DNA of 43,706 bases from a virus: positions 1 through 43,706 of IMG/VR virus record IMGVR_UViG_3300009774_000009; one strand, 5' to 3'. The position numbers were made by a program, and so were the translations under genes. Below are positions 1-43,706 of this stretch, piece by piece. Numbering within the stretch: position 1 is the first letter of the stretch; each line of letters opens with the position of its first letter. The notes below the pieces were generated by a model that did no database searches, was not told the origin of the DNA, and saw only the letters and a program-made list of their open reading frames with translations.

Positions 1-17
1 AATCCCTTCGGGATCAC
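1..17 (+). repeat. attL: attL core, tRNA 3' end
   Basis: AATCCCTTCGGGATCAC is repeated exactly at 43690-43706. It fits the 3' end of a tRNA: end of the T-loop (AAT), T-stem strand CCCTT, acceptor strand CGGGATC and discriminator A, with CA at 17-18. The tRNA body would lie left of the window with a 5' acceptor GATCCCG, so integration restores the tRNA. The isotype cannot be read. The integrase gene is adjacent, as expected for a tyrosine-recombinase prophage. Confidence 0.9.
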
Positions 18-26
18 ATTTTATAT

Positions 27-80
27 AATCCGACTATATTTATAAGTATTTGATTACTTACATTTTAGTCGGATTTTCTT
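27..80 (+). terminator. Hairpin after attL
   Basis: The 10-bp inverted repeat AATCCGACTA (27-36) and TAGTCGGATT (66-75) encloses an AT-rich 29-base loop, and a T-rich stretch follows. It lies just inside the phage end and downstream of the presumed host tRNA, so it could terminate the tRNA transcript after integration. It could instead be a recombination-protein site in the attP arm. Confidence 0.5.
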
Positions 81-163
81 TTGTTTATGGGGTTTGTAGA
101 TGTGTTATCAAGTGTTAGTTAATATTATTATGGATTAATAAAAAACAAGTATAATTACATTTT

Positions 164-203
164 CAGGGCAAGTTTAGTATATTTGCCCTAAAGCTTGCCC
201 TAA
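164..203. other. Integrase arm-type sites, left
   Basis: TTTGCCCTAA (182-191) and CTTGCCCTAA (194-203) are direct repeats 12 bp apart. The inverted relative CAGGGCAAG is at 164-172. The same decamer occurs twice in inverse orientation near attR (43614-43634). Short repeats flanking both sides of an attachment core are what arm-binding sites of tyrosine integrases look like. Confidence 0.65.
178..185 (+). promoter_or_regulatory. Integrase promoter -7 box
   Basis: TATATTTG matches the Bacteroidota -7 consensus TAnnTTTG, 30 bases before the integrase ATG. No good -33 element is visible. The box overlaps the first arm-type repeat, so bound integrase could block its own transcription. Confidence 0.5.
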
Positions 204-214
204 AATATAATGAT

Positions 215-1477
215 ATGGTTATCAGCGCATTTTTGAGAACGAAAAAAGAGAGCGGAAATATACGCTTTAGATTGCAAGATGGTAAGGTTGATTGCTCAGC
301 CTCATCGGATATTACAATGAAGGTCAGTTGGTGGGATGCAGGGAAAGAGTGTATCAAACCAAATGCTAAAATATTACCTCCTGACAGAACAAAGAAATCT
401 GATAAGATATTAGATATAAAAAATCGGATCGCTGTCCGCTATCAGGATGAAAAAAAATCTACAACAATAAATAGCGAATGGTTAAATGAAGTTGTTAACG
501 GCAAAGATGCAGGTGATTTCCTGACCTTATTTGAGGCGTTTTACAATGAGAAAAAGATAGAAGCGGGCACACGTAAAGGTTATGGTGTAGTTAAAGGCAT
601 GCTGGCTCGATTTGAGCTAATAAACAAGCTTCATCTGGATATCAATACCATTAATGAAAATCATATCATCTCTTTTGAAAAATTTATGCGGGAAGAGCCT
701 CAACTGGTAAAAGACTATCCGGAAATATATGAGGATCTTATTATCAAACCACGGGGACAGAATTATATCAATTCAAAAATGAAAAAGTTACAAGCATTTT
801 GTAACTACAGTCTATTGAAAGGCTGGACAAATCAACGGCCATTTGAGCGTTATGAATGGTCAGGAGACGTTTATGCCGATGCAGTTGCACATAACATTGA
901 GGAATTGGATATGATCTACAATGCAAAGGTACCATCTTATCTTGAGGTAGTAAGAGATATTTATTGTCTACATTGTAACATAGGGGCAAGGGTATCTGAT
1001 TATTTTGCTTTTACCCCCGAAAATGTTAAAGATGGATGGCTACAATATATCCCAATTAAGGGCATAAAAAAAGAATCAAGCACGGTGTTTGTCCCTCTAT
1101 CCGATATGGCAAAGGAAATAATAGAAAAATATAAGGGCGGTAAAAAGTTGATGCCGTTTATCAATATCAACGGGGCCAGCGGTTATAATAAGAAAATAAA
1201 ACTATTGCTTGAACACGTGGGTATAAACAGGATGGTTATGACAATAAATACCCTGACACGTAAACAAGAACTACAGCCCTTTTGTGAGTTTGCCACATCA
1301 CACACAGCTCGTAAGACATTTGTCACTACAGTGTACAACAAAGTGAAAAGTGAAACGATAGTCATTAAAATGACAGGTCATTCAAAAAATTCAACAGCTA
1401 TAAAAAGATATATTCAAGTTCAGGATGATACCCTTAAAAAAGTGATAGGCGATGTCTTTAACAAAAAAAATCGGTGA
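215..1477 (+). CDS. int: Tyrosine recombinase integrase
   Basis: 420 aa. Site-specific integrase that joins attP to the host tRNA attB and, with a directionality factor, reverses this. The N-terminal region resembles the arm-binding domain of Bacteroidetes phage and conjugative-element integrases, followed by a SAM-like core-binding domain (about 90-200) and a C-terminal catalytic domain. Visible catalytic residues: Arg in NIGARVSD, Lys in the strand IPIKGIKK, His-x-x-Arg in SHTARK, GH in MTGHSK, and Tyr in IKRYIQV. The ATG at 215 follows the arm-type sites closely. The gene points away from attL and converges with the late operon. Confidence 0.95.
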   Translation: MVISAFLRTKKESGNIRFRLQDGKVDCSASSDITMKVSWWDAGKECIKPNAKILPPDRTKKSDKILDIKNRIAVRYQDEKKSTTINSEWLNEVVNGKDAGDFLTLFEAFYNEKKIEAGTRKGYGVVKGMLARFELINKLHLDINTINENHIISFEKFMREEPQLVKDYPEIYEDLIIKPRGQNYINSKMKKLQAFCNYSLLKGWTNQRPFERYEWSGDVYADAVAHNIEELDMIYNAKVPSYLEVVRDIYCLHCNIGARVSDYFAFTPENVKDGWLQYIPIKGIKKESSTVFVPLSDMAKEIIEKYKGGKKLMPFININGASGYNKKIKLLLEHVGINRMVMTINTLTRKQELQPFCEFATSHTARKTFVTTVYNKVKSETIVIKMTGHSKNSTAIKRYIQVQDDTLKKVIGDVFNKKNR

Positions 1478-1496
1478 TTTTCACAAACCACCGATT
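1463..1496 (-). terminator. Late operon terminator
   Basis: The 8-bp stem AATCGGTG (1469-1476) / CACCGATT (1489-1496) has a 12-base loop. On the minus strand it is followed by a run of eight T. It lies between the ends of the convergent integrase and lysis genes and stops the long leftward structural operon; it overlaps the last codons of the integrase. Confidence 0.85.
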
Positions 1497-1519
1497 CCGA
1501 CATGAACATAAAAAACAGA

Positions 1520-2113
1520 CTATTTCAATAGCAATTTAGTTCCGATGGCACAAGCGACAAAATATATCCATTTCTCATTTCGTCTCCACCAGCTATTTTG
1601 TTTATTCAATTCGATTTTTAACTTGTCAATATTGACATAGGCATTATTTAAAGAAGTCTCTTGAGCTTTAAATTCAGTATCTTGAATTATTATTTTTGTT
1701 TCCAAATTAGTGATACGCTCTGACCTTAAAAGTAGAATAGAATCTTGGCGGTGTATGATGTTATTTGATGTATTGATTATGCTATCACATTTCGGGTTCT
1801 GGATGGTAGTATCAGAAAAGTAGTTTTCCTCCTGAGCTTTTAACTGAGCTTTTAAATCACCTATTTCACTTTGTAGGTGAATATCATGTTTTTTATTAAG
1901 AGCGTTAACACTATCTATCGCTTGTTTCTTCTCTCTTGAATGCACAGCGTTGACAGAATCCTTTATCTGATCCCGCAAGGTTGATGTGCTAACCTGTGTA
2001 ATTACTTGCTCTGTACGATCCTTAGAACAGCTATTAAATGTGGAGCTGAAAAGAAGATATAGACCAATGATGATAAGTATCAGTACAGGCCAGTTTTTAA
2101 GTAGTTGTTTCAT
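1520..2113 (-). CDS. Membrane coiled-coil protein, spanin-like candidate
   Basis: 197 aa, last gene of the late operon. A hydrophobic segment (about 9-25) is followed by a long polar coiled-coil region (about 35-165) and a second hydrophobic stretch near the C-terminus (FVACAIGTKLLL). The start overlaps the stop of the holin-like gene by four bases (ATGA). Position after endolysin and holin suggests a lysis role such as spanin-like disruption of the outer envelope. No family was recognised, and two membrane anchors are unusual for a classic Rz. Confidence 0.6.
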   Translation of the reverse strand: MKQLLKNWPVLILIIIGLYLLFSSTFNSCSKDRTEQVITQVSTSTLRDQIKDSVNAVHSREKKQAIDSVNALNKKHDIHLQSEIGDLKAQLKAQEENYFSDTTIQNPKCDSIINTSNNIIHRQDSILLLRSERITNLETKIIIQDTEFKAQETSLNNAYVNIDKLKIELNKQNSWWRRNEKWIYFVACAIGTKLLLK

Positions 2114-2367
2114 TTCGTTGTTTTTACAGGTAATTTAACTTGTGATTTGGCGAAAGCAGCTATAAAGGACGTGGTACCTATGATGCTACCTACATATTTT
2201 TGATAACCTTCTGGCATAATAATACCGGCAGCAGCAATAGCCAACCATCCAATACCAGCAGCACCTGACAAGCTTGTGAATGTTACAAAAATCCAATTCC
2301 AACGTTTTGGGGTCTTAGCTCTCCAATTTCTTTTAAACTTACGCCAAGTGTTTTTCGCTTTTTTCAT
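2110..2367 (-). CDS. Holin-like small membrane protein
   Basis: 85 aa. A very basic N-terminus (about 1-24, many K/R/W) is followed by two hydrophobic segments (about 26-50 and 60-72) and a basic tail ending LPVKTTK. Size, topology and position between endolysin and a membrane coiled-coil gene fit a holin that permeabilises the inner membrane. No family motif was recognised, so the call rests on topology and context. Confidence 0.6.
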   Translation of the reverse strand: MKKAKNTWRKFKRNWRAKTPKRWNWIFVTFTSLSGAAGIGWLAIAAAGIIMPEGYQKYVGSIIGTTSFIAAFAKSQVKLPVKTTK

Positions 2368-2370
2368 TTG

Positions 2371-2538
2371 TTATAATTTTATTGTCATGCCAGCAAAAGC
2401 ATGGGTACAACGTAGTGAATATCTTAAATAATAGTCTTCAAATTTGCCAGTACAAATCCTGATGCCATCGATATGCTCGAATGAAACGAACGTATAAATG
2501 TGAGCACATCCACATGCCGGGCAAAAGAATATTTTCAT
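2371..2538 (-). CDS. Small Cys-rich protein in lysis operon
   Basis: 55 aa, starting MKIFFCPACGCAHI and ending FAGMTIKL. The N-terminal CPACGC plus later Cys residues (RICTG, LRCTH) suggest a small zinc-ribbon fold. The start codon overlaps the endolysin stop as ATGA, and the gene fills the space before the holin-like gene, which supports it being real. Such zinc-ribbon proteins recur in Bacteroidetes phage lysis cassettes; the function is unknown. Confidence 0.7.
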   Translation of the reverse strand: MKIFFCPACGCAHIYTFVSFEHIDGIRICTGKFEDYYLRYSLRCTHAFAGMTIKL

Positions 2539-3095
2539 GCAGCTTGTTTTAATTGGGTATATTCTAGCTTCATCGAAATATTATAAGGCGTACGACCCCA
2601 TTTGATGGCCAGCTCCTTATACTTAGGTCCATTATAGAGATAGGCAACGGCGTTCCAGTCATGTCTCTTCAATGCTTTTTCCAGCTGGGGATCTGTCTTG
2701 ATAAATTGGCATACTTGCCATATCTGTCTCTCAAGGCCTTTTTTTGCATCATCCCACATAGCACCTACAGAAGAGTAGCCAAGTCGTCTCCAGTGGCCGC
2801 CCATGACCTGACCGATACCAATCGATGTCGAAGACATGGCAGATAACGGCCTCATCTTAAAAGCATCGTTAAAAGCTATCCATTCTTGTACCTGCACATC
2901 GACTTTATTGACCGACCATTTACCTGAAGGGGCATAGGGTTCTTTTTTTCGAAACCAAACAGGCTCAAACTGAATGATTAGTTTAGCGGTTTTTGTATCA
3001 AAGCCTCGACCACCCGTTTCAACATTGAGAAATGACATCACCGACTCCCATTCGTAGCCAAATTCCTTAGTGATTTGTTGTACTATCTCTTTCAT
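2535..3095 (-). CDS. Endolysin, N-acetylmuramidase (DUF3380-like)
   Basis: 186 aa. Looks like the N-acetylmuramidase family (PF11860), which hydrolyses the glycan backbone of peptidoglycan. Diagnostic stretches: FLNVETGGRGF with the probable catalytic Glu26, LIIQFEPVWF (the family's LxFExHxF-type strand), SIGIGQVMGGHW and WNAVAYLYNGP. No signal peptide is visible, so export would depend on the neighbouring holin-like gene. Length matches a single catalytic domain without a cell-wall-binding domain. Confidence 0.88.
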   Translation of the reverse strand: MKEIVQQITKEFGYEWESVMSFLNVETGGRGFDTKTAKLIIQFEPVWFRKKEPYAPSGKWSVNKVDVQVQEWIAFNDAFKMRPLSAMSSTSIGIGQVMGGHWRRLGYSSVGAMWDDAKKGLERQIWQVCQFIKTDPQLEKALKRHDWNAVAYLYNGPKYKELAIKWGRTPYNISMKLEYTQLKQAA

Positions 3096-3099
3096 CTAC

Positions 3100-3390
3100 T
3101 TATTGTATAAATTTCTTGTCAGCTTTTAAATTTAATTGTCCAGTTATTTCCGTGAGCTGCTTATCAATCTGCATAAACATCTCCCGGACTTCCTTAACCA
3201 TGGCCCTCGTATCTGTTTGTTCGAGCTTCATGTTTGTCTGGTCAAGCTTGACAAGCTCAATTTGCTTTTCTAACTCATAGACACGTGCGTTAATTGTCAC
3301 ATAAGCACCACTGATGCCACCTGTAACGCTCAAAATGATTGTAACAGCCCAACCAATCCACATAGATTTTGAAATTCTTTTAACAGTCAT
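3100..3390 (-). CDS. Membrane-anchored coiled-coil protein
   Basis: 96 aa. One N-terminal membrane segment (about 10-32, WIGWAVTIILSVTGGISGAYV) is followed by a coiled coil (ELEKQIELVKLDQ and on). It lies five bases upstream of the endolysin. Proteins of this shape are common next to phage lysis genes, where they may act as holins, antiholins or i-spanins. The exact role cannot be told from sequence. Confidence 0.65.
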   Translation of the reverse strand: MTVKRISKSMWIGWAVTIILSVTGGISGAYVTINARVYELEKQIELVKLDQTNMKLEQTDTRAMVKEVREMFMQIDKQLTEITGQLNLKADKKFIQ

Positions 3391-3410
3391 AAAGCCCTCC
3401 TTTCTTTAAG

Positions 3411-6203
3411 TTAGATTATTACACCCATTGCATCAACCCACATACTGCCAGACGTTGCGCCATTATATGTTTCTTTTTTTAATGTCGATAAATTTAGAAA
3501 CTCATCCCCTTTTGATAAAATGTAGTAAGGTGGACGCACATAAGCTGCGCGTCTATACGGAACGAACCGAACTTCATTTGCCGAACTCCATGCCGCTACA
3601 TTGTTAACATCATCGTAGACGTAGCGATAAAATACCCCTCCGAACACACAAACATCATTTATGCTCATGCTTGCGGATGGTAAAGCGGATGCGCGATAGA
3701 AGACATTTAGGTACGGAAGATTAGTGCTAGTAGCCCTTGTATGCTTTAGCTGATACCAGTTTCCTGAATTCATTATCACAACGATATCTAGATCCATTAA
3801 AGTTATACCCGTAATCGTTTTTCCTCCAGCGATGAAAGCCTCAAAGGTGGGCTTTAAAGCGATGAAATCGGCAGATAAAATATAATATCTGTGTGTGTTT
3901 CCGTTTATATACTCCATGACGGTGTGACCATTCAGAATAGTTTTTGCGCATCCTTCGATTTTGTAATCTACATTAAGAGACGTCAAAGCTGGATTGTAAT
4001 TATCCGAAATATCAAGGCTTAACCCTGCTAAATCATAATACGCCTTTCCAAACTCCAATTTCCCTTGTAATCCATATTTTGCGGGAATAGCGCATTTCAT
4101 CTTTGGATATGCTGCATAGACAGTATTTTCCTTCATCGCGATTAAGTCAGGGATATAGATTGATTTGTTTAATATTGCATTTGCATTTGGGGAGATAGCT
4201 ATCCTAGTTTCTAAACCTTTGATTCCAGTGTTTCCCACGATTGATATATCGTGAGCATCTCCATTCGCGCAATTACCAAAAAATTTATCTATTTCAAATT
4301 TATTGTTAGACACAATCGTATTACTGCCAATACCCCTAAAAAAGTATTCTGAGGTTGTACGCATAATTGCTGGTAAATCAACATAAGCTGCTCGGTCTGC
4401 TAGCGTGCAATTTCTAATAGTATTCACACTAAAAAGAAATTGTTGCTCAGTTCCGTCTACACTGTCTGATTTATTTTTATTAAATGCAGCGCATAAGTCA
4501 ATAATATTCCCCACTACGTTACATTCTAAAAATAAATAATTTGTTATGTAATAGAAGAATTCAATATAACAATTTGATATTATTGTACTAGAGACAGCAC
4601 CCTCAAACAGGCAGGATTCACCAGAAAATGAGTATTGAAAATTGTTGTAACTATCATTGTCTCCTGACATATAACACATATTAAATACTCCATCCTGTAT
4701 ATTTGCGTTTGATAATGATCTTTTACAAAAGAAGTTACATTCAAAAAATCTTGGAGACGATACGAGGTTAACGTTAAACACGGTAACCCAGAAAAATATA
4801 GTAAAACAACCAGACATTCGTAAGCCATATAGTTCACCTATTCCGTTTGTTTTAAAAAGTGTTTTTGTCGTCTTATTTATTCTGTCACCTACAAATCCAA
4901 CTTTTTCGATATTCACGCGTGTTTTTGCGTCTGCAACGATTATTCCATCTTGGCTGGAAAAATAGAGGCATGATAAATTAACCTGATAAGCTAATGTGTA
5001 TATATCATCAAGGTTCATCAATTTGTTTTCTCCTTTAAGACAAAAACGAGAAGGGGCTGTGAATTGCGCCACGTTCCATTTTCCGCGAGGAATAAACACA
5101 TATGTTGACATAAGATTTGACAGTGCAACGGCATTAAGTAACGCTGTACTGTTATCTGTATAACTTACGTCAGCATCAAAAAAAGTCAAGTCAACCCTGA
5201 AACAACGGAATGATCCTGCAAAAGATAGCGTATTTTTGAAACACTTTGAAGTAGGCATAAGGACTGTTTGCGCCCCCGTCAATATGCCATTTTTAAGAGA
5301 CCCACCTTCGAACTGTAAAGCAGAATTGGCAGGCATTGTTATTGTTTCCCCTGCTAGATCATAATCATATTGAACGATATATATTGTGCTTGCATCGCTT
5401 ACCATCGCCTGAATAAGTGTGTTAACTCCACCAACAATATTTTTACGTAGTCTTTTACGTGCTAGTCCGCTAAAATTAGATGAACTATAAACCTTGTCTT
5501 TTAACTTTAATACAGCAGGTGCTCCTATTAATTCTAAATCCTCACCATCCGCGTTGTTTGTTACAGCACCTCCATTATTGAGTAATAAAAGTGTTTCAGA
5601 CGATAAGTTCTCAGGAAGTATTGAGCCAGGAAGCACTTCAGTTGATTTATTATCAATATAACTTCTCAAGCTATTTGTAACATCATCTACATATTTTTTA
5701 GGGGTTGCCGCTGATGGCAAATTAGGGCTTAGAGGAATTAAGGGTGATTTTGTAAATGTATTTAACTCTGTAAAAGTATTATTCAAGGCTTTATCCGCCT
5801 TTTTATCATCAAGAATTTTGCCTTGACCAGCATCTAATAATTTTCCTGGTATAGTTTCAAGGAGATTATTAATAATTTCAGGCGTCTCTATTGCGACATA
5901 TTCATATACACTGTTATTATATACCACAGAACAATGCCAACCAATTTTAACAACAGGTGTACCTTGAATCCAGGTAACAGGTCCCGCCGTAATGAATTTA
6001 TAAAAACCGCTTTTACCTGGTAAAGGTGCTGAGCTATTATAATTTAATGGGCCCAAATATCCACCTTGAACTGCACCTATATGAAAAAACAAAGACTCGA
6101 CAATTTCTATTTCTAAATCTTGATGTTTTTGAGGATCAATCCGGTTTTTGTCATTAGGGAAAATGACTGATCTGATTTTTGTAAGTAACTGTTCTCGATT
6201 CAT
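3411..6203 (-). CDS. Tail fibre / tailspike, beta-helix-like
   Basis: 930 aa. The N-terminal part (about 1-180) resembles fibre attachment regions of Bacteroidetes phages (KKYVDDVTNSLRSYIDN is the trimerising linker type). From about 255 to 690 it shows the pattern of a right-handed parallel beta-helix (MPANSALQFEGGSLKNGIL, many short Asn-rich turns, TIVSNNKFEI, ISIVGNTGIKG), as in pectate-lyase-like spikes that bind or cut surface polysaccharide. It is the last tail gene before lysis, the usual place for the receptor-binding protein. Confidence 0.78.
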   Translation of the reverse strand: MNREQLLTKIRSVIFPNDKNRIDPQKHQDLEIEIVESLFFHIGAVQGGYLGPLNYNSSAPLPGKSGFYKFITAGPVTWIQGTPVVKIGWHCSVVYNNSVYEYVAIETPEIINNLLETIPGKLLDAGQGKILDDKKADKALNNTFTELNTFTKSPLIPLSPNLPSAATPKKYVDDVTNSLRSYIDNKSTEVLPGSILPENLSSETLLLLNNGGAVTNNADGEDLELIGAPAVLKLKDKVYSSSNFSGLARKRLRKNIVGGVNTLIQAMVSDASTIYIVQYDYDLAGETITMPANSALQFEGGSLKNGILTGAQTVLMPTSKCFKNTLSFAGSFRCFRVDLTFFDADVSYTDNSTALLNAVALSNLMSTYVFIPRGKWNVAQFTAPSRFCLKGENKLMNLDDIYTLAYQVNLSCLYFSSQDGIIVADAKTRVNIEKVGFVGDRINKTTKTLFKTNGIGELYGLRMSGCFTIFFWVTVFNVNLVSSPRFFECNFFCKRSLSNANIQDGVFNMCYMSGDNDSYNNFQYSFSGESCLFEGAVSSTIISNCYIEFFYYITNYLFLECNVVGNIIDLCAAFNKNKSDSVDGTEQQFLFSVNTIRNCTLADRAAYVDLPAIMRTTSEYFFRGIGSNTIVSNNKFEIDKFFGNCANGDAHDISIVGNTGIKGLETRIAISPNANAILNKSIYIPDLIAMKENTVYAAYPKMKCAIPAKYGLQGKLEFGKAYYDLAGLSLDISDNYNPALTSLNVDYKIEGCAKTILNGHTVMEYINGNTHRYYILSADFIALKPTFEAFIAGGKTITGITLMDLDIVVIMNSGNWYQLKHTRATSTNLPYLNVFYRASALPSASMSINDVCVFGGVFYRYVYDDVNNVAAWSSANEVRFVPYRRAAYVRPPYYILSKGDEFLNLSTLKKETYNGATSGSMWVDAMGVII

Positions 6204-6213
6204 GATTTTTTTT

Positions 6214-6636
6214 TTAAATTGTGATTACCCAAGTACCCTCAATTGTTAGATCCTGTATTTTGTTGATGGCTGGCCATGATTTACGGGAGAAAAGTGTACC
6301 ATCAGCAAGTATCAAACCAAATTCCTGAAATGTTGATCCATTTCCAGTATTAGCACCGATAGCAAATTTTATTATTAGTTCGGTGGATGTTGCCACTTTG
6401 CTCGTGATAACAATATCTACAGCGTTGGTGATAACGGTATTAGAAGATACAGGAGTATTGCTGTTAGTTCCTATCTGAACTTTACTGATAGTTTTATTTG
6501 CAATTCCCGAAAGCCCTTGTAATAATGCCAGATAACCGGATGCAACAATCAAATTATTACCACAGACTGTTTTCTGTTTTATACCCTTTAAATAAGTAGT
6601 CAGGGTAAGTCTACCATGTAATTCTAGCTTATCCAT
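6214..6636 (-). CDS. Tail fibre-associated protein
   Basis: 140 aa. Beta-rich, with NLIVASGYLALLQGLSG and IGTNSNTPVSSNTVITN, features shared by small fibre proteins found beside tail-collar proteins. It lies between the collar protein (one-base overlap) and the large fibre. Probably a baseplate or fibre connector; no catalytic motif is seen. Confidence 0.6.
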   Translation of the reverse strand: MDKLELHGRLTLTTYLKGIKQKTVCGNNLIVASGYLALLQGLSGIANKTISKVQIGTNSNTPVSSNTVITNAVDIVITSKVATSTELIIKFAIGANTGNGSTFQEFGLILADGTLFSRKSWPAINKIQDLTIEGTWVITI

Positions 6637-7250
6637 CAGAATAATTTTATTATGTAATACATAGCTACAAAAGGGGGCATATTTTGGTGAGGTGTTGTCT
6701 GACCTGCTGTATCACCACCTGATCCCGATGTGGTATTTTGGTATGCGACTGTGGTAGCACCTCCAGCTATTCCCGATCCTGTATTTCCTGACGTGTTCTC
6801 ATGGTTAATAGTGTGTGTGTGTTTCGGTATTTCTGTCAATAAAAGAGTATGTTTATTTTCCCCGCCATGAAGGGCCAGTTTGTAAAAACTTTCATCATTG
6901 TTTTGAAGGTTTTCGTTTGCTTGGTTTGCTTGTATAATTGTTTCTGAAGGTTTTAAAAGAGGAAGTGAAAAAGTTGTATCCTGTACACCCCAAGGTGATA
7001 AGTTACCACCTAATGCGGCAAATAAATCAGGGTAAACAATCTGACTCTTTTGTGATCCGTCACATAAAATCCAACCGGCTGGAATAGTAGATTTTAATCC
7101 TGGCCAAATACGTACTACTCCAGCAGGTGTATATGTGGCATCAATAAGAATCTCATTAAATGCACGTACCTCATAGGCCGAAATACCTCTAGCACCATTT
7201 GTATCGTAAGTGGCTGCTGATGATTCCTTTAAAACTGTTTTTGTATTCAT
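6636..7250 (-). CDS. Phage tail collar domain protein
   Basis: 204 aa. Matches the tail-collar family (PF07484): PAGWILCDGSQKSQIVYPDLFAALGG followed by a Gly/Thr/His-rich region (IPKHTHTINHENTSGNTGSG) and the typical end QNMPPFVAMYYIIKLF. Collar domains sit at fibre or spike tips. Directly downstream of tail protein I, the P2 location for the fibre gene. Confidence 0.85.
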   Translation of the reverse strand: MNTKTVLKESSAATYDTNGARGISAYEVRAFNEILIDATYTPAGVVRIWPGLKSTIPAGWILCDGSQKSQIVYPDLFAALGGNLSPWGVQDTTFSLPLLKPSETIIQANQANENLQNNDESFYKLALHGGENKHTLLLTEIPKHTHTINHENTSGNTGSGIAGGATTVAYQNTTSGSGGDTAGQTTPHQNMPPFVAMYYIIKLF

Positions 7251-7256
7251 GTTTTT

Positions 7257-7856
7257 TTAATTAAAGTCATAACTAAAATCTAAAGAAAAATCACCTCCTG
7301 TTAGGTTACTTGTCAGTGTCAAACTATCCCTTTCCTCAGCTGGTTTAGAAAATATCTTGTCAGACATATCAATATCAAAGCCGATACCTGCCAAAATGCT
7401 ACGTGCATTTTTGTAATACTCAATATAAGTCCTCAGTTTAGTCAGAGAATCAGTATTAAAAGAACCTAGATCAGAGGGTGATAACCTGATCCTAAAAGCA
7501 CACCATGTATTTTCTGTCTCACCAGACAAGGGTACATTTTCTTCAATGGCCGTTGGCGTATATCCAATAAGGGAACAAGCTTTGCGAATCGTGGAGATAG
7601 TGCCGACATGTCTATGTAAGTCTATAGCGCTTTTTATGAGCTCTCTTTTTTGTGAGGTAGTCTGGCATAAATCATAACCTTTGAAACTGTCTACATCAAA
7701 TTGTTTGGCAAGCCATGGCAGGGCTGAAGCTGCAACAGTATCAATGAGATTTACCATCATCGGTGTGAGGTCAAAGTCATCAAAACGGTGTGAGGCGATA
7801 GTATCAAACTCACCTATTCTGGACGAAGCGACAGCTGAAGACATTAACTTATTCAT
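7257..7856 (-). CDS. Tail protein I (P2 gpI-like)
   Basis: 199 aa. Fits the P2 gpI family (PF09684): ALPWLAKQFDVDSFKGYDL, RELIKSAIDLHRHVGTISTIRKACSLIGY and later YIEYYKNARSILAGIGFDI. It is a baseplate wedge component linking fibres to gpJ. It overlaps the J gene by eight bases, as in P2-like operons (order W-J-I-H). Confidence 0.88.
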   Translation of the reverse strand: MNKLMSSAVASSRIGEFDTIASHRFDDFDLTPMMVNLIDTVAASALPWLAKQFDVDSFKGYDLCQTTSQKRELIKSAIDLHRHVGTISTIRKACSLIGYTPTAIEENVPLSGETENTWCAFRIRLSPSDLGSFNTDSLTKLRTYIEYYKNARSILAGIGFDIDMSDKIFSKPAEERDSLTLTSNLTGGDFSLDFSYDFN

Positions 7857-9321
7857 CTTCTGTAGGTGCTATGTTGATTATTATTCCTGTTAAATGAGAG
7901 ACAGCGTTATTTGCAATAACCAGATTGTCAGAAGATGCTACACCGTTGATGGTTAATGTTGCATCGGCATCGTAAACACCTGTAAGCATTGATAGAGCCT
8001 CGATTTTTGAGGTAACGATATTTCTACCCATCTTTTTACCTGCTTCAGCAGCATAATCGGATAATGCAGTATAAACTCTATTGGTTAAGTCAGGGGTAGC
8101 CTCATCGGTAGTATAGATGTTTACTGTTATTTCATAGTTTATGACCGTTGGTGACTTAACAACAACTATATCCGTAATGGGACGAATATTCTCATCGTTA
8201 AGAACAGCCTCTATGCTATCGTTTATCACTGTAGCGGTAGATTTTCCTTTTTTGGGGGCATATATAATAAAATTTATCCCTGTCACGCCAGCATCACAAG
8301 TTGGATCGGCACAATCACCAATGGTATTTTTTTCGAAATAAACTTCACTATCCTGTCCACTTACTGTCCATCCCGCAGCACCAGCAGATCGTATACGGTC
8401 ACAAACCTGATTACCTGTCTCATGAGCTATAACATTGTAAGAAAAGACAATACCATCAAGTGTGACAATAAAGACACCGCTTGTGGTTACGGCTTCGCCT
8501 GTTATTAAATTACTTAGGATATCCAATTGAACAATCTCTTTGACTCCACCATATTTTGGATCAGTAGATAAACCCTCAGCAGATAATAAAGCGTAGACAT
8601 CAACCTCACCTTTAGCAATTGAATTATCCTCATTATAAGTCATTATACCTACATCAATAACAAGGGGGCTGGCTGTACGTGCCCAATATTTATAAGCTCC
8701 TACAGGTCCTGCACAAGAAAAGGTAGAAGGAGCAAGGAAAATGCGTTCCTGAAGCTCACTATCTGTCTCGGCATCAGAACCGCCGTAGGTGATATCCGTG
8801 TTTGTCACGGCAGTAACAAAAGCCCATGGGTCCTGAATAACTGATATTGTTCCTACAGCGTAACCATTCCCACTTTTTCCAGCTGTCTGGCAAGTAGCCA
8901 AGATACTAACAGTATTCATTGAGGTAGGAATGACAAGATCATCAATAGTCTCAAAAATAACTGATCCATCTGTGCTGGCTACACGTGTGCCAAGGGGGAT
9001 AAAAACCTGTAGATGTCCGGGGATAATGGAAAAACTCAGATTACAAGTTGCTTTAGCTTCAGCTAGTCTGGCAACACCTAGTAGCTGACCAAGATAATCC
9101 AGCACGGGGTAAGTGGCAAAGGATACCAATTGAGATTTACCAGCTGCATTAATTCTGTTTCTAAGTAATACCTCACGATAAGCCATTGAGGTGCAGAATG
9201 AATACTCAGGTTGTCCGGGAAAAATCGCATAACCTGTCAGAGCTTCAAACTCTATCAATATCTCAGACAGAATCTCTGCTGGGTCAACGGGAACAAAAAT
9301 AGGCTCATCCATAGTTTTCAT
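7849..9321 (-). CDS. Baseplate J-like protein
   Basis: 490 aa. Baseplate_J family (PF04865). Visible features: an N-terminal helical part with YREVLLRNRINAAGKSQL, the central AKATCNLSFSI...FIPLGTRVASTDG (family motif PxGTxv), and GGSDAETDSELQERIFLAP, the strongest signature of gpJ. The length is longer than P2 gpJ, as in many Bacteroidetes phages. It forms the outer baseplate rim with gpW and gpI. Confidence 0.92.
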   Translation of the reverse strand: MKTMDEPIFVPVDPAEILSEILIEFEALTGYAIFPGQPEYSFCTSMAYREVLLRNRINAAGKSQLVSFATYPVLDYLGQLLGVARLAEAKATCNLSFSIIPGHLQVFIPLGTRVASTDGSVIFETIDDLVIPTSMNTVSILATCQTAGKSGNGYAVGTISVIQDPWAFVTAVTNTDITYGGSDAETDSELQERIFLAPSTFSCAGPVGAYKYWARTASPLVIDVGIMTYNEDNSIAKGEVDVYALLSAEGLSTDPKYGGVKEIVQLDILSNLITGEAVTTSGVFIVTLDGIVFSYNVIAHETGNQVCDRIRSAGAAGWTVSGQDSEVYFEKNTIGDCADPTCDAGVTGINFIIYAPKKGKSTATVINDSIEAVLNDENIRPITDIVVVKSPTVINYEITVNIYTTDEATPDLTNRVYTALSDYAAEAGKKMGRNIVTSKIEALSMLTGVYDADATLTINGVASSDNLVIANNAVSHLTGIIINIAPTEDE

Positions 9322-9715
9322 TATTATAAGCGTCTGAATAGGCGCGTTTTATTACTGAATTATCCATAGTCTCCAAATTGGACAGTGAAATAGTTGCGGT
9401 TAATGGGTTTCCTGTAGATTTTTGGAGGCCGCTGATGTTTAATGCTATCTTATTATCTTGTAAGGTCACTTTAACCTGTGAAATTGTTGTACGTGTTTCC
9501 CATCTCTCCAAATCGGTGATAACTTGTGAAATGAAATCACCCATAAAAAGCGTAATAGGCTTATCTATATACTCAAATATTCCTGATCCAAACGTTGGAC
9601 GCAAAGGATCACTGCCTTTGACGGTATTGAGTATAATGGCCCATGATTGCCGGATTGCCTCTACACCTGTAAGCATTAGACCTAAATTATTGATATCTAT
9701 ACTTCTATCGTTCAT
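9305..9715 (-). CDS. Baseplate wedge protein, gp25/gpW-like
   Basis: 136 aa. GPW_gp25 family (PF04965): the pattern SWAIILNTVKGSDPLRPTFGSGIFEYID is the lysozyme-like fold signature (IxxIL.T..GErp..P.fG). Baseplate wedge component that nucleates sheath assembly. Overlaps J by 17 bases and V by four (ATGA). Confidence 0.9.
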   Translation of the reverse strand: MNDRSIDINNLGLMLTGVEAIRQSWAIILNTVKGSDPLRPTFGSGIFEYIDKPITLFMGDFISQVITDLERWETRTTISQVKVTLQDNKIALNISGLQKSTGNPLTATISLSNLETMDNSVIKRAYSDAYNNENYG

Positions 9716-10188
9716 GGTTTTGCTATTGTTATTGTTCCCGTCACTGGTGTAGCTCCGGCCATAAGTTCTGGTGTGGCCGTATGAGCATGATTTTTAAGCG
9801 ATATATTTCCAGCAACCACATCACCGGAAACAATAAGTTTTGAGCAAATCAGCTCTATCTCACCTGTATAAGCTATCGTTATCTTTAACTTATGCGTAAC
9901 GGCATTATACAAGACTGTGCTACCATCAGAAAATATATATCCCTCATGACTATCATCACTCCATGAAGGGGGTAAGATATTACCGCCAGGCTCAGTATTA
10001 AGTATCACACCATCTTCGCCATTCTCAGCCATCAAAATAGACACCTGTTGTTTGAGGTTATAATGAATGTTAGCGTTTATCCCATGAGGCAAAGAAAGCC
10101 AGTCAGTAACTATCCCTGAACCATCAAGAAGAACCTTGGCACGGCCTGTCTTGTAGTTAATATCTGATATGATTCCATATTCTACCAT
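9712..10188 (-). CDS. Baseplate assembly protein V, spike
   Basis: 158 aa. P2 gpV / Mu gp45-like spike protein: MVEYGIISDINYKTGRAKVLL is the OB-fold, then LPHGINANIHYNLKQQVSILMAENGEDGVILN, and a C-terminal repetitive beta-helix (LICSKLIVSGDVVAGNISLKNHAHTA). It is the membrane-piercing tip of contractile tails. Overlaps neighbours on both sides. Confidence 0.85.
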   Translation of the reverse strand: MVEYGIISDINYKTGRAKVLLDGSGIVTDWLSLPHGINANIHYNLKQQVSILMAENGEDGVILNTEPGGNILPPSWSDDSHEGYIFSDGSTVLYNAVTHKLKITIAYTGEIELICSKLIVSGDVVAGNISLKNHAHTATPELMAGATPVTGTITIAKP

Positions 10189-11264
10189 CCTTCTTCATTT
10201 TCTCCCAAATCAGAATAAGCCTGTTGGGATTTTGTTGTTACTTTTTTTGCTATGCTCAAGGGTTTTGGGATAGTCCCTGTTTTCCTAATCTCTAGTTCCA
10301 TTGAATAATCGCCCATGATGGTATGAGTAGATTTTACTATGTGCCATTTTCCGGATAGTACACCTATTCCAGTGAGGTCAAAATTTACACCTGAGATATA
10401 TCTAGCGTTTCCAGGTACAGATATTGATCCCGATTGTTTAAACTTATTCTTACCCCAAAGATTTGCGTTTGTCTTAGCTTCAGCTTGACCAGCAGATGTA
10501 GCTTTTCCCGATGTCATTAGAGTGTCCTCAACAATTATTTTACCGTCCCAATCCGTATAGCTAGATTTTTGGTTAATTACCTTGTTTTGTTTAGGTATGC
10601 GAGCTTTAAATGTCGCTGAAGCATAGGTGTCTGTTGTCTTCTCCGTGAGATCGTATGAGCTTATCTCTCTAATATCTATTGTACCAATTGAGGCAGCGTT
10701 ATCTAGTGCATAGTAAGAAGTGAAAACCAGCTGATTACCACGAACGGCAAAGATGAACCCATATTCTTTAGCCAAATCAGTCAAAAATTTTAAGTCTGTA
10801 GTATCTTTTTGCGTTTTGCGGTCAAGGTTGATTTTGGATAACATGCTTGACTGGTCCACAAGCTTAAGATTATGTTTTATGGCAAAGAAAGTAGCTATCT
10901 GTCTCAACGTCTGATTTTCAAAAGCTTTGTTATTTCGTGTCCTGAGAGCCTTAGTTATTCCAGCAGCCAGACATTTGACCTGTATCATATCCGGTGGTCC
11001 TGAGACAGTAATCTCATCAATCTCAAAAAGACCTGAATCTGTCAAGGAGTTAAAGCCAAAATAAGCCTGTAAAGTATCTCCTTTTTGTGGGTACCATTCA
11101 TTCGACCAGATTCCTGTGCTATTGTCAAATGATAACGTCAGATCATCAGAAAAACCCTCCTCGACATCCACATAGGAGAATGAAGACAGATAAACTGAAA
11201 CATCCTTAGTGACATCCTTGGCGTTCCACAGAATCTTTACTATGACTTTTTCGGCTACTTCCAC
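10182..11264 (-). CDS. Tail protein D (late control D family)
   Basis: 360 aa. Phage_GPD family (PF05954), the tail hub equivalent of gp27/VgrG-N. Signatures: DLTLSFDNSTGIWSNEWYPQKGD, LRQIATFFAIKHNLKL, DLKFLTDLAKEYGFIFAVRGNQLVF and a C-terminal YISGVNFDLTGIGVLSGKWHIVKSTHTI. It lies between tail protein X and spike V. Despite the family name, a regulatory role is not implied. Confidence 0.9.
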   Translation of the reverse strand: MEVAEKVIVKILWNAKDVTKDVSVYLSSFSYVDVEEGFSDDLTLSFDNSTGIWSNEWYPQKGDTLQAYFGFNSLTDSGLFEIDEITVSGPPDMIQVKCLAAGITKALRTRNNKAFENQTLRQIATFFAIKHNLKLVDQSSMLSKINLDRKTQKDTTDLKFLTDLAKEYGFIFAVRGNQLVFTSYYALDNAASIGTIDIREISSYDLTEKTTDTYASATFKARIPKQNKVINQKSSYTDWDGKIIVEDTLMTSGKATSAGQAEAKTNANLWGKNKFKQSGSISVPGNARYISGVNFDLTGIGVLSGKWHIVKSTHTIMGDYSMELEIRKTGTIPKPLSIAKKVTTKSQQAYSDLGENEEGW

Positions 11265-11464
11265 GGTACATTTTTTATGCTAGATACTTCTGAATCATCA
11301 AGAACAGGGACGTGTAATATTGTCCCTCTGGGTAAAATGGCATCAACAGGCACTGAGGGGTTAGCCTCAATAAGTGTCTTTATGCCGGACATGGAGCCAT
11401 ATTGTTTCCAAGCTATTGAGCCCCAAGTTTCACCCTCTATCGTTGTATAGTTAAACATATTCAC
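11255..11464 (-). CDS. Tail protein X (LysM-like)
   Basis: 69 aa. P2 gpX family (PF05489), a small LysM-like protein: YTTIEGETWGSIAWKQYGS, IEANPSVPVDAILPRGTILHVPVL. Encoded between U and D and overlapping both, as expected. It probably caps the hub or contacts peptidoglycan-facing parts of the tail. Confidence 0.88.
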   Translation of the reverse strand: MNMFNYTTIEGETWGSIAWKQYGSMSGIKTLIEANPSVPVDAILPRGTILHVPVLDDSEVSSIKNVPWK

Positions 11465-12287
11465 CTCCTTCTCTACTGCCTATGAAAGCCACTACAGGTA
11501 CACTAGATACTGATAGTAAAGAGACGGCACTGCCTAATGTCACGTTTGCATTTAGCAAATCATTGAAGCTATTGATATCCGCAGCATTTCGAACGAATTG
11601 CGCAGCAACAGCAGCATTAGTCAGTGCCGTTCTTAATGAGGTGACTCTATAGATAAGTTTTTTTGTATTGTTGATCTGAGTGTTGGCAGCCTCAAACGAT
11701 TTTTTTGCTTCGCTGGCAAGGCTGGCAATCTTTTTATACATACCCATTGACGGCTCAGAGGTCACATGTGAGCTTATCTGGTTGCTACTCATAATACCTT
11801 TTGTGATATTATCATGTATGCTCTGAGCAGTGCTACTAAGTTGCACCGCTTTTATTTCTGATGGGGGTAGTTTGCTGGCAAGGGCCTCACCTGTATTTTT
11901 TGTTTTTGTAATGGAATTATATTCCAAAAGTGATATTGTTGCAGATATAGCTGTTGGCGTTCCGTTGGCAAGACATTGAGTGTTTGATACATCAATGTTT
12001 TTAATGACATATTTTCCATAATTACGACCTATTCCATCGATCAAAGGAAGCACCTCGGCATTTATCCGACTTAGGTTAAGGGCTGCAATCTCCTCAGTAG
12101 GGTTACAAAATTCAGAAGAGAGGAAAATACCAAAAGACTGCTCAATAAGATTTTCACCGACAGCCTGAACGGATGGTTTACCGTTGATAAGTGGTATCTG
12201 GCTATACTCAGTGGAATAAGATATATCCCAACTTTGAGGTAGCTTGATGCCTTGAAATTTATATGTTCCTAGTTGTAAAAACATCAA
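11451..12287 (-). CDS. Tail protein U
   Basis: 278 aa. The first 130 residues fit P2 gpU (PF06995): TYKFQGIKLPQSWDISYSTEYSQIPLINGKPSVQAVG. The C-terminal half is a helical extension absent from P2 gpU (about 160 aa). Tail assembly protein after the tape measure; the four-base overlap with tape measure (ATGA) suggests translational coupling. Confidence 0.82.
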   Translation of the reverse strand: MMFLQLGTYKFQGIKLPQSWDISYSTEYSQIPLINGKPSVQAVGENLIEQSFGIFLSSEFCNPTEEIAALNLSRINAEVLPLIDGIGRNYGKYVIKNIDVSNTQCLANGTPTAISATISLLEYNSITKTKNTGEALASKLPPSEIKAVQLSSTAQSIHDNITKGIMSSNQISSHVTSEPSMGMYKKIASLASEAKKSFEAANTQINNTKKLIYRVTSLRTALTNAAVAAQFVRNAADINSFNDLLNANVTLGSAVSLLSVSSVPVVAFIGSREGGEYV

Positions 12288-13855
12288 TAGGTTGTTCTAG
12301 CAAGGTTTAAATTCCATTTCTTCATCTGTCTGGCAAATTCTTTCTGAGAATCTTGAGAGACTTTTTCAATATCCGATTTACTGGCATTGCCCTGCACGAT
12401 GATAGTAGGGGAGTATGTTACTTGTTGGTTGGCAGCAATAGGCTTTCTAATCATTACGGCTGTTGATGCTGGTTGTGTTTTACTTGCATCTTTGGATCTC
12501 TCCACAGCAAGGATTTCTCTATGTCTTGTTGAAATGTTTGAAACCAGAGCAGCACTGTTTTGCATGGCCTTGACTTTAGCATCATATCCATTCAACGCCT
12601 TGACACCTTTTTTAGCTTCATCATAGGCAGCGGCAAACTTCCCATGAAAGACCAGACTTATAGCCTTACCCATACTGCCTAGCCCCGTGATTATCCCTTT
12701 GATACGGTCTAAGACAAAATCCTTAAGGATGTTTCCAAATCCCTTGACGGTATCCCAGACGGTGAGTATAACAGCCCTGAATCCTGCGAATTTCTTCCAA
12801 CAGATCACGACAGCAGCGACAACAGCGAGTATAATGGCAGGTATCCAAAATAATGGACTGGCAAGAAATGCAAGATTCATTCCCGTAGTTGCATACTGTA
12901 CGGCAAAGACAGCAAACTGTAGAGCCTTGAAAACAGCAATTGCCCCCTGTACAAGCTTTATCGTCAAAGTAACCGTACGTATTGCAACAGTTGCAGCGAT
13001 AAGACCGATACCTATCTTAGCAATGGTCTTAATTAATTTATGGTTGTTACCGATCCATTCAGTCACCTTTAAGAATAGTGAGGAAACGGAAACATTGGTT
13101 TTATCAACAGCGGGCAAGAATGCCATTCCAATAGATTCAACAACCTCACCAAAACCAACCTTTATTTTACTAGTTGATTTTGCAGTAGCTTCAGCTGTAC
13201 CCTTAAACTGTCTCTCAACAGCTTTTAAGATATATTCCTGTGCAGCACCTAGACCTTTAGTGAGTTGGATCTGTTTAACTAAAGCAACATCACCAAAATC
13301 AAGTGTTCCAGCTTTCTTCATAGCAGCAGCACCATTCATAGGGTCGTTCAAAGCTTTGCCTAACGCTACAGCATTTGTCGCTGCCTCACCAAAACCACCA
13401 GCGGCCATGTCATGAGCAGCAACCGTAGCACGATCAAATAATCCGGTCATTACAGCTGTTTGGGAAGAGACGTTCTTAAACGTTGCTATCTTAGCTTGTG
13501 TCAAAGCAATAATCTCATCTTCAACACCTATCTGCATAGCGAGCTTACTGGCATATTTAAGTTGATCCTCAGCAGCTTTATTGGCAAGTGGTGAGTTGTT
13601 CCACATTTGCTTATAAGCATTTTTCAAGCGATTAACAGCTACCCTGGAGTCCTCGGCTGCATCAATAGATTTCCAAAGCCCGGCAGCAGCAACACCACCT
13701 GCAACAAACATCTTATTTGAAACAGAGTTGACACCTGCCATAACAGCCTCAAGCTTCTTCATCTTCATTTGAGACTTTGAAACAGCCTGACTCACCACCC
13801 TTGACATCTTATCAGTTGCGGAAAGTATTAATCCAACTTTTGTAGTATTTGCCAT
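12284..13855 (-). CDS. Tail tape measure protein
   Basis: 523 aa, unusually short for a tape measure, so the tail is probably short. N-terminal helical region (MSRVVSQAVSKSQMKMKKLEAVM), then a hydrophobic central region (about 280-350: IGIGLIAATVAIRTVTLTI, FWIPAIILAVVAAVVICW), then a helical tail. TAA of the upstream E' extension is followed directly by this ATG. Large Ala-rich helical content plus position after E/E' and before U support the call. Confidence 0.88.
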   Translation of the reverse strand: MANTTKVGLILSATDKMSRVVSQAVSKSQMKMKKLEAVMAGVNSVSNKMFVAGGVAAAGLWKSIDAAEDSRVAVNRLKNAYKQMWNNSPLANKAAEDQLKYASKLAMQIGVEDEIIALTQAKIATFKNVSSQTAVMTGLFDRATVAAHDMAAGGFGEAATNAVALGKALNDPMNGAAAMKKAGTLDFGDVALVKQIQLTKGLGAAQEYILKAVERQFKGTAEATAKSTSKIKVGFGEVVESIGMAFLPAVDKTNVSVSSLFLKVTEWIGNNHKLIKTIAKIGIGLIAATVAIRTVTLTIKLVQGAIAVFKALQFAVFAVQYATTGMNLAFLASPLFWIPAIILAVVAAVVICWKKFAGFRAVILTVWDTVKGFGNILKDFVLDRIKGIITGLGSMGKAISLVFHGKFAAAYDEAKKGVKALNGYDAKVKAMQNSAALVSNISTRHREILAVERSKDASKTQPASTAVMIRKPIAANQQVTYSPTIIVQGNASKSDIEKVSQDSQKEFARQMKKWNLNLARTTY

Positions 13856-14035
13856 TTAGTCTTCTTTTAATTCAACCAGTAAAGCTCTGACAGGTGTCAG
13901 TATATCGTTTTGTCTTTGTTCATGTGCAGATGCCAGACAGTCCTCAAAAAACTCGGCATCCATATTCAGTATTTCCGTTAACCCCGTTGATGTGTAGTGA
14001 CTCAAAAAAACAAGATCATCAACGAGGATTACACG
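13856..14035 (-). CDS. E' extension made by -1 frameshift
   Basis: Open -1 frame of 59 codons (RVILVDDLVFLS... to LLVELKED) with no useful early start codon. It ends with TAA directly before the tape-measure ATG. It overlaps the end of the E-like gene exactly at a slippery A AAA AAC. Shifting there gives a 179-aa E-E' fusion (120 + 59). This matches P2 E/E' and lambda G/GT, where a minor frameshifted product acts as tape-measure chaperone. Reading frame and location are seen; frameshifting itself is inferred. Confidence 0.8.
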   Translation of the reverse strand, partial: RVILVDDLVFLSHYTSTGLTEILNMDAEFFEDCLASAHEQRQNDILTPVRALLVELKED

Positions 14036-14394
14036 TTTTTTACTTCACCAGGCTCACCACCAAAGATGGACATATCACCACCATTGATGAAGTGCATGAC
14101 CTCCATGATCTCCTCACCATCGAAGCAGTTGGCTAACTCTTCATAAACGATAGGCAGACCATTGATTCTAAGTGCTGAAACTGATCTTGCATACTCATCC
14201 TTAACGGCTTTCTCAGCGAGCTTACTGGTGTTCTTGTCGGTTGATGCAGATACGGAGGATTTAACCAGTGAGTCCATGACCAGACGGCCATTGGTGACAA
14301 CCATATCAAGCTTGATATCTTTATCAAAGCTGCAAACGTGGGTACGTTTTACCGTACCCTCATTTATCTTGCGTGTGAAATATTTGTTTTCCAT
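14029..14394 (-). CDS. Tail assembly chaperone (P2 gpE-like)
   Basis: 121 aa, in the position of P2 gene E between the tube protein and the tape measure. The last residues (GEPGEVKNV) contain the slippery site. It has an acidic C-terminal half (YEELANCFDGEEIMEVMHFING). As in other tailed phages it would bind the tape measure during tail assembly. The assignment comes from order, size and the frameshift site more than from sequence similarity. Confidence 0.78.
   Translation of the reverse strand: MENKYFTRKINEGTVKRTHVCSFDKDIKLDMVVTNGRLVMDSLVKSSVSASTDKNTSKLAEKAVKDEYARSVSALRINGLPIVYEELANCFDGEEIMEVMHFINGGDMSIFGGEPGEVKNV
14035..14041 (-). promoter_or_regulatory. -1 slippery heptamer A AAA AAC
   Basis: On the minus strand the zero frame reads GTA AAA AAC GTG TAA. 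A AAA AAC is a canonical X XXY YYZ heptamer in the correct phase, two codons before the stop. The -1 frame stays open for 59 codons. Confidence 0.85.
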
Positions 14395-14906
14395 TAGATA
14401 CCCAGATTAGAGCGATAATTTTGTAATAAATCTTCACCACCGACAACGAAAATGTTGTTTGGAATATCCAGTTCAAGAATTTCCTCACCATTTGATATGT
14501 ACTTGATGTACGTCAAATCAAACTTCGATTCCGTCTCTGTGTCTTCTTTGGGCTTGAAAGAGCCTAAAGACATATTCGCTGGAGCACCTTTAAGGTGAAA
14601 AACAACGGGCTCCTGTCCCGAAAGATTGCCGTCTACATATCTATCTCTTTGTGAATAGACCATTAAATCAACGGCCTGCATAGGGTTAAGACAAGCTTTT
14701 GCGACATCATTCTCAGGGGTGTTCCATTTAATGGAGCATTCCAGAGCTTCAAAGCCGTTGAAAAACTTAAGGACACCATTCAAGCCTAAAGCCTTATATT
14801 CACTTTTGGACGGTGAAATTTCTGGCAATGTTATCTCACTGGCCTGACCTAAAGTGGAGGTACCATTGACATACACATTTGCATCACGTAGTTTCATTAC
14901 TTTCAT
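14394..14906 (-). CDS. Major tail tube protein (FII)
   Basis: 170 aa. P2 FII tube family (PF04985): N-terminal LRDANVYVNGTSTLGQASEITLP, then KALGLNGVLKFFNGFEALECSIKW and QEPVVFHLKGAP. It polymerises into the inner tube below the sheath. Directly downstream of the sheath gene, as in P2. Confidence 0.93.
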   Translation of the reverse strand: MKVMKLRDANVYVNGTSTLGQASEITLPEISPSKSEYKALGLNGVLKFFNGFEALECSIKWNTPENDVAKACLNPMQAVDLMVYSQRDRYVDGNLSGQEPVVFHLKGAPANMSLGSFKPKEDTETESKFDLTYIKYISNGEEILELDIPNNIFVVGGEDLLQNYRSNLGI

Positions 14907-14910
14907 CGTC

Positions 14911-16098
14911 TTAAGCGTTTAAAAGGTTACTCAATAGAGTTGTATCAATCACAGAGTAGAAGGTGAACCGTTCACCAGGAGTGGCACCCATAAAGTTTTT
15001 GGTCCATACATAATGACCTTTGGCCATTTCTGTTGGAGTGTTCTTGGCGGCCTCAAAAAGACATTTACTACCTTGTATAAGCGCTCCCCTTGAAATAAGT
15101 GTATTAAAATAACCGTTCACCATTTCCGTGACAAGGTTAATCTGTGCAGGTGACATCGGTAGATCCAGATAAGGCAAACAAGCAAGCTCGATACTTTCAG
15201 AAGATATGTCATCAAGTCTCTGCATAGCTTCAAAAGTGCGGGAATCGGCATTAAGAGGGAAAGCACCGTTTCTGTTACCCCATTCACGGATACCAGCTCC
15301 ATATACGTTGACAAAAGTTGTAATACCTTGAGCATTCAATAGGTTGACTTCTGAATTGCTGTCATTGATTTCAAAACTTAATGGGGTTTCTATGCCAGCG
15401 GCACCTTTAAGAGTATGGTTTGAAGATGAATACCAGAAACCAAAGTTTTCGTCAACAAAAGAGCGTAATCCGGCAGAGCTGGCAGAGGCTGGTACAACCT
15501 TGTTGTCAAAGTCTATAAGACCTGAGAAAAGAAGCTTAGTACGATAGCTGGCCGTTGTCCAAAGACCTGCAACACCTCTAGCTGTCAAGGCGGCAGAGAA
15601 AAGCATAGCTGTAGGTGAGTCAAGATATGCACAACCTCTGTAGGTCAAAGCAGCAGCTTCAAGATCGGCAGCGATGGCAGCCGTTGAACTGAATCCAGGA
15701 GCAATAAATATTTTAGGGACAAAGCCATAAAGTGCACGGCAGGTCTCAAACAATTTTAGCCCGGTCTTTACACCTGTAGCGACATTCACTGCACCTGCAA
15801 AATCAGATTCTGTTGGTGTCGTAGCACCTGTACCTACACTGATGACAAAAACAACAGCTTTAGGGTTTTCCTTGCGAATAAGCCTTAAAGCGTTGGGTAT
15901 TGTATCAGTGGCAACCTTTGAATAAGCCCCGAAATGGGTCATATCATTGGCCTCAGATAATGAGAGATAGAGTTTGTTAGCCGTACCCGTCACAGAAGTA
16001 CCTATAAGTCCAATAACCGCACTTTTGACAGCGGTTACGGTACCTTCAGAACTAGCAACCTCGATGGTCTCAACCCCATGAAGAAATGTATCTGGCAT
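14911..16098 (-). CDS. Tail sheath protein (FI)
   Basis: 395 aa, the usual length for P2-type FI sheath. Signatures: FLHGVETIEVASSEGTVTAVKSAVIGLIGTS at the N-terminus, AYLDSPT, and near the C-terminus LDLPMSPAQINLVTEMVNGYFNTLISRGAL and WTKNFMGATPGERFTFYSV. Contractile sheath protein, which makes the phage a myovirus. Confidence 0.95.
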   Translation of the reverse strand: MPDTFLHGVETIEVASSEGTVTAVKSAVIGLIGTSVTGTANKLYLSLSEANDMTHFGAYSKVATDTIPNALRLIRKENPKAVVFVISVGTGATTPTESDFAGAVNVATGVKTGLKLFETCRALYGFVPKIFIAPGFSSTAAIAADLEAAALTYRGCAYLDSPTAMLFSAALTARGVAGLWTTASYRTKLLFSGLIDFDNKVVPASASSAGLRSFVDENFGFWYSSSNHTLKGAAGIETPLSFEINDSNSEVNLLNAQGITTFVNVYGAGIREWGNRNGAFPLNADSRTFEAMQRLDDISSESIELACLPYLDLPMSPAQINLVTEMVNGYFNTLISRGALIQGSKCLFEAAKNTPTEMAKGHYVWTKNFMGATPGERFTFYSVIDTTLLSNLLNA

Positions 16099-16259
16099 TA
16101 TTTTTTAGTTTTAAGCGGTTTAATAAACTTTTTTTCAACGAGATTCTGTACATGGCTATCTTTTTCGGGTAAACTGATAACCTCACCTTTCTGAGAGATA
16201 GATCCTTGACCATTACAGGTAAAGCTTAACAGGCCATATAGATTGACAAACTTTTTCAT
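16098..16259 (-). CDS. Small protein before sheath
   Basis: 53 aa, MKKFVNLYGLLSFTCNGQG to FIKPLKTKK. The start overlaps the stop of the Gp37-like gene (ATGA) and its stop overlaps the sheath start (TAATG), so it is translated within the operon. Small basic proteins at this place occur in P2-like Bacteroidetes tails. Function unknown. Confidence 0.72.
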   Translation of the reverse strand: MKKFVNLYGLLSFTCNGQGSISQKGEVISLPEKDSHVQNLVEKKFIKPLKTKK

Positions 16260-16711
16260 CCATTGACAAATTCAGGATTCTTAAGCGGGTAAAATGGTTC
16301 TTCAGGCTGGTTTTCCATAGTCTTTGAAGTCATAGAAAAAGAAAAGATGTAATTCCATTCATTGGGACCACCTTCTTTGTATCCGTGACTTTTCAACTGG
16401 ATCTTACCACATCCTGGGAACTGATAGCCCATGATCTTGTCTGAGATATTTTTGATGATGGCAAAAATCCCTGATTCTCCACGTCTTGTCTTTGCAAGAA
16501 TAGTAACATCAAAGGATATAGTCTCTTCCTGAACCATGACAGACAGATTTTCCGGTTCTGAAAAATCAGCTCCACAACACATGATAAGCGCACATGACTT
16601 ATTCAAATTTTTGGGATAGTCAGCTTCATTCTCAGGTAAGGGTTTGACAGTGTATATGTCGTTTTCCAACAATACACATATATCATCTTCTCTTTGGCTA
16701 TAATCAATCAT
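16256..16711 (-). CDS. Tail terminator / Gp37-like protein
   Basis: 151 aa. Fits the Mu gp37-like DUF1834 family by order and pattern: MIDYSQREDDICVLLENDI, YPKNLNKSCALIMCCGADF, SFDVTILAKTRRGESGIFAIIKNI. These proteins cap the tail end. It follows the head-tail joining candidate and precedes sheath. Confidence 0.72.
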   Translation of the reverse strand: MIDYSQREDDICVLLENDIYTVKPLPENEADYPKNLNKSCALIMCCGADFSEPENLSVMVQEETISFDVTILAKTRRGESGIFAIIKNISDKIMGYQFPGCGKIQLKSHGYKEGGPNEWNYIFSFSMTSKTMENQPEEPFYPLKNPEFVNG

Positions 16712-17048
16712 CTAGTTCAGCGTATGCTATGCAAGTTCTACCATCATGCTTTGTGTAAACCTCTTTAATAATCAGCTTGTCACCCTTGACAGTTACCTTT
16801 TCGACATGACCGCTATCTACTGATAATTTCAGACCGATAAACTGGTCTATATAAAATTCAATTGAATAGTTGTATGGCCGATATTGGTATTTATCATTCC
16901 CGATATTTACAGGATCATTGGGTGAGTTATAGAGTACTAAAGTTTCTTGTGGGATGAGTGAGCCCGATGGTATCCAGATAGCCTCATCACCAAACACCGC
17001 CGCTGCGGTGGAGAATACGATTTTCTGGATATCATCGAAGACGCTCAT
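16704..17048 (-). CDS. Head-tail joining protein candidate
   Basis: 114 aa. SVFDDIQKIVFSTAAAVFGDEAIWIPS resembles small head-tail joining proteins; the body is beta-rich with YNYSIEFYIDQFIGLKLS. It lies between the capsid decoration protein and the tail terminator, where lambda FII-type or gpI-type connectors are found. Family assignment is tentative. Confidence 0.6.
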   Translation of the reverse strand: MSVFDDIQKIVFSTAAAVFGDEAIWIPSGSLIPQETLVLYNSPNDPVNIGNDKYQYRPYNYSIEFYIDQFIGLKLSVDSGHVEKVTVKGDKLIIKEVYTKHDGRTCIAYAELDD

Positions 17049-17051
17049 ATC

Positions 17052-17516
17052 TTAGGCCATTAAACCGGCAGCTTTAAGGCTTACCAGCATTTCGTTTACA
17101 GTAACTTTCAAGGCGTTAGCCAACGCTTGAGTAGTGGCAGCATCTGAACCGTTGACAGTGGCGACAACAGCAACAGTGGCAGCCGTAACGGGAGTACCAT
17201 CGACTATCAACAGATCAACAGTGGCAGCACCGGCTGCAGCAGCTGAATGAGCATAACCACAGAAAGTGTTTTCGGCAGCAGTAGTAGTCACCGTCTTTGC
17301 ACCTGCTTTGAGGTAAAGAGCCTGACCAATGGTGATAGCACCCGCTTCTTTAGGCACGTTATAAACACCTTTTGTTTGACCAATAAACTCTGCATTAATG
17401 GCCGCATCATTTTGGGCCACAACCACCTTGGCACCGACAAGCACCAAGTCACCAGAATCAATAGCGGCAACCGCTACAGCCTTAATGGTTTTTCCTTCAC
17501 AAATTAAATTTTGCAT
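17052..17516 (-). CDS. Capsid decoration protein (DUF2190-like)
   Basis: 154 aa. The first 110 residues fit DUF2190: an N-terminal CEGKTIKAVAVAAIDSGDLVLVGAKV, GQTKGVYNVPKEAGAITIGQALYL. These proteins bind the capsid outside as cement. The C-terminal tail is rich in Ala/Val (VTAATVAVVATVNGSDAA) and ends in helical LANALKVTVNEMLVSLKAAGLMA, an extension often fused to phage capsid and fibre proteins. Confidence 0.8.
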   Translation of the reverse strand: MQNLICEGKTIKAVAVAAIDSGDLVLVGAKVVVAQNDAAINAEFIGQTKGVYNVPKEAGAITIGQALYLKAGAKTVTTTAAENTFCGYAHSAAAAGAATVDLLIVDGTPVTAATVAVVATVNGSDAATTQALANALKVTVNEMLVSLKAAGLMA

Positions 17517-17559
17517 ATCTTATTTTGTTAGGGGAGGCAAAACCTCCCCAGATTAATAC

Positions 17560-19590
17560 TTATTGACCGTTGTTTTTGAACAACCCACGATAGTCGATTG
17601 CGTTGGCCCCAAATTCACCTCTTACAGCAAACTTGATAGAGTCAGAATCGAAATCCTCTTCACGGTTGGAACGGAGACCTTCGTTACCGTCAAGGTAACA
17701 ATGGTAAAGGCCATCTACTGCATTAGGATCAGCAGCCAGGTACCAAGCTTTACCACTCAAGCGAGGTTCAACAAGAACTTGCAGATTCATTGCAGAGAAA
17801 ACGTTGATATCAGCGGTTTTGGTAGGGGTGATAGAAGTGATCAACATGCTTGCATCAACTTCGTATTCAGGAGACACGATGATGAAACGAGGAAGGATGC
17901 GTAAAATCTTCTTACCATCCAATGCTTTCTGAGACTTCATAGCCAAAATAGCAGCTTTCAAAGTAGTGGCTGAAATGACACCGGCAGCACTTGCAAGGTT
18001 AGCATGATCAGCATGAAACAAAGTCTTTGTATCATTCATGGTAACATTACTTGTGATCAAAGCCCAAATGATGTCACCTCTTTGAGTATTCCAATCAAGG
18101 ACAAAGCGGTTAGGGATTATGGAGAAAGCAGAAAGATCATCGTTGATCATTGCTTGTCTGGTGAACTTAATACCTTCAGCAAATGATTTTGCCTGCAAAG
18201 TTTGTTTTGCTTCAATAAGGGAGGTGTACTTGATGTCTTCACCTTCAGCGATTTCTTTCATACCACTTTTAGAATCTACCTGATACAGGCTTTTGGCCTT
18301 GAAATCAGATACGGTAGTTTGTTTGGAGATCTTATCCCAATATTCAGGAGCAAAAACATAGTCACCTCTTAAAAGCTTGTTGCTGACATTTTCCAACAAT
18401 AAAGGAAAATCAGAAGTGGATAAGTCACGGGAACCTTTGAGGATACATCCGGCAAGTTCCATTTTACTCATTGCTCTTACATTGACGCCACGTTCAATAA
18501 GCAGTTCTTTTCCCATTTCCATAATGGTCATACCACGATATTCACCACCTTCGTTCTTCTCATCTTTGAAAGTAGAAGGGGAGATACGATGCAATAAAGC
18601 TGTTTCGATTGCTTGACGTTTGCCTGCAATAGCTTCGTGTCCGATAGAGATCACTTTAGGATCAGCTTTCTTGAAATCAGTGATAATTTGCTGACGGATA
18701 GCTTCAATAGTATCATCACTGTTGAACATCTCGATAGCTTTAGCATCGTCTAGTCCAGCAGCGCGGGTGCTCAAAGTAATAGCATCCATACGGTTTCTTT
18801 GAGCTAACGTAGCAGCAGCACGAATAGCCTCAACATTTACAGGTACCTCAGCCTTTACAGCTGGATTTTCAGAACGAATAGCCTCAATGGTCTTTTCGCT
18901 CTGATACAACTCTACTACTTTACCGTCAATCTTGGCGGCACGGCAGACAGAGATAATTGCTTCCAAACGAGCTATTTGCTCGTTATTCGCGTTTGCTCGA
19001 ATCTCTTCAATTGTAAACATCTTTGGTTTATTAGGGTTATCTAAAATAAAAGGGTTAAAAAAATCTTTATCACGCATCGTTGAGTTGATGTCAGCAGGTA
19101 TAGGAGCGATGGCCACATGGTTTGGCTCCCAATCGGTCATCTGATAAGTAACTACGTTAGTCACCTTATCGTCCATCCTGATACCTTTGTAGATGGTATA
19201 TCCCACAGAGAAGGTGTTTAGGATGCCACTCTTTAAGTCGGCTCTGGTCTTATCACTACATTGAGCACCAAGGGTCACGGTACCGATCATATTATTGTTT
19301 TCAAAGCGGACATTACCGATCTTACCCATGACGTCTTCGGGTTTTGTTCCAACACCATAAGAAGGATGTGCATTCAACAGTGATAGTCCGGCATTAATGC
19401 GCTCCATACGTACATTTGCCTCACGACACAAAAGAACTTCATGATAGTTCTCATCCCAATTGGTTCTTAAGACAGGTGTCTCAGTCGCAAAGGTTATGTC
19501 AAAAGTACCGAACTCCTCGTTAAAGGAATTTTGTACGATTTCAGCTCGTGTGAACTGCATACCTGCTTTGAGGGTCATTGGTTTTGCCAT
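17560..19590 (-). CDS. Prohead protease-major capsid fusion
   Basis: 676 aa. The N-terminal 180 residues look like an HK97-type (S78) prohead protease, with His75 in LLNAHPS and Ser128 in NTFSVGY as probable catalytic residues and the family end DWEPNHVAIAPIPAD. Residues 190-340 are helical and charged, in the place of a scaffold. From about 365 (YRGMTIMEMGKELLIERGV) it is a Mu-like/HK97 major capsid domain with RLSGKAWYLAADP and a C-terminal end FAVRGEFGANAIDYRGLF. Such fusions of protease, scaffold and capsid are known; self-cleavage between the parts is inferred. Confidence 0.88.
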   Translation of the reverse strand: MAKPMTLKAGMQFTRAEIVQNSFNEEFGTFDITFATETPVLRTNWDENYHEVLLCREANVRMERINAGLSLLNAHPSYGVGTKPEDVMGKIGNVRFENNNMIGTVTLGAQCSDKTRADLKSGILNTFSVGYTIYKGIRMDDKVTNVVTYQMTDWEPNHVAIAPIPADINSTMRDKDFFNPFILDNPNKPKMFTIEEIRANANNEQIARLEAIISVCRAAKIDGKVVELYQSEKTIEAIRSENPAVKAEVPVNVEAIRAAATLAQRNRMDAITLSTRAAGLDDAKAIEMFNSDDTIEAIRQQIITDFKKADPKVISIGHEAIAGKRQAIETALLHRISPSTFKDEKNEGGEYRGMTIMEMGKELLIERGVNVRAMSKMELAGCILKGSRDLSTSDFPLLLENVSNKLLRGDYVFAPEYWDKISKQTTVSDFKAKSLYQVDSKSGMKEIAEGEDIKYTSLIEAKQTLQAKSFAEGIKFTRQAMINDDLSAFSIIPNRFVLDWNTQRGDIIWALITSNVTMNDTKTLFHADHANLASAAGVISATTLKAAILAMKSQKALDGKKILRILPRFIIVSPEYEVDASMLITSITPTKTADINVFSAMNLQVLVEPRLSGKAWYLAADPNAVDGLYHCYLDGNEGLRSNREEDFDSDSIKFAVRGEFGANAIDYRGLFKNNGQ

Positions 19591-19591
19591 A

Positions 19592-21034
19592 TTAAAGTAT
19601 ATTAGGGTCAGGTTCTAAAGGTTCAGGGGCGATCATGATACTTGAGAATGTAATGCCGGCATCGGCCAACAACTTACGCTCAGCAATTATCTCGTCTAAA
19701 AATTCCTGCGGATCACGGCCATCTTCACGAACTGATTCACTCCATGTTGTCAAGCCTGCTTGTAGTTGCAATACACGGGCATTTGTCTCTTTAACTGGAT
19801 CTAGCTGTTGCACTCTTGGTGCTGTCCAGTCTGTTGCGTTACAAACGACCTTAGTGGATGATAATCCGGTCATAATAACGGCATCCATAAACCACCGCCA
19901 AACATTGACACATACCTGCGGTACCATCATGTTGTACTGCCAGTTGCGGAAATTGGGTGTGATATCAATTTTTGCCATACGGCCACTGGTGAAATTGACA
20001 TTGGAATAGTCCATTGTCAACATCTCATAAGTGATGCCATAAGCGGCAGCAATGCCTTGTAAAATCTTTTTTGAATATTCAGCGTAACCATCAGCAGCTG
20101 GAGGTTTTGAAAATTCTATTGTTTCACCTTCACCAAGATCCTCAATTATTCCAGGTTCAAGGGATTCGAGATCTGATGAAGCCACTCCTTCACGTCCAGT
20201 CCTGAAAGCACAGAAAGCAGCGGCAGCTTTTTGTCTTACCAATTGTGCGTCTTCATAATCGGAAAAGTCAGACATCTTAATGAAAGAGGAAATACCCATA
20301 GGCACGCCACGCACTTGACTAATCCTAAGAAGTTCAAAAGGATGGATGATATCATTAACAGAAAAGTATTGAGATTGCAAAGAGCTCAATTTACCTGTCA
20401 TATCGGTAGGGTGTTGTGGCCATATCCAATAACCTATCGTAAGACCAGCCTCATCAAATTGCACACCAAGACTGGCAAACCCTTTATCATTAATACCATC
20501 CTTGCAATGATCCAACTGATCACCTTCAAGAACTTGAAGTTTTATTGGTAGAGGATTTTCACGGGTAGGGGTGACACGTCTTCTTACGATTAAGCAATCA
20601 CCTGCTTCGGCTATCTCAGACATCACAATACGTTGCAATCCGTAAAAGGTATTCTTACCGTTCCAATCGCAAGCAGTTGTCTCAGCCCAATCTTTCCAGA
20701 TCGCTTTTATTTTCTTTACCTGAGATTTTGTGCCTACGGGTGCCGGACGAATACCCTCACCGACAGTGTTGTTGGCAATGGCATTAATGGCACGTTTCGC
20801 CCATCCGTTATTTCTTACAAAATGACGTGAGCGATTGCGGAGTGTGATAAATCCTTGGGATATTTCGAGATTAGGACCGGCAGAGTTAGCTCCTTTAAAG
20901 GATTTTCCCCGTCTACCCATAGTGGCAGCTTCGTAAGACCTTCGTGCATTAAAGCGAGAAAGGGCAGCTTTCGGGGAAAAATAGGCTATTGACCTATCAA
21001 CAAGGTTTAATTTAGAAGCCTCTGCCATACTCAA
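19592..21034 (-). CDS. Portal protein, lambda family
   Basis: 480 aa. Phage_portal_2 (PF05136) pattern: RSRHFVRNNGWAKRAINAIANNTVGEGIRP, EIAEAGDCLIVRR, LQVLEGDQLDHCKDG and YGITYEMLTMDYSNVNFTSGRMA. The portal dodecamer forms the DNA entry vertex. Met at 21034 gives a 23-base overlap with gpW; Met at 21028 is also possible. Confidence 0.93.
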   Translation of the reverse strand: MSMAEASKLNLVDRSIAYFSPKAALSRFNARRSYEAATMGRRGKSFKGANSAGPNLEISQGFITLRNRSRHFVRNNGWAKRAINAIANNTVGEGIRPAPVGTKSQVKKIKAIWKDWAETTACDWNGKNTFYGLQRIVMSEIAEAGDCLIVRRRVTPTRENPLPIKLQVLEGDQLDHCKDGINDKGFASLGVQFDEAGLTIGYWIWPQHPTDMTGKLSSLQSQYFSVNDIIHPFELLRISQVRGVPMGISSFIKMSDFSDYEDAQLVRQKAAAAFCAFRTGREGVASSDLESLEPGIIEDLGEGETIEFSKPPAADGYAEYSKKILQGIAAAYGITYEMLTMDYSNVNFTSGRMAKIDITPNFRNWQYNMMVPQVCVNVWRWFMDAVIMTGLSSTKVVCNATDWTAPRVQQLDPVKETNARVLQLQAGLTTWSESVREDGRDPQEFLDEIIAERKLLADAGITFSSIMIAPEPLEPDPNIL

Positions 21035-21209
21035 TAAGCTTTCTTCTATTAGTTGGTGCAGGGAATAACTCAGCTTCCATCATGTTCAATATCTGTTTCA
21101 TCTCAGACAGGTTGCGGTATGTGATTTCTTTATCAGCATACTTAACCGTTGTAGCACCTAGTGCAATAGCGTCCTTTAATTTCTGATATTGTTCTGATGT
21201 ATAGGTCAT
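21012..21209 (-). CDS. Head completion protein gpW-like
   Basis: 65 aa, same length as lambda gpW (PF02831). YQKLKDAIALGATTVKYADKEITYRNLSEMKQILNMMEAEL matches the alpha-beta-alpha gpW fold pattern. In lambda gpW joins after packaging to retain DNA. Order gpW-portal-protease copies the lambda head cluster. Confidence 0.88.
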   Translation of the reverse strand: MTYTSEQYQKLKDAIALGATTVKYADKEITYRNLSEMKQILNMMEAELFPAPTNRRKLIEYGRGF

Positions 21210-21213
21210 TCGA

Positions 21214-21230
21214 TGCTTTAAATTAAAGCA
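21214..21230. promoter_or_regulatory. 17-bp perfect palindrome before gpW
   Basis: TGCTTTAA-A-TTAAAGCA, five bases before the gpW start and inside its leader. It may be an operator for head-gene expression or a hairpin that covers the start region. No consensus promoter is evident in 21231-21313. Confidence 0.5.
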
Positions 21231-21313
21231 ACAAATTAAGTAATAGATGTCAACATGAAGAAATATAATAGTTTAAAGAATTACGGCATTTTTTCGGAGG
21301 GTAAAAAAAGGGC

Positions 21314-21342
21314 AAAAAAAAAGCCCCAATAATGTGGAGCTT
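21314..21342 (-). terminator. Terminator of accessory cassette
   Basis: Minus-strand stem AAGCTCCA / TTGGGGCTT with one G-U pair and a short loop, followed by nine T. It lies after the helix-turn-helix gene. It is nearly identical to the terminator after TerL at 23294-23321. Confidence 0.85.
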
Positions 21343-21362
21343 AAAAAAAATATTTAAAAAAA

Positions 21363-21662
21363 TTACAGTTGAAGTATGCCAAAAATCCTTTCTAATATTT
21401 CAAATGGGATGCTTCGTTTTCCTGAAAGGAAGTTTTTAAAATTGCTATAATCATAATCAATATCCTTAGAAAATTGATTAACGGATAAGCCCTCTTCGGC
21501 TAATTTGTTTTTGATAGCTATACGGATGTCTTTTTTTACATACGCCTGCTTAGTCTCAAAATTGAAACCTACATTGTAGCCCGGGCAAAGTTTTTGAAGT
21601 GCAAGAAGCTGTTCGCCTGTTTTGCACTCTGAAATTATTTTTATCAATTCTATTGTTTTCAT
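21363..21662 (-). CDS. Helix-turn-helix regulator, Aca-like candidate
   Basis: 99 aa. Residues about 44-99 form an XRE-type helix-turn-helix: IRIAIKNKLAEEGLSVNQFSKDIDYDYSNFKNFLSGKRSIPFEILERIF. The first 40 residues are an extra domain with IISECKTGEQLLALQKL. It is the last gene of the accessory cassette. An HTH gene at the end of a cassette of small unknown proteins is the layout of anti-CRISPR loci with aca regulators; this is inference. It is divergent from the non-coding RNA and may control both that promoter and the one at 23219-23250. Confidence 0.8.
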   Translation of the reverse strand: MKTIELIKIISECKTGEQLLALQKLCPGYNVGFNFETKQAYVKKDIRIAIKNKLAEEGLSVNQFSKDIDYDYSNFKNFLSGKRSIPFEILERIFGILQL

Positions 21663-21682
21663 AAAATTCTTTTTTATATTTG
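21653..21682 (+). promoter_or_regulatory. Promoter of structured ncRNA
   Basis: TTG (21653-21655), 19 bp, TATATTTG (21675-21682): a Bacteroidota -33/-7 promoter on the plus strand. The start would be at about 21687-21689, exactly at the 5' strand of the first helix of the RNA. The -33 element overlaps the first codons of the divergent HTH gene. Confidence 0.7.
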
Positions 21683-21755
21683 TGGTGTCCGGATGCCGAA
21701 AGGCACTAATCAGACCAATCTGGAATTGAAATATTAGATGTAATTATCTGGACAA

Positions 21756-21780
21756 TTCGCTGCAAAGCGTGGATTAAAAC
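21756..21780 (+). repeat. Type I-C-like repeat end
   Basis: TTCGCT-GCAA-AGCGTGGATTAAAAC. Type I-C repeats start GTCGC, form a stem and end GCGTGGATTGAAAC or -AAAT; here the 3' end differs by one base and the stem is shortened. Two bases later the type V-A repeat starts. Comparison is to the known family consensus, from memory. Confidence 0.6.
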
Positions 21781-21782
21781 AA

Positions 21783-21801
21783 AATTTCTACTATTGTAGA
21801 T
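21783..21801 (+). CRISPR. Solitary type V-A (Cas12a) direct repeat
   Basis: AATTTCTACTATTGTAGAT is a full canonical mature Cas12a repeat: AATT, stem TCTAC/GTAGA, four-base loop TATT and terminal AT, as in LbCas12a and FnCas12a repeats apart from loop bases. Only one copy exists in the window and there are no cas genes, so this is not an array. It lies inside a transcribed, terminated RNA. Confidence 0.9.
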
Positions 21802-21823
21802 TGTGATTTACTTCACAGAATTT

Positions 21824-21852
21824 AAGCAGGGCTTTAAAACCCTGCTTTTTTT
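21824..21852 (+). terminator. ncRNA terminator
   Basis: Perfect 8-bp stem AAGCAGGG (21824-21831) / CCCTGCTT (21840-21847), loop CTTTAAAA, then a T run to 21852. The orientation fits the plus-strand RNA; on the minus strand there is no T run. Confidence 0.92.
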
Positions 21853-22021
21853 ATTTCATTTCGACAATTCTAATCCAAAACAAATCTTCCAATTTGCATT
21901 TTTCAACCTCGGCGTTTCTTTGTATTACAGCCTCTTTATGAGATGCCGCAGTGATTTCTTTGGTGTCCAGTTCGTTTAGCTGGCGATCTTCGTAAATTAG
22001 CTTGAATTTGAGATCTTTCAT
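21851..22021 (-). CDS. Small protein of accessory cassette (56 aa)
   Basis: 56 aa, MKDLKFKLIYEDRQLNELDT to IRIVEMK. Charged, mixed alpha/beta, reminiscent of small phage proteins that alter a host factor; no family recognised. Its stop lies in the T run of the ncRNA terminator on the other strand. Ten bases separate it from the upstream 152-aa gene. Candidate protein anti-CRISPR by location only. Confidence 0.65.
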   Translation of the reverse strand: MKDLKFKLIYEDRQLNELDTKEITAASHKEAVIQRNAEVEKCKLEDLFWIRIVEMK

Positions 22022-22031
22022 GATCTTTTTG

Positions 22032-22490
22032 TTATTTCAATAAAGCTTCAGCTTCTTCGGCTTTTGAGGCGTATTTTTTATTCAGCTCTTCTATTCGATT
22101 ATTCAGCAATTTAACAAAAGGAACAATTCCGACGCGGGTAAATTTTGTAATAGGCAGATTAATGTTTGATTCATCGTCTTTTAGCCGAAATTCTTTATAT
22201 GTTTTGTATTTGCCAGTGTAAATATCTTTTTCGCAGTCCCAGATTCGCCCATCATGCTCTACAGCAATAGCCCAAAAATTTGAATCATCTTCATCCTTTT
22301 GAGGCTCAATGTCGGAAAAAGGTTTTACATACATTGTAAAAAAAGATTTGCTTAAGTCGTAACCATCAAGCATTTTCGCAAATGCAGGAATAATTTCGTT
22401 TTCAGTTTTTTCAATAAGTTGATTAAAAATAGCGGTTCTTTTGTCGCTGATTTGTGCAGCTTCCTGAAATAATTCATCAAAAGTTTTCAT
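22032..22490 (-). CDS. Unknown protein of accessory cassette (152 aa)
   Basis: 152 aa. N-terminal helices (MKTFDELFQEAAQISDKRTAIFNQL), a middle beta part with SDIEPQKDEDDSNFWAIAVEHDGRIWDCEKDIY, and an acidic coiled-coil end (LNNRIEELNKKYASKAEEAEALL). No known domain recognised. Acidic, soluble, no membrane segment. Largest protein of the cassette and a reasonable anti-defence candidate from its position; function unproved. Confidence 0.75.
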   Translation of the reverse strand: MKTFDELFQEAAQISDKRTAIFNQLIEKTENEIIPAFAKMLDGYDLSKSFFTMYVKPFSDIEPQKDEDDSNFWAIAVEHDGRIWDCEKDIYTGKYKTYKEFRLKDDESNINLPITKFTRVGIVPFVKLLNNRIEELNKKYASKAEEAEALLK

Positions 22491-22512
22491 AATATAAAGT
22501 ATTAATTTTTTT

Positions 22513-22597
22513 GCCTACTCTGTTTAGCGGTTTTCGGCATCCACGCTTTAAAATCCAAGATGGTCTGATTGTTTCCCCGTAAAGCCGGTAGGACAGC
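22513..22597 (-). ncRNA. Structured element related to the ncRNA
   Basis: No gene lies between 22491 and 22603. Read on the minus strand, this stretch shares three words with the ncRNA at 21687-21780: AATCAGACCA (22561-22570), AAAGCGTGGAT (22539-22549) and GGATGCCGAAA (22532-22542). CCTAC/GTAGG (22588-22592 with 22514-22518) can close it, and AGCG/CGCT forms inside. It lies in the leader of the 152-aa gene, so it could be a separate RNA, a processed part of the mRNA or a regulatory leader. Confidence 0.45.
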
Positions 22598-22603
22598 ATT
22601 AAA

Positions 22604-22747
22604 CTATTTTACTGAAATGTGATCAGAATCAGAAACGAAGTTTTTAAGCTGAGCTTTAAAGATGCTGATTGCTTCGTTTTTACTACGTGCATTAACTTCG
22701 CGTGAACTAAAAGTAGTTGATACTTTGTAAAATTTAATAGTTGCCAT
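22604..22747 (-). CDS. Small protein of accessory cassette (47 aa)
   Basis: 47 aa, MATIKFYKVSTTFSSREVNA to VSDSDHISVK. The pattern is beta strands then a helix (KNEAISIFKAQL), similar in layout to the 56-aa protein at 21851-22021 (beta strands, then HKEAVIQRN), so the two may share a small ligand-binding fold. Twelve bases downstream of the 68-aa gene. No family recognised. Confidence 0.62.
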   Translation of the reverse strand: MATIKFYKVSTTFSSREVNARSKNEAISIFKAQLKNFVSDSDHISVK

Positions 22748-22759
22748 GACCTTCGAGTA

Positions 22760-22966
22760 TTAAAAGTTTTTTACTAAATTAAATCTATCAGCTATTTGAC
22801 CTGCTACTGTGATACATTTTCCTTTGTAGGATACTTCACCGTCTTTTATAAAGACGCGATCATTTCTTTTCGCTCTTACTACTACTACGATGATACCATT
22901 TTCTTCAGAAGCAAGACAGTAAGGGATTTCGCTGTTGATAATTTCAATAATTTCAGTTGTTTCCAT
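22760..22966 (-). CDS. Unknown protein of accessory cassette (68 aa)
   Basis: 68 aa. METTEIIEIINSEIPYCLA followed by a beta-rich centre (NGIIVVVVRAKRNDRVFI) and a C-terminal helix ending RFNLVKNF. Soluble, no known motif. Spaced 18 bases from the 63-aa gene upstream. A role in blocking host defence is possible by position only. Confidence 0.65.
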   Translation of the reverse strand: METTEIIEIINSEIPYCLASEENGIIVVVVRAKRNDRVFIKDGEVSYKGKCITVAGQIADRFNLVKNF

Positions 22967-22984
22967 TGTGGTGTATATTTTAAA

Positions 22985-23176
22985 TTAAAATTCAAACATA
23001 AAATCATATTGCTTTTTAGCGGCTATTTTTACTTCTTCAGATTCGCCGAATTCATTAAATATTGATTCGAGTACTGATTCAAATGAAACGAATCCTTCTT
23101 CATCGCCATTTGATATTACAAATGATTCAACTCTACTTTGAATTCTTGATCTTGTGATAAAGTCTATTGTTGTCAT
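22985..23176 (-). CDS. First gene of accessory cassette (63 aa)
   Basis: 63 aa, MTTIDFITRSRIQSRVESFV to AKKQYDFMFEF. Strongly acidic in the middle (SNGDEEGFVSFESVLESIF, NEFGESEEVKI), as many anti-defence proteins that mimic nucleic acids are. No family recognised. First gene after the consensus promoter at 23219-23250, so it would be the most strongly expressed of the cassette. Confidence 0.65.
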   Translation of the reverse strand: MTTIDFITRSRIQSRVESFVISNGDEEGFVSFESVLESIFNEFGESEEVKIAAKKQYDFMFEF

Positions 23177-23218
23177 TGTCGTGGTTATTAGTAGTTGTTA
23201 TTGTTCTTAATCATGTAT

Positions 23219-23250
23219 CAAAGATAGTGTCAAATGTGACATTATCCAAA
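23219..23250 (-). promoter_or_regulatory. Cassette promoter with operator in spacer
   Basis: Minus-strand -33 TTTG (23247-23250), exactly 20 bp, -7 TATCTTTG (23219-23226): a full Bacteroidota consensus. The spacer holds the inverted repeat TGTCA-AATG-TGACA (23228-23241), where a bound repressor would exclude RNA polymerase. A second inverted repeat AGTTAA-N6-TTAACT lies upstream at 23258-23275. The HTH protein at 21363-21662 is the obvious candidate ligand. Confidence 0.8.
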
Positions 23251-23293
23251 TAAATAGAGTTAATAAACGTTAACTTTATTGATTATTTTACAT

Positions 23294-23321
23294 AAAAAAA
23301 GCCCCAACAAATGTGGAGCTT
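23294..23321 (-). terminator. Terminator after TerL
   Basis: Minus-strand stem AAGCTCCA / TTGGGGCTT, loop, then seven T. It overlaps the TerL stop codon and separates packaging genes from the cassette promoter. Near-copy of 21314-21342. Confidence 0.85.
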
Positions 23322-25192
23322 TATCTATCCCAGAAGCTTCCTTTTCGGGGCCTCTTAGGTTGGTTTTCAGTATGATCCTCAACGGTTGGATTGTCTATTT
23401 CCTTTTTCGGGATAGGCTTGGCATCCGATACCATACCCATAGCTTTAAGTTGTTCGGGCTTCTTCCTGTCAAGTCCGGCAATGGTAGCAGCGGCACGGGC
23501 ATATATCCTACAGTCAAGGGGCTCATTACGTTCATACTTCTTCACCCATTTACGTTTAGCAGGTATCCAGTCCTCACCGGTCAGACCTTCGAAATAACGG
23601 TTATCATACTGAGGAAAATGGCAGTAACAAGGCGGGAACGTACCATCGGTACAGGGTTCAATGGTCAGCCATGAATACAATTCTGACTTAAGCAATGACA
23701 CACCGATATTCCATTGTTTAAATTTCCCGATCTTCTTACCATTTTTTGTGTAGTCAACCTGACGGGGAGGTGCAACGGATAAACCAAGTGAGTCAACACC
23801 CTTGATAGGGATAACACGGCTACCGTGATACTTACGACAAAAGGTATGAACCTCAGTGGTATTGTAACCGCTGTCAATGGCCATCCTCAAAAGCTGAAGC
23901 TCTACACCATCCGTTCTGGTCCATGTCTCATCGACAACCTCAGCAAGCTGACTCCATACATCAGGAAGGGTGGTATTTCCCAACAATACCCTGAAATCAA
24001 TTGAATAACTGGATTTATCTGAACACCATCCGACAATCTCTAACTCAATACGATCCTTTTGAATATCGACTCCACTGGTGAGAAAACAAACATCTCCAGG
24101 TACCTTGTTGAGAGGATATGATTCTCTCCGGTTATATACATTTTGCCATGCGGGGGCCTCACCAGAATCCTCAATGACCTCACCCAATACGGTATTTATG
24201 AATGTGGTCATTCTGGATGGGTCTTTAAGGGCTTTTTCATAGTCCTCAGCAATGCCAGCCCATGAGTACCATCCAAATGGTGAATAAAACGAAGACAAAT
24301 GAAATCCAATTATATCCTCACTGACTTTTTCAGGACATAAGGATATCCATTCACCCTTAGCCATCATTTCAGTTTTATGCCTTTCCTCAATCAACTCTTC
24401 GCAATTGGGGCATTGCATTTTGGCCGTTTTCGGAAATCCTTCATCCCATTTTAAGTTTTCAAAAACAAAAGTATGATATACACCACAATGGGGGCAAGGT
24501 ACCTGATAATAATTCTGGTCAGTTTCCAAAAACTCACGCTCGATGATGGAGGTGTCTTTTATCGTTGGGGTAGAAATGATAAATATTTTTTTCTTGGCAA
24601 AGGTTCGGGTTCGGGCTATTGCAAGTTCTACGGGTGATCCCTCACCGTCCAAATTATATGGATATCCGTCAACTTCATCTAAGAATAGATTTTTTATTGG
24701 AACGGACCGTAAACCAACTGGCGTATTGGCACCGGCCATAAGAAGAATTCCACCTGGAAAACTTTTTTGTGTTATAGTATTCTCTCCACTTCTGGATTTT
24801 TTATCTGAAACTTTTTTAGAAAGTGACTCTGATGAGTTGATCATTGGATCAATACGCATCTTTGAATTTCGCTCAACGGTCTTGTCTGTTGGTTGGACCA
24901 TTAACGTAGGTGCCGGTGTGCTATCAATTATATACCCGATCCAGTTATTTCCAGCTTCTGTCAATCCAAGTTGCGCACCTTTCATTACAACAACTTTTTT
25001 ATACGGGAAATAGACAGAAAGAGAATCCATTATCTTACGAAGATATGGAGTCCTAGTTGTCCTCCATGGCCCATACTCTGATGCAGCCATCGAAGACAGT
25101 ATTCTATTCTCATCTGCCCATTCCGATACTGTCAGACGGGGATCAGGCGTAAAACCTGCTAGATAGTCTAATATGGGAGGGTTACCGGTCAA
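23321..25192 (-). CDS. Terminase large subunit, GpA family
   Basis: 623 aa, lambda gpA-like (PF05876) packaging ATPase and nuclease. SEWADENRILSSMAASEYGPW is the family N-terminus; Walker A-like KGAQLGLTE at 71-79; Walker B LFLDEVDGYP at about 169-178; a zinc-binding pair CPHC and CPNC in the middle; C-terminal nuclease region with AIDSGYNTTEVHTFCRKY and a GluLeuAsp-type EPLDCRIYARAAA. The gene starts within the end of the PLD-like gene. Confidence 0.95.
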   Translation of the reverse strand: MTGNPPILDYLAGFTPDPRLTVSEWADENRILSSMAASEYGPWRTTRTPYLRKIMDSLSVYFPYKKVVVMKGAQLGLTEAGNNWIGYIIDSTPAPTLMVQPTDKTVERNSKMRIDPMINSSESLSKKVSDKKSRSGENTITQKSFPGGILLMAGANTPVGLRSVPIKNLFLDEVDGYPYNLDGEGSPVELAIARTRTFAKKKIFIISTPTIKDTSIIEREFLETDQNYYQVPCPHCGVYHTFVFENLKWDEGFPKTAKMQCPNCEELIEERHKTEMMAKGEWISLCPEKVSEDIIGFHLSSFYSPFGWYSWAGIAEDYEKALKDPSRMTTFINTVLGEVIEDSGEAPAWQNVYNRRESYPLNKVPGDVCFLTSGVDIQKDRIELEIVGWCSDKSSYSIDFRVLLGNTTLPDVWSQLAEVVDETWTRTDGVELQLLRMAIDSGYNTTEVHTFCRKYHGSRVIPIKGVDSLGLSVAPPRQVDYTKNGKKIGKFKQWNIGVSLLKSELYSWLTIEPCTDGTFPPCYCHFPQYDNRYFEGLTGEDWIPAKRKWVKKYERNEPLDCRIYARAAATIAGLDRKKPEQLKAMGMVSDAKPIPKKEIDNPTVEDHTENQPKRPRKGSFWDR

Positions 25193-25820
25193 TGGATATG
25201 ATATCTTTATAAAAATTAATATAAAAATCAGTTAATGAGTGATCACATGTTATTACAGTATTCTCACATCTGGGATTTGTATTTATATTGGCAGAACTTT
25301 CAATAACAAATGAAAACTTATCACCATGACCACACATAACTTTTGAGTGATTCCGAAATATGCTGACATTCGCTTTTCCTTCTTTCTGCAATTTTTTTAA
25401 CTCTTCATATTCCCCGGCATATGAAGCTTTAAATATTTCACCAACATAGAAATGGACAAAATCAATACGGTGAACCTTAATCCATGATTCTATCTCAAGA
25501 ATATCAGATATCCCCATGCACCAGGTGGATATTATTACTTCTTTGATATGTTGCTGTTTTATTATATGCCTTAAAAACGTCAGGCTATCAATGTCCCCCT
25601 GTGATATAACATGATATGAATTACCAGCGGCAAAATCCCAATCAATCAATTCTTCAAGTTTTTTTTCTGAAGAATAACGTCTGGCCATATTCTGTGGAGT
25701 AATGACATATGCTTTTGCGCTTTCACGACTTTGATTCGTAGTTATAATACCTTTAACTAGATTCTCTTTCTTGGCTTTTTTAGGTATGACAACATCCTCT
25801 TCAATTGAATTGATCTTCAT
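25182..25820 (-). CDS. PLD-like protein between terminase genes
   Basis: 212 aa. Contains FRNHSKVMCGHGDKFSFVIESSANIN, one HxK motif of the phospholipase D superfamily followed by a typical SSANI strand (His and Lys visible, about 155-180). Only one copy, so an active enzyme would need to dimerise, as single-motif Nuc-type nucleases do. HFYVGEIFKASYAGEYEELKKL precedes it. It overlaps TerS by four bases and TerL by eleven, so it is coexpressed with the packaging motor. A role in DNA end processing or exclusion of other DNA is a guess. Confidence 0.75.
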   Translation of the reverse strand: MKINSIEEDVVIPKKAKKENLVKGIITTNQSRESAKAYVITPQNMARRYSSEKKLEELIDWDFAAGNSYHVISQGDIDSLTFLRHIIKQQHIKEVIISTWCMGISDILEIESWIKVHRIDFVHFYVGEIFKASYAGEYEELKKLQKEGKANVSIFRNHSKVMCGHGDKFSFVIESSANINTNPRCENTVITCDHSLTDFYINFYKDIISIDR

Positions 25821-26416
25821 ATTGTGGATTTACAGTTTTGTATGATTTCAAGGATTGCAGCATCAACAGCATTCCTGAAATGGTTATAAAACTTATTTCT
25901 GTCATTTGATAGAGAAATAAGTGTATCTGTTTCACGATCAGGTAAAGATTGTAATACATTTCGTGACGCTTGGCCAGCTGAGAATAGCTGAGAACGAACA
26001 AGATCACGAGGTACTAATGTTCCAGCCTTTTCATCTACTTCAAGACTGGCCAGTTGAGCCTTGAATATTTTCTCGGCTCTTTGAGCTTGAGCCATTGAAC
26101 TGTCACCTGTTAATCCTGCAATATTATCAAGACTATCTGATGAGTCTTCAACAATGATAGTTTTCTCAATATCCTTTTTTTTAGTTTTAAGTTCGTTGAC
26201 AGGTTGTTCTTTTTTTGATTGACAATAAATAGCTTTTGAACCTAGACCATATTTTTCAAATTCCTTTTTAGCTATTGAAAATATAATTTTTGGCTTACCA
26301 TTTTCAATCTTAACACCTTTGACAATTTTCTCAAGACGTATACCGTCTCTAATAGTTTTCTCACCGATATTGACACGTCTTGCAAACTCCCTGATACTGA
26401 TTACTTCTTCTGACAT
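25817..26416 (-). CDS. Terminase small subunit, Nu1-like
   Basis: 199 aa from the ATG at 26416 (MSEEVISIREFARRVNIGEKTIRDGI, a winged-helix DNA-binding start); an upstream start at 26467 is possible but overlaps the repeats. The C-terminal half (AQAQRAEKIFKAQLASLEV, GTLVPRDLVRSQLFSAGQASRNVLQSLPDR) matches Nu1/terminase small subunits of the lambda type. It recognises the packaging site, probably the TGCGTAC repeats just upstream. Confidence 0.85.
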   Translation of the reverse strand: MSEEVISIREFARRVNIGEKTIRDGIRLEKIVKGVKIENGKPKIIFSIAKKEFEKYGLGSKAIYCQSKKEQPVNELKTKKKDIEKTIIVEDSSDSLDNIAGLTGDSSMAQAQRAEKIFKAQLASLEVDEKAGTLVPRDLVRSQLFSAGQASRNVLQSLPDRETDTLISLSNDRNKFYNHFRNAVDAAILEIIQNCKSTI

Positions 26417-26419
26417 TTT

Positions 26420-26563
26420 GCGTATATTTTTGCGTACTTTTTTTATTTTTCTAAAAAATAAGATCACGAACTAAAAAAGTGCGTACATCATAATATTTTT
26501 TGTGTTGTTTTTTTCTGATTTGTTTTATAGGTGTAAATACATCATATTTTGCGTACTGCGTAC
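26420..26563. repeat. GCGTAC repeats, packaging-site candidate
   Basis: GCGTAC/T occurs at 26420, 26432, 26481, 26551 and 26558 directly before TerS. Two of the copies are joined to TACATCATA(AT)ATTTT-type sequence (26484 and 26538). Repeats of this kind beside TerS are typical of small-subunit binding sites in cos or pac regions; they could also autoregulate TerS. Confidence 0.55.
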
Positions 26564-26723
26564 ATTAAAAAAAGTGACTAACTAGCGCGAAAATGGGGGT
26601 GGCGCTGCCTGCGTTCATTTACGCCGCACAGTACCTTTTGATTCTCTGCATAATGATGTGATAGTCAATGATATAAACATATATTAACATTTAAGAATTA
26701 ACATTTAGGCACACATAGTGCTG
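26564..26723. other. Non-coding, GC-rich cos candidate
   Basis: No gene seen between 26468 and 26723. Within AT-rich surroundings stands a GC-rich block (26584-26627) with the inverted repeat AGCGC (26584-26588) / GCGCT (26602-26606) around a G run, and a second GCG-rich part to 26627. Given a lambda-type terminase, a cohesive-end cut site here is plausible; the exact cut cannot be read. Confidence 0.35.
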
Positions 26724-27350
26724 TCACTTGTCTTGAGTGAGCTTATCAACCGTTTGACGCAAGAATACTCTGTATCTTTCTGCTAGTGTTCTATCAATGT
26801 AAGACGTGATCTGCTTACTCATAGCCTTACTACTGTACATGGTGTATGGTGATGCTGTCTGGACGTTCGTTATCCTGGTCTTACCACTTGATGTTCTAGC
26901 GTTGGATGGGACGAAACGTTTACCAACATAACTTCCACTTACAAAAACACCGATATGTCCTGACTTCATCTTACGAACAAAGGCATGTCTATAGGTTATA
27001 GGACGGCCTTTCTTGATCTCTACAGTAACAGGGTTACCATGACGGGGGTTATTGTGCTTAAACCTGTTAAGACCTATTACGCTTGTTGAATAGGATACCT
27101 CAGCATATAAACCTTCTTTTGTTCCTCTTGCTGGTTTGGATAGCTTAGAGGCTTCAGTAAGACCTTTGGCGTTGATAGTGTAATATTTCTTGACTTCTTT
27201 CTTCATCAGGCCAACGACACGTCTCGATGTCACATTGATGGTCTTAGCAGCTGCTTTCTGAATCTCTTTATCAGATAAGAGGGAGTGGAACTCACGCTCC
27301 ACTTCCTTCATACTCCTCTTACCTTCATAGGTTATGTCTACTCTGAACAT
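26724..27350 (-). CDS. Minor tail protein Z-like
   Basis: 208 aa, very basic. KAAAKTINVTSRRVVGLMKKEVKKYYTI is the GPZ family signature (PF06763), with later GRPITYRHAFVRKMKSGHIGVFVSG and a Ser-rich QTASPYTMYSS. In lambda gpZ acts at tail completion. Here it lies upstream of the packaging region and not among tail genes. Confidence 0.78.
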   Translation of the reverse strand: MFRVDITYEGKRSMKEVEREFHSLLSDKEIQKAAAKTINVTSRRVVGLMKKEVKKYYTINAKGLTEASKLSKPARGTKEGLYAEVSYSTSVIGLNRFKHNNPRHGNPVTVEIKKGRPITYRHAFVRKMKSGHIGVFVSGSYVGKRFVPSNARTSSGKTRITNVQTASPYTMYSSKAMSKQITSYIDRTLAERYRVFLRQTVDKLTQDK

Positions 27351-27622
27351 AGTTGTTTACGTATTGTATCGTCCATGAACTTAAAAAGAATATTAGACTC
27401 TAATTCTGTTTGGTAACGGGCGATAGATGGCCTAATATCGTCCAAAGATAAATTAACAGTCTTAACAATCGCTCTACTATCAGGCGTTAGTTTTACGGCA
27501 TAATTAACAAACAATGTCCGGGCTAAAACAAGCTCTTTACGTTTACATTTTTGGGATATAGCATCCTCTGAAATACCGCAAACATCGCAGACAATTTTCT
27601 TTAGCTGGTCAAGATACTCCAT
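27338..27622 (-). CDS. DnaA domain IV-like protein
   Basis: 94 aa. LKKIVCDVCGISEDAISQKCKRKELVLARTLFVNYAVKL has the order of DnaA domain IV (helix, V-x-x-xCGIS-x-x-x-I, [K/R]xxExVxAR). In DnaA the domain binds DnaA boxes. The typical DHTTV signature is missing, so DNA binding is likely but the same specificity is not. Overlaps the Z-like gene by 13 bases. Confidence 0.6.
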   Translation of the reverse strand: MEYLDQLKKIVCDVCGISEDAISQKCKRKELVLARTLFVNYAVKLTPDSRAIVKTVNLSLDDIRPSIARYQTELESNILFKFMDDTIRKQLCSE

Positions 27623-27646
27623 AACCTATAAATTTGATTGATTTTC

Positions 27647-28390
27647 TTACTGTTCAATAATGGCAATGCTTGGACACATTTCTCTGATTTTTACAATCTC
27701 TTTGTCAATGATTGTATCCCTGATATCTTCCATCAGCTGGTTGGCAGCTGGGGAAAGAAGGACAAAAGCCACATCACGGCCATTAACTTGAGCAAATGTT
27801 TCCACCTCCAACGTTTCGGGATCAGTGCCCTTGAAAACGGGTATTTTCAGGGTAAACGCCTTCGGGATGTTTGAATCTACTGTTTGTTTAAAGACATCCG
27901 TTCTGTCTCCGGTTTCCTTCGTTAATCGTTCGAGGGTTTGATTAACTGTAGCGTTAAAGTGCAATAAATCGTGAACGAGTTGCATATTAATAGCCTTATC
28001 AGGAAAAAAGGCACGATTCATTTTGAAGAACATACCCAAATCGGCTGGACTCCATTTTGTACTGTCATTAATACCAAAAGCCACGAATGAAGGATGAGGT
28101 TGTAATACGCCTTCAACAAATCCAGTATTCCGATTGTCATTTTCGTTAAAAACAAGCTTAATGCTTATATCCTCACGATTTACAAGTATATGACACCGTT
28201 TTTCATTGATTTGGTCAGGTTGGTCCTTACGTTGACTCAGAAACTCTGTCACACATGTTATAACACCTTTCAGTTGCAGTTTAAGAGGTTCAAGGACTGG
28301 GAGCTCATTGAGTTCTGATAATTCATGGATGATAATTCTTGTTGGCGTACCATCATCTGGTGTGTTGATAATCAATTTGTCTGTGTTCAT
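27647..28390 (-). CDS. DUF2303-like phage protein
   Basis: 247 aa. Resembles the YfdQ/DUF2303 family: VITCVTEFLSQRKDQPDQINEKRCHILVNRED, KWSPADLGMFFKMNRAFFPDK, and FTLKIPVFKG. Proteins of this family occur in phages with single-strand annealing modules, and the next gene upstream is a small helical protein; no recombinase was seen here. Function unknown. Confidence 0.55.
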   Translation of the reverse strand: MNTDKLIINTPDDGTPTRIIIHELSELNELPVLEPLKLQLKGVITCVTEFLSQRKDQPDQINEKRCHILVNREDISIKLVFNENDNRNTGFVEGVLQPHPSFVAFGINDSTKWSPADLGMFFKMNRAFFPDKAINMQLVHDLLHFNATVNQTLERLTKETGDRTDVFKQTVDSNIPKAFTLKIPVFKGTDPETLEVETFAQVNGRDVAFVLLSPAANQLMEDIRDTIIDKEIVKIREMCPSIAIIEQ

Positions 28391-28400
28391 AAATTAAAGA

Positions 28401-28829
28401 TTAATTGTTTGTACCTGTTTTTCTGGTCATTTGAAAGATCGTTCCCTGCATTTCATCTGGTGTGGATGGTCTGGATTCAATAAGAAGACCGGAAGCACTG
28501 TAAAAGCCAGTCATTTTGTCTTCTTTGTCAATAAACTTGTAGCAATTTTCTTTAACAAAGACAGCCTTTGTTTTAATGTTTCCAAGTAAGGTTTTCTTTT
28601 CTTTGAGGATAGGAGCTATTTGATCCTTAAACCCTTTCATAACATCCTTCATTTCTTCTTGAATGTCATTGAGAAGGATAGATGATTCTGCTAGATTATC
28701 CTTCATTGCCAAAATAGCTTCAGGTGTAAAAGGCTTCATGTATCCTTTTTCCTCAACGCTGTCACAATTGTCTTTCAAAAAGTTAACTCTTTGAACATCA
28801 TCATAATTTTCTCCTAAAATTTTCTGCAT
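28401..28829 (-). CDS. Unknown helical protein
   Basis: 142 aa. Mostly helical from 35 to 100 (AILAMKDNLAESSILLNDIQEEMKDVMKGF) with a beta-like C-terminus (MTGFYSASGLLIESRPSTPDE). Ten bases from the DUF2303-like gene downstream, so the two are probably a functional pair. No known domain. Confidence 0.65.
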   Translation of the reverse strand: MQKILGENYDDVQRVNFLKDNCDSVEEKGYMKPFTPEAILAMKDNLAESSILLNDIQEEMKDVMKGFKDQIAPILKEKKTLLGNIKTKAVFVKENCYKFIDKEDKMTGFYSASGLLIESRPSTPDEMQGTIFQMTRKTGTNN

Positions 28830-28852
28830 TGTTTTTGTTTTAAGTAAATAAA

Positions 28853-29239
28853 TTAAAGTTCTTTTTCTTTTCTCAATCGTTTGACCTCAGATGAATAGAG
28901 GTCATATAACTCTTTCAATTCAACATCTTTTAAGCAGCTTATTGAGTACTTTTTTGATTCAAGGTTCAACACCTCATCTTCACCATAAAGTTCAACGAGC
29001 CTCATCCTGTACACTATCAGGTTACCTCTTTTTCCTACATTACACTCATTGCATTGAGGGTGTGTGTTCATAGGTAAAAAGCGTGTCCCCTTGTGTCTCC
29101 TGTCAAGATAATGACCACACTGCATCTTAGACCAGTGGTATCTCTCTTCACAGGTGAAACAAGTACATCGACCATAATCATCCGTATTACAAAGACGGAT
29201 GAATTGGGAATAGGGAATATCTACTTTCTCAATATCCAT
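28853..29239 (-). CDS. NinG-like recombination nuclease
   Basis: 128 aa. NinG/Rap family (PF05766): CTCFTCEERYHWSKMQCGHYLDRRHKGTRFLPMNTHPQCNECN, with paired CxxC motifs and MQCGHY; these proteins are Holliday-junction endonucleases of the HNH-related type. Shorter than lambda NinG (about 200 aa), mainly at the N-terminus. Gene overlaps the upstream gene by eleven bases. Confidence 0.85.
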   Translation of the reverse strand: MDIEKVDIPYSQFIRLCNTDDYGRCTCFTCEERYHWSKMQCGHYLDRRHKGTRFLPMNTHPQCNECNVGKRGNLIVYRMRLVELYGEDEVLNLESKKYSISCLKDVELKELYDLYSSEVKRLRKEKEL

Positions 29240-29729
29240 TGAACAGACCTGCTTTATAATACCTATCCAAATCCGTCCTGAGCGTCCTGATAACTACGTT
29301 TGTGGATGAGCTGATATAAAATGCCTTTTTAAGACAATTGACATACTTATCAATTATATAATCAGCATTGAGGGTGAAGTGATATATCTCACAAACAGCG
29401 TTAATGCGTTCCTTGAGATATTCCAAATCAAAAGTATCAGGCTTTTCCCATTTTACCAGGTTCTGAAAATCAGTTTCAAATTTGGACTTACCTAAGTTTG
29501 TGACATAAAAATATCCGGCAGCACCGGATCTTGTATACATCAACTTATCATCAACCATCATTTGTAGCTGCTCCCAATTTGAATTTCTCTTATTGGAACA
29601 GAAATAGTTTCTTGAATAATCCTTTGGTAAGACCTTATCTTTTTTCTTTGAGGATACAACAGCATTTAGCAGGTCTATGCCAAGCGAATGAGCTATAAGC
29701 TGCATCTGGTCAATAGATAAGTCAGTCAT
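29229..29729 (-). CDS. Unknown phage protein (166 aa)
   Basis: 166 aa. QMQLIAHSLGIDLLNAVVSSKKKDKVLPKDYSRNYFCSNK, then MVDDKLMYTRSGAAGYFYVTNLGKSKF, which has the layout of a winged helix. This N-terminal pattern recurs in Bacteroidetes phages. Overlaps NinG, suggesting a recombination-linked operon; function not known. Confidence 0.65.
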   Translation of the reverse strand: MTDLSIDQMQLIAHSLGIDLLNAVVSSKKKDKVLPKDYSRNYFCSNKRNSNWEQLQMMVDDKLMYTRSGAAGYFYVTNLGKSKFETDFQNLVKWEKPDTFDLEYLKERINAVCEIYHFTLNADYIIDKYVNCLKKAFYISSSTNVVIRTLRTDLDRYYKAGLFNGY

Positions 29730-29910
29730 GTCCTGAATTATTAAAGTGATAGATAAAGTTCTGAGGGAGCATGAGAAATAGCTCCGTTGTAGTCATGTCA
29801 GGGCGTTTAAACCTCTGTATTGATGATGTGAGAGTGATGTTAACCATCAAAAGCACCACAATGAGATATATTAACTCATTGGCATTCTTAAGCCTCATCT
29901 TATGCTTCAT
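29722..29910 (-). CDS. Small membrane protein
   Basis: 62 aa from the ATG at 29910 (MKHKMRLKNANELIYLIVVLL); a start at 29922 adds four residues. One hydrophobic segment (about 15-30). Overlaps YopX-like gene and the downstream gene by a few bases. Function unknown. Confidence 0.6.
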   Translation of the reverse strand: MKHKMRLKNANELIYLIVVLLMVNITLTSSIQRFKRPDMTTTELFLMLPQNFIYHFNNSGHD

Positions 29911-30283
29911 ATTGCTTTCCAATTATTTCAACCGTTGCAGAAATTAAACGTGTAAGATGGGTTACATAGTAGGTAGGTCTATAGATAGAAAAGCATCCAT
30001 CCATAAACTCAATATGTGCGGTGTTTTTATTGTGAGTAACCAAATCACCGCCTTTTGTCACCTTCCCGTTGATATAGATGCTTCCAAAGAGTGGATTTCC
30101 TTTTCGGTCACTCTGTAGTGTGTATTGACCGACTGAATCAGGATAAACCCCTATCCATGTACCATCTATTTCAAGGTAACAGTTTCCATATTTCCTTTTA
30201 ATAGTACCATTTGATATTGTCATGCTTTCAATCCATTCACCAGTATTGATTGACTTTCCTCGAAATAAAACTGTTTGTTCCAT
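29900..30283 (-). CDS. YopX-like protein
   Basis: 127 aa. YopX family (PF09643) layout: FRGKSINTGEWIESMTI at the start and WIGVYPDSVGQYTLQSDRKGNPLFGSIYINGK in the middle (the family's VDPETVGQYTGLKDKNGKEI). YopX proteins are common early phage proteins of unknown function. Confidence 0.75.
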   Translation of the reverse strand: MEQTVLFRGKSINTGEWIESMTISNGTIKRKYGNCYLEIDGTWIGVYPDSVGQYTLQSDRKGNPLFGSIYINGKVTKGGDLVTHNKNTAHIEFMDGCFSIYRPTYYVTHLTRLISATVEIIGKQYEA

Positions 30284-30285
30284 GT

Positions 30286-30504
30286 TTAGATTTTTTTGTG
30301 AATCAACTTGTAGATATCTGATCCAAGAGCGAGTAATGCCTCTATCTTTCTCCTGTCACGCTCACGGGCATGGTTCATGCGGGCTTCATAACGCTTGATT
30401 ATCTCAGCCTCTCTCTGTGTACAGAACTGACCGTTATCAGCTCTTCTCTTCTTATGCTTCTTTGGGGCTTTTACCACATCGGGAAATAATGTTTGCTCTT
30501 CCAT
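30286..30504 (-). CDS. Small basic helical protein
   Basis: 72 aa, with a Lys/Arg-rich N-terminal third (KAPKKHKKRRADNGQF) and a long helix (YEARMNHARERDRRKIEALLALG). Two bases from the YopX-like gene. Possibly nucleic-acid binding because of charge; no family recognised. Confidence 0.65.
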   Translation of the reverse strand: MEEQTLFPDVVKAPKKHKKRRADNGQFCTQREAEIIKRYEARMNHARERDRRKIEALLALGSDIYKLIHKKI

Positions 30505-30516
30505 AGCTCTCTTGTT

Positions 30517-30588
30517 TTACCAGTCGTTAAAATCCCAATTCTTCAGAAGATAGCAGAATGATATAATTGACTTGATTAAGCGTATCAT
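30517..30588 (-). CDS. Micropeptide candidate (23 aa)
   Basis: MIRLIKSIISFCYLLKNWDF and three further residues. It fills the gap between the radical SAM gene and the basic protein, with short spacing on both sides (5 and 12 bases). Amphipathic, membrane-like. Too short to be sure. Confidence 0.35.
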   Translation of the reverse strand: MIRLIKSIISFCYLLKNWDFNDW

Positions 30589-30593
30589 GTGTA

Positions 30594-31364
30594 TTAACTT
30601 TTAAGTTTTAAAATTACCTCTCCCCCGTGATCGTATAACGTTCCTCGGAATTCACAAATACCATTCTTTCCGTTTCTTGGTGTGTAGTAGTCGCATTGAG
30701 ATTTGCAACACTCTGATTTATCCCCCGCTGTACCCATTTCGCAAAAGCCGATTGTCTGCTGAATCATTTCCATACTCGAATTAAGGTCTATTATAGGCTC
30801 AATAGATGCAAAGGTTTTGAATCCTGCATTATGAAGCTTTTTCATAGCCTCGATACGTTCAGCGTTGGTAGATGCGTTTGGCTCCAATTCATCGTGGCCG
30901 GTCAAGGTAAAGCCGAAAGCAAGAAGGTGCTTCTTTGGCTCGTAATTCCAGATTGTTTGGTTTTCGTTCAATTCACGGATTAAAGCATCTATATGCCAAT
31001 CTGCTCGCTTCGTTAGGAATTTAACGGGCACATCGTTAATTAGGCACAACCTTGCTGCCTGTTGAGTAAGAAGTGTTGTTTCTGGTAGAAATGGATCGGA
31101 TGTAAACGTAAAGAATAGACCGTGTTTTTGAAGTTCAAGAAGGTTTAATTTCAGTTCCTTTTCAAAGATCTTTAAGGCGTCCGCTTCATCCTTAAAACAC
31201 TTTTTCAAAGTAGGTATTAACCCGCCCATTACATGACCTAAAACGCCTTTCTTGCAATAACAGTAGGAACAGTCATTTGAACATCCTACATAGAAATTAC
31301 AAGCCCATTCTGCATATTCCCCAGCAGGGCCTTTTGGTTGATATATCGCTTTTCCTTTATACAT
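30594..31364 (-). CDS. Radical SAM protein, SPL-like
   Basis: 256 aa. GCSNDCSYCYC carries the radical SAM cluster motif CxxxCxxC (Cys28, 32, 35). The frame LFFTFTSDPFLPETTLLTQQAARLCL and IEPIIDLNSSMEMI resembles phage proteins annotated as SPL-like radical SAM. A second Cys set near the C-terminus (GFCEMG, SECCKSQC) could bind another iron-sulphur cluster. Overlaps the ASCH gene by eight bases. Substrate unknown; base or nucleotide modification is the likely area. Confidence 0.85.
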   Translation of the reverse strand: MYKGKAIYQPKGPAGEYAEWACNFYVGCSNDCSYCYCKKGVLGHVMGGLIPTLKKCFKDEADALKIFEKELKLNLLELQKHGLFFTFTSDPFLPETTLLTQQAARLCLINDVPVKFLTKRADWHIDALIRELNENQTIWNYEPKKHLLAFGFTLTGHDELEPNASTNAERIEAMKKLHNAGFKTFASIEPIIDLNSSMEMIQQTIGFCEMGTAGDKSECCKSQCDYYTPRNGKNGICEFRGTLYDHGGEVILKLKS

Positions 31365-31866
31365 GATTTTCTTTGATTAAAGTTTCGTCAAATTCCCAAA
31401 AGCTAAGTTTTCCTTTAGCGGGTATAGGCTTTTCAAAAAGGATTGGATTTCGTAAAACCCAATTGTATGTTATCTTTGGGTTTTTGCCTTCTGAAACAGC
31501 TTTCGTGATTTCAAATGATTCTCGAATCTTCTGAACATCTGTTTTATTTTGATCCGCCCATATACTTGTGTGATTGATAACGCAGTCCACTATTTCAACA
31601 CTTCCAATAATTGAACCAGTTGGTAGGCTTTCAAGCCATCCCTTTGTTTCAGGAAATATCTTATAAAGTGAAGGGATTATATCGTATAAATACTTTATAA
31701 ACATATTCCCATTCCATGATTTTGCGGCTGCATGAATCAAAACACGACCACGAAAATTAGTTTTCCATGTACGGTTTTCAATATCCTTGAATAATATTAC
31801 ATTGTCAATTTTCAGGCCTTCAACTATAAGTGACGCCCAAGGTTGTTTTTCTGTTATTGCTTTCAT
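31357..31866 (-). CDS. ASCH domain protein
   Basis: 169 aa. QPWASLIVEGLKIDNVILFKDIENRTWKTNFRGRVLIHAAAKSWN matches the ASCH fold (PF04266), whose members bind RNA or modified nucleosides, and some of which have nucleoside amidohydrolase activity. It is followed at once by the radical SAM gene, and its start touches the MazG-like gene stop (one-base overlap). Confidence 0.8.
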   Translation of the reverse strand: MKAITEKQPWASLIVEGLKIDNVILFKDIENRTWKTNFRGRVLIHAAAKSWNGNMFIKYLYDIIPSLYKIFPETKGWLESLPTGSIIGSVEIVDCVINHTSIWADQNKTDVQKIRESFEITKAVSEGKNPKITYNWVLRNPILFEKPIPAKGKLSFWEFDETLIKENHV

Positions 31867-32183
31867 TATACAAATCTTTTATATTTCGGGTTTGTTTTCC
31901 TTTTTTCAACCTTATCTATTGCCATTTCAAGAAGGTTTTGATGATGCAAACCGAATAAACTTGCAAGGTGTGTTACGGTTGCATATAAATCCGAAATTTC
32001 GTCCTTTAAGTGCTCTTCGCATTCATTAGACTTTCCAAAATGTGGAACCCGAATATATTCTTCAAAAGCTTCAGTCATTTCTTCAAATTCTTCTTTGACT
32101 TTGTGATATCGTGAAAGTTTTACTGTTCCAAAATTTTCGTTAAAAACCTCAATTGCTTCCACTTCTATGCTAGTGTTATTCAT
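31866..32183 (-). CDS. MazG-like pyrophosphohydrolase
   Basis: 105 aa. KVKEEFEEMTEAFEEYI followed by CEEHLKDEISDLYATVTHLASLFG shows the ExxE-12-28-ExxD metal-binding pattern of all-alpha NTP pyrophosphatases. It may hydrolyse ppGpp-like or modified nucleotides. Start overlaps the previous stop as ATGA. Confidence 0.78.
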   Translation of the reverse strand: MNNTSIEVEAIEVFNENFGTVKLSRYHKVKEEFEEMTEAFEEYIRVPHFGKSNECEEHLKDEISDLYATVTHLASLFGLHHQNLLEMAIDKVEKRKTNPKYKRFV

Positions 32184-32335
32184 AATTTTACTTTTTTAGA
32201 TTCATTCCATCCTTTTGCAAAAGCCTTCCGCTGTATTTCAGCTTTCAGCGTCCTGAACTCAAAGTCCTCCTTATCGAAGGTATTCCCCTTTGTGGGGGTA
32301 GGGTAGAGGGATTGGGCTCTTAGTTCTGGGGTCAT
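32180..32335 (-). CDS. Small protein (51 aa)
   Basis: MTPELRAQSLYPTPTKGNTF to GWNESKKVKL. ATGA overlaps on both sides with its neighbours show that it is an expressed gene. The helical end (EFRTLKAEIQRKAFAKGWNE) is of a kind common in phages as short accessory proteins. Function unknown. Confidence 0.72.
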   Translation of the reverse strand: MTPELRAQSLYPTPTKGNTFDKEDFEFRTLKAEIQRKAFAKGWNESKKVKL

Positions 32336-32916
32336 GGATTAACTTCTTTTTCGGCCTCTATTCTCATTCTTAGACACATTTCATCAAAAGCATCAAAGAC
32401 ACATTTTAGACCTGCATCCAATTTTTTACAGAATGGGATTTGCTCGTAGTCAATGAAACCGGGTTTCCCATATTCCCGATAAGCAGTATAGGTATATCCT
32501 AATTCATCATCAACCTCAGAAAGTAGGTTGTGAAACCACATTTTCGCTTCTTTAAGCTTTTTACCTGAATATCCGTATTCCTTGAGTCCTTTACTTTCAA
32601 GCTCTCTTAACTCTTTTGCTGTTTCTTCGGGGTCGTATTTACCTGGTACCTGACAACTGCCTATTTTGAGTTTTTCAAGCCAGTACACCGGATCAACACA
32701 TTCGCCTTTTTTTCCTGATGGGAAGAATTGCCGGCAAAACATCCACGAACCACAATCACCATAAACCACAAGTCCATTTGGCCCGTTTAAAAAATGAATG
32801 GCATATATTCCGGTACCCGGTTCGGCAAAGTGATCAATCTGGATCGTTTTCTCTCCACACTTGAAAGTTTCTACCGTGTGGACGTGCTTACTAAAATCAA
32901 CGTTAGTTCTTTTCAT
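32332..32916 (-). CDS. Conserved phage protein (194 aa)
   Basis: 194 aa from the ATG at 32916 (MKRTNVDFSKHVHTVETF); the start at 32994 would overlap the upstream gene by 92 bases. NGLVVYGDCGSWMFCRQFFPS and EETAKELRELESKG are typical of a phage protein seen in many Bacteroidetes and Firmicutes phages. Function unknown. Confidence 0.65.
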   Translation of the reverse strand: MKRTNVDFSKHVHTVETFKCGEKTIQIDHFAEPGTGIYAIHFLNGPNGLVVYGDCGSWMFCRQFFPSGKKGECVDPVYWLEKLKIGSCQVPGKYDPEETAKELRELESKGLKEYGYSGKKLKEAKMWFHNLLSEVDDELGYTYTAYREYGKPGFIDYEQIPFCKKLDAGLKCVFDAFDEMCLRMRIEAEKEVNP

Positions 32917-33307
32917 GTGGGGTGAGGTCGTTATAGTAAACAAGAACTTGCTGTAAGGCATCCCGTACAATATTGAGAATGTATGATCGTACATTTGAGC
33001 TTTCTACGGATTTAAACTGCTCAATAAGATAAAATTCACGCATAAGTTTGTCAGGTTGATCTATCCCGAAAGCCTTCATTCGTTTCCAGGGTTCACTTCG
33101 ATATTTCATCCCTTTTGGGGGTTCTTTTGGGTTCATTGCTTTCTTGATGGTTGGAATAAGATATTCGCTGAACTTTTCATCAGCAATGATCTCAGCGATG
33201 GTTTTAAACACTTTAATTGGCACTGGTTGTGTTTCGATAGATGTGGAGATGTTAACGGCCACTTTCTTAGTAGCTGTTTTCTTTTTGGGCTGTATGGTTT
33301 CCGACAT
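32903..33307 (-). CDS. Unknown protein (134 aa)
   Basis: 134 aa from ATG at 33307 (MSETIQPKKKTATKKVAVNI). Basic, flexible N-terminus, then helical KVFKTIAEIIADEKFSEYLIPTIKKAM and YILNIVRDALQQVLVYYNDL. The upstream start at 33373 lies within the 51-aa Cys-rich gene and is less likely. No family recognised. Confidence 0.65.
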   Translation of the reverse strand: MSETIQPKKKTATKKVAVNISTSIETQPVPIKVFKTIAEIIADEKFSEYLIPTIKKAMNPKEPPKGMKYRSEPWKRMKAFGIDQPDKLMREFYLIEQFKSVESSNVRSYILNIVRDALQQVLVYYNDLTPHEKN

Positions 33308-33311
33308 GGCT

Positions 33312-33467
33312 TTAATCTTTAATTGGTTTGGTTTCCTGTGTTTTAGAAATGGGACACTTGGAACAGCTTTCACTTAGATAACCGTCCATATCTGCTTTAT
33401 CACATGCCTTTCCTGAAAATTTACATTTAGGGAAAGTGCTTAATTCGGGATATATAGTCTTTTTCAT
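33312..33467 (-). CDS. Small Cys-rich protein (51 aa)
   Basis: MKKTIYPELSTFPKCKFSGK to TKPIKD. Four Cys in CKFSGKAC and CSKC suggest a zinc site. ATGA overlap with the 83-aa gene upstream. Function unknown. Confidence 0.7.
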   Translation of the reverse strand: MKKTIYPELSTFPKCKFSGKACDKADMDGYLSESCSKCPISKTQETKPIKD

Positions 33468-33715
33468 TCTCTAGAATTTATTTGATGTATTTCTTCAGAT
33501 GTACGAACTAACCGATAGACTTCAACAGGAAAAAGGTTGTTATCTCTAGCGGCCATGAAATCTTTACCTATAGTGCAGGTGTTACCGTTCTTATCAAGGC
33601 AGATATATTGGTCAGCTGACTTTCTAAACCTTCCAAAAAGTTCACTGGCTTCATTGACCCAACTACGGAAAGTGTTGAATGTTCCTATTTTTTCAGCATT
33701 TGCAGTTATTTGCAT
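33464..33715 (-). CDS. Unknown protein (83 aa)
   Basis: 83 aa. FNTFRSWVNEASELFGRFRKSADQYICLDKNG resembles an N-terminal helix then strands; VEVYRLVRTSEE at the end. Overlaps the upstream membrane protein by ten bases. No family recognised. Confidence 0.65.
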   Translation of the reverse strand: MQITANAEKIGTFNTFRSWVNEASELFGRFRKSADQYICLDKNGNTCTIGKDFMAARDNNLFPVEVYRLVRTSEEIHQINSRE

Positions 33716-34212
33716 GACTCTATAAGTTTAAAATAAACACTTTTGTTATCTAGCCTTTCAGAGGAAGTACAGGCACCACGTTGAGCCTCATCAAGATTAA
33801 CGCAACAGGGGCTAAAGAAACATTCTTCACATTTCAGGATATCAGCCTCAACAACCTGTAATTTTTTCGGGGTCAATGGGGGTGAGTCGTATATAAATGT
33901 TGATCCTATTGGCCTTGTGAATAATTTAGGCTTATCGGTAGAAAAATCAGAAGGTTGCTTGGTCTTTGGGACGAAAAGCGATGTAAGCCATCTCTCATTG
34001 GAGATGTGCCGGTAACAGATGTCGTAAATGAAAGACATGTATTTATCCGCAAATTTCGGTTTAACCATCCTTTCGGAATCGACCGATAGAGCCTCGTAAA
34101 GCTTTTTGGCGTCTTTGTGCCGTTCATCAAGCAACTGTAACAAAAAGCATATTGTAGCAAATAATAGTAATGCCACAATGGATATAATTATAACTGCTAG
34201 TTTAGCATTCAT
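33706..34212 (-). CDS. Membrane protein with Cys motif (168 aa)
   Basis: 168 aa. N-terminal membrane segment (about 5-27, LAVIIISIVALLLFATICFLL), then a soluble part with a Cys cluster LKCEECFFSPCCVN and C at 148, possibly metal-binding. Orientation and function unknown. Confidence 0.6.
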   Translation of the reverse strand: MNAKLAVIIISIVALLLFATICFLLQLLDERHKDAKKLYEALSVDSERMVKPKFADKYMSFIYDICYRHISNERWLTSLFVPKTKQPSDFSTDKPKLFTRPIGSTFIYDSPPLTPKKLQVVEADILKCEECFFSPCCVNLDEAQRGACTSSERLDNKSVYFKLIESCK

Positions 34213-34223
34213 GGGAATAAATT

Positions 34224-34397
34224 TTAATTATTGGTTTCTTTGAATTCTTTCCACAATGGGTGGGTGACATACATGAACAGGATATTTACTATATCCGGGT
34301 TCTCACGTTTACACTTGCTTTTGTAAGTGCTTACACTGTGGACTTTTATGTTAAGCTTTGTTGGCACCTTCCTGCCATCCTTGAGGTAAGAGGTCAT
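34224..34397 (-). CDS. Unknown protein (57 aa)
   Basis: 57 aa from the ATG at 34397 (MTSYLKDGRKVPTKLNIKV); a start at 34415 is possible. It overlaps the DnaA-like gene by 47 bases, more than the neighbours do. Ends MYVTHPLWKEFKETNN. No family recognised. Confidence 0.5.
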   Translation of the reverse strand: MTSYLKDGRKVPTKLNIKVHSVSTYKSKCKRENPDIVNILFMYVTHPLWKEFKETNN

Positions 34398-34725
34398 TTT
34401 TAGTATTTGGTACATGTCTTTTCTTTTTATTTAATTCCAAATTAAAATCATACTGTTTGAAATAGTGAAACATTGTGGTCCTGTCACGTCTAAAATATTC
34501 AGCTAAAAAGCGGTTTGAATAACCTTTTTCCCGTAGTTTGCCAGCAATTAAAAATCTACATAGGCAAATTGAGGCTAGTCTGGTATGTCCAAAAATATCG
34601 TACCATTTTACATCCATTACTTTCATAACTGCCAGCTCAATACCATGCAGCTCCCCAAATTCGGTTATGAAATCAGGAATAACAGCGTCAATGGCATTTA
34701 ATCTCTGAAAAGGGTCGTTTATCAT
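34351..34725 (-). CDS. DnaA C-terminal domain-like protein
   Basis: 124 aa. VMDVKWYDIFGHTRLASICLCRFLIAGKLREKGYSNRFLAEYFRRDRTTMFHYFKQY follows DnaA domain IV closely: the helix with 'R...A...R', the GYS-x-x-x-x-A motif and RDRTTMFHY in place of the DnaA signature RDHTTV. It probably binds a replication origin on the phage DNA. ATGA overlap with the DnaD-like gene. Confidence 0.78.
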   Translation of the reverse strand: MINDPFQRLNAIDAVIPDFITEFGELHGIELAVMKVMDVKWYDIFGHTRLASICLCRFLIAGKLREKGYSNRFLAEYFRRDRTTMFHYFKQYDFNLELNKKKRHVPNTKNDLLPQGWQEGANKA

Positions 34726-35624
34726 ACTAAAACAGATAAATTAAGTCCTTTAGCTTTTAAATCATCAGGCGAAACAGAATTTTTTGAACGTTCCGCAATA
34801 GAAGCATTCAACTCAGCTTGAAATTTCTGCCGTGCCTTTTCAATTATCCTGGATCTTTCTTCACCAGTTACCGTTTTTGAGACCGTTTTGCTTGCTGTGG
34901 GTCTGTAGGTACCTTCAACAACTTTTACAAAGTTCACGGACTGGAAAAGCCAGTTAAACGATGCTCTCCATCCCTTGTCATTTTCCCCAAGTAGGTAAGG
35001 GCAATTTTTTACCGTTTGAAGCATTTCGTTAACTACGATTTTTCCATGTTCTTCGACTCTTTCAGTTACCAGTTTTTTTCGACTAGCGGACAGCGGCAAA
35101 GTGACAGAAACCAATTCCGATATTTCATTAAATATTCTTCCTAAAATATCAAAATCAATAGACACACACACTTCCCCCTTTTGGGGGTTAGGGGGTGTAT
35201 TATATTTCTTATTATTCTTCTTGTTAGCTTCCGTCTGCTTTACTATCTGGTGTCCGTCTGCTGTATCGTTTGGGTTATCTTTTGCCTTATCACTTGCTTG
35301 ATATGTTTCGTAATTAACGATTGATATTAAGGTACATACATTGTTTTTTTGCCTTACTATCTGTGCATCGTTTTCAAGCACGGAAATGAAACGCTCAACC
35401 TTACCTCTCGACCACCGCCATCTTTTCGCTAAACTGTCAAGATCATATCCAATTTGTCCCCGTTTTACTTCGACTTTTATACCCCGTTTAAAGAAGTAAC
35501 CCTCCTTAAAATTTGCGATAAGTAAGAGGTCAATCCAAGCGTGGCAACGTGTAAAAGGTTCAGAGAAATAAAGGGGATTCTCCATTATCTGTCTATGAAG
35601 CTTTATCCATCCTTCGTATGCCAT
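34722..35624 (-). CDS. Replication protein, DnaD-like with wHTH
   Basis: 300 aa from ATG at 35624 (MAYEGWIKLHRQIMENPLYF), which avoids a 47-base overlap with the methyltransferase. N-terminal winged helix (WIDLLLIANFKEG, LDSLAKRWRWSRGKVERFISVLEND), then a polar linker and a C-terminal helical domain (MLQTVKNCPYLLGENDKGWRASFNWLFQSVNFVKVVEGTY) as in phage replication initiators with DnaD-like C-terminal parts. Next to a DnaA domain IV protein. Confidence 0.8.
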   Translation of the reverse strand: MAYEGWIKLHRQIMENPLYFSEPFTRCHAWIDLLLIANFKEGYFFKRGIKVEVKRGQIGYDLDSLAKRWRWSRGKVERFISVLENDAQIVRQKNNVCTLISIVNYETYQASDKAKDNPNDTADGHQIVKQTEANKKNNKKYNTPPNPQKGEVCVSIDFDILGRIFNEISELVSVTLPLSASRKKLVTERVEEHGKIVVNEMLQTVKNCPYLLGENDKGWRASFNWLFQSVNFVKVVEGTYRPTASKTVSKTVTGEERSRIIEKARQKFQAELNASIAERSKNSVSPDDLKAKGLNLSVLV

Positions 35625-35637
35625 ATATTCATAATTT

Positions 35638-37257
35638 TTAAGCTGTTTTTTTAAGTTGTACAAGTCCTCGAGCCGTAGCCTCAACTAAAGCGGTTGCCAT
35701 GTGAACCTCAACGGCGTTTCCTATGTATTTCTTTTGGTCGGCCTGAGTACCGATAAGAACATAATTCTCTCCAAATCCCATGATCTTTTTAAGCTCTGGA
35801 ATACGGAGCATTCTCATTTTAATATCCATGATTCCGTACAAAGACATGAATTCCTTGATCTTTACGATAATCTCAGAATCCGTTTTGTAAACCTCATATA
35901 CCACGTTATTTTCTTTAATGGTAATGAATGAAGGTTTATCCTTTGTATCTGTTGAAATCAGGTAAGGTGGCATCTTGTCCATGCGGGCAATAAGAGTGAA
36001 ACAGGGCTTATCCACTGATCCTCCCTGTGATTTGAATTGAGGATTCATGAGATAGTGTTGTTTGTGATTTGCCGTTATGGTCTGGGCGGGTTGCTCAATC
36101 GAACTTCCAACATTTGAAAAGTTGGTGTTCATGATCCAACAATTTACAAGCGAATATTTTGGATTTGTTGTAATCGCTCCAAGCGGGTTGTTAATGCTGG
36201 CGGGCTTACTTTGTCCAAACTGTTGGTCAATGAATTTCGATTGAACCAAAGCAATACGGTCTTTTGTTGTGACGGTCGGGGATGGTTTTTCGATTGACGC
36301 CACGTTATCTCCATTTCCGTAATAAGAAGAAAGGAAATTCATACCTACAACAGCAGCGCAATTATTTGTTCTTATCGTTGGACATGGATTATCAATTTTA
36401 CTAACATTAGCTCCATTTCCATAGTACATAGAAATAAATGCCTTTTGGCCACCGGCAACAAACTTGATAAGTCCGGCATAAACCCTTTCCATCGTTGCAT
36501 CAACCAAATTTTTTTTCCGGTCAAAAATAGACTCACCTTCATCGCTAAAGTCCAATACTTCTTTTACGGCTCTCCAGGGTTTCAGGGTTTCACCAAATAA
36601 GCTACTGTGAGGCTTTTCTGCGTGTGTTTGTTCCGGCCAGTATATTTCCTCACCTAAGCGGGCAAACTGTCCAAAAAACCGCTTACGTGACGTTAGGCCA
36701 CCATAATTGGCAGAATTAAGAATACGATGTTGAAAATGATAACCAAATGACTTAACTTTTCCTGTCCACCTCAGATATTCAATACCAGCCAGTTTACTGA
36801 TTGGTTTGCCACTTGAATCAAGCTCACCCCAACTCATAAATTCCTCTACATTTTCAATCTGGATAATGTCCGGATTTAAAGAAGTGATATACGGGAAAAG
36901 ATGGTCAGCAAGTGTTCTACTATCAGCGTCACGGGGTTGTCCTCCTTTTGCTTTAGAGAAGTTGGTACACTCAAGTGAAGCCCATAAAACAACCTTTGCG
37001 TCCGGGTAAAGCGTCTTCAGATAATTGACATGAGAAATTAAATAACTGAACCTCTTCGTGTCGTAAAGCTTTGTGATATCCTCGGTAAAATGAAGCGTGT
37101 TCTTGTGGTTTGATTTATGGCTTCTGATGGCATTTTCATCATGATTGATACAGGCGGCAACTATAGCACATTTCTCACCGTTAATTCTTGCCCTGTCTAC
37201 ACCTGTGCTTGTGCCACCTGCCCCGCAAAACAGGTCTATATAAATTAGTTGGATCAT
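35638..37257 (-). CDS. C5 cytosine DNA methyltransferase
   Basis: 539 aa. Motif I DLFCGAGGTS (8-17), catalytic Cys97 in SLECTNFS (Glu precedes Cys where Pro is usual), motif VI IENV (135-137), motif VIII NYGGLTSRKRFF and motif X near the end (KKYIGNAVEV). The region between (about 275-450) contains about five related units of 30-35 residues built on YYGNG-NV-SI--P-PTI-T, where target recognition lies. It may protect phage DNA from restriction. Confidence 0.9.
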   Translation of the reverse strand: MIQLIYIDLFCGAGGTSTGVDRARINGEKCAIVAACINHDENAIRSHKSNHKNTLHFTEDITKLYDTKRFSYLISHVNYLKTLYPDAKVVLWASLECTNFSKAKGGQPRDADSRTLADHLFPYITSLNPDIIQIENVEEFMSWGELDSSGKPISKLAGIEYLRWTGKVKSFGYHFQHRILNSANYGGLTSRKRFFGQFARLGEEIYWPEQTHAEKPHSSLFGETLKPWRAVKEVLDFSDEGESIFDRKKNLVDATMERVYAGLIKFVAGGQKAFISMYYGNGANVSKIDNPCPTIRTNNCAAVVGMNFLSSYYGNGDNVASIEKPSPTVTTKDRIALVQSKFIDQQFGQSKPASINNPLGAITTNPKYSLVNCWIMNTNFSNVGSSIEQPAQTITANHKQHYLMNPQFKSQGGSVDKPCFTLIARMDKMPPYLISTDTKDKPSFITIKENNVVYEVYKTDSEIIVKIKEFMSLYGIMDIKMRMLRIPELKKIMGFGENYVLIGTQADQKKYIGNAVEVHMATALVEATARGLVQLKKTA

Positions 37258-37267
37258 CCGTTATGTA

Positions 37268-39781
37268 TTAAACCGCATTTTCAAATAAATCAAATAAAGT
37301 AGGTGCCGTTACATCGCATTCAGCTTCCTCCAGATAACCAAGACCATCGCGCCAATAATCATAATTAAGCTCAGCAGACCATCCTTTTCTACCCATCTTT
37401 ACAGCTGAGTATGGAACGGTAGATATACCTCCAAAGAAGTCGCCAACAACATCACCTTTATTTGAGTATCGGTCAATGAGTCTTTCAACAATATCGAGCT
37501 GCAGGGGGCAAATGTGATTCTGACGGTTTTTTTGCGACTGCCTTGTGTTAAGTGTTCGCATACGTGTCACATCATCCCAAATAAAGTCTTTCTTTGAAAC
37601 TGGGTCAATGGCCATGAATGTTTTAGGAAGCTTATCTTTACTTTCAAGAAATTCCGCAAATTCTACATGCCTTTCGCATGAGTAAACATGCTCACGTTCG
37701 AAATTCCTAAAAATGTGTCTGATTTGAGCGATTTCCATACCGGCAATATCATACTGAGTGAGTAGGGTATTTCCTGAACTCTTCCAGCTTGCGTGGGCGT
37801 CAATTTGCCATTTTGCCAATGAGTATTCTTTTTTATTCTTGAATACTGGAACATCAGCATAAGCGTTCGAAAGGTCTGTTGGGGCTTTCCTGAGAAGTAA
37901 AACATACTCAGGGCATCCAACACCCATTTTTGAACCATCTTTGCACATTTCGGTGTAACCAAGTCTATAGGTCTGGTTATTTTCTCGAACTACGTCTGTA
38001 TCGACCGTAATCATTCCGATCAGTTGAAATCCATGCTTCATGTAGTGCATTGCGGCCATCATATGAAATGGGTCCAGAGTTGGGAATCCTAAACCTGTAG
38101 CATTACCAAACAGGATCCTGTCTTTTACGTGACAACAAAGAAGTCTACCAGGTTGCAACGTCCTTAAAACTTCTGGAGTGATAAAATCCATCTGTTCAAA
38201 GAATTTGTTATTATCCTGATTGTGCCCGAAGTCGTTGTAGGTAGGAGTGTATTCGTAATGATTTGAAAAGGGAATAGAAGTCACATAAAGACCAACTGAA
38301 TTATCGGGTTTGTCCATCAATTCAAGCGTGCAGTCATTATTCACTGACTCAAAAAGTTTACCTTTTCTCACTTCACGACTTGCGAACATCCAACGCATAA
38401 GCTTTTCACCGGTGTTTGTTGACATTAATCCATTTTCATGCACAATGTCAACCATAGCTGCAACCATCCGTTTATGCTGATCCCATTTGTGTATGAATGA
38501 TTTAAAAATCTCACACTCAGATTCAGCGTAAACAAAATAAATCTCCACGTTATGGGTTTGCATGAATCTGTAAATCCGGTGAATGGCTTGAAATTTATCG
38601 TTAAACTGATAGTCAATAAACATGATTGCTTTGTGGCAGTTGTACTGAAAGTTGATACCCTCACCAAGCATTTCAGGCTTAGCAGCCAAATACTTCAGAT
38701 CACCGTTTTTAAAATCCATTACAATCTTATCAGCCTCATCATCATCTTGAGTACCATATACGGCTTTACATCCTTGTACGGCTTTACAAATAGCGTGTCT
38801 TTCAGCCTCTAAATCGTGCCAGAAGATAAAGTGATCTTCTTTGTTTTCAGGTCTGTTTATTATCTCCACGATCTTTGCAACCTTTTCGTCAAGATTATCA
38901 CGTCTTTCTTTGCAGGCGTCCGCTAATCCTAAAGCAGCGTCCCGAAACATCTTTACATTTCCGTCCCTATCTGTTCCGGCTGTTGAGTGGTCAGAGGTTA
39001 CAATTTCCTCAAAGGTTTTTAATTCCGGTAAGTCATATCCTTCATCCGAATAACCCAAATCAGAAGGTTTAGTAATAACTAAAGCCCATGTTGACATCCA
39101 TAACCAGAATTCGGGCTCTTTGTGAGGATATAATGTAAGATTGTTAGCTTTTGTACTGTCCCGTTGAAAAAACCTTGTAAGAGCCTGCCCTGTGTCCATA
39201 ACACCCAAGTATCCGGCATAATGTATCAGTTCTTTGAAACGGTTGGGTGAAGGTGTAGCAGTGGCTACAAACTTATACTCCACTTCTGAAAATTTAGGTA
39301 GAAATGTTTGATATGTCTTAGACCCGTAAGAGCGTAAAACAGAAGCTTCATCCAGACTTGTTGCTTTGAAGTAAGAAGGGTCTATATTTCCATCTCTGAC
39401 ACGTTCATAATTGGTGAGCATGATATCCGTAGGGCATGAAAGAACTTCATCCATTGTACGGACATAGGTTACTTTCATATTCATATGTTTTTGGGCTTGC
39501 TCAATAAATTCAACAACTACCCTTTTGGGGCAACAGATAAGGCCCTTACCTCCTTTGTGCTTAATAATGAGCCTTAAAATCTCTAATTGTGTGACCGTTT
39601 TGTGTAGCCCGAAGTTTGAAAAGATTGCTCTGCATCCTCCCTGTATGGCCCATTTTACAGATTCTTTCACGTGAGGGTAAAGACCCGCTGTCATTTCGTC
39701 TATTTCAACATTAAAGCCTGTTTGCTCACTAATGGCCATTTTAGACTTTAGAAACTCAATGTATTGTTCTTTTTTTGTCAT
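37268..39781 (-). CDS. SNF2-like helicase-DNA methyltransferase fusion
   Basis: 837 aa. Helicase part (about 40-440): FSNFGLHKTVTQLE, a Walker A variant with His in place of Gly (GLHKT, 58-62), DEAS (144-147), motif III-like TATPSPNRF, and motif VI QAIHRIYRFMQT. Methyltransferase part (about 480-810): TSIPFSN as motif IV (normally SPPF or DPPY) and GDFFGGISTVPYSAVKMGRKGWSAELN as motif I, so an N6-adenine or N4-cytosine type of the beta order (IV before I). Probably methylates DNA while translocating, or senses unmethylated DNA. Confidence 0.85.
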   Translation of the reverse strand: MTKKEQYIEFLKSKMAISEQTGFNVEIDEMTAGLYPHVKESVKWAIQGGCRAIFSNFGLHKTVTQLEILRLIIKHKGGKGLICCPKRVVVEFIEQAQKHMNMKVTYVRTMDEVLSCPTDIMLTNYERVRDGNIDPSYFKATSLDEASVLRSYGSKTYQTFLPKFSEVEYKFVATATPSPNRFKELIHYAGYLGVMDTGQALTRFFQRDSTKANNLTLYPHKEPEFWLWMSTWALVITKPSDLGYSDEGYDLPELKTFEEIVTSDHSTAGTDRDGNVKMFRDAALGLADACKERRDNLDEKVAKIVEIINRPENKEDHFIFWHDLEAERHAICKAVQGCKAVYGTQDDDEADKIVMDFKNGDLKYLAAKPEMLGEGINFQYNCHKAIMFIDYQFNDKFQAIHRIYRFMQTHNVEIYFVYAESECEIFKSFIHKWDQHKRMVAAMVDIVHENGLMSTNTGEKLMRWMFASREVRKGKLFESVNNDCTLELMDKPDNSVGLYVTSIPFSNHYEYTPTYNDFGHNQDNNKFFEQMDFITPEVLRTLQPGRLLCCHVKDRILFGNATGLGFPTLDPFHMMAAMHYMKHGFQLIGMITVDTDVVRENNQTYRLGYTEMCKDGSKMGVGCPEYVLLLRKAPTDLSNAYADVPVFKNKKEYSLAKWQIDAHASWKSSGNTLLTQYDIAGMEIAQIRHIFRNFEREHVYSCERHVEFAEFLESKDKLPKTFMAIDPVSKKDFIWDDVTRMRTLNTRQSQKNRQNHICPLQLDIVERLIDRYSNKGDVVGDFFGGISTVPYSAVKMGRKGWSAELNYDYWRDGLGYLEEAECDVTAPTLFDLFENAV

Positions 39782-39822
39782 AGGATTTTTAATTAGAAAA
39801 TAAGTTTTAGGTTTAAAAAGTA

Positions 39823-39849
39823 ACCGCCTACTAAAAATTAGCAGGCGGT
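39823..39849. terminator. Hairpin terminator
   Basis: ACCGCCT (39823-39829) with AGGCGGT (39843-39849) and inner CTAA/TTAG, 11 bp in all. On the minus strand a T-rich tract (TTACTTTTT) follows. It lies between the tRNA-like gene and the helicase-methyltransferase gene. Confidence 0.65.
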
Positions 39850-39948
39850 ATTTATCGGCTCTACCTTGCCGACCAGAAAGTAATCTTGATTTCCGCGTTA
39901 AATAAAGAAATTATATTAGTTATAAAATCCGCGTACTTTCTCAACTTG
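39850..39948. other. Non-coding structured stretch
   Basis: No gene seen. Contains TCGGC/GCCGA (39855-39859 with 39868-39872), GAAAGTA/TACTTTC (39876-39882 with 39934-39940) and the direct repeat TCCGCGT (39892 and 39928). Possibly an RNA cotranscribed with the tRNA-like gene. Confidence 0.4.
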
Positions 39949-40016
39949 TGAAGTAATCAGGACTCGAACCTGAATCCATTCCCCTAAGGAATGATCTACA
40001 ATTGAATTATTACCCC
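39949..40016 (-). tRNA. tRNA-like, anticodon UAG
   Basis: 68 nt. Acceptor GGGGTAA with TTACTTC (two G-U pairs), T-arm TCAGG-TTCGAGT-CCTGA, anticodon stem CATTC/GAATG with loop CTTAGGG, so anticodon TAG (reads CUN, Leu). The D-stem is weak (3 bp) and the variable loop is only 3 nt, unlike true tRNA-Leu. It could be a degenerate phage tRNA or a tRNA mimic. Confidence 0.55.
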
Positions 40017-40022
40017 TCCATT

Positions 40023-40271
40023 TTATTCAGCTACTTCCAATGGAACGGGACTGATTTCAATATTGTAGAAACCACCCAATTTGAACATATCAGCAGCAGC
40101 CTGATTTACGGTGTTCAGATTCATCCAACTACCACCGGAAAGTTGGTAGAAGATGTTGTTTTGATCGTAAGGAACTTGTAACTCTATTGTTGTAGCAATA
40201 GGCTTGTCCTTAGCATAATTTTCGCTTTCTTTCTTGGAAACGCATTTTACTTGTACAATTGTTTTATCCAC
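40023..40271 (-). CDS. Unknown protein (82 aa)
   Basis: 82 aa, MDKTIVQVKCVSKKESENYAK to SPVPLEVAE. Beta-rich; reads like small phage proteins next to tRNAs. Between tRNA-Met and the tRNA-like gene with short spacing, so it is in the same transcript. No family recognised. Confidence 0.7.
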   Translation of the reverse strand: MDKTIVQVKCVSKKESENYAKDKPIATTIELQVPYDQNNIFYQLSGGSWMNLNTVNQAAADMFKLGGFYNIEISPVPLEVAE

Positions 40272-40310
40272 GATACTTAAACCTTTACAAAGCCTGGTCA
40301 GGGCGTTTTG

Positions 40311-40383
40311 TGGGCCTTGCAGGAATCGAACCTGCCACCGTCAGATTATGAGTCTGATGCTCTACCAACTGAGCTAAGGGTCC
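40311..40383 (-). tRNA. tRNA-Met (CAU)
   Basis: 73 nt. D-arm GCTCAGTTGGTAGAGC, anticodon stem TCAGA/TCTGA with loop CTCATAA (anticodon CAT), T-arm GCAGG-TTCGATT-CCTGC. Acceptor GGACCCT/AAGGCCC has two A-C mismatches. CCA is not encoded. Could be Met or Ile2 (k2C). Confidence 0.88.
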
Positions 40384-40385
40384 GA

Positions 40386-40415
40386 AAAAGAATGCAGAAT
40401 TTTAATGCTCTGCAT
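40386..40415 (-). terminator. Hairpin before tRNA-Met
   Basis: ATGCAGA (40392-40398) / TCTGCAT (40409-40415), 7 bp, with TTCTTTTT after it on the minus strand. It may end transcripts from the right or set the tRNA 5' end. Confidence 0.6.
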
Positions 40416-40693
40416 CCTCCTATTTTAATTATTTTAATCTTTATATTAATTTAATTATATATCCCTTTCGGGTGGGTCTTTATTCATGGTCTAAGGGTTT
40501 TGAGTGTTATGTTAACTGTTAGTAGATACGTGAGGTGTATTAGCCTTCAGGACTAACCAAAACTTGAGGGCTGTTGTCTGAACATTACTTGTGGCCTTCT
40601 TTCAGGCTGTATGGCATCAAAAAAGCGTAAAAGGGTGAAGTACTCACTCCATACACAAAGAATCATAGGCCATTCAAAAAATGGAATCATAGG
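40416..40693 (-). other. Non-coding region with hairpins and repeats
   Basis: No gene supported. Direct repeat GAATCATAGGC at 40663 and 40684 on both sides of CCATT/AATGG; hairpins around GCCTT-CTTTCA-GGC (40595-40607) and TTAG/CTAA pairs near 40540-40556. Plus-strand frame 40611-40826 is antisense to the 57-aa gene and has no support. Could be an RNA leader or a binding region of early transcription. Confidence 0.4.
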
Positions 40694-40867
40694 CTATAGA
40701 AATTTTTTAGATTCGTTAATTCTGGACATCTTAAGTGATAACAAAAGATATTGCTTCACCTTGGCATCCCATTCGGGTGTCATAACACTCAGAGGCTTCA
40801 TAGATGCAACTAAAATATCAAGTTGATTACTCAAGCTAATGGTATGTTCCTTTGTTGGATCTGTCAT
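40694..40867 (-). CDS. Small protein (57 aa)
   Basis: MTDPTKEHTISLSNQLDILV to INESKKFL. Helical with SLSNQLDILVASMKPL and WDAKVKQYLLLSLKM. Four bases from the 37-aa gene upstream; part of the early operon. No family recognised. Confidence 0.62.
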   Translation of the reverse strand: MTDPTKEHTISLSNQLDILVASMKPLSVMTPEWDAKVKQYLLLSLKMSRINESKKFL

Positions 40868-40871
40868 GACA

Positions 40872-40985
40872 CTAGATTTTAAAATAAATGCCTCTCAAAA
40901 AGTTTTCTACATTGTCAGGAAGTTTGGACACGGGCTCTTTAGCCTTTTTCGGTTCAGAGCGTTTGAAGAAAATAGAATGTTTCAT
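40872..40985 (-). CDS. Small basic protein (37 aa)
   Basis: MKHSIFFKRSEPKKAKEPVS to LRGIYFKI. Begins one base after the stop of the 99-aa gene (TAAAATG). Lys-rich. The same frame is open upstream to 41102 but that part overlaps the 99-aa gene. Function unknown. Confidence 0.5.
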   Translation of the reverse strand: MKHSIFFKRSEPKKAKEPVSKLPDNVENFLRGIYFKI

Positions 40986-40986
40986 T

Positions 40987-41286
40987 TTATGTGAATAATT
41001 TGTAAATGAGAAGTCCAACAAACAGAATCGCTGCAAAGATGATAGTGGCCTGAATGGTCTTTGTATCATCCTTGACAGTGCAATAAGGTTTAAGAGCCTC
41101 AAAGAGCTCTATGTCACAGACAGCAATGGTGTACCCAAAACGATGACGAAGAATATCAGATCTTTCACAGAATACAATATTCCATTTTTGTTCTTCAGTA
41201 AGCCCCTTGACGGTATCGACAATGAGATCCAGTGTTTCGTCAAAGTTGCTCTGACCTTGGCCATTCCAGTTGAGTGATACTAGCAT
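40987..41286 (-). CDS. Membrane-tail protein (99 aa)
   Basis: 99 aa. Soluble N-terminal part (NFDETLDLIVDTVKGLTEEQKWNIVFCERSDIL) and one C-terminal membrane segment (TIQATIIFAAILFVGLLIYKLF), so it is probably tail-anchored with the main part in the cytoplasm. Overlaps the HTH gene stop by seven bases. Early gene of unknown function. Confidence 0.65.
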   Translation of the reverse strand: MLVSLNWNGQGQSNFDETLDLIVDTVKGLTEEQKWNIVFCERSDILRHRFGYTIAVCDIELFEALKPYCTVKDDTKTIQATIIFAAILFVGLLIYKLFT

Positions 41287-41468
41287 GAGATTAGAGCATC
41301 AAGGTCTTTTTTGGAGTATCTTACAACACGACCTCCAAAACGTTTGGGTTTCAATAAAGCACTTTCAGGATCTATCTCCCAGTTTCTTAGAGTAGACTTA
41401 CTAACCCTAAGACCCGCATCTTTAAGATATTCGACAGTTTCCTTAACTGTCAGTAGTTTTTGCTCCAT
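41280..41468 (-). CDS. Excisionase / MerR-like HTH protein
   Basis: 62 aa from the ATG at 41468 (MEQKLLTVKETVEYLKDAGL); the start at 41522 is weaker. HTH_17 pattern: LLTVKETVEYLKDAGLRVSKSTLRNWE then RFGGRVVRYSKKDLDALI. Such proteins act as excisionases or early regulators. It is in the early operon, so expression would rise at induction. Confidence 0.75.
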   Translation of the reverse strand: MEQKLLTVKETVEYLKDAGLRVSKSTLRNWEIDPESALLKPKRFGGRVVRYSKKDLDALISC

Positions 41469-41858
41469 ATAATGAATTTTTAAATTGAGTTTCAAATAAA
41501 ATGGAGGTGGCTCTATCTTCACAGACTTACACCCCCGTGCAAAACCTTAATCAAATTATGAAAAAACACGTATCATGAAAAAATGTGTGCCGCCCTGTCC
41601 ATTTCCGATGGATGTGAATTGAACCACGCAGGGGGCTGCCAATTAATTTAAGATGATGGCTTGTGGCTCTTTCATCTTCGTGAGGTACAGAATCATAATA
41701 ATGGAGACGAGTCGCTTTTATCTGATCCTGTTATAGTTTTTTACAATCACCCCTGACCGGAATCCTCCCGCTGTGCCTCATACACATGGAAAGCAAGATG
41801 AGCCTAGTCTTTTATGATCGTTTGATGTCTCGAATGTCAAAGAACTTAAAACTAAATG
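41469..41858 (-). other. Intergenic region, structured, broken frame
   Basis: About 390 bases without a supported gene. A frame from ATG at 41787 runs 18 codons to TAA (41731), then 59 more codons to TGA (41551); the second part has no start and is His/Arg-rich, so it is either a decayed gene or noise. At 41591-41640 three stems meet: CCCTG/CAGGG, TCCAT/ATGGA and GTG/CAC around AATTGAAC; on the minus strand T6 follows. This looks like a compact RNA or terminator. Confidence 0.4.
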
Positions 41859-41931
41859 CGCTTGAAAAAGGAATCGAACCTCTGACCGTCACCTTAACAG
41901 GGTGCTGCTCTACCAACTGAGCTATTCAAGC
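41859..41931 (-). tRNA. tRNA-Asn (GUU)
   Basis: 73 nt with perfect acceptor GCTTGAA/TTCAAGC, D-arm GCTCAGTTGGTAGAGC, anticodon stem GCACC/GGTGA-type with loop CTGTTAA (anticodon GTT), T-arm AGAGG-TTCGATT-CCTTT. CCA not encoded. Nine bases after the 72-aa gene. Confidence 0.93.
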
Positions 41932-41939
41932 AAATAACT

Positions 41940-42158
41940 CTACTTTGTGCGCTGAATAGAAAAAAATTGGTTATTAAGCCTTTTCAGAGTATACACCTTT
42001 GAAGAACCCCTATCGTTCATACGTCTTATAGTGCCCTCTATTGATACCCTTTGTGTATTTGGTGCAAAGATTTTTGACTTTGTTTTCATGGCTTCAAGAG
42101 TGGCGGTAGGGTTGGTTATAGTGTCAACCCTTAAAGATTTAAGGCTATCTACTTGCAT
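41940..42158 (-). CDS. First early protein (72 aa)
   Basis: 72 aa, MQVDSLKSLRVDTITNPTAT to FSIQRTK. Basic, mixed helix and strands; VSIEGTIRRMNDRGSSKVYTLKRL. First gene after the early promoter, where anti-repressor, host-takeover or Cro-like proteins are usual, but no HTH is evident. Function unknown. Confidence 0.65.
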   Translation of the reverse strand: MQVDSLKSLRVDTITNPTATLEAMKTKSKIFAPNTQRVSIEGTIRRMNDRGSSKVYTLKRLNNQFFSIQRTK

Positions 42159-42198
42159 ATTAAAATATTTTTATTATATTTGCTGACTTTTTCCGTCT

Positions 42199-42222
42199 GT
42201 GTGTATGTACGTGTGTATGTAC
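42199..42222. promoter_or_regulatory. Tandem operator-like repeats
   Basis: GTGTGTATGTAC occurs twice head to tail (42199-42210, 42211-42222), just after the start of the early transcript. A third related site, ATGTA-G-TACAT (42304-42314), is a palindrome near the repressor start. Shared word GTATGTA. Probable binding sites of the phage repressor. Confidence 0.65.
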
Positions 42223-42233
42223 TTTAATAATGG

Positions 42234-42264
42234 CAAATATAGAGTAAAGAACTATACCAGTCAA
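42234..42264 (-). promoter_or_regulatory. Early leftward promoter
   Basis: -33 TTG (42262-42264), 20 bp, -7 TATATTTG (42234-42241) on the minus strand, a perfect Bacteroidota promoter. It drives the early operon; the tandem GTATGTAC sites lie directly downstream. Confidence 0.85.
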
Positions 42265-42338
42265 GTAGATTACTATATTTTATTGTTAAATTTAGTTAAT
42301 AGTATGTAGTACATTGTATATCAAACAAATAATCTTAT

Positions 42339-42935
42339 ATGAATACACCAGAAATCGTTAATGAGATCATCAGAAACGAAGGATTAAATCCTAAACAATT
42401 TGCTGACTCAATTGGGATTACACCAACACAGGTATATGATTTGCAGAAAGGACGAACTAAAAAGATATCTGAAGATATAGCAGGGAAAATTATATCTGTA
42501 TATAGTAATTATAGTAAAGTATGGTTATTAACTGGGGAGGGGGATAAGTATAATATAAGTGTTGATAAGGTTGATGAATCAATAGAAAATAGTATCAGCA
42601 GTTTAATGGAGCCGCATGAAAGTTATTATCCGCCTGGTCCAGCACCTCAGATGATTGATATGTCACCTCAAGCTATTTTAAAATTACTAGAAACAAACTC
42701 AAAGCTTGCAGAAACTAATAACGTATTAGCAGAGGCAAACAGAATTATAGCAGAGGCAAACAAAGCACTAGCAGAATCGAATAAGATGTTAGCAGAATCA
42801 AATAAAGCATTATCAGATGTCAATAATAAGTTAATTACAATTACAAGATTTTATCAAGAGCCTGAATCTGAAAAAGGATTGGAATCAGACTCCCCCACAA
42901 CGGCTGGCGGGGGATACAAACAAAAAGCCGGATAG
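42339..42935 (+). CDS. Repressor, HTH with heptad-repeat coiled coil
   Basis: 198 aa. XRE-type HTH at the N-terminus (IIRNEGLNPKQFADSIGITPTQVYDLQKGRTKKISEDIA, about 9-48). A Pro-rich linker (90-105), then seven-residue units LAETNNV LAEANRI IAEANKA LAESNKM LAESNKA LSDVNNK (about 121-162), which form a coiled coil for oligomer assembly. No LexA/S24 peptidase, so release is not by self-cleavage. Divergent from the early operon. Confidence 0.85.
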   Translation: MNTPEIVNEIIRNEGLNPKQFADSIGITPTQVYDLQKGRTKKISEDIAGKIISVYSNYSKVWLLTGEGDKYNISVDKVDESIENSISSLMEPHESYYPPGPAPQMIDMSPQAILKLLETNSKLAETNNVLAEANRIIAEANKALAESNKMLAESNKALSDVNNKLITITRFYQEPESEKGLESDSPTTAGGGYKQKAG

Positions 42936-43013
42936 GTAAGAGCAAGGTGATTGAATTTTTTCCGTTATTAGGGCAGGTTAAAAAAGCATAGATTATAATA
43001 TAATTCTGTGATT

Positions 43014-43592
43014 ATGGAAAACACAAATGATATTGATAATAGCATTATTTCCGAATTCAAAAATAAAGGTAAAATACACGCTGTTAAATTATGCTGCGAT
43101 CTTTATAATATTGGAATGTCAGAAGGGAAAGCCTATGTTGAAGAATTAACAAAAGGCATTAAACCAAATTCTATTGGAAAGCCGGATAATAAAAATAATT
43201 CAACAAATAAAAAATCTACTAATATAGGTTGTTTTGTTTTATTTATTTTAGTGGTGATTGTTATTGTTGTATCAATGTGTGGAGATGATGAATCTAAACA
43301 AAAAGACAAATCTTCTGGTGTTGATAGTACTACAATTAGGATAGAATCTTTCGCACTAGCGCAAAGCATTATTATGAACCAGTTGGTAGCTCCATCTACG
43401 GCGGAATTTCCACATAGCGACCAATTCTGTTTAATAAGTGGCGATAGCATGGTGGTTGTAAGGGGTGTTGTTGATGCTCAAAACTCATTTGGGGCAATGA
43501 TTAGAAATAAATATTATCTAGCTATAAAGTACAATCAGGGTTATAAAAATTTTGAGGATTATACGATTACTTATTCAAACTTGGTCGAATGA
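43014..43592 (+). CDS. Lysogeny-module membrane protein
   Basis: 192 aa from the ATG at 43014 (a GTG at 43008 adds two residues). N-terminal 50 residues (KIHAVKLCCDLYNIGMSEGKAYVEEL) resemble the L7/L12-type helical motif, followed by a membrane segment (about 72-88, GCFVLFILVVIVIVVSMCG) and an outer or periplasmic domain with APSTAEFPHSDQFCLISGDSMVVVRGVVDAQNSFGA. Between repressor and attR, on the repressor strand: expressed in the prophage, possibly superinfection exclusion. Confidence 0.7.
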   Translation: MENTNDIDNSIISEFKNKGKIHAVKLCCDLYNIGMSEGKAYVEELTKGIKPNSIGKPDNKNNSTNKKSTNIGCFVLFILVVIVIVVSMCGDDESKQKDKSSGVDSTTIRIESFALAQSIIMNQLVAPSTAEFPHSDQFCLISGDSMVVVRGVVDAQNSFGAMIRNKYYLAIKYNQGYKNFEDYTITYSNLVE

Positions 43593-43613
43593 TTATTTCC
43601 TATTTTTACAAAA

Positions 43614-43664
43614 TTAGGGCAAAATTAGGGCAAATAAATATATATAGCTTGTAACAGCTTGTAA
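43614..43664. other. Integrase arm sites and repeat, right
   Basis: TTAGGGCAAA twice (43614-43623, 43625-43634), 11 bp apart, the inverse of the left arm repeats. AGCTTGTAA twice, 10 bp apart (43646-43654, 43656-43664): probably sites for excisionase or a host factor. A single TTAGGGCA also occurs at 42968. Confidence 0.65.
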
Positions 43665-43689
43665 ATCAGTAGTCAAAAAAGTGCGTTTA

Positions 43690-43706
43690 AATCCCTTCGG
43701 GATCAC
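43690..43706 (+). repeat. attR: attR core
   Basis: Exact copy of attL (1-17), at the last bases of the window. Confidence 0.9.

Follow-up and report, generated by a model that had tools for sequence, protein, structure and literature searches.

A proposed −1 frameshift at a conserved A AAA AAC heptamer in the E/E′ tail-chaperone genes of Bacteroidota-associated phages

The E/E′ locus and its neighbouring tail genes lie on the minus strand of a viral sequence of 43,706 nucleotides (IMG/VR record IMGVR_UViG_3300009774_000009), referred to here in its full length as the window. Matches to Pfam and PHROG families give the gene order sheath, tube FII, E, E′, tape measure and gpU, with the stop codon of FII overlapping the start codon of E in the sequence TAATG. 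The tail genes of phage P2 (NC_001895) are arranged in the same order (sheath, FII, E, E′, T and U), whereas the capsid side of the window differs from P2, with a lambda-family portal and a gpA-type terminase. The relatives described below lead us to infer a Bacteroidota host for the phage. The features of the locus are as follows.

14911–16098, minus strand: tail sheath protein FI (Pfam PF04984; PHROG 23, E 9.5e-69)
14394–14906, minus strand: tail tube protein FII, 170 aa (Pfam PF04985, E 1.4e-46)
14029–14394, minus strand: gene E, predicted N-terminal part of the tail assembly chaperone, an ORF of 121 aa giving the zero-frame product
14035–14041, minus strand: slippery heptamer A AAA AAC in phase with E (from the sequence and relatives)
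14029–14031, minus strand: zero-frame TAA stop of E, 3 nt past the heptamer (from the sequence)
13982–14027, minus strand: putative stimulatory hairpin (from folding, family-wide shuffles and covariation in relatives)
13856–14035, minus strand: E′ extension in the −1 frame, 59 aa and TAA (from conservation, dN/dS and homology to the E′ of phage WO)
12284–13855, minus strand: gpT-like tape measure protein, 523 aa (PHROG 28, tail length tape measure, E 1.9e-16)
11451–12287, minus strand: gpU-like tail protein downstream of the tape measure (Pfam PF06995, E 8.6e-21)

The 3′ end of E reads GAA GTA AAA AAC GTG TAA on the minus strand, with the heptamer at 14041–14035 and a single sense codon (GTG) between its AAC and the TAA stop of E. 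The −1 frame continues as CGT GTA ATC ... GAC TAA for 59 sense codons and its TAA (13858–13856) directly abuts the ATG of the tape measure gene (13855–13853). An earlier note on this DNA, which named no strand, had described an in-phase slippery heptamer close to the E stop, a −1 frame open for 59 codons up to the tape-measure ATG and a predicted E–E′ fusion of 179 aa, and each of these holds in the sequence, the fusion length being recomputed as 120 + 59 residues. Its statement that P2 uses T TTT TTG in gene E is likewise correct, since this heptamer is present in phase at 19678–19684 of NC_001895 (record coordinates). When the window was scanned for an in-phase XXXYYYZ no more than 36 nt from a stop codon and followed by a −1 extension of at least 40 codons, three gene ends were recovered (14041, 11276 and 6675). 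The same layout at three gene ends makes the heptamer pattern alone indecisive, and comparative evidence is needed. The site at 11276 is an in-phase A AAA AAT on the minus strand, 12 nt before the stop of a 69-aa ORF (11464–11255), the −1 frame of which runs on into a gpD-like gene (11264–10182, with a GTG start). E′ of the window also contains a T TTT TTG, which falls in the E′ frame; it is not conserved among the relatives and was dropped.

A search of phage records with E gave no match, and the sole match obtained with E as the query was a second copy of the same virus (L003; IMGVR_UViG_3300010331_000033), in which E and FII are identical. The tape-measure frame of this copy is broken at QIGV, where the window reads through, which suggests an indel or assembly error in that copy. 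Relatives were therefore selected by the neighbouring tube protein FII, independently of the frameshift, and were found in viral contigs, two Prevotellaceae MAG contigs and further Bacteroidota genomes. The family set comprises 18 distinct FII-selected loci, including the window, each with a well-recognised E′; two loci (L033 and L040) with too little downstream DNA were excluded. A AAA AAC is present in phase in all 18. Among more distant FII loci, E′ is not recognised in L025, L026 and L048 and is matched only weakly in L047 (E 0.0016); in place of A AAA AAC, L047 and L048 carry T TTT TTG in phase, followed by a −1 extension. A held-out search with the E′ protein alone against 393 genomes of the same order yielded two new intact loci (L051 and L052, Bacteroidales prophages), both with A AAA AAC, a stop codon 3 nt later and the hairpin, together with a truncated copy (L053) that looks decayed and in which the A run ends in G rather than C. 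Of the 20 intact loci, 19 have the E stop 3 nt past the heptamer and one has it at 6 nt, and all keep a homologous open E′ frame. Thus, neither a closed −1 frame nor a missing slippery site, which the earlier note had named as observations that would count against its proposal, occurs in any of the 20. Some relatives contain extra ORFs between FII and E (L004:3518–3841 and also L010); the ORF inserted in L010, which starts METNIQILIPISEHNGKKAVSARLLHAFLE, presumably resembles phage antirepressors. In L036 and L037, strong inverted repeats (e.g. CCTCCCAACTCATATTTATATGAGTTGGGAGG) are located just past the E′ stop and might act as terminators ahead of the tape measure gene.

The E protein of the window is 17–50% identical to the proteins at the same position in its 17 relatives, and the Lys-Asn encoded by the heptamer are the only invariant residues in an otherwise divergent alignment. 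Pfam and PHROG scans of the window E returned no TAC family and no match of its own, and none of the 18 E proteins reaches the cut-off of Pfam Phage_TAC_7 (PF10109). The profile of the window E resembles E of L047 (hhalign probability 75%, E 2.5e-5), which in turn matches phrog_21320, a PHROG of unknown function (1.5e-11) that is also matched by three of the 18 E proteins (best 1e-6). Phrog_21320 is probably a tail assembly chaperone family, and through it and L047 these sequence comparisons would tie E indirectly to known tail chaperones. An AlphaFold model of E (pLDDT 57) was too poor for a structure search.

E′ also gave nothing useful in Pfam and PHROG scans. Its alignment is conserved (RVIxxxDVVFLxHFTGxG...), starting at the arginine directly past the heptamer. 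The E′ pair of L036 and L037 shows 0, 0 and 8 differences at codon positions 1, 2 and 3, respectively, and the next-closest pair (L044 and L046) has a dN of 0.075 and a dS of 0.48; judged from these substitutions, E′ is evolving as a protein under purifying selection. The AlphaFold model of E′ (pLDDT 84) is all-helical, and a Foldseek search of the viral and PDB libraries gave no significant match to it.

The predicted hairpin, a feature absent from the earlier note, consists in the window of an 11-bp stem, CCTCGTTGATG (14027–14017) paired with CATCAACGGGG (13992–13982), closed by a 24-nt loop. The stem begins 7 nt past the heptamer, and across the family the hairpin usually starts about 6–8 nt after it. 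In the window its energy is not exceptional compared with dinucleotide shuffles (z of −0.67) and is modest compared with synonymous recoding of E′ (z of −1.8). Across the 18 loci, the mean z under synonymous recoding is −2.98 and 17 loci lie below −1; a summed hairpin score would overstate the significance because of the relatedness of the loci. In a subgroup of 11 loci, 91% of cells pair, both partners have changed in four pairs, and pairing falls to at most 59% when the partner is shifted by up to three columns. For the middle and upper stem over all 18 loci, both the number of paired cells and the covariation score are above shuffles. Pair counts in the window's own subgroup of seven are barely above shuffles, so that the covariation rests on the other subgroup. 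RNAalifold found no consensus structure for all 18 loci, probably because the register of the lower stem differs between the subgroups, and subgroup pair counts were used in its place. On this evidence we regard the hairpin as likely to be real for the family and as probable in the window itself. An SD-like motif upstream of the heptamer, a candidate stimulator, is present in 13 of the 18 loci against 8.5 expected; the enrichment is slight, and in the window the motif is dictated by Gly-Gly codons.

The locus closely parallels E/E+E′ of P2, which is likewise situated between the tube gene FII and the tape measure gene T, with a −1 shift near the end of E and an E′ that reaches the tape-measure start. 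It differs in the heptamer, which is T TTT TTG in P2 and A AAA AAC in the window and all intact relatives, in the distance from heptamer to E stop (18 nt in P2 and 3 nt in the window) and in the downstream hairpin of the window's family, none having been reported for P2 and its Burkholderia relatives (PMC3091744). Neither E (compared by profile) nor E′ of the window has detectable sequence similarity to its P2 counterpart. Slippery sites vary among tail-chaperone genes (PMC5009743), and thus the lack of T TTT TTG does not exclude a P2-type mechanism. In the Wolbachia phage WO (MK976036), gene order and −1 frame are as in the window, whereas the heptamer is T TTT TTG, as in P2 (in phase, 1144–1150 of L055). 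E′ of the window is homologous to that of WO (hhalign probability 97.4%, E 1.3e-11), with tblastn alone giving a weak match (E 0.6). WO E belongs to Pfam Phage_TAC_7 (1.4e-21), and profile comparison detects no similarity between it and the window E. The two CDSs at L055:917–1284 of WO are annotated as separate hypothetical proteins and are most likely to be E and its −1 extension E′, joined at T TTT TTG. G/GT of lambda (Xu et al., 2004, cited in PMC5009743) also consists of a short chaperone and a −1 extension before the tape measure gene and shares the ratio-setting role proposed here; it belongs to a siphophage family with another heptamer, and the likeness is drawn from the literature and general knowledge. 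The g–t genes of the haloarchaeal virus HCTV-2 have A_AAA_AAC in a tail chaperone gene, as in the window (PMC5009743), and the likeness is one of heptamer and gene type, the host being archaeal.

Conservation, selection on E′, the P2-like gene order and the homology to WO E′ together support the earlier note's central claim of a programmed −1 frameshift, and we consider it very likely that E/E′ encodes a tail chaperone with E–E′ as a minority fusion product of ribosomal slippage. Most ribosomes would terminate at the TAA of E, yielding the 121-aa E chaperone. The remaining, minor fraction would pause at the hairpin while AAA occupies the P site and AAC the A site, whereupon the Lys and Asn tRNAs could slip back by one base and re-pair on AAA AAA. 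Reading in the −1 frame would resume at CGT (Arg) and add 59 residues, producing the 179-aa fusion as the minor form. If the locus works like P2 E/E+E′ and lambda G/GT, E would coat the tape measure protein and the E′ domain would recruit the tube protein. The efficiency of slippage would set the ratio of E to E–E′, and on the same analogy with lambda (PMC5009743) and P2 this ratio would control tail assembly.

The fusion could also arise if RNA polymerase, rather than the ribosome, slipped on the A run, so that transcripts gaining or losing an A encode it (programmed transcriptional realignment). The run reaches nine consecutive A in L009 and L024 and seven in some relatives, and transcriptional slippage is possible on runs that long (PMC3711429). 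However, only six A are present in the window and nine other loci, and conservation extends to A6C and an RNA hairpin rather than to the length of the run. A structure of this kind in the mRNA is in keeping with ribosome pausing and argues against transcriptional realignment, which we regard as quite improbable. Still less probable is that E′ is a separate small protein made by reinitiation or from an internal start past the E stop. The annotation of WO E′ as its own CDS and the GTG at E′ codons 8–9 in several relatives would be in keeping with such a start, but no E′ start codon is conserved: the first 22 codons lack ATG in 17 of the 18 loci, the sole candidate in the window is a TTG at codon 11, and no E′ start occurs within those 22 codons in L037 or L045. 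Moreover, E′ conservation begins upstream of any candidate start and the heptamer is invariant, which counts against a separately initiated E′.

That the split between E and E′ reflects chance, an error in sequencing or gene decay is suggested by little more than the three gene ends recovered in the window scan, and is hardly credible given that 20 distinct loci of different origin share the junction and that E′ is under selection. Conservation refutes this explanation and, as far as sequence comparison can show, settles what the heptamer alone cannot.

A_AAA_AAC, though the earlier note does not say so, is a low-efficiency heptamer in E. coli and is among the best for mammalian ribosomes (PMC4066793; PMC5009743). 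It is nevertheless very likely to be used by bacterial IS elements (PMC4066793) and is among the consensus prokaryotic heptamers found by GeneTack (PMC3711429). One possibility, which we put forward tentatively and consider rather doubtful, is that the ribosomes or tRNAs of Bacteroidota shift on AAC far more readily than those of E. coli, and that P2-like phages infecting this phylum have for this reason exchanged T TTT TTG for a strictly kept A AAA AAC and a hairpin dedicated to it. If true, the site would be a probe of a lineage-specific difference in decoding.

The locus extends the P2-type E/E′ system to phages associated with Bacteroidota, in which the heptamer is changed and a putative stimulator is added. 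The mechanism is known from P2, and the heptamer and hairpin differ from P2 within known frameshift biology. The analysis assigns a probable function to a family of E proteins that goes unrecognised in Pfam and PHROGs, and to an E′ exon that gene callers would miss or misannotate. It also provides a conserved frameshift cassette from a phylum in which the slippery-site rules of E. coli may not hold, and the pairing of a hairpin with a strictly used A AAA AAC, which is inefficient in E. coli, lends itself to direct testing.
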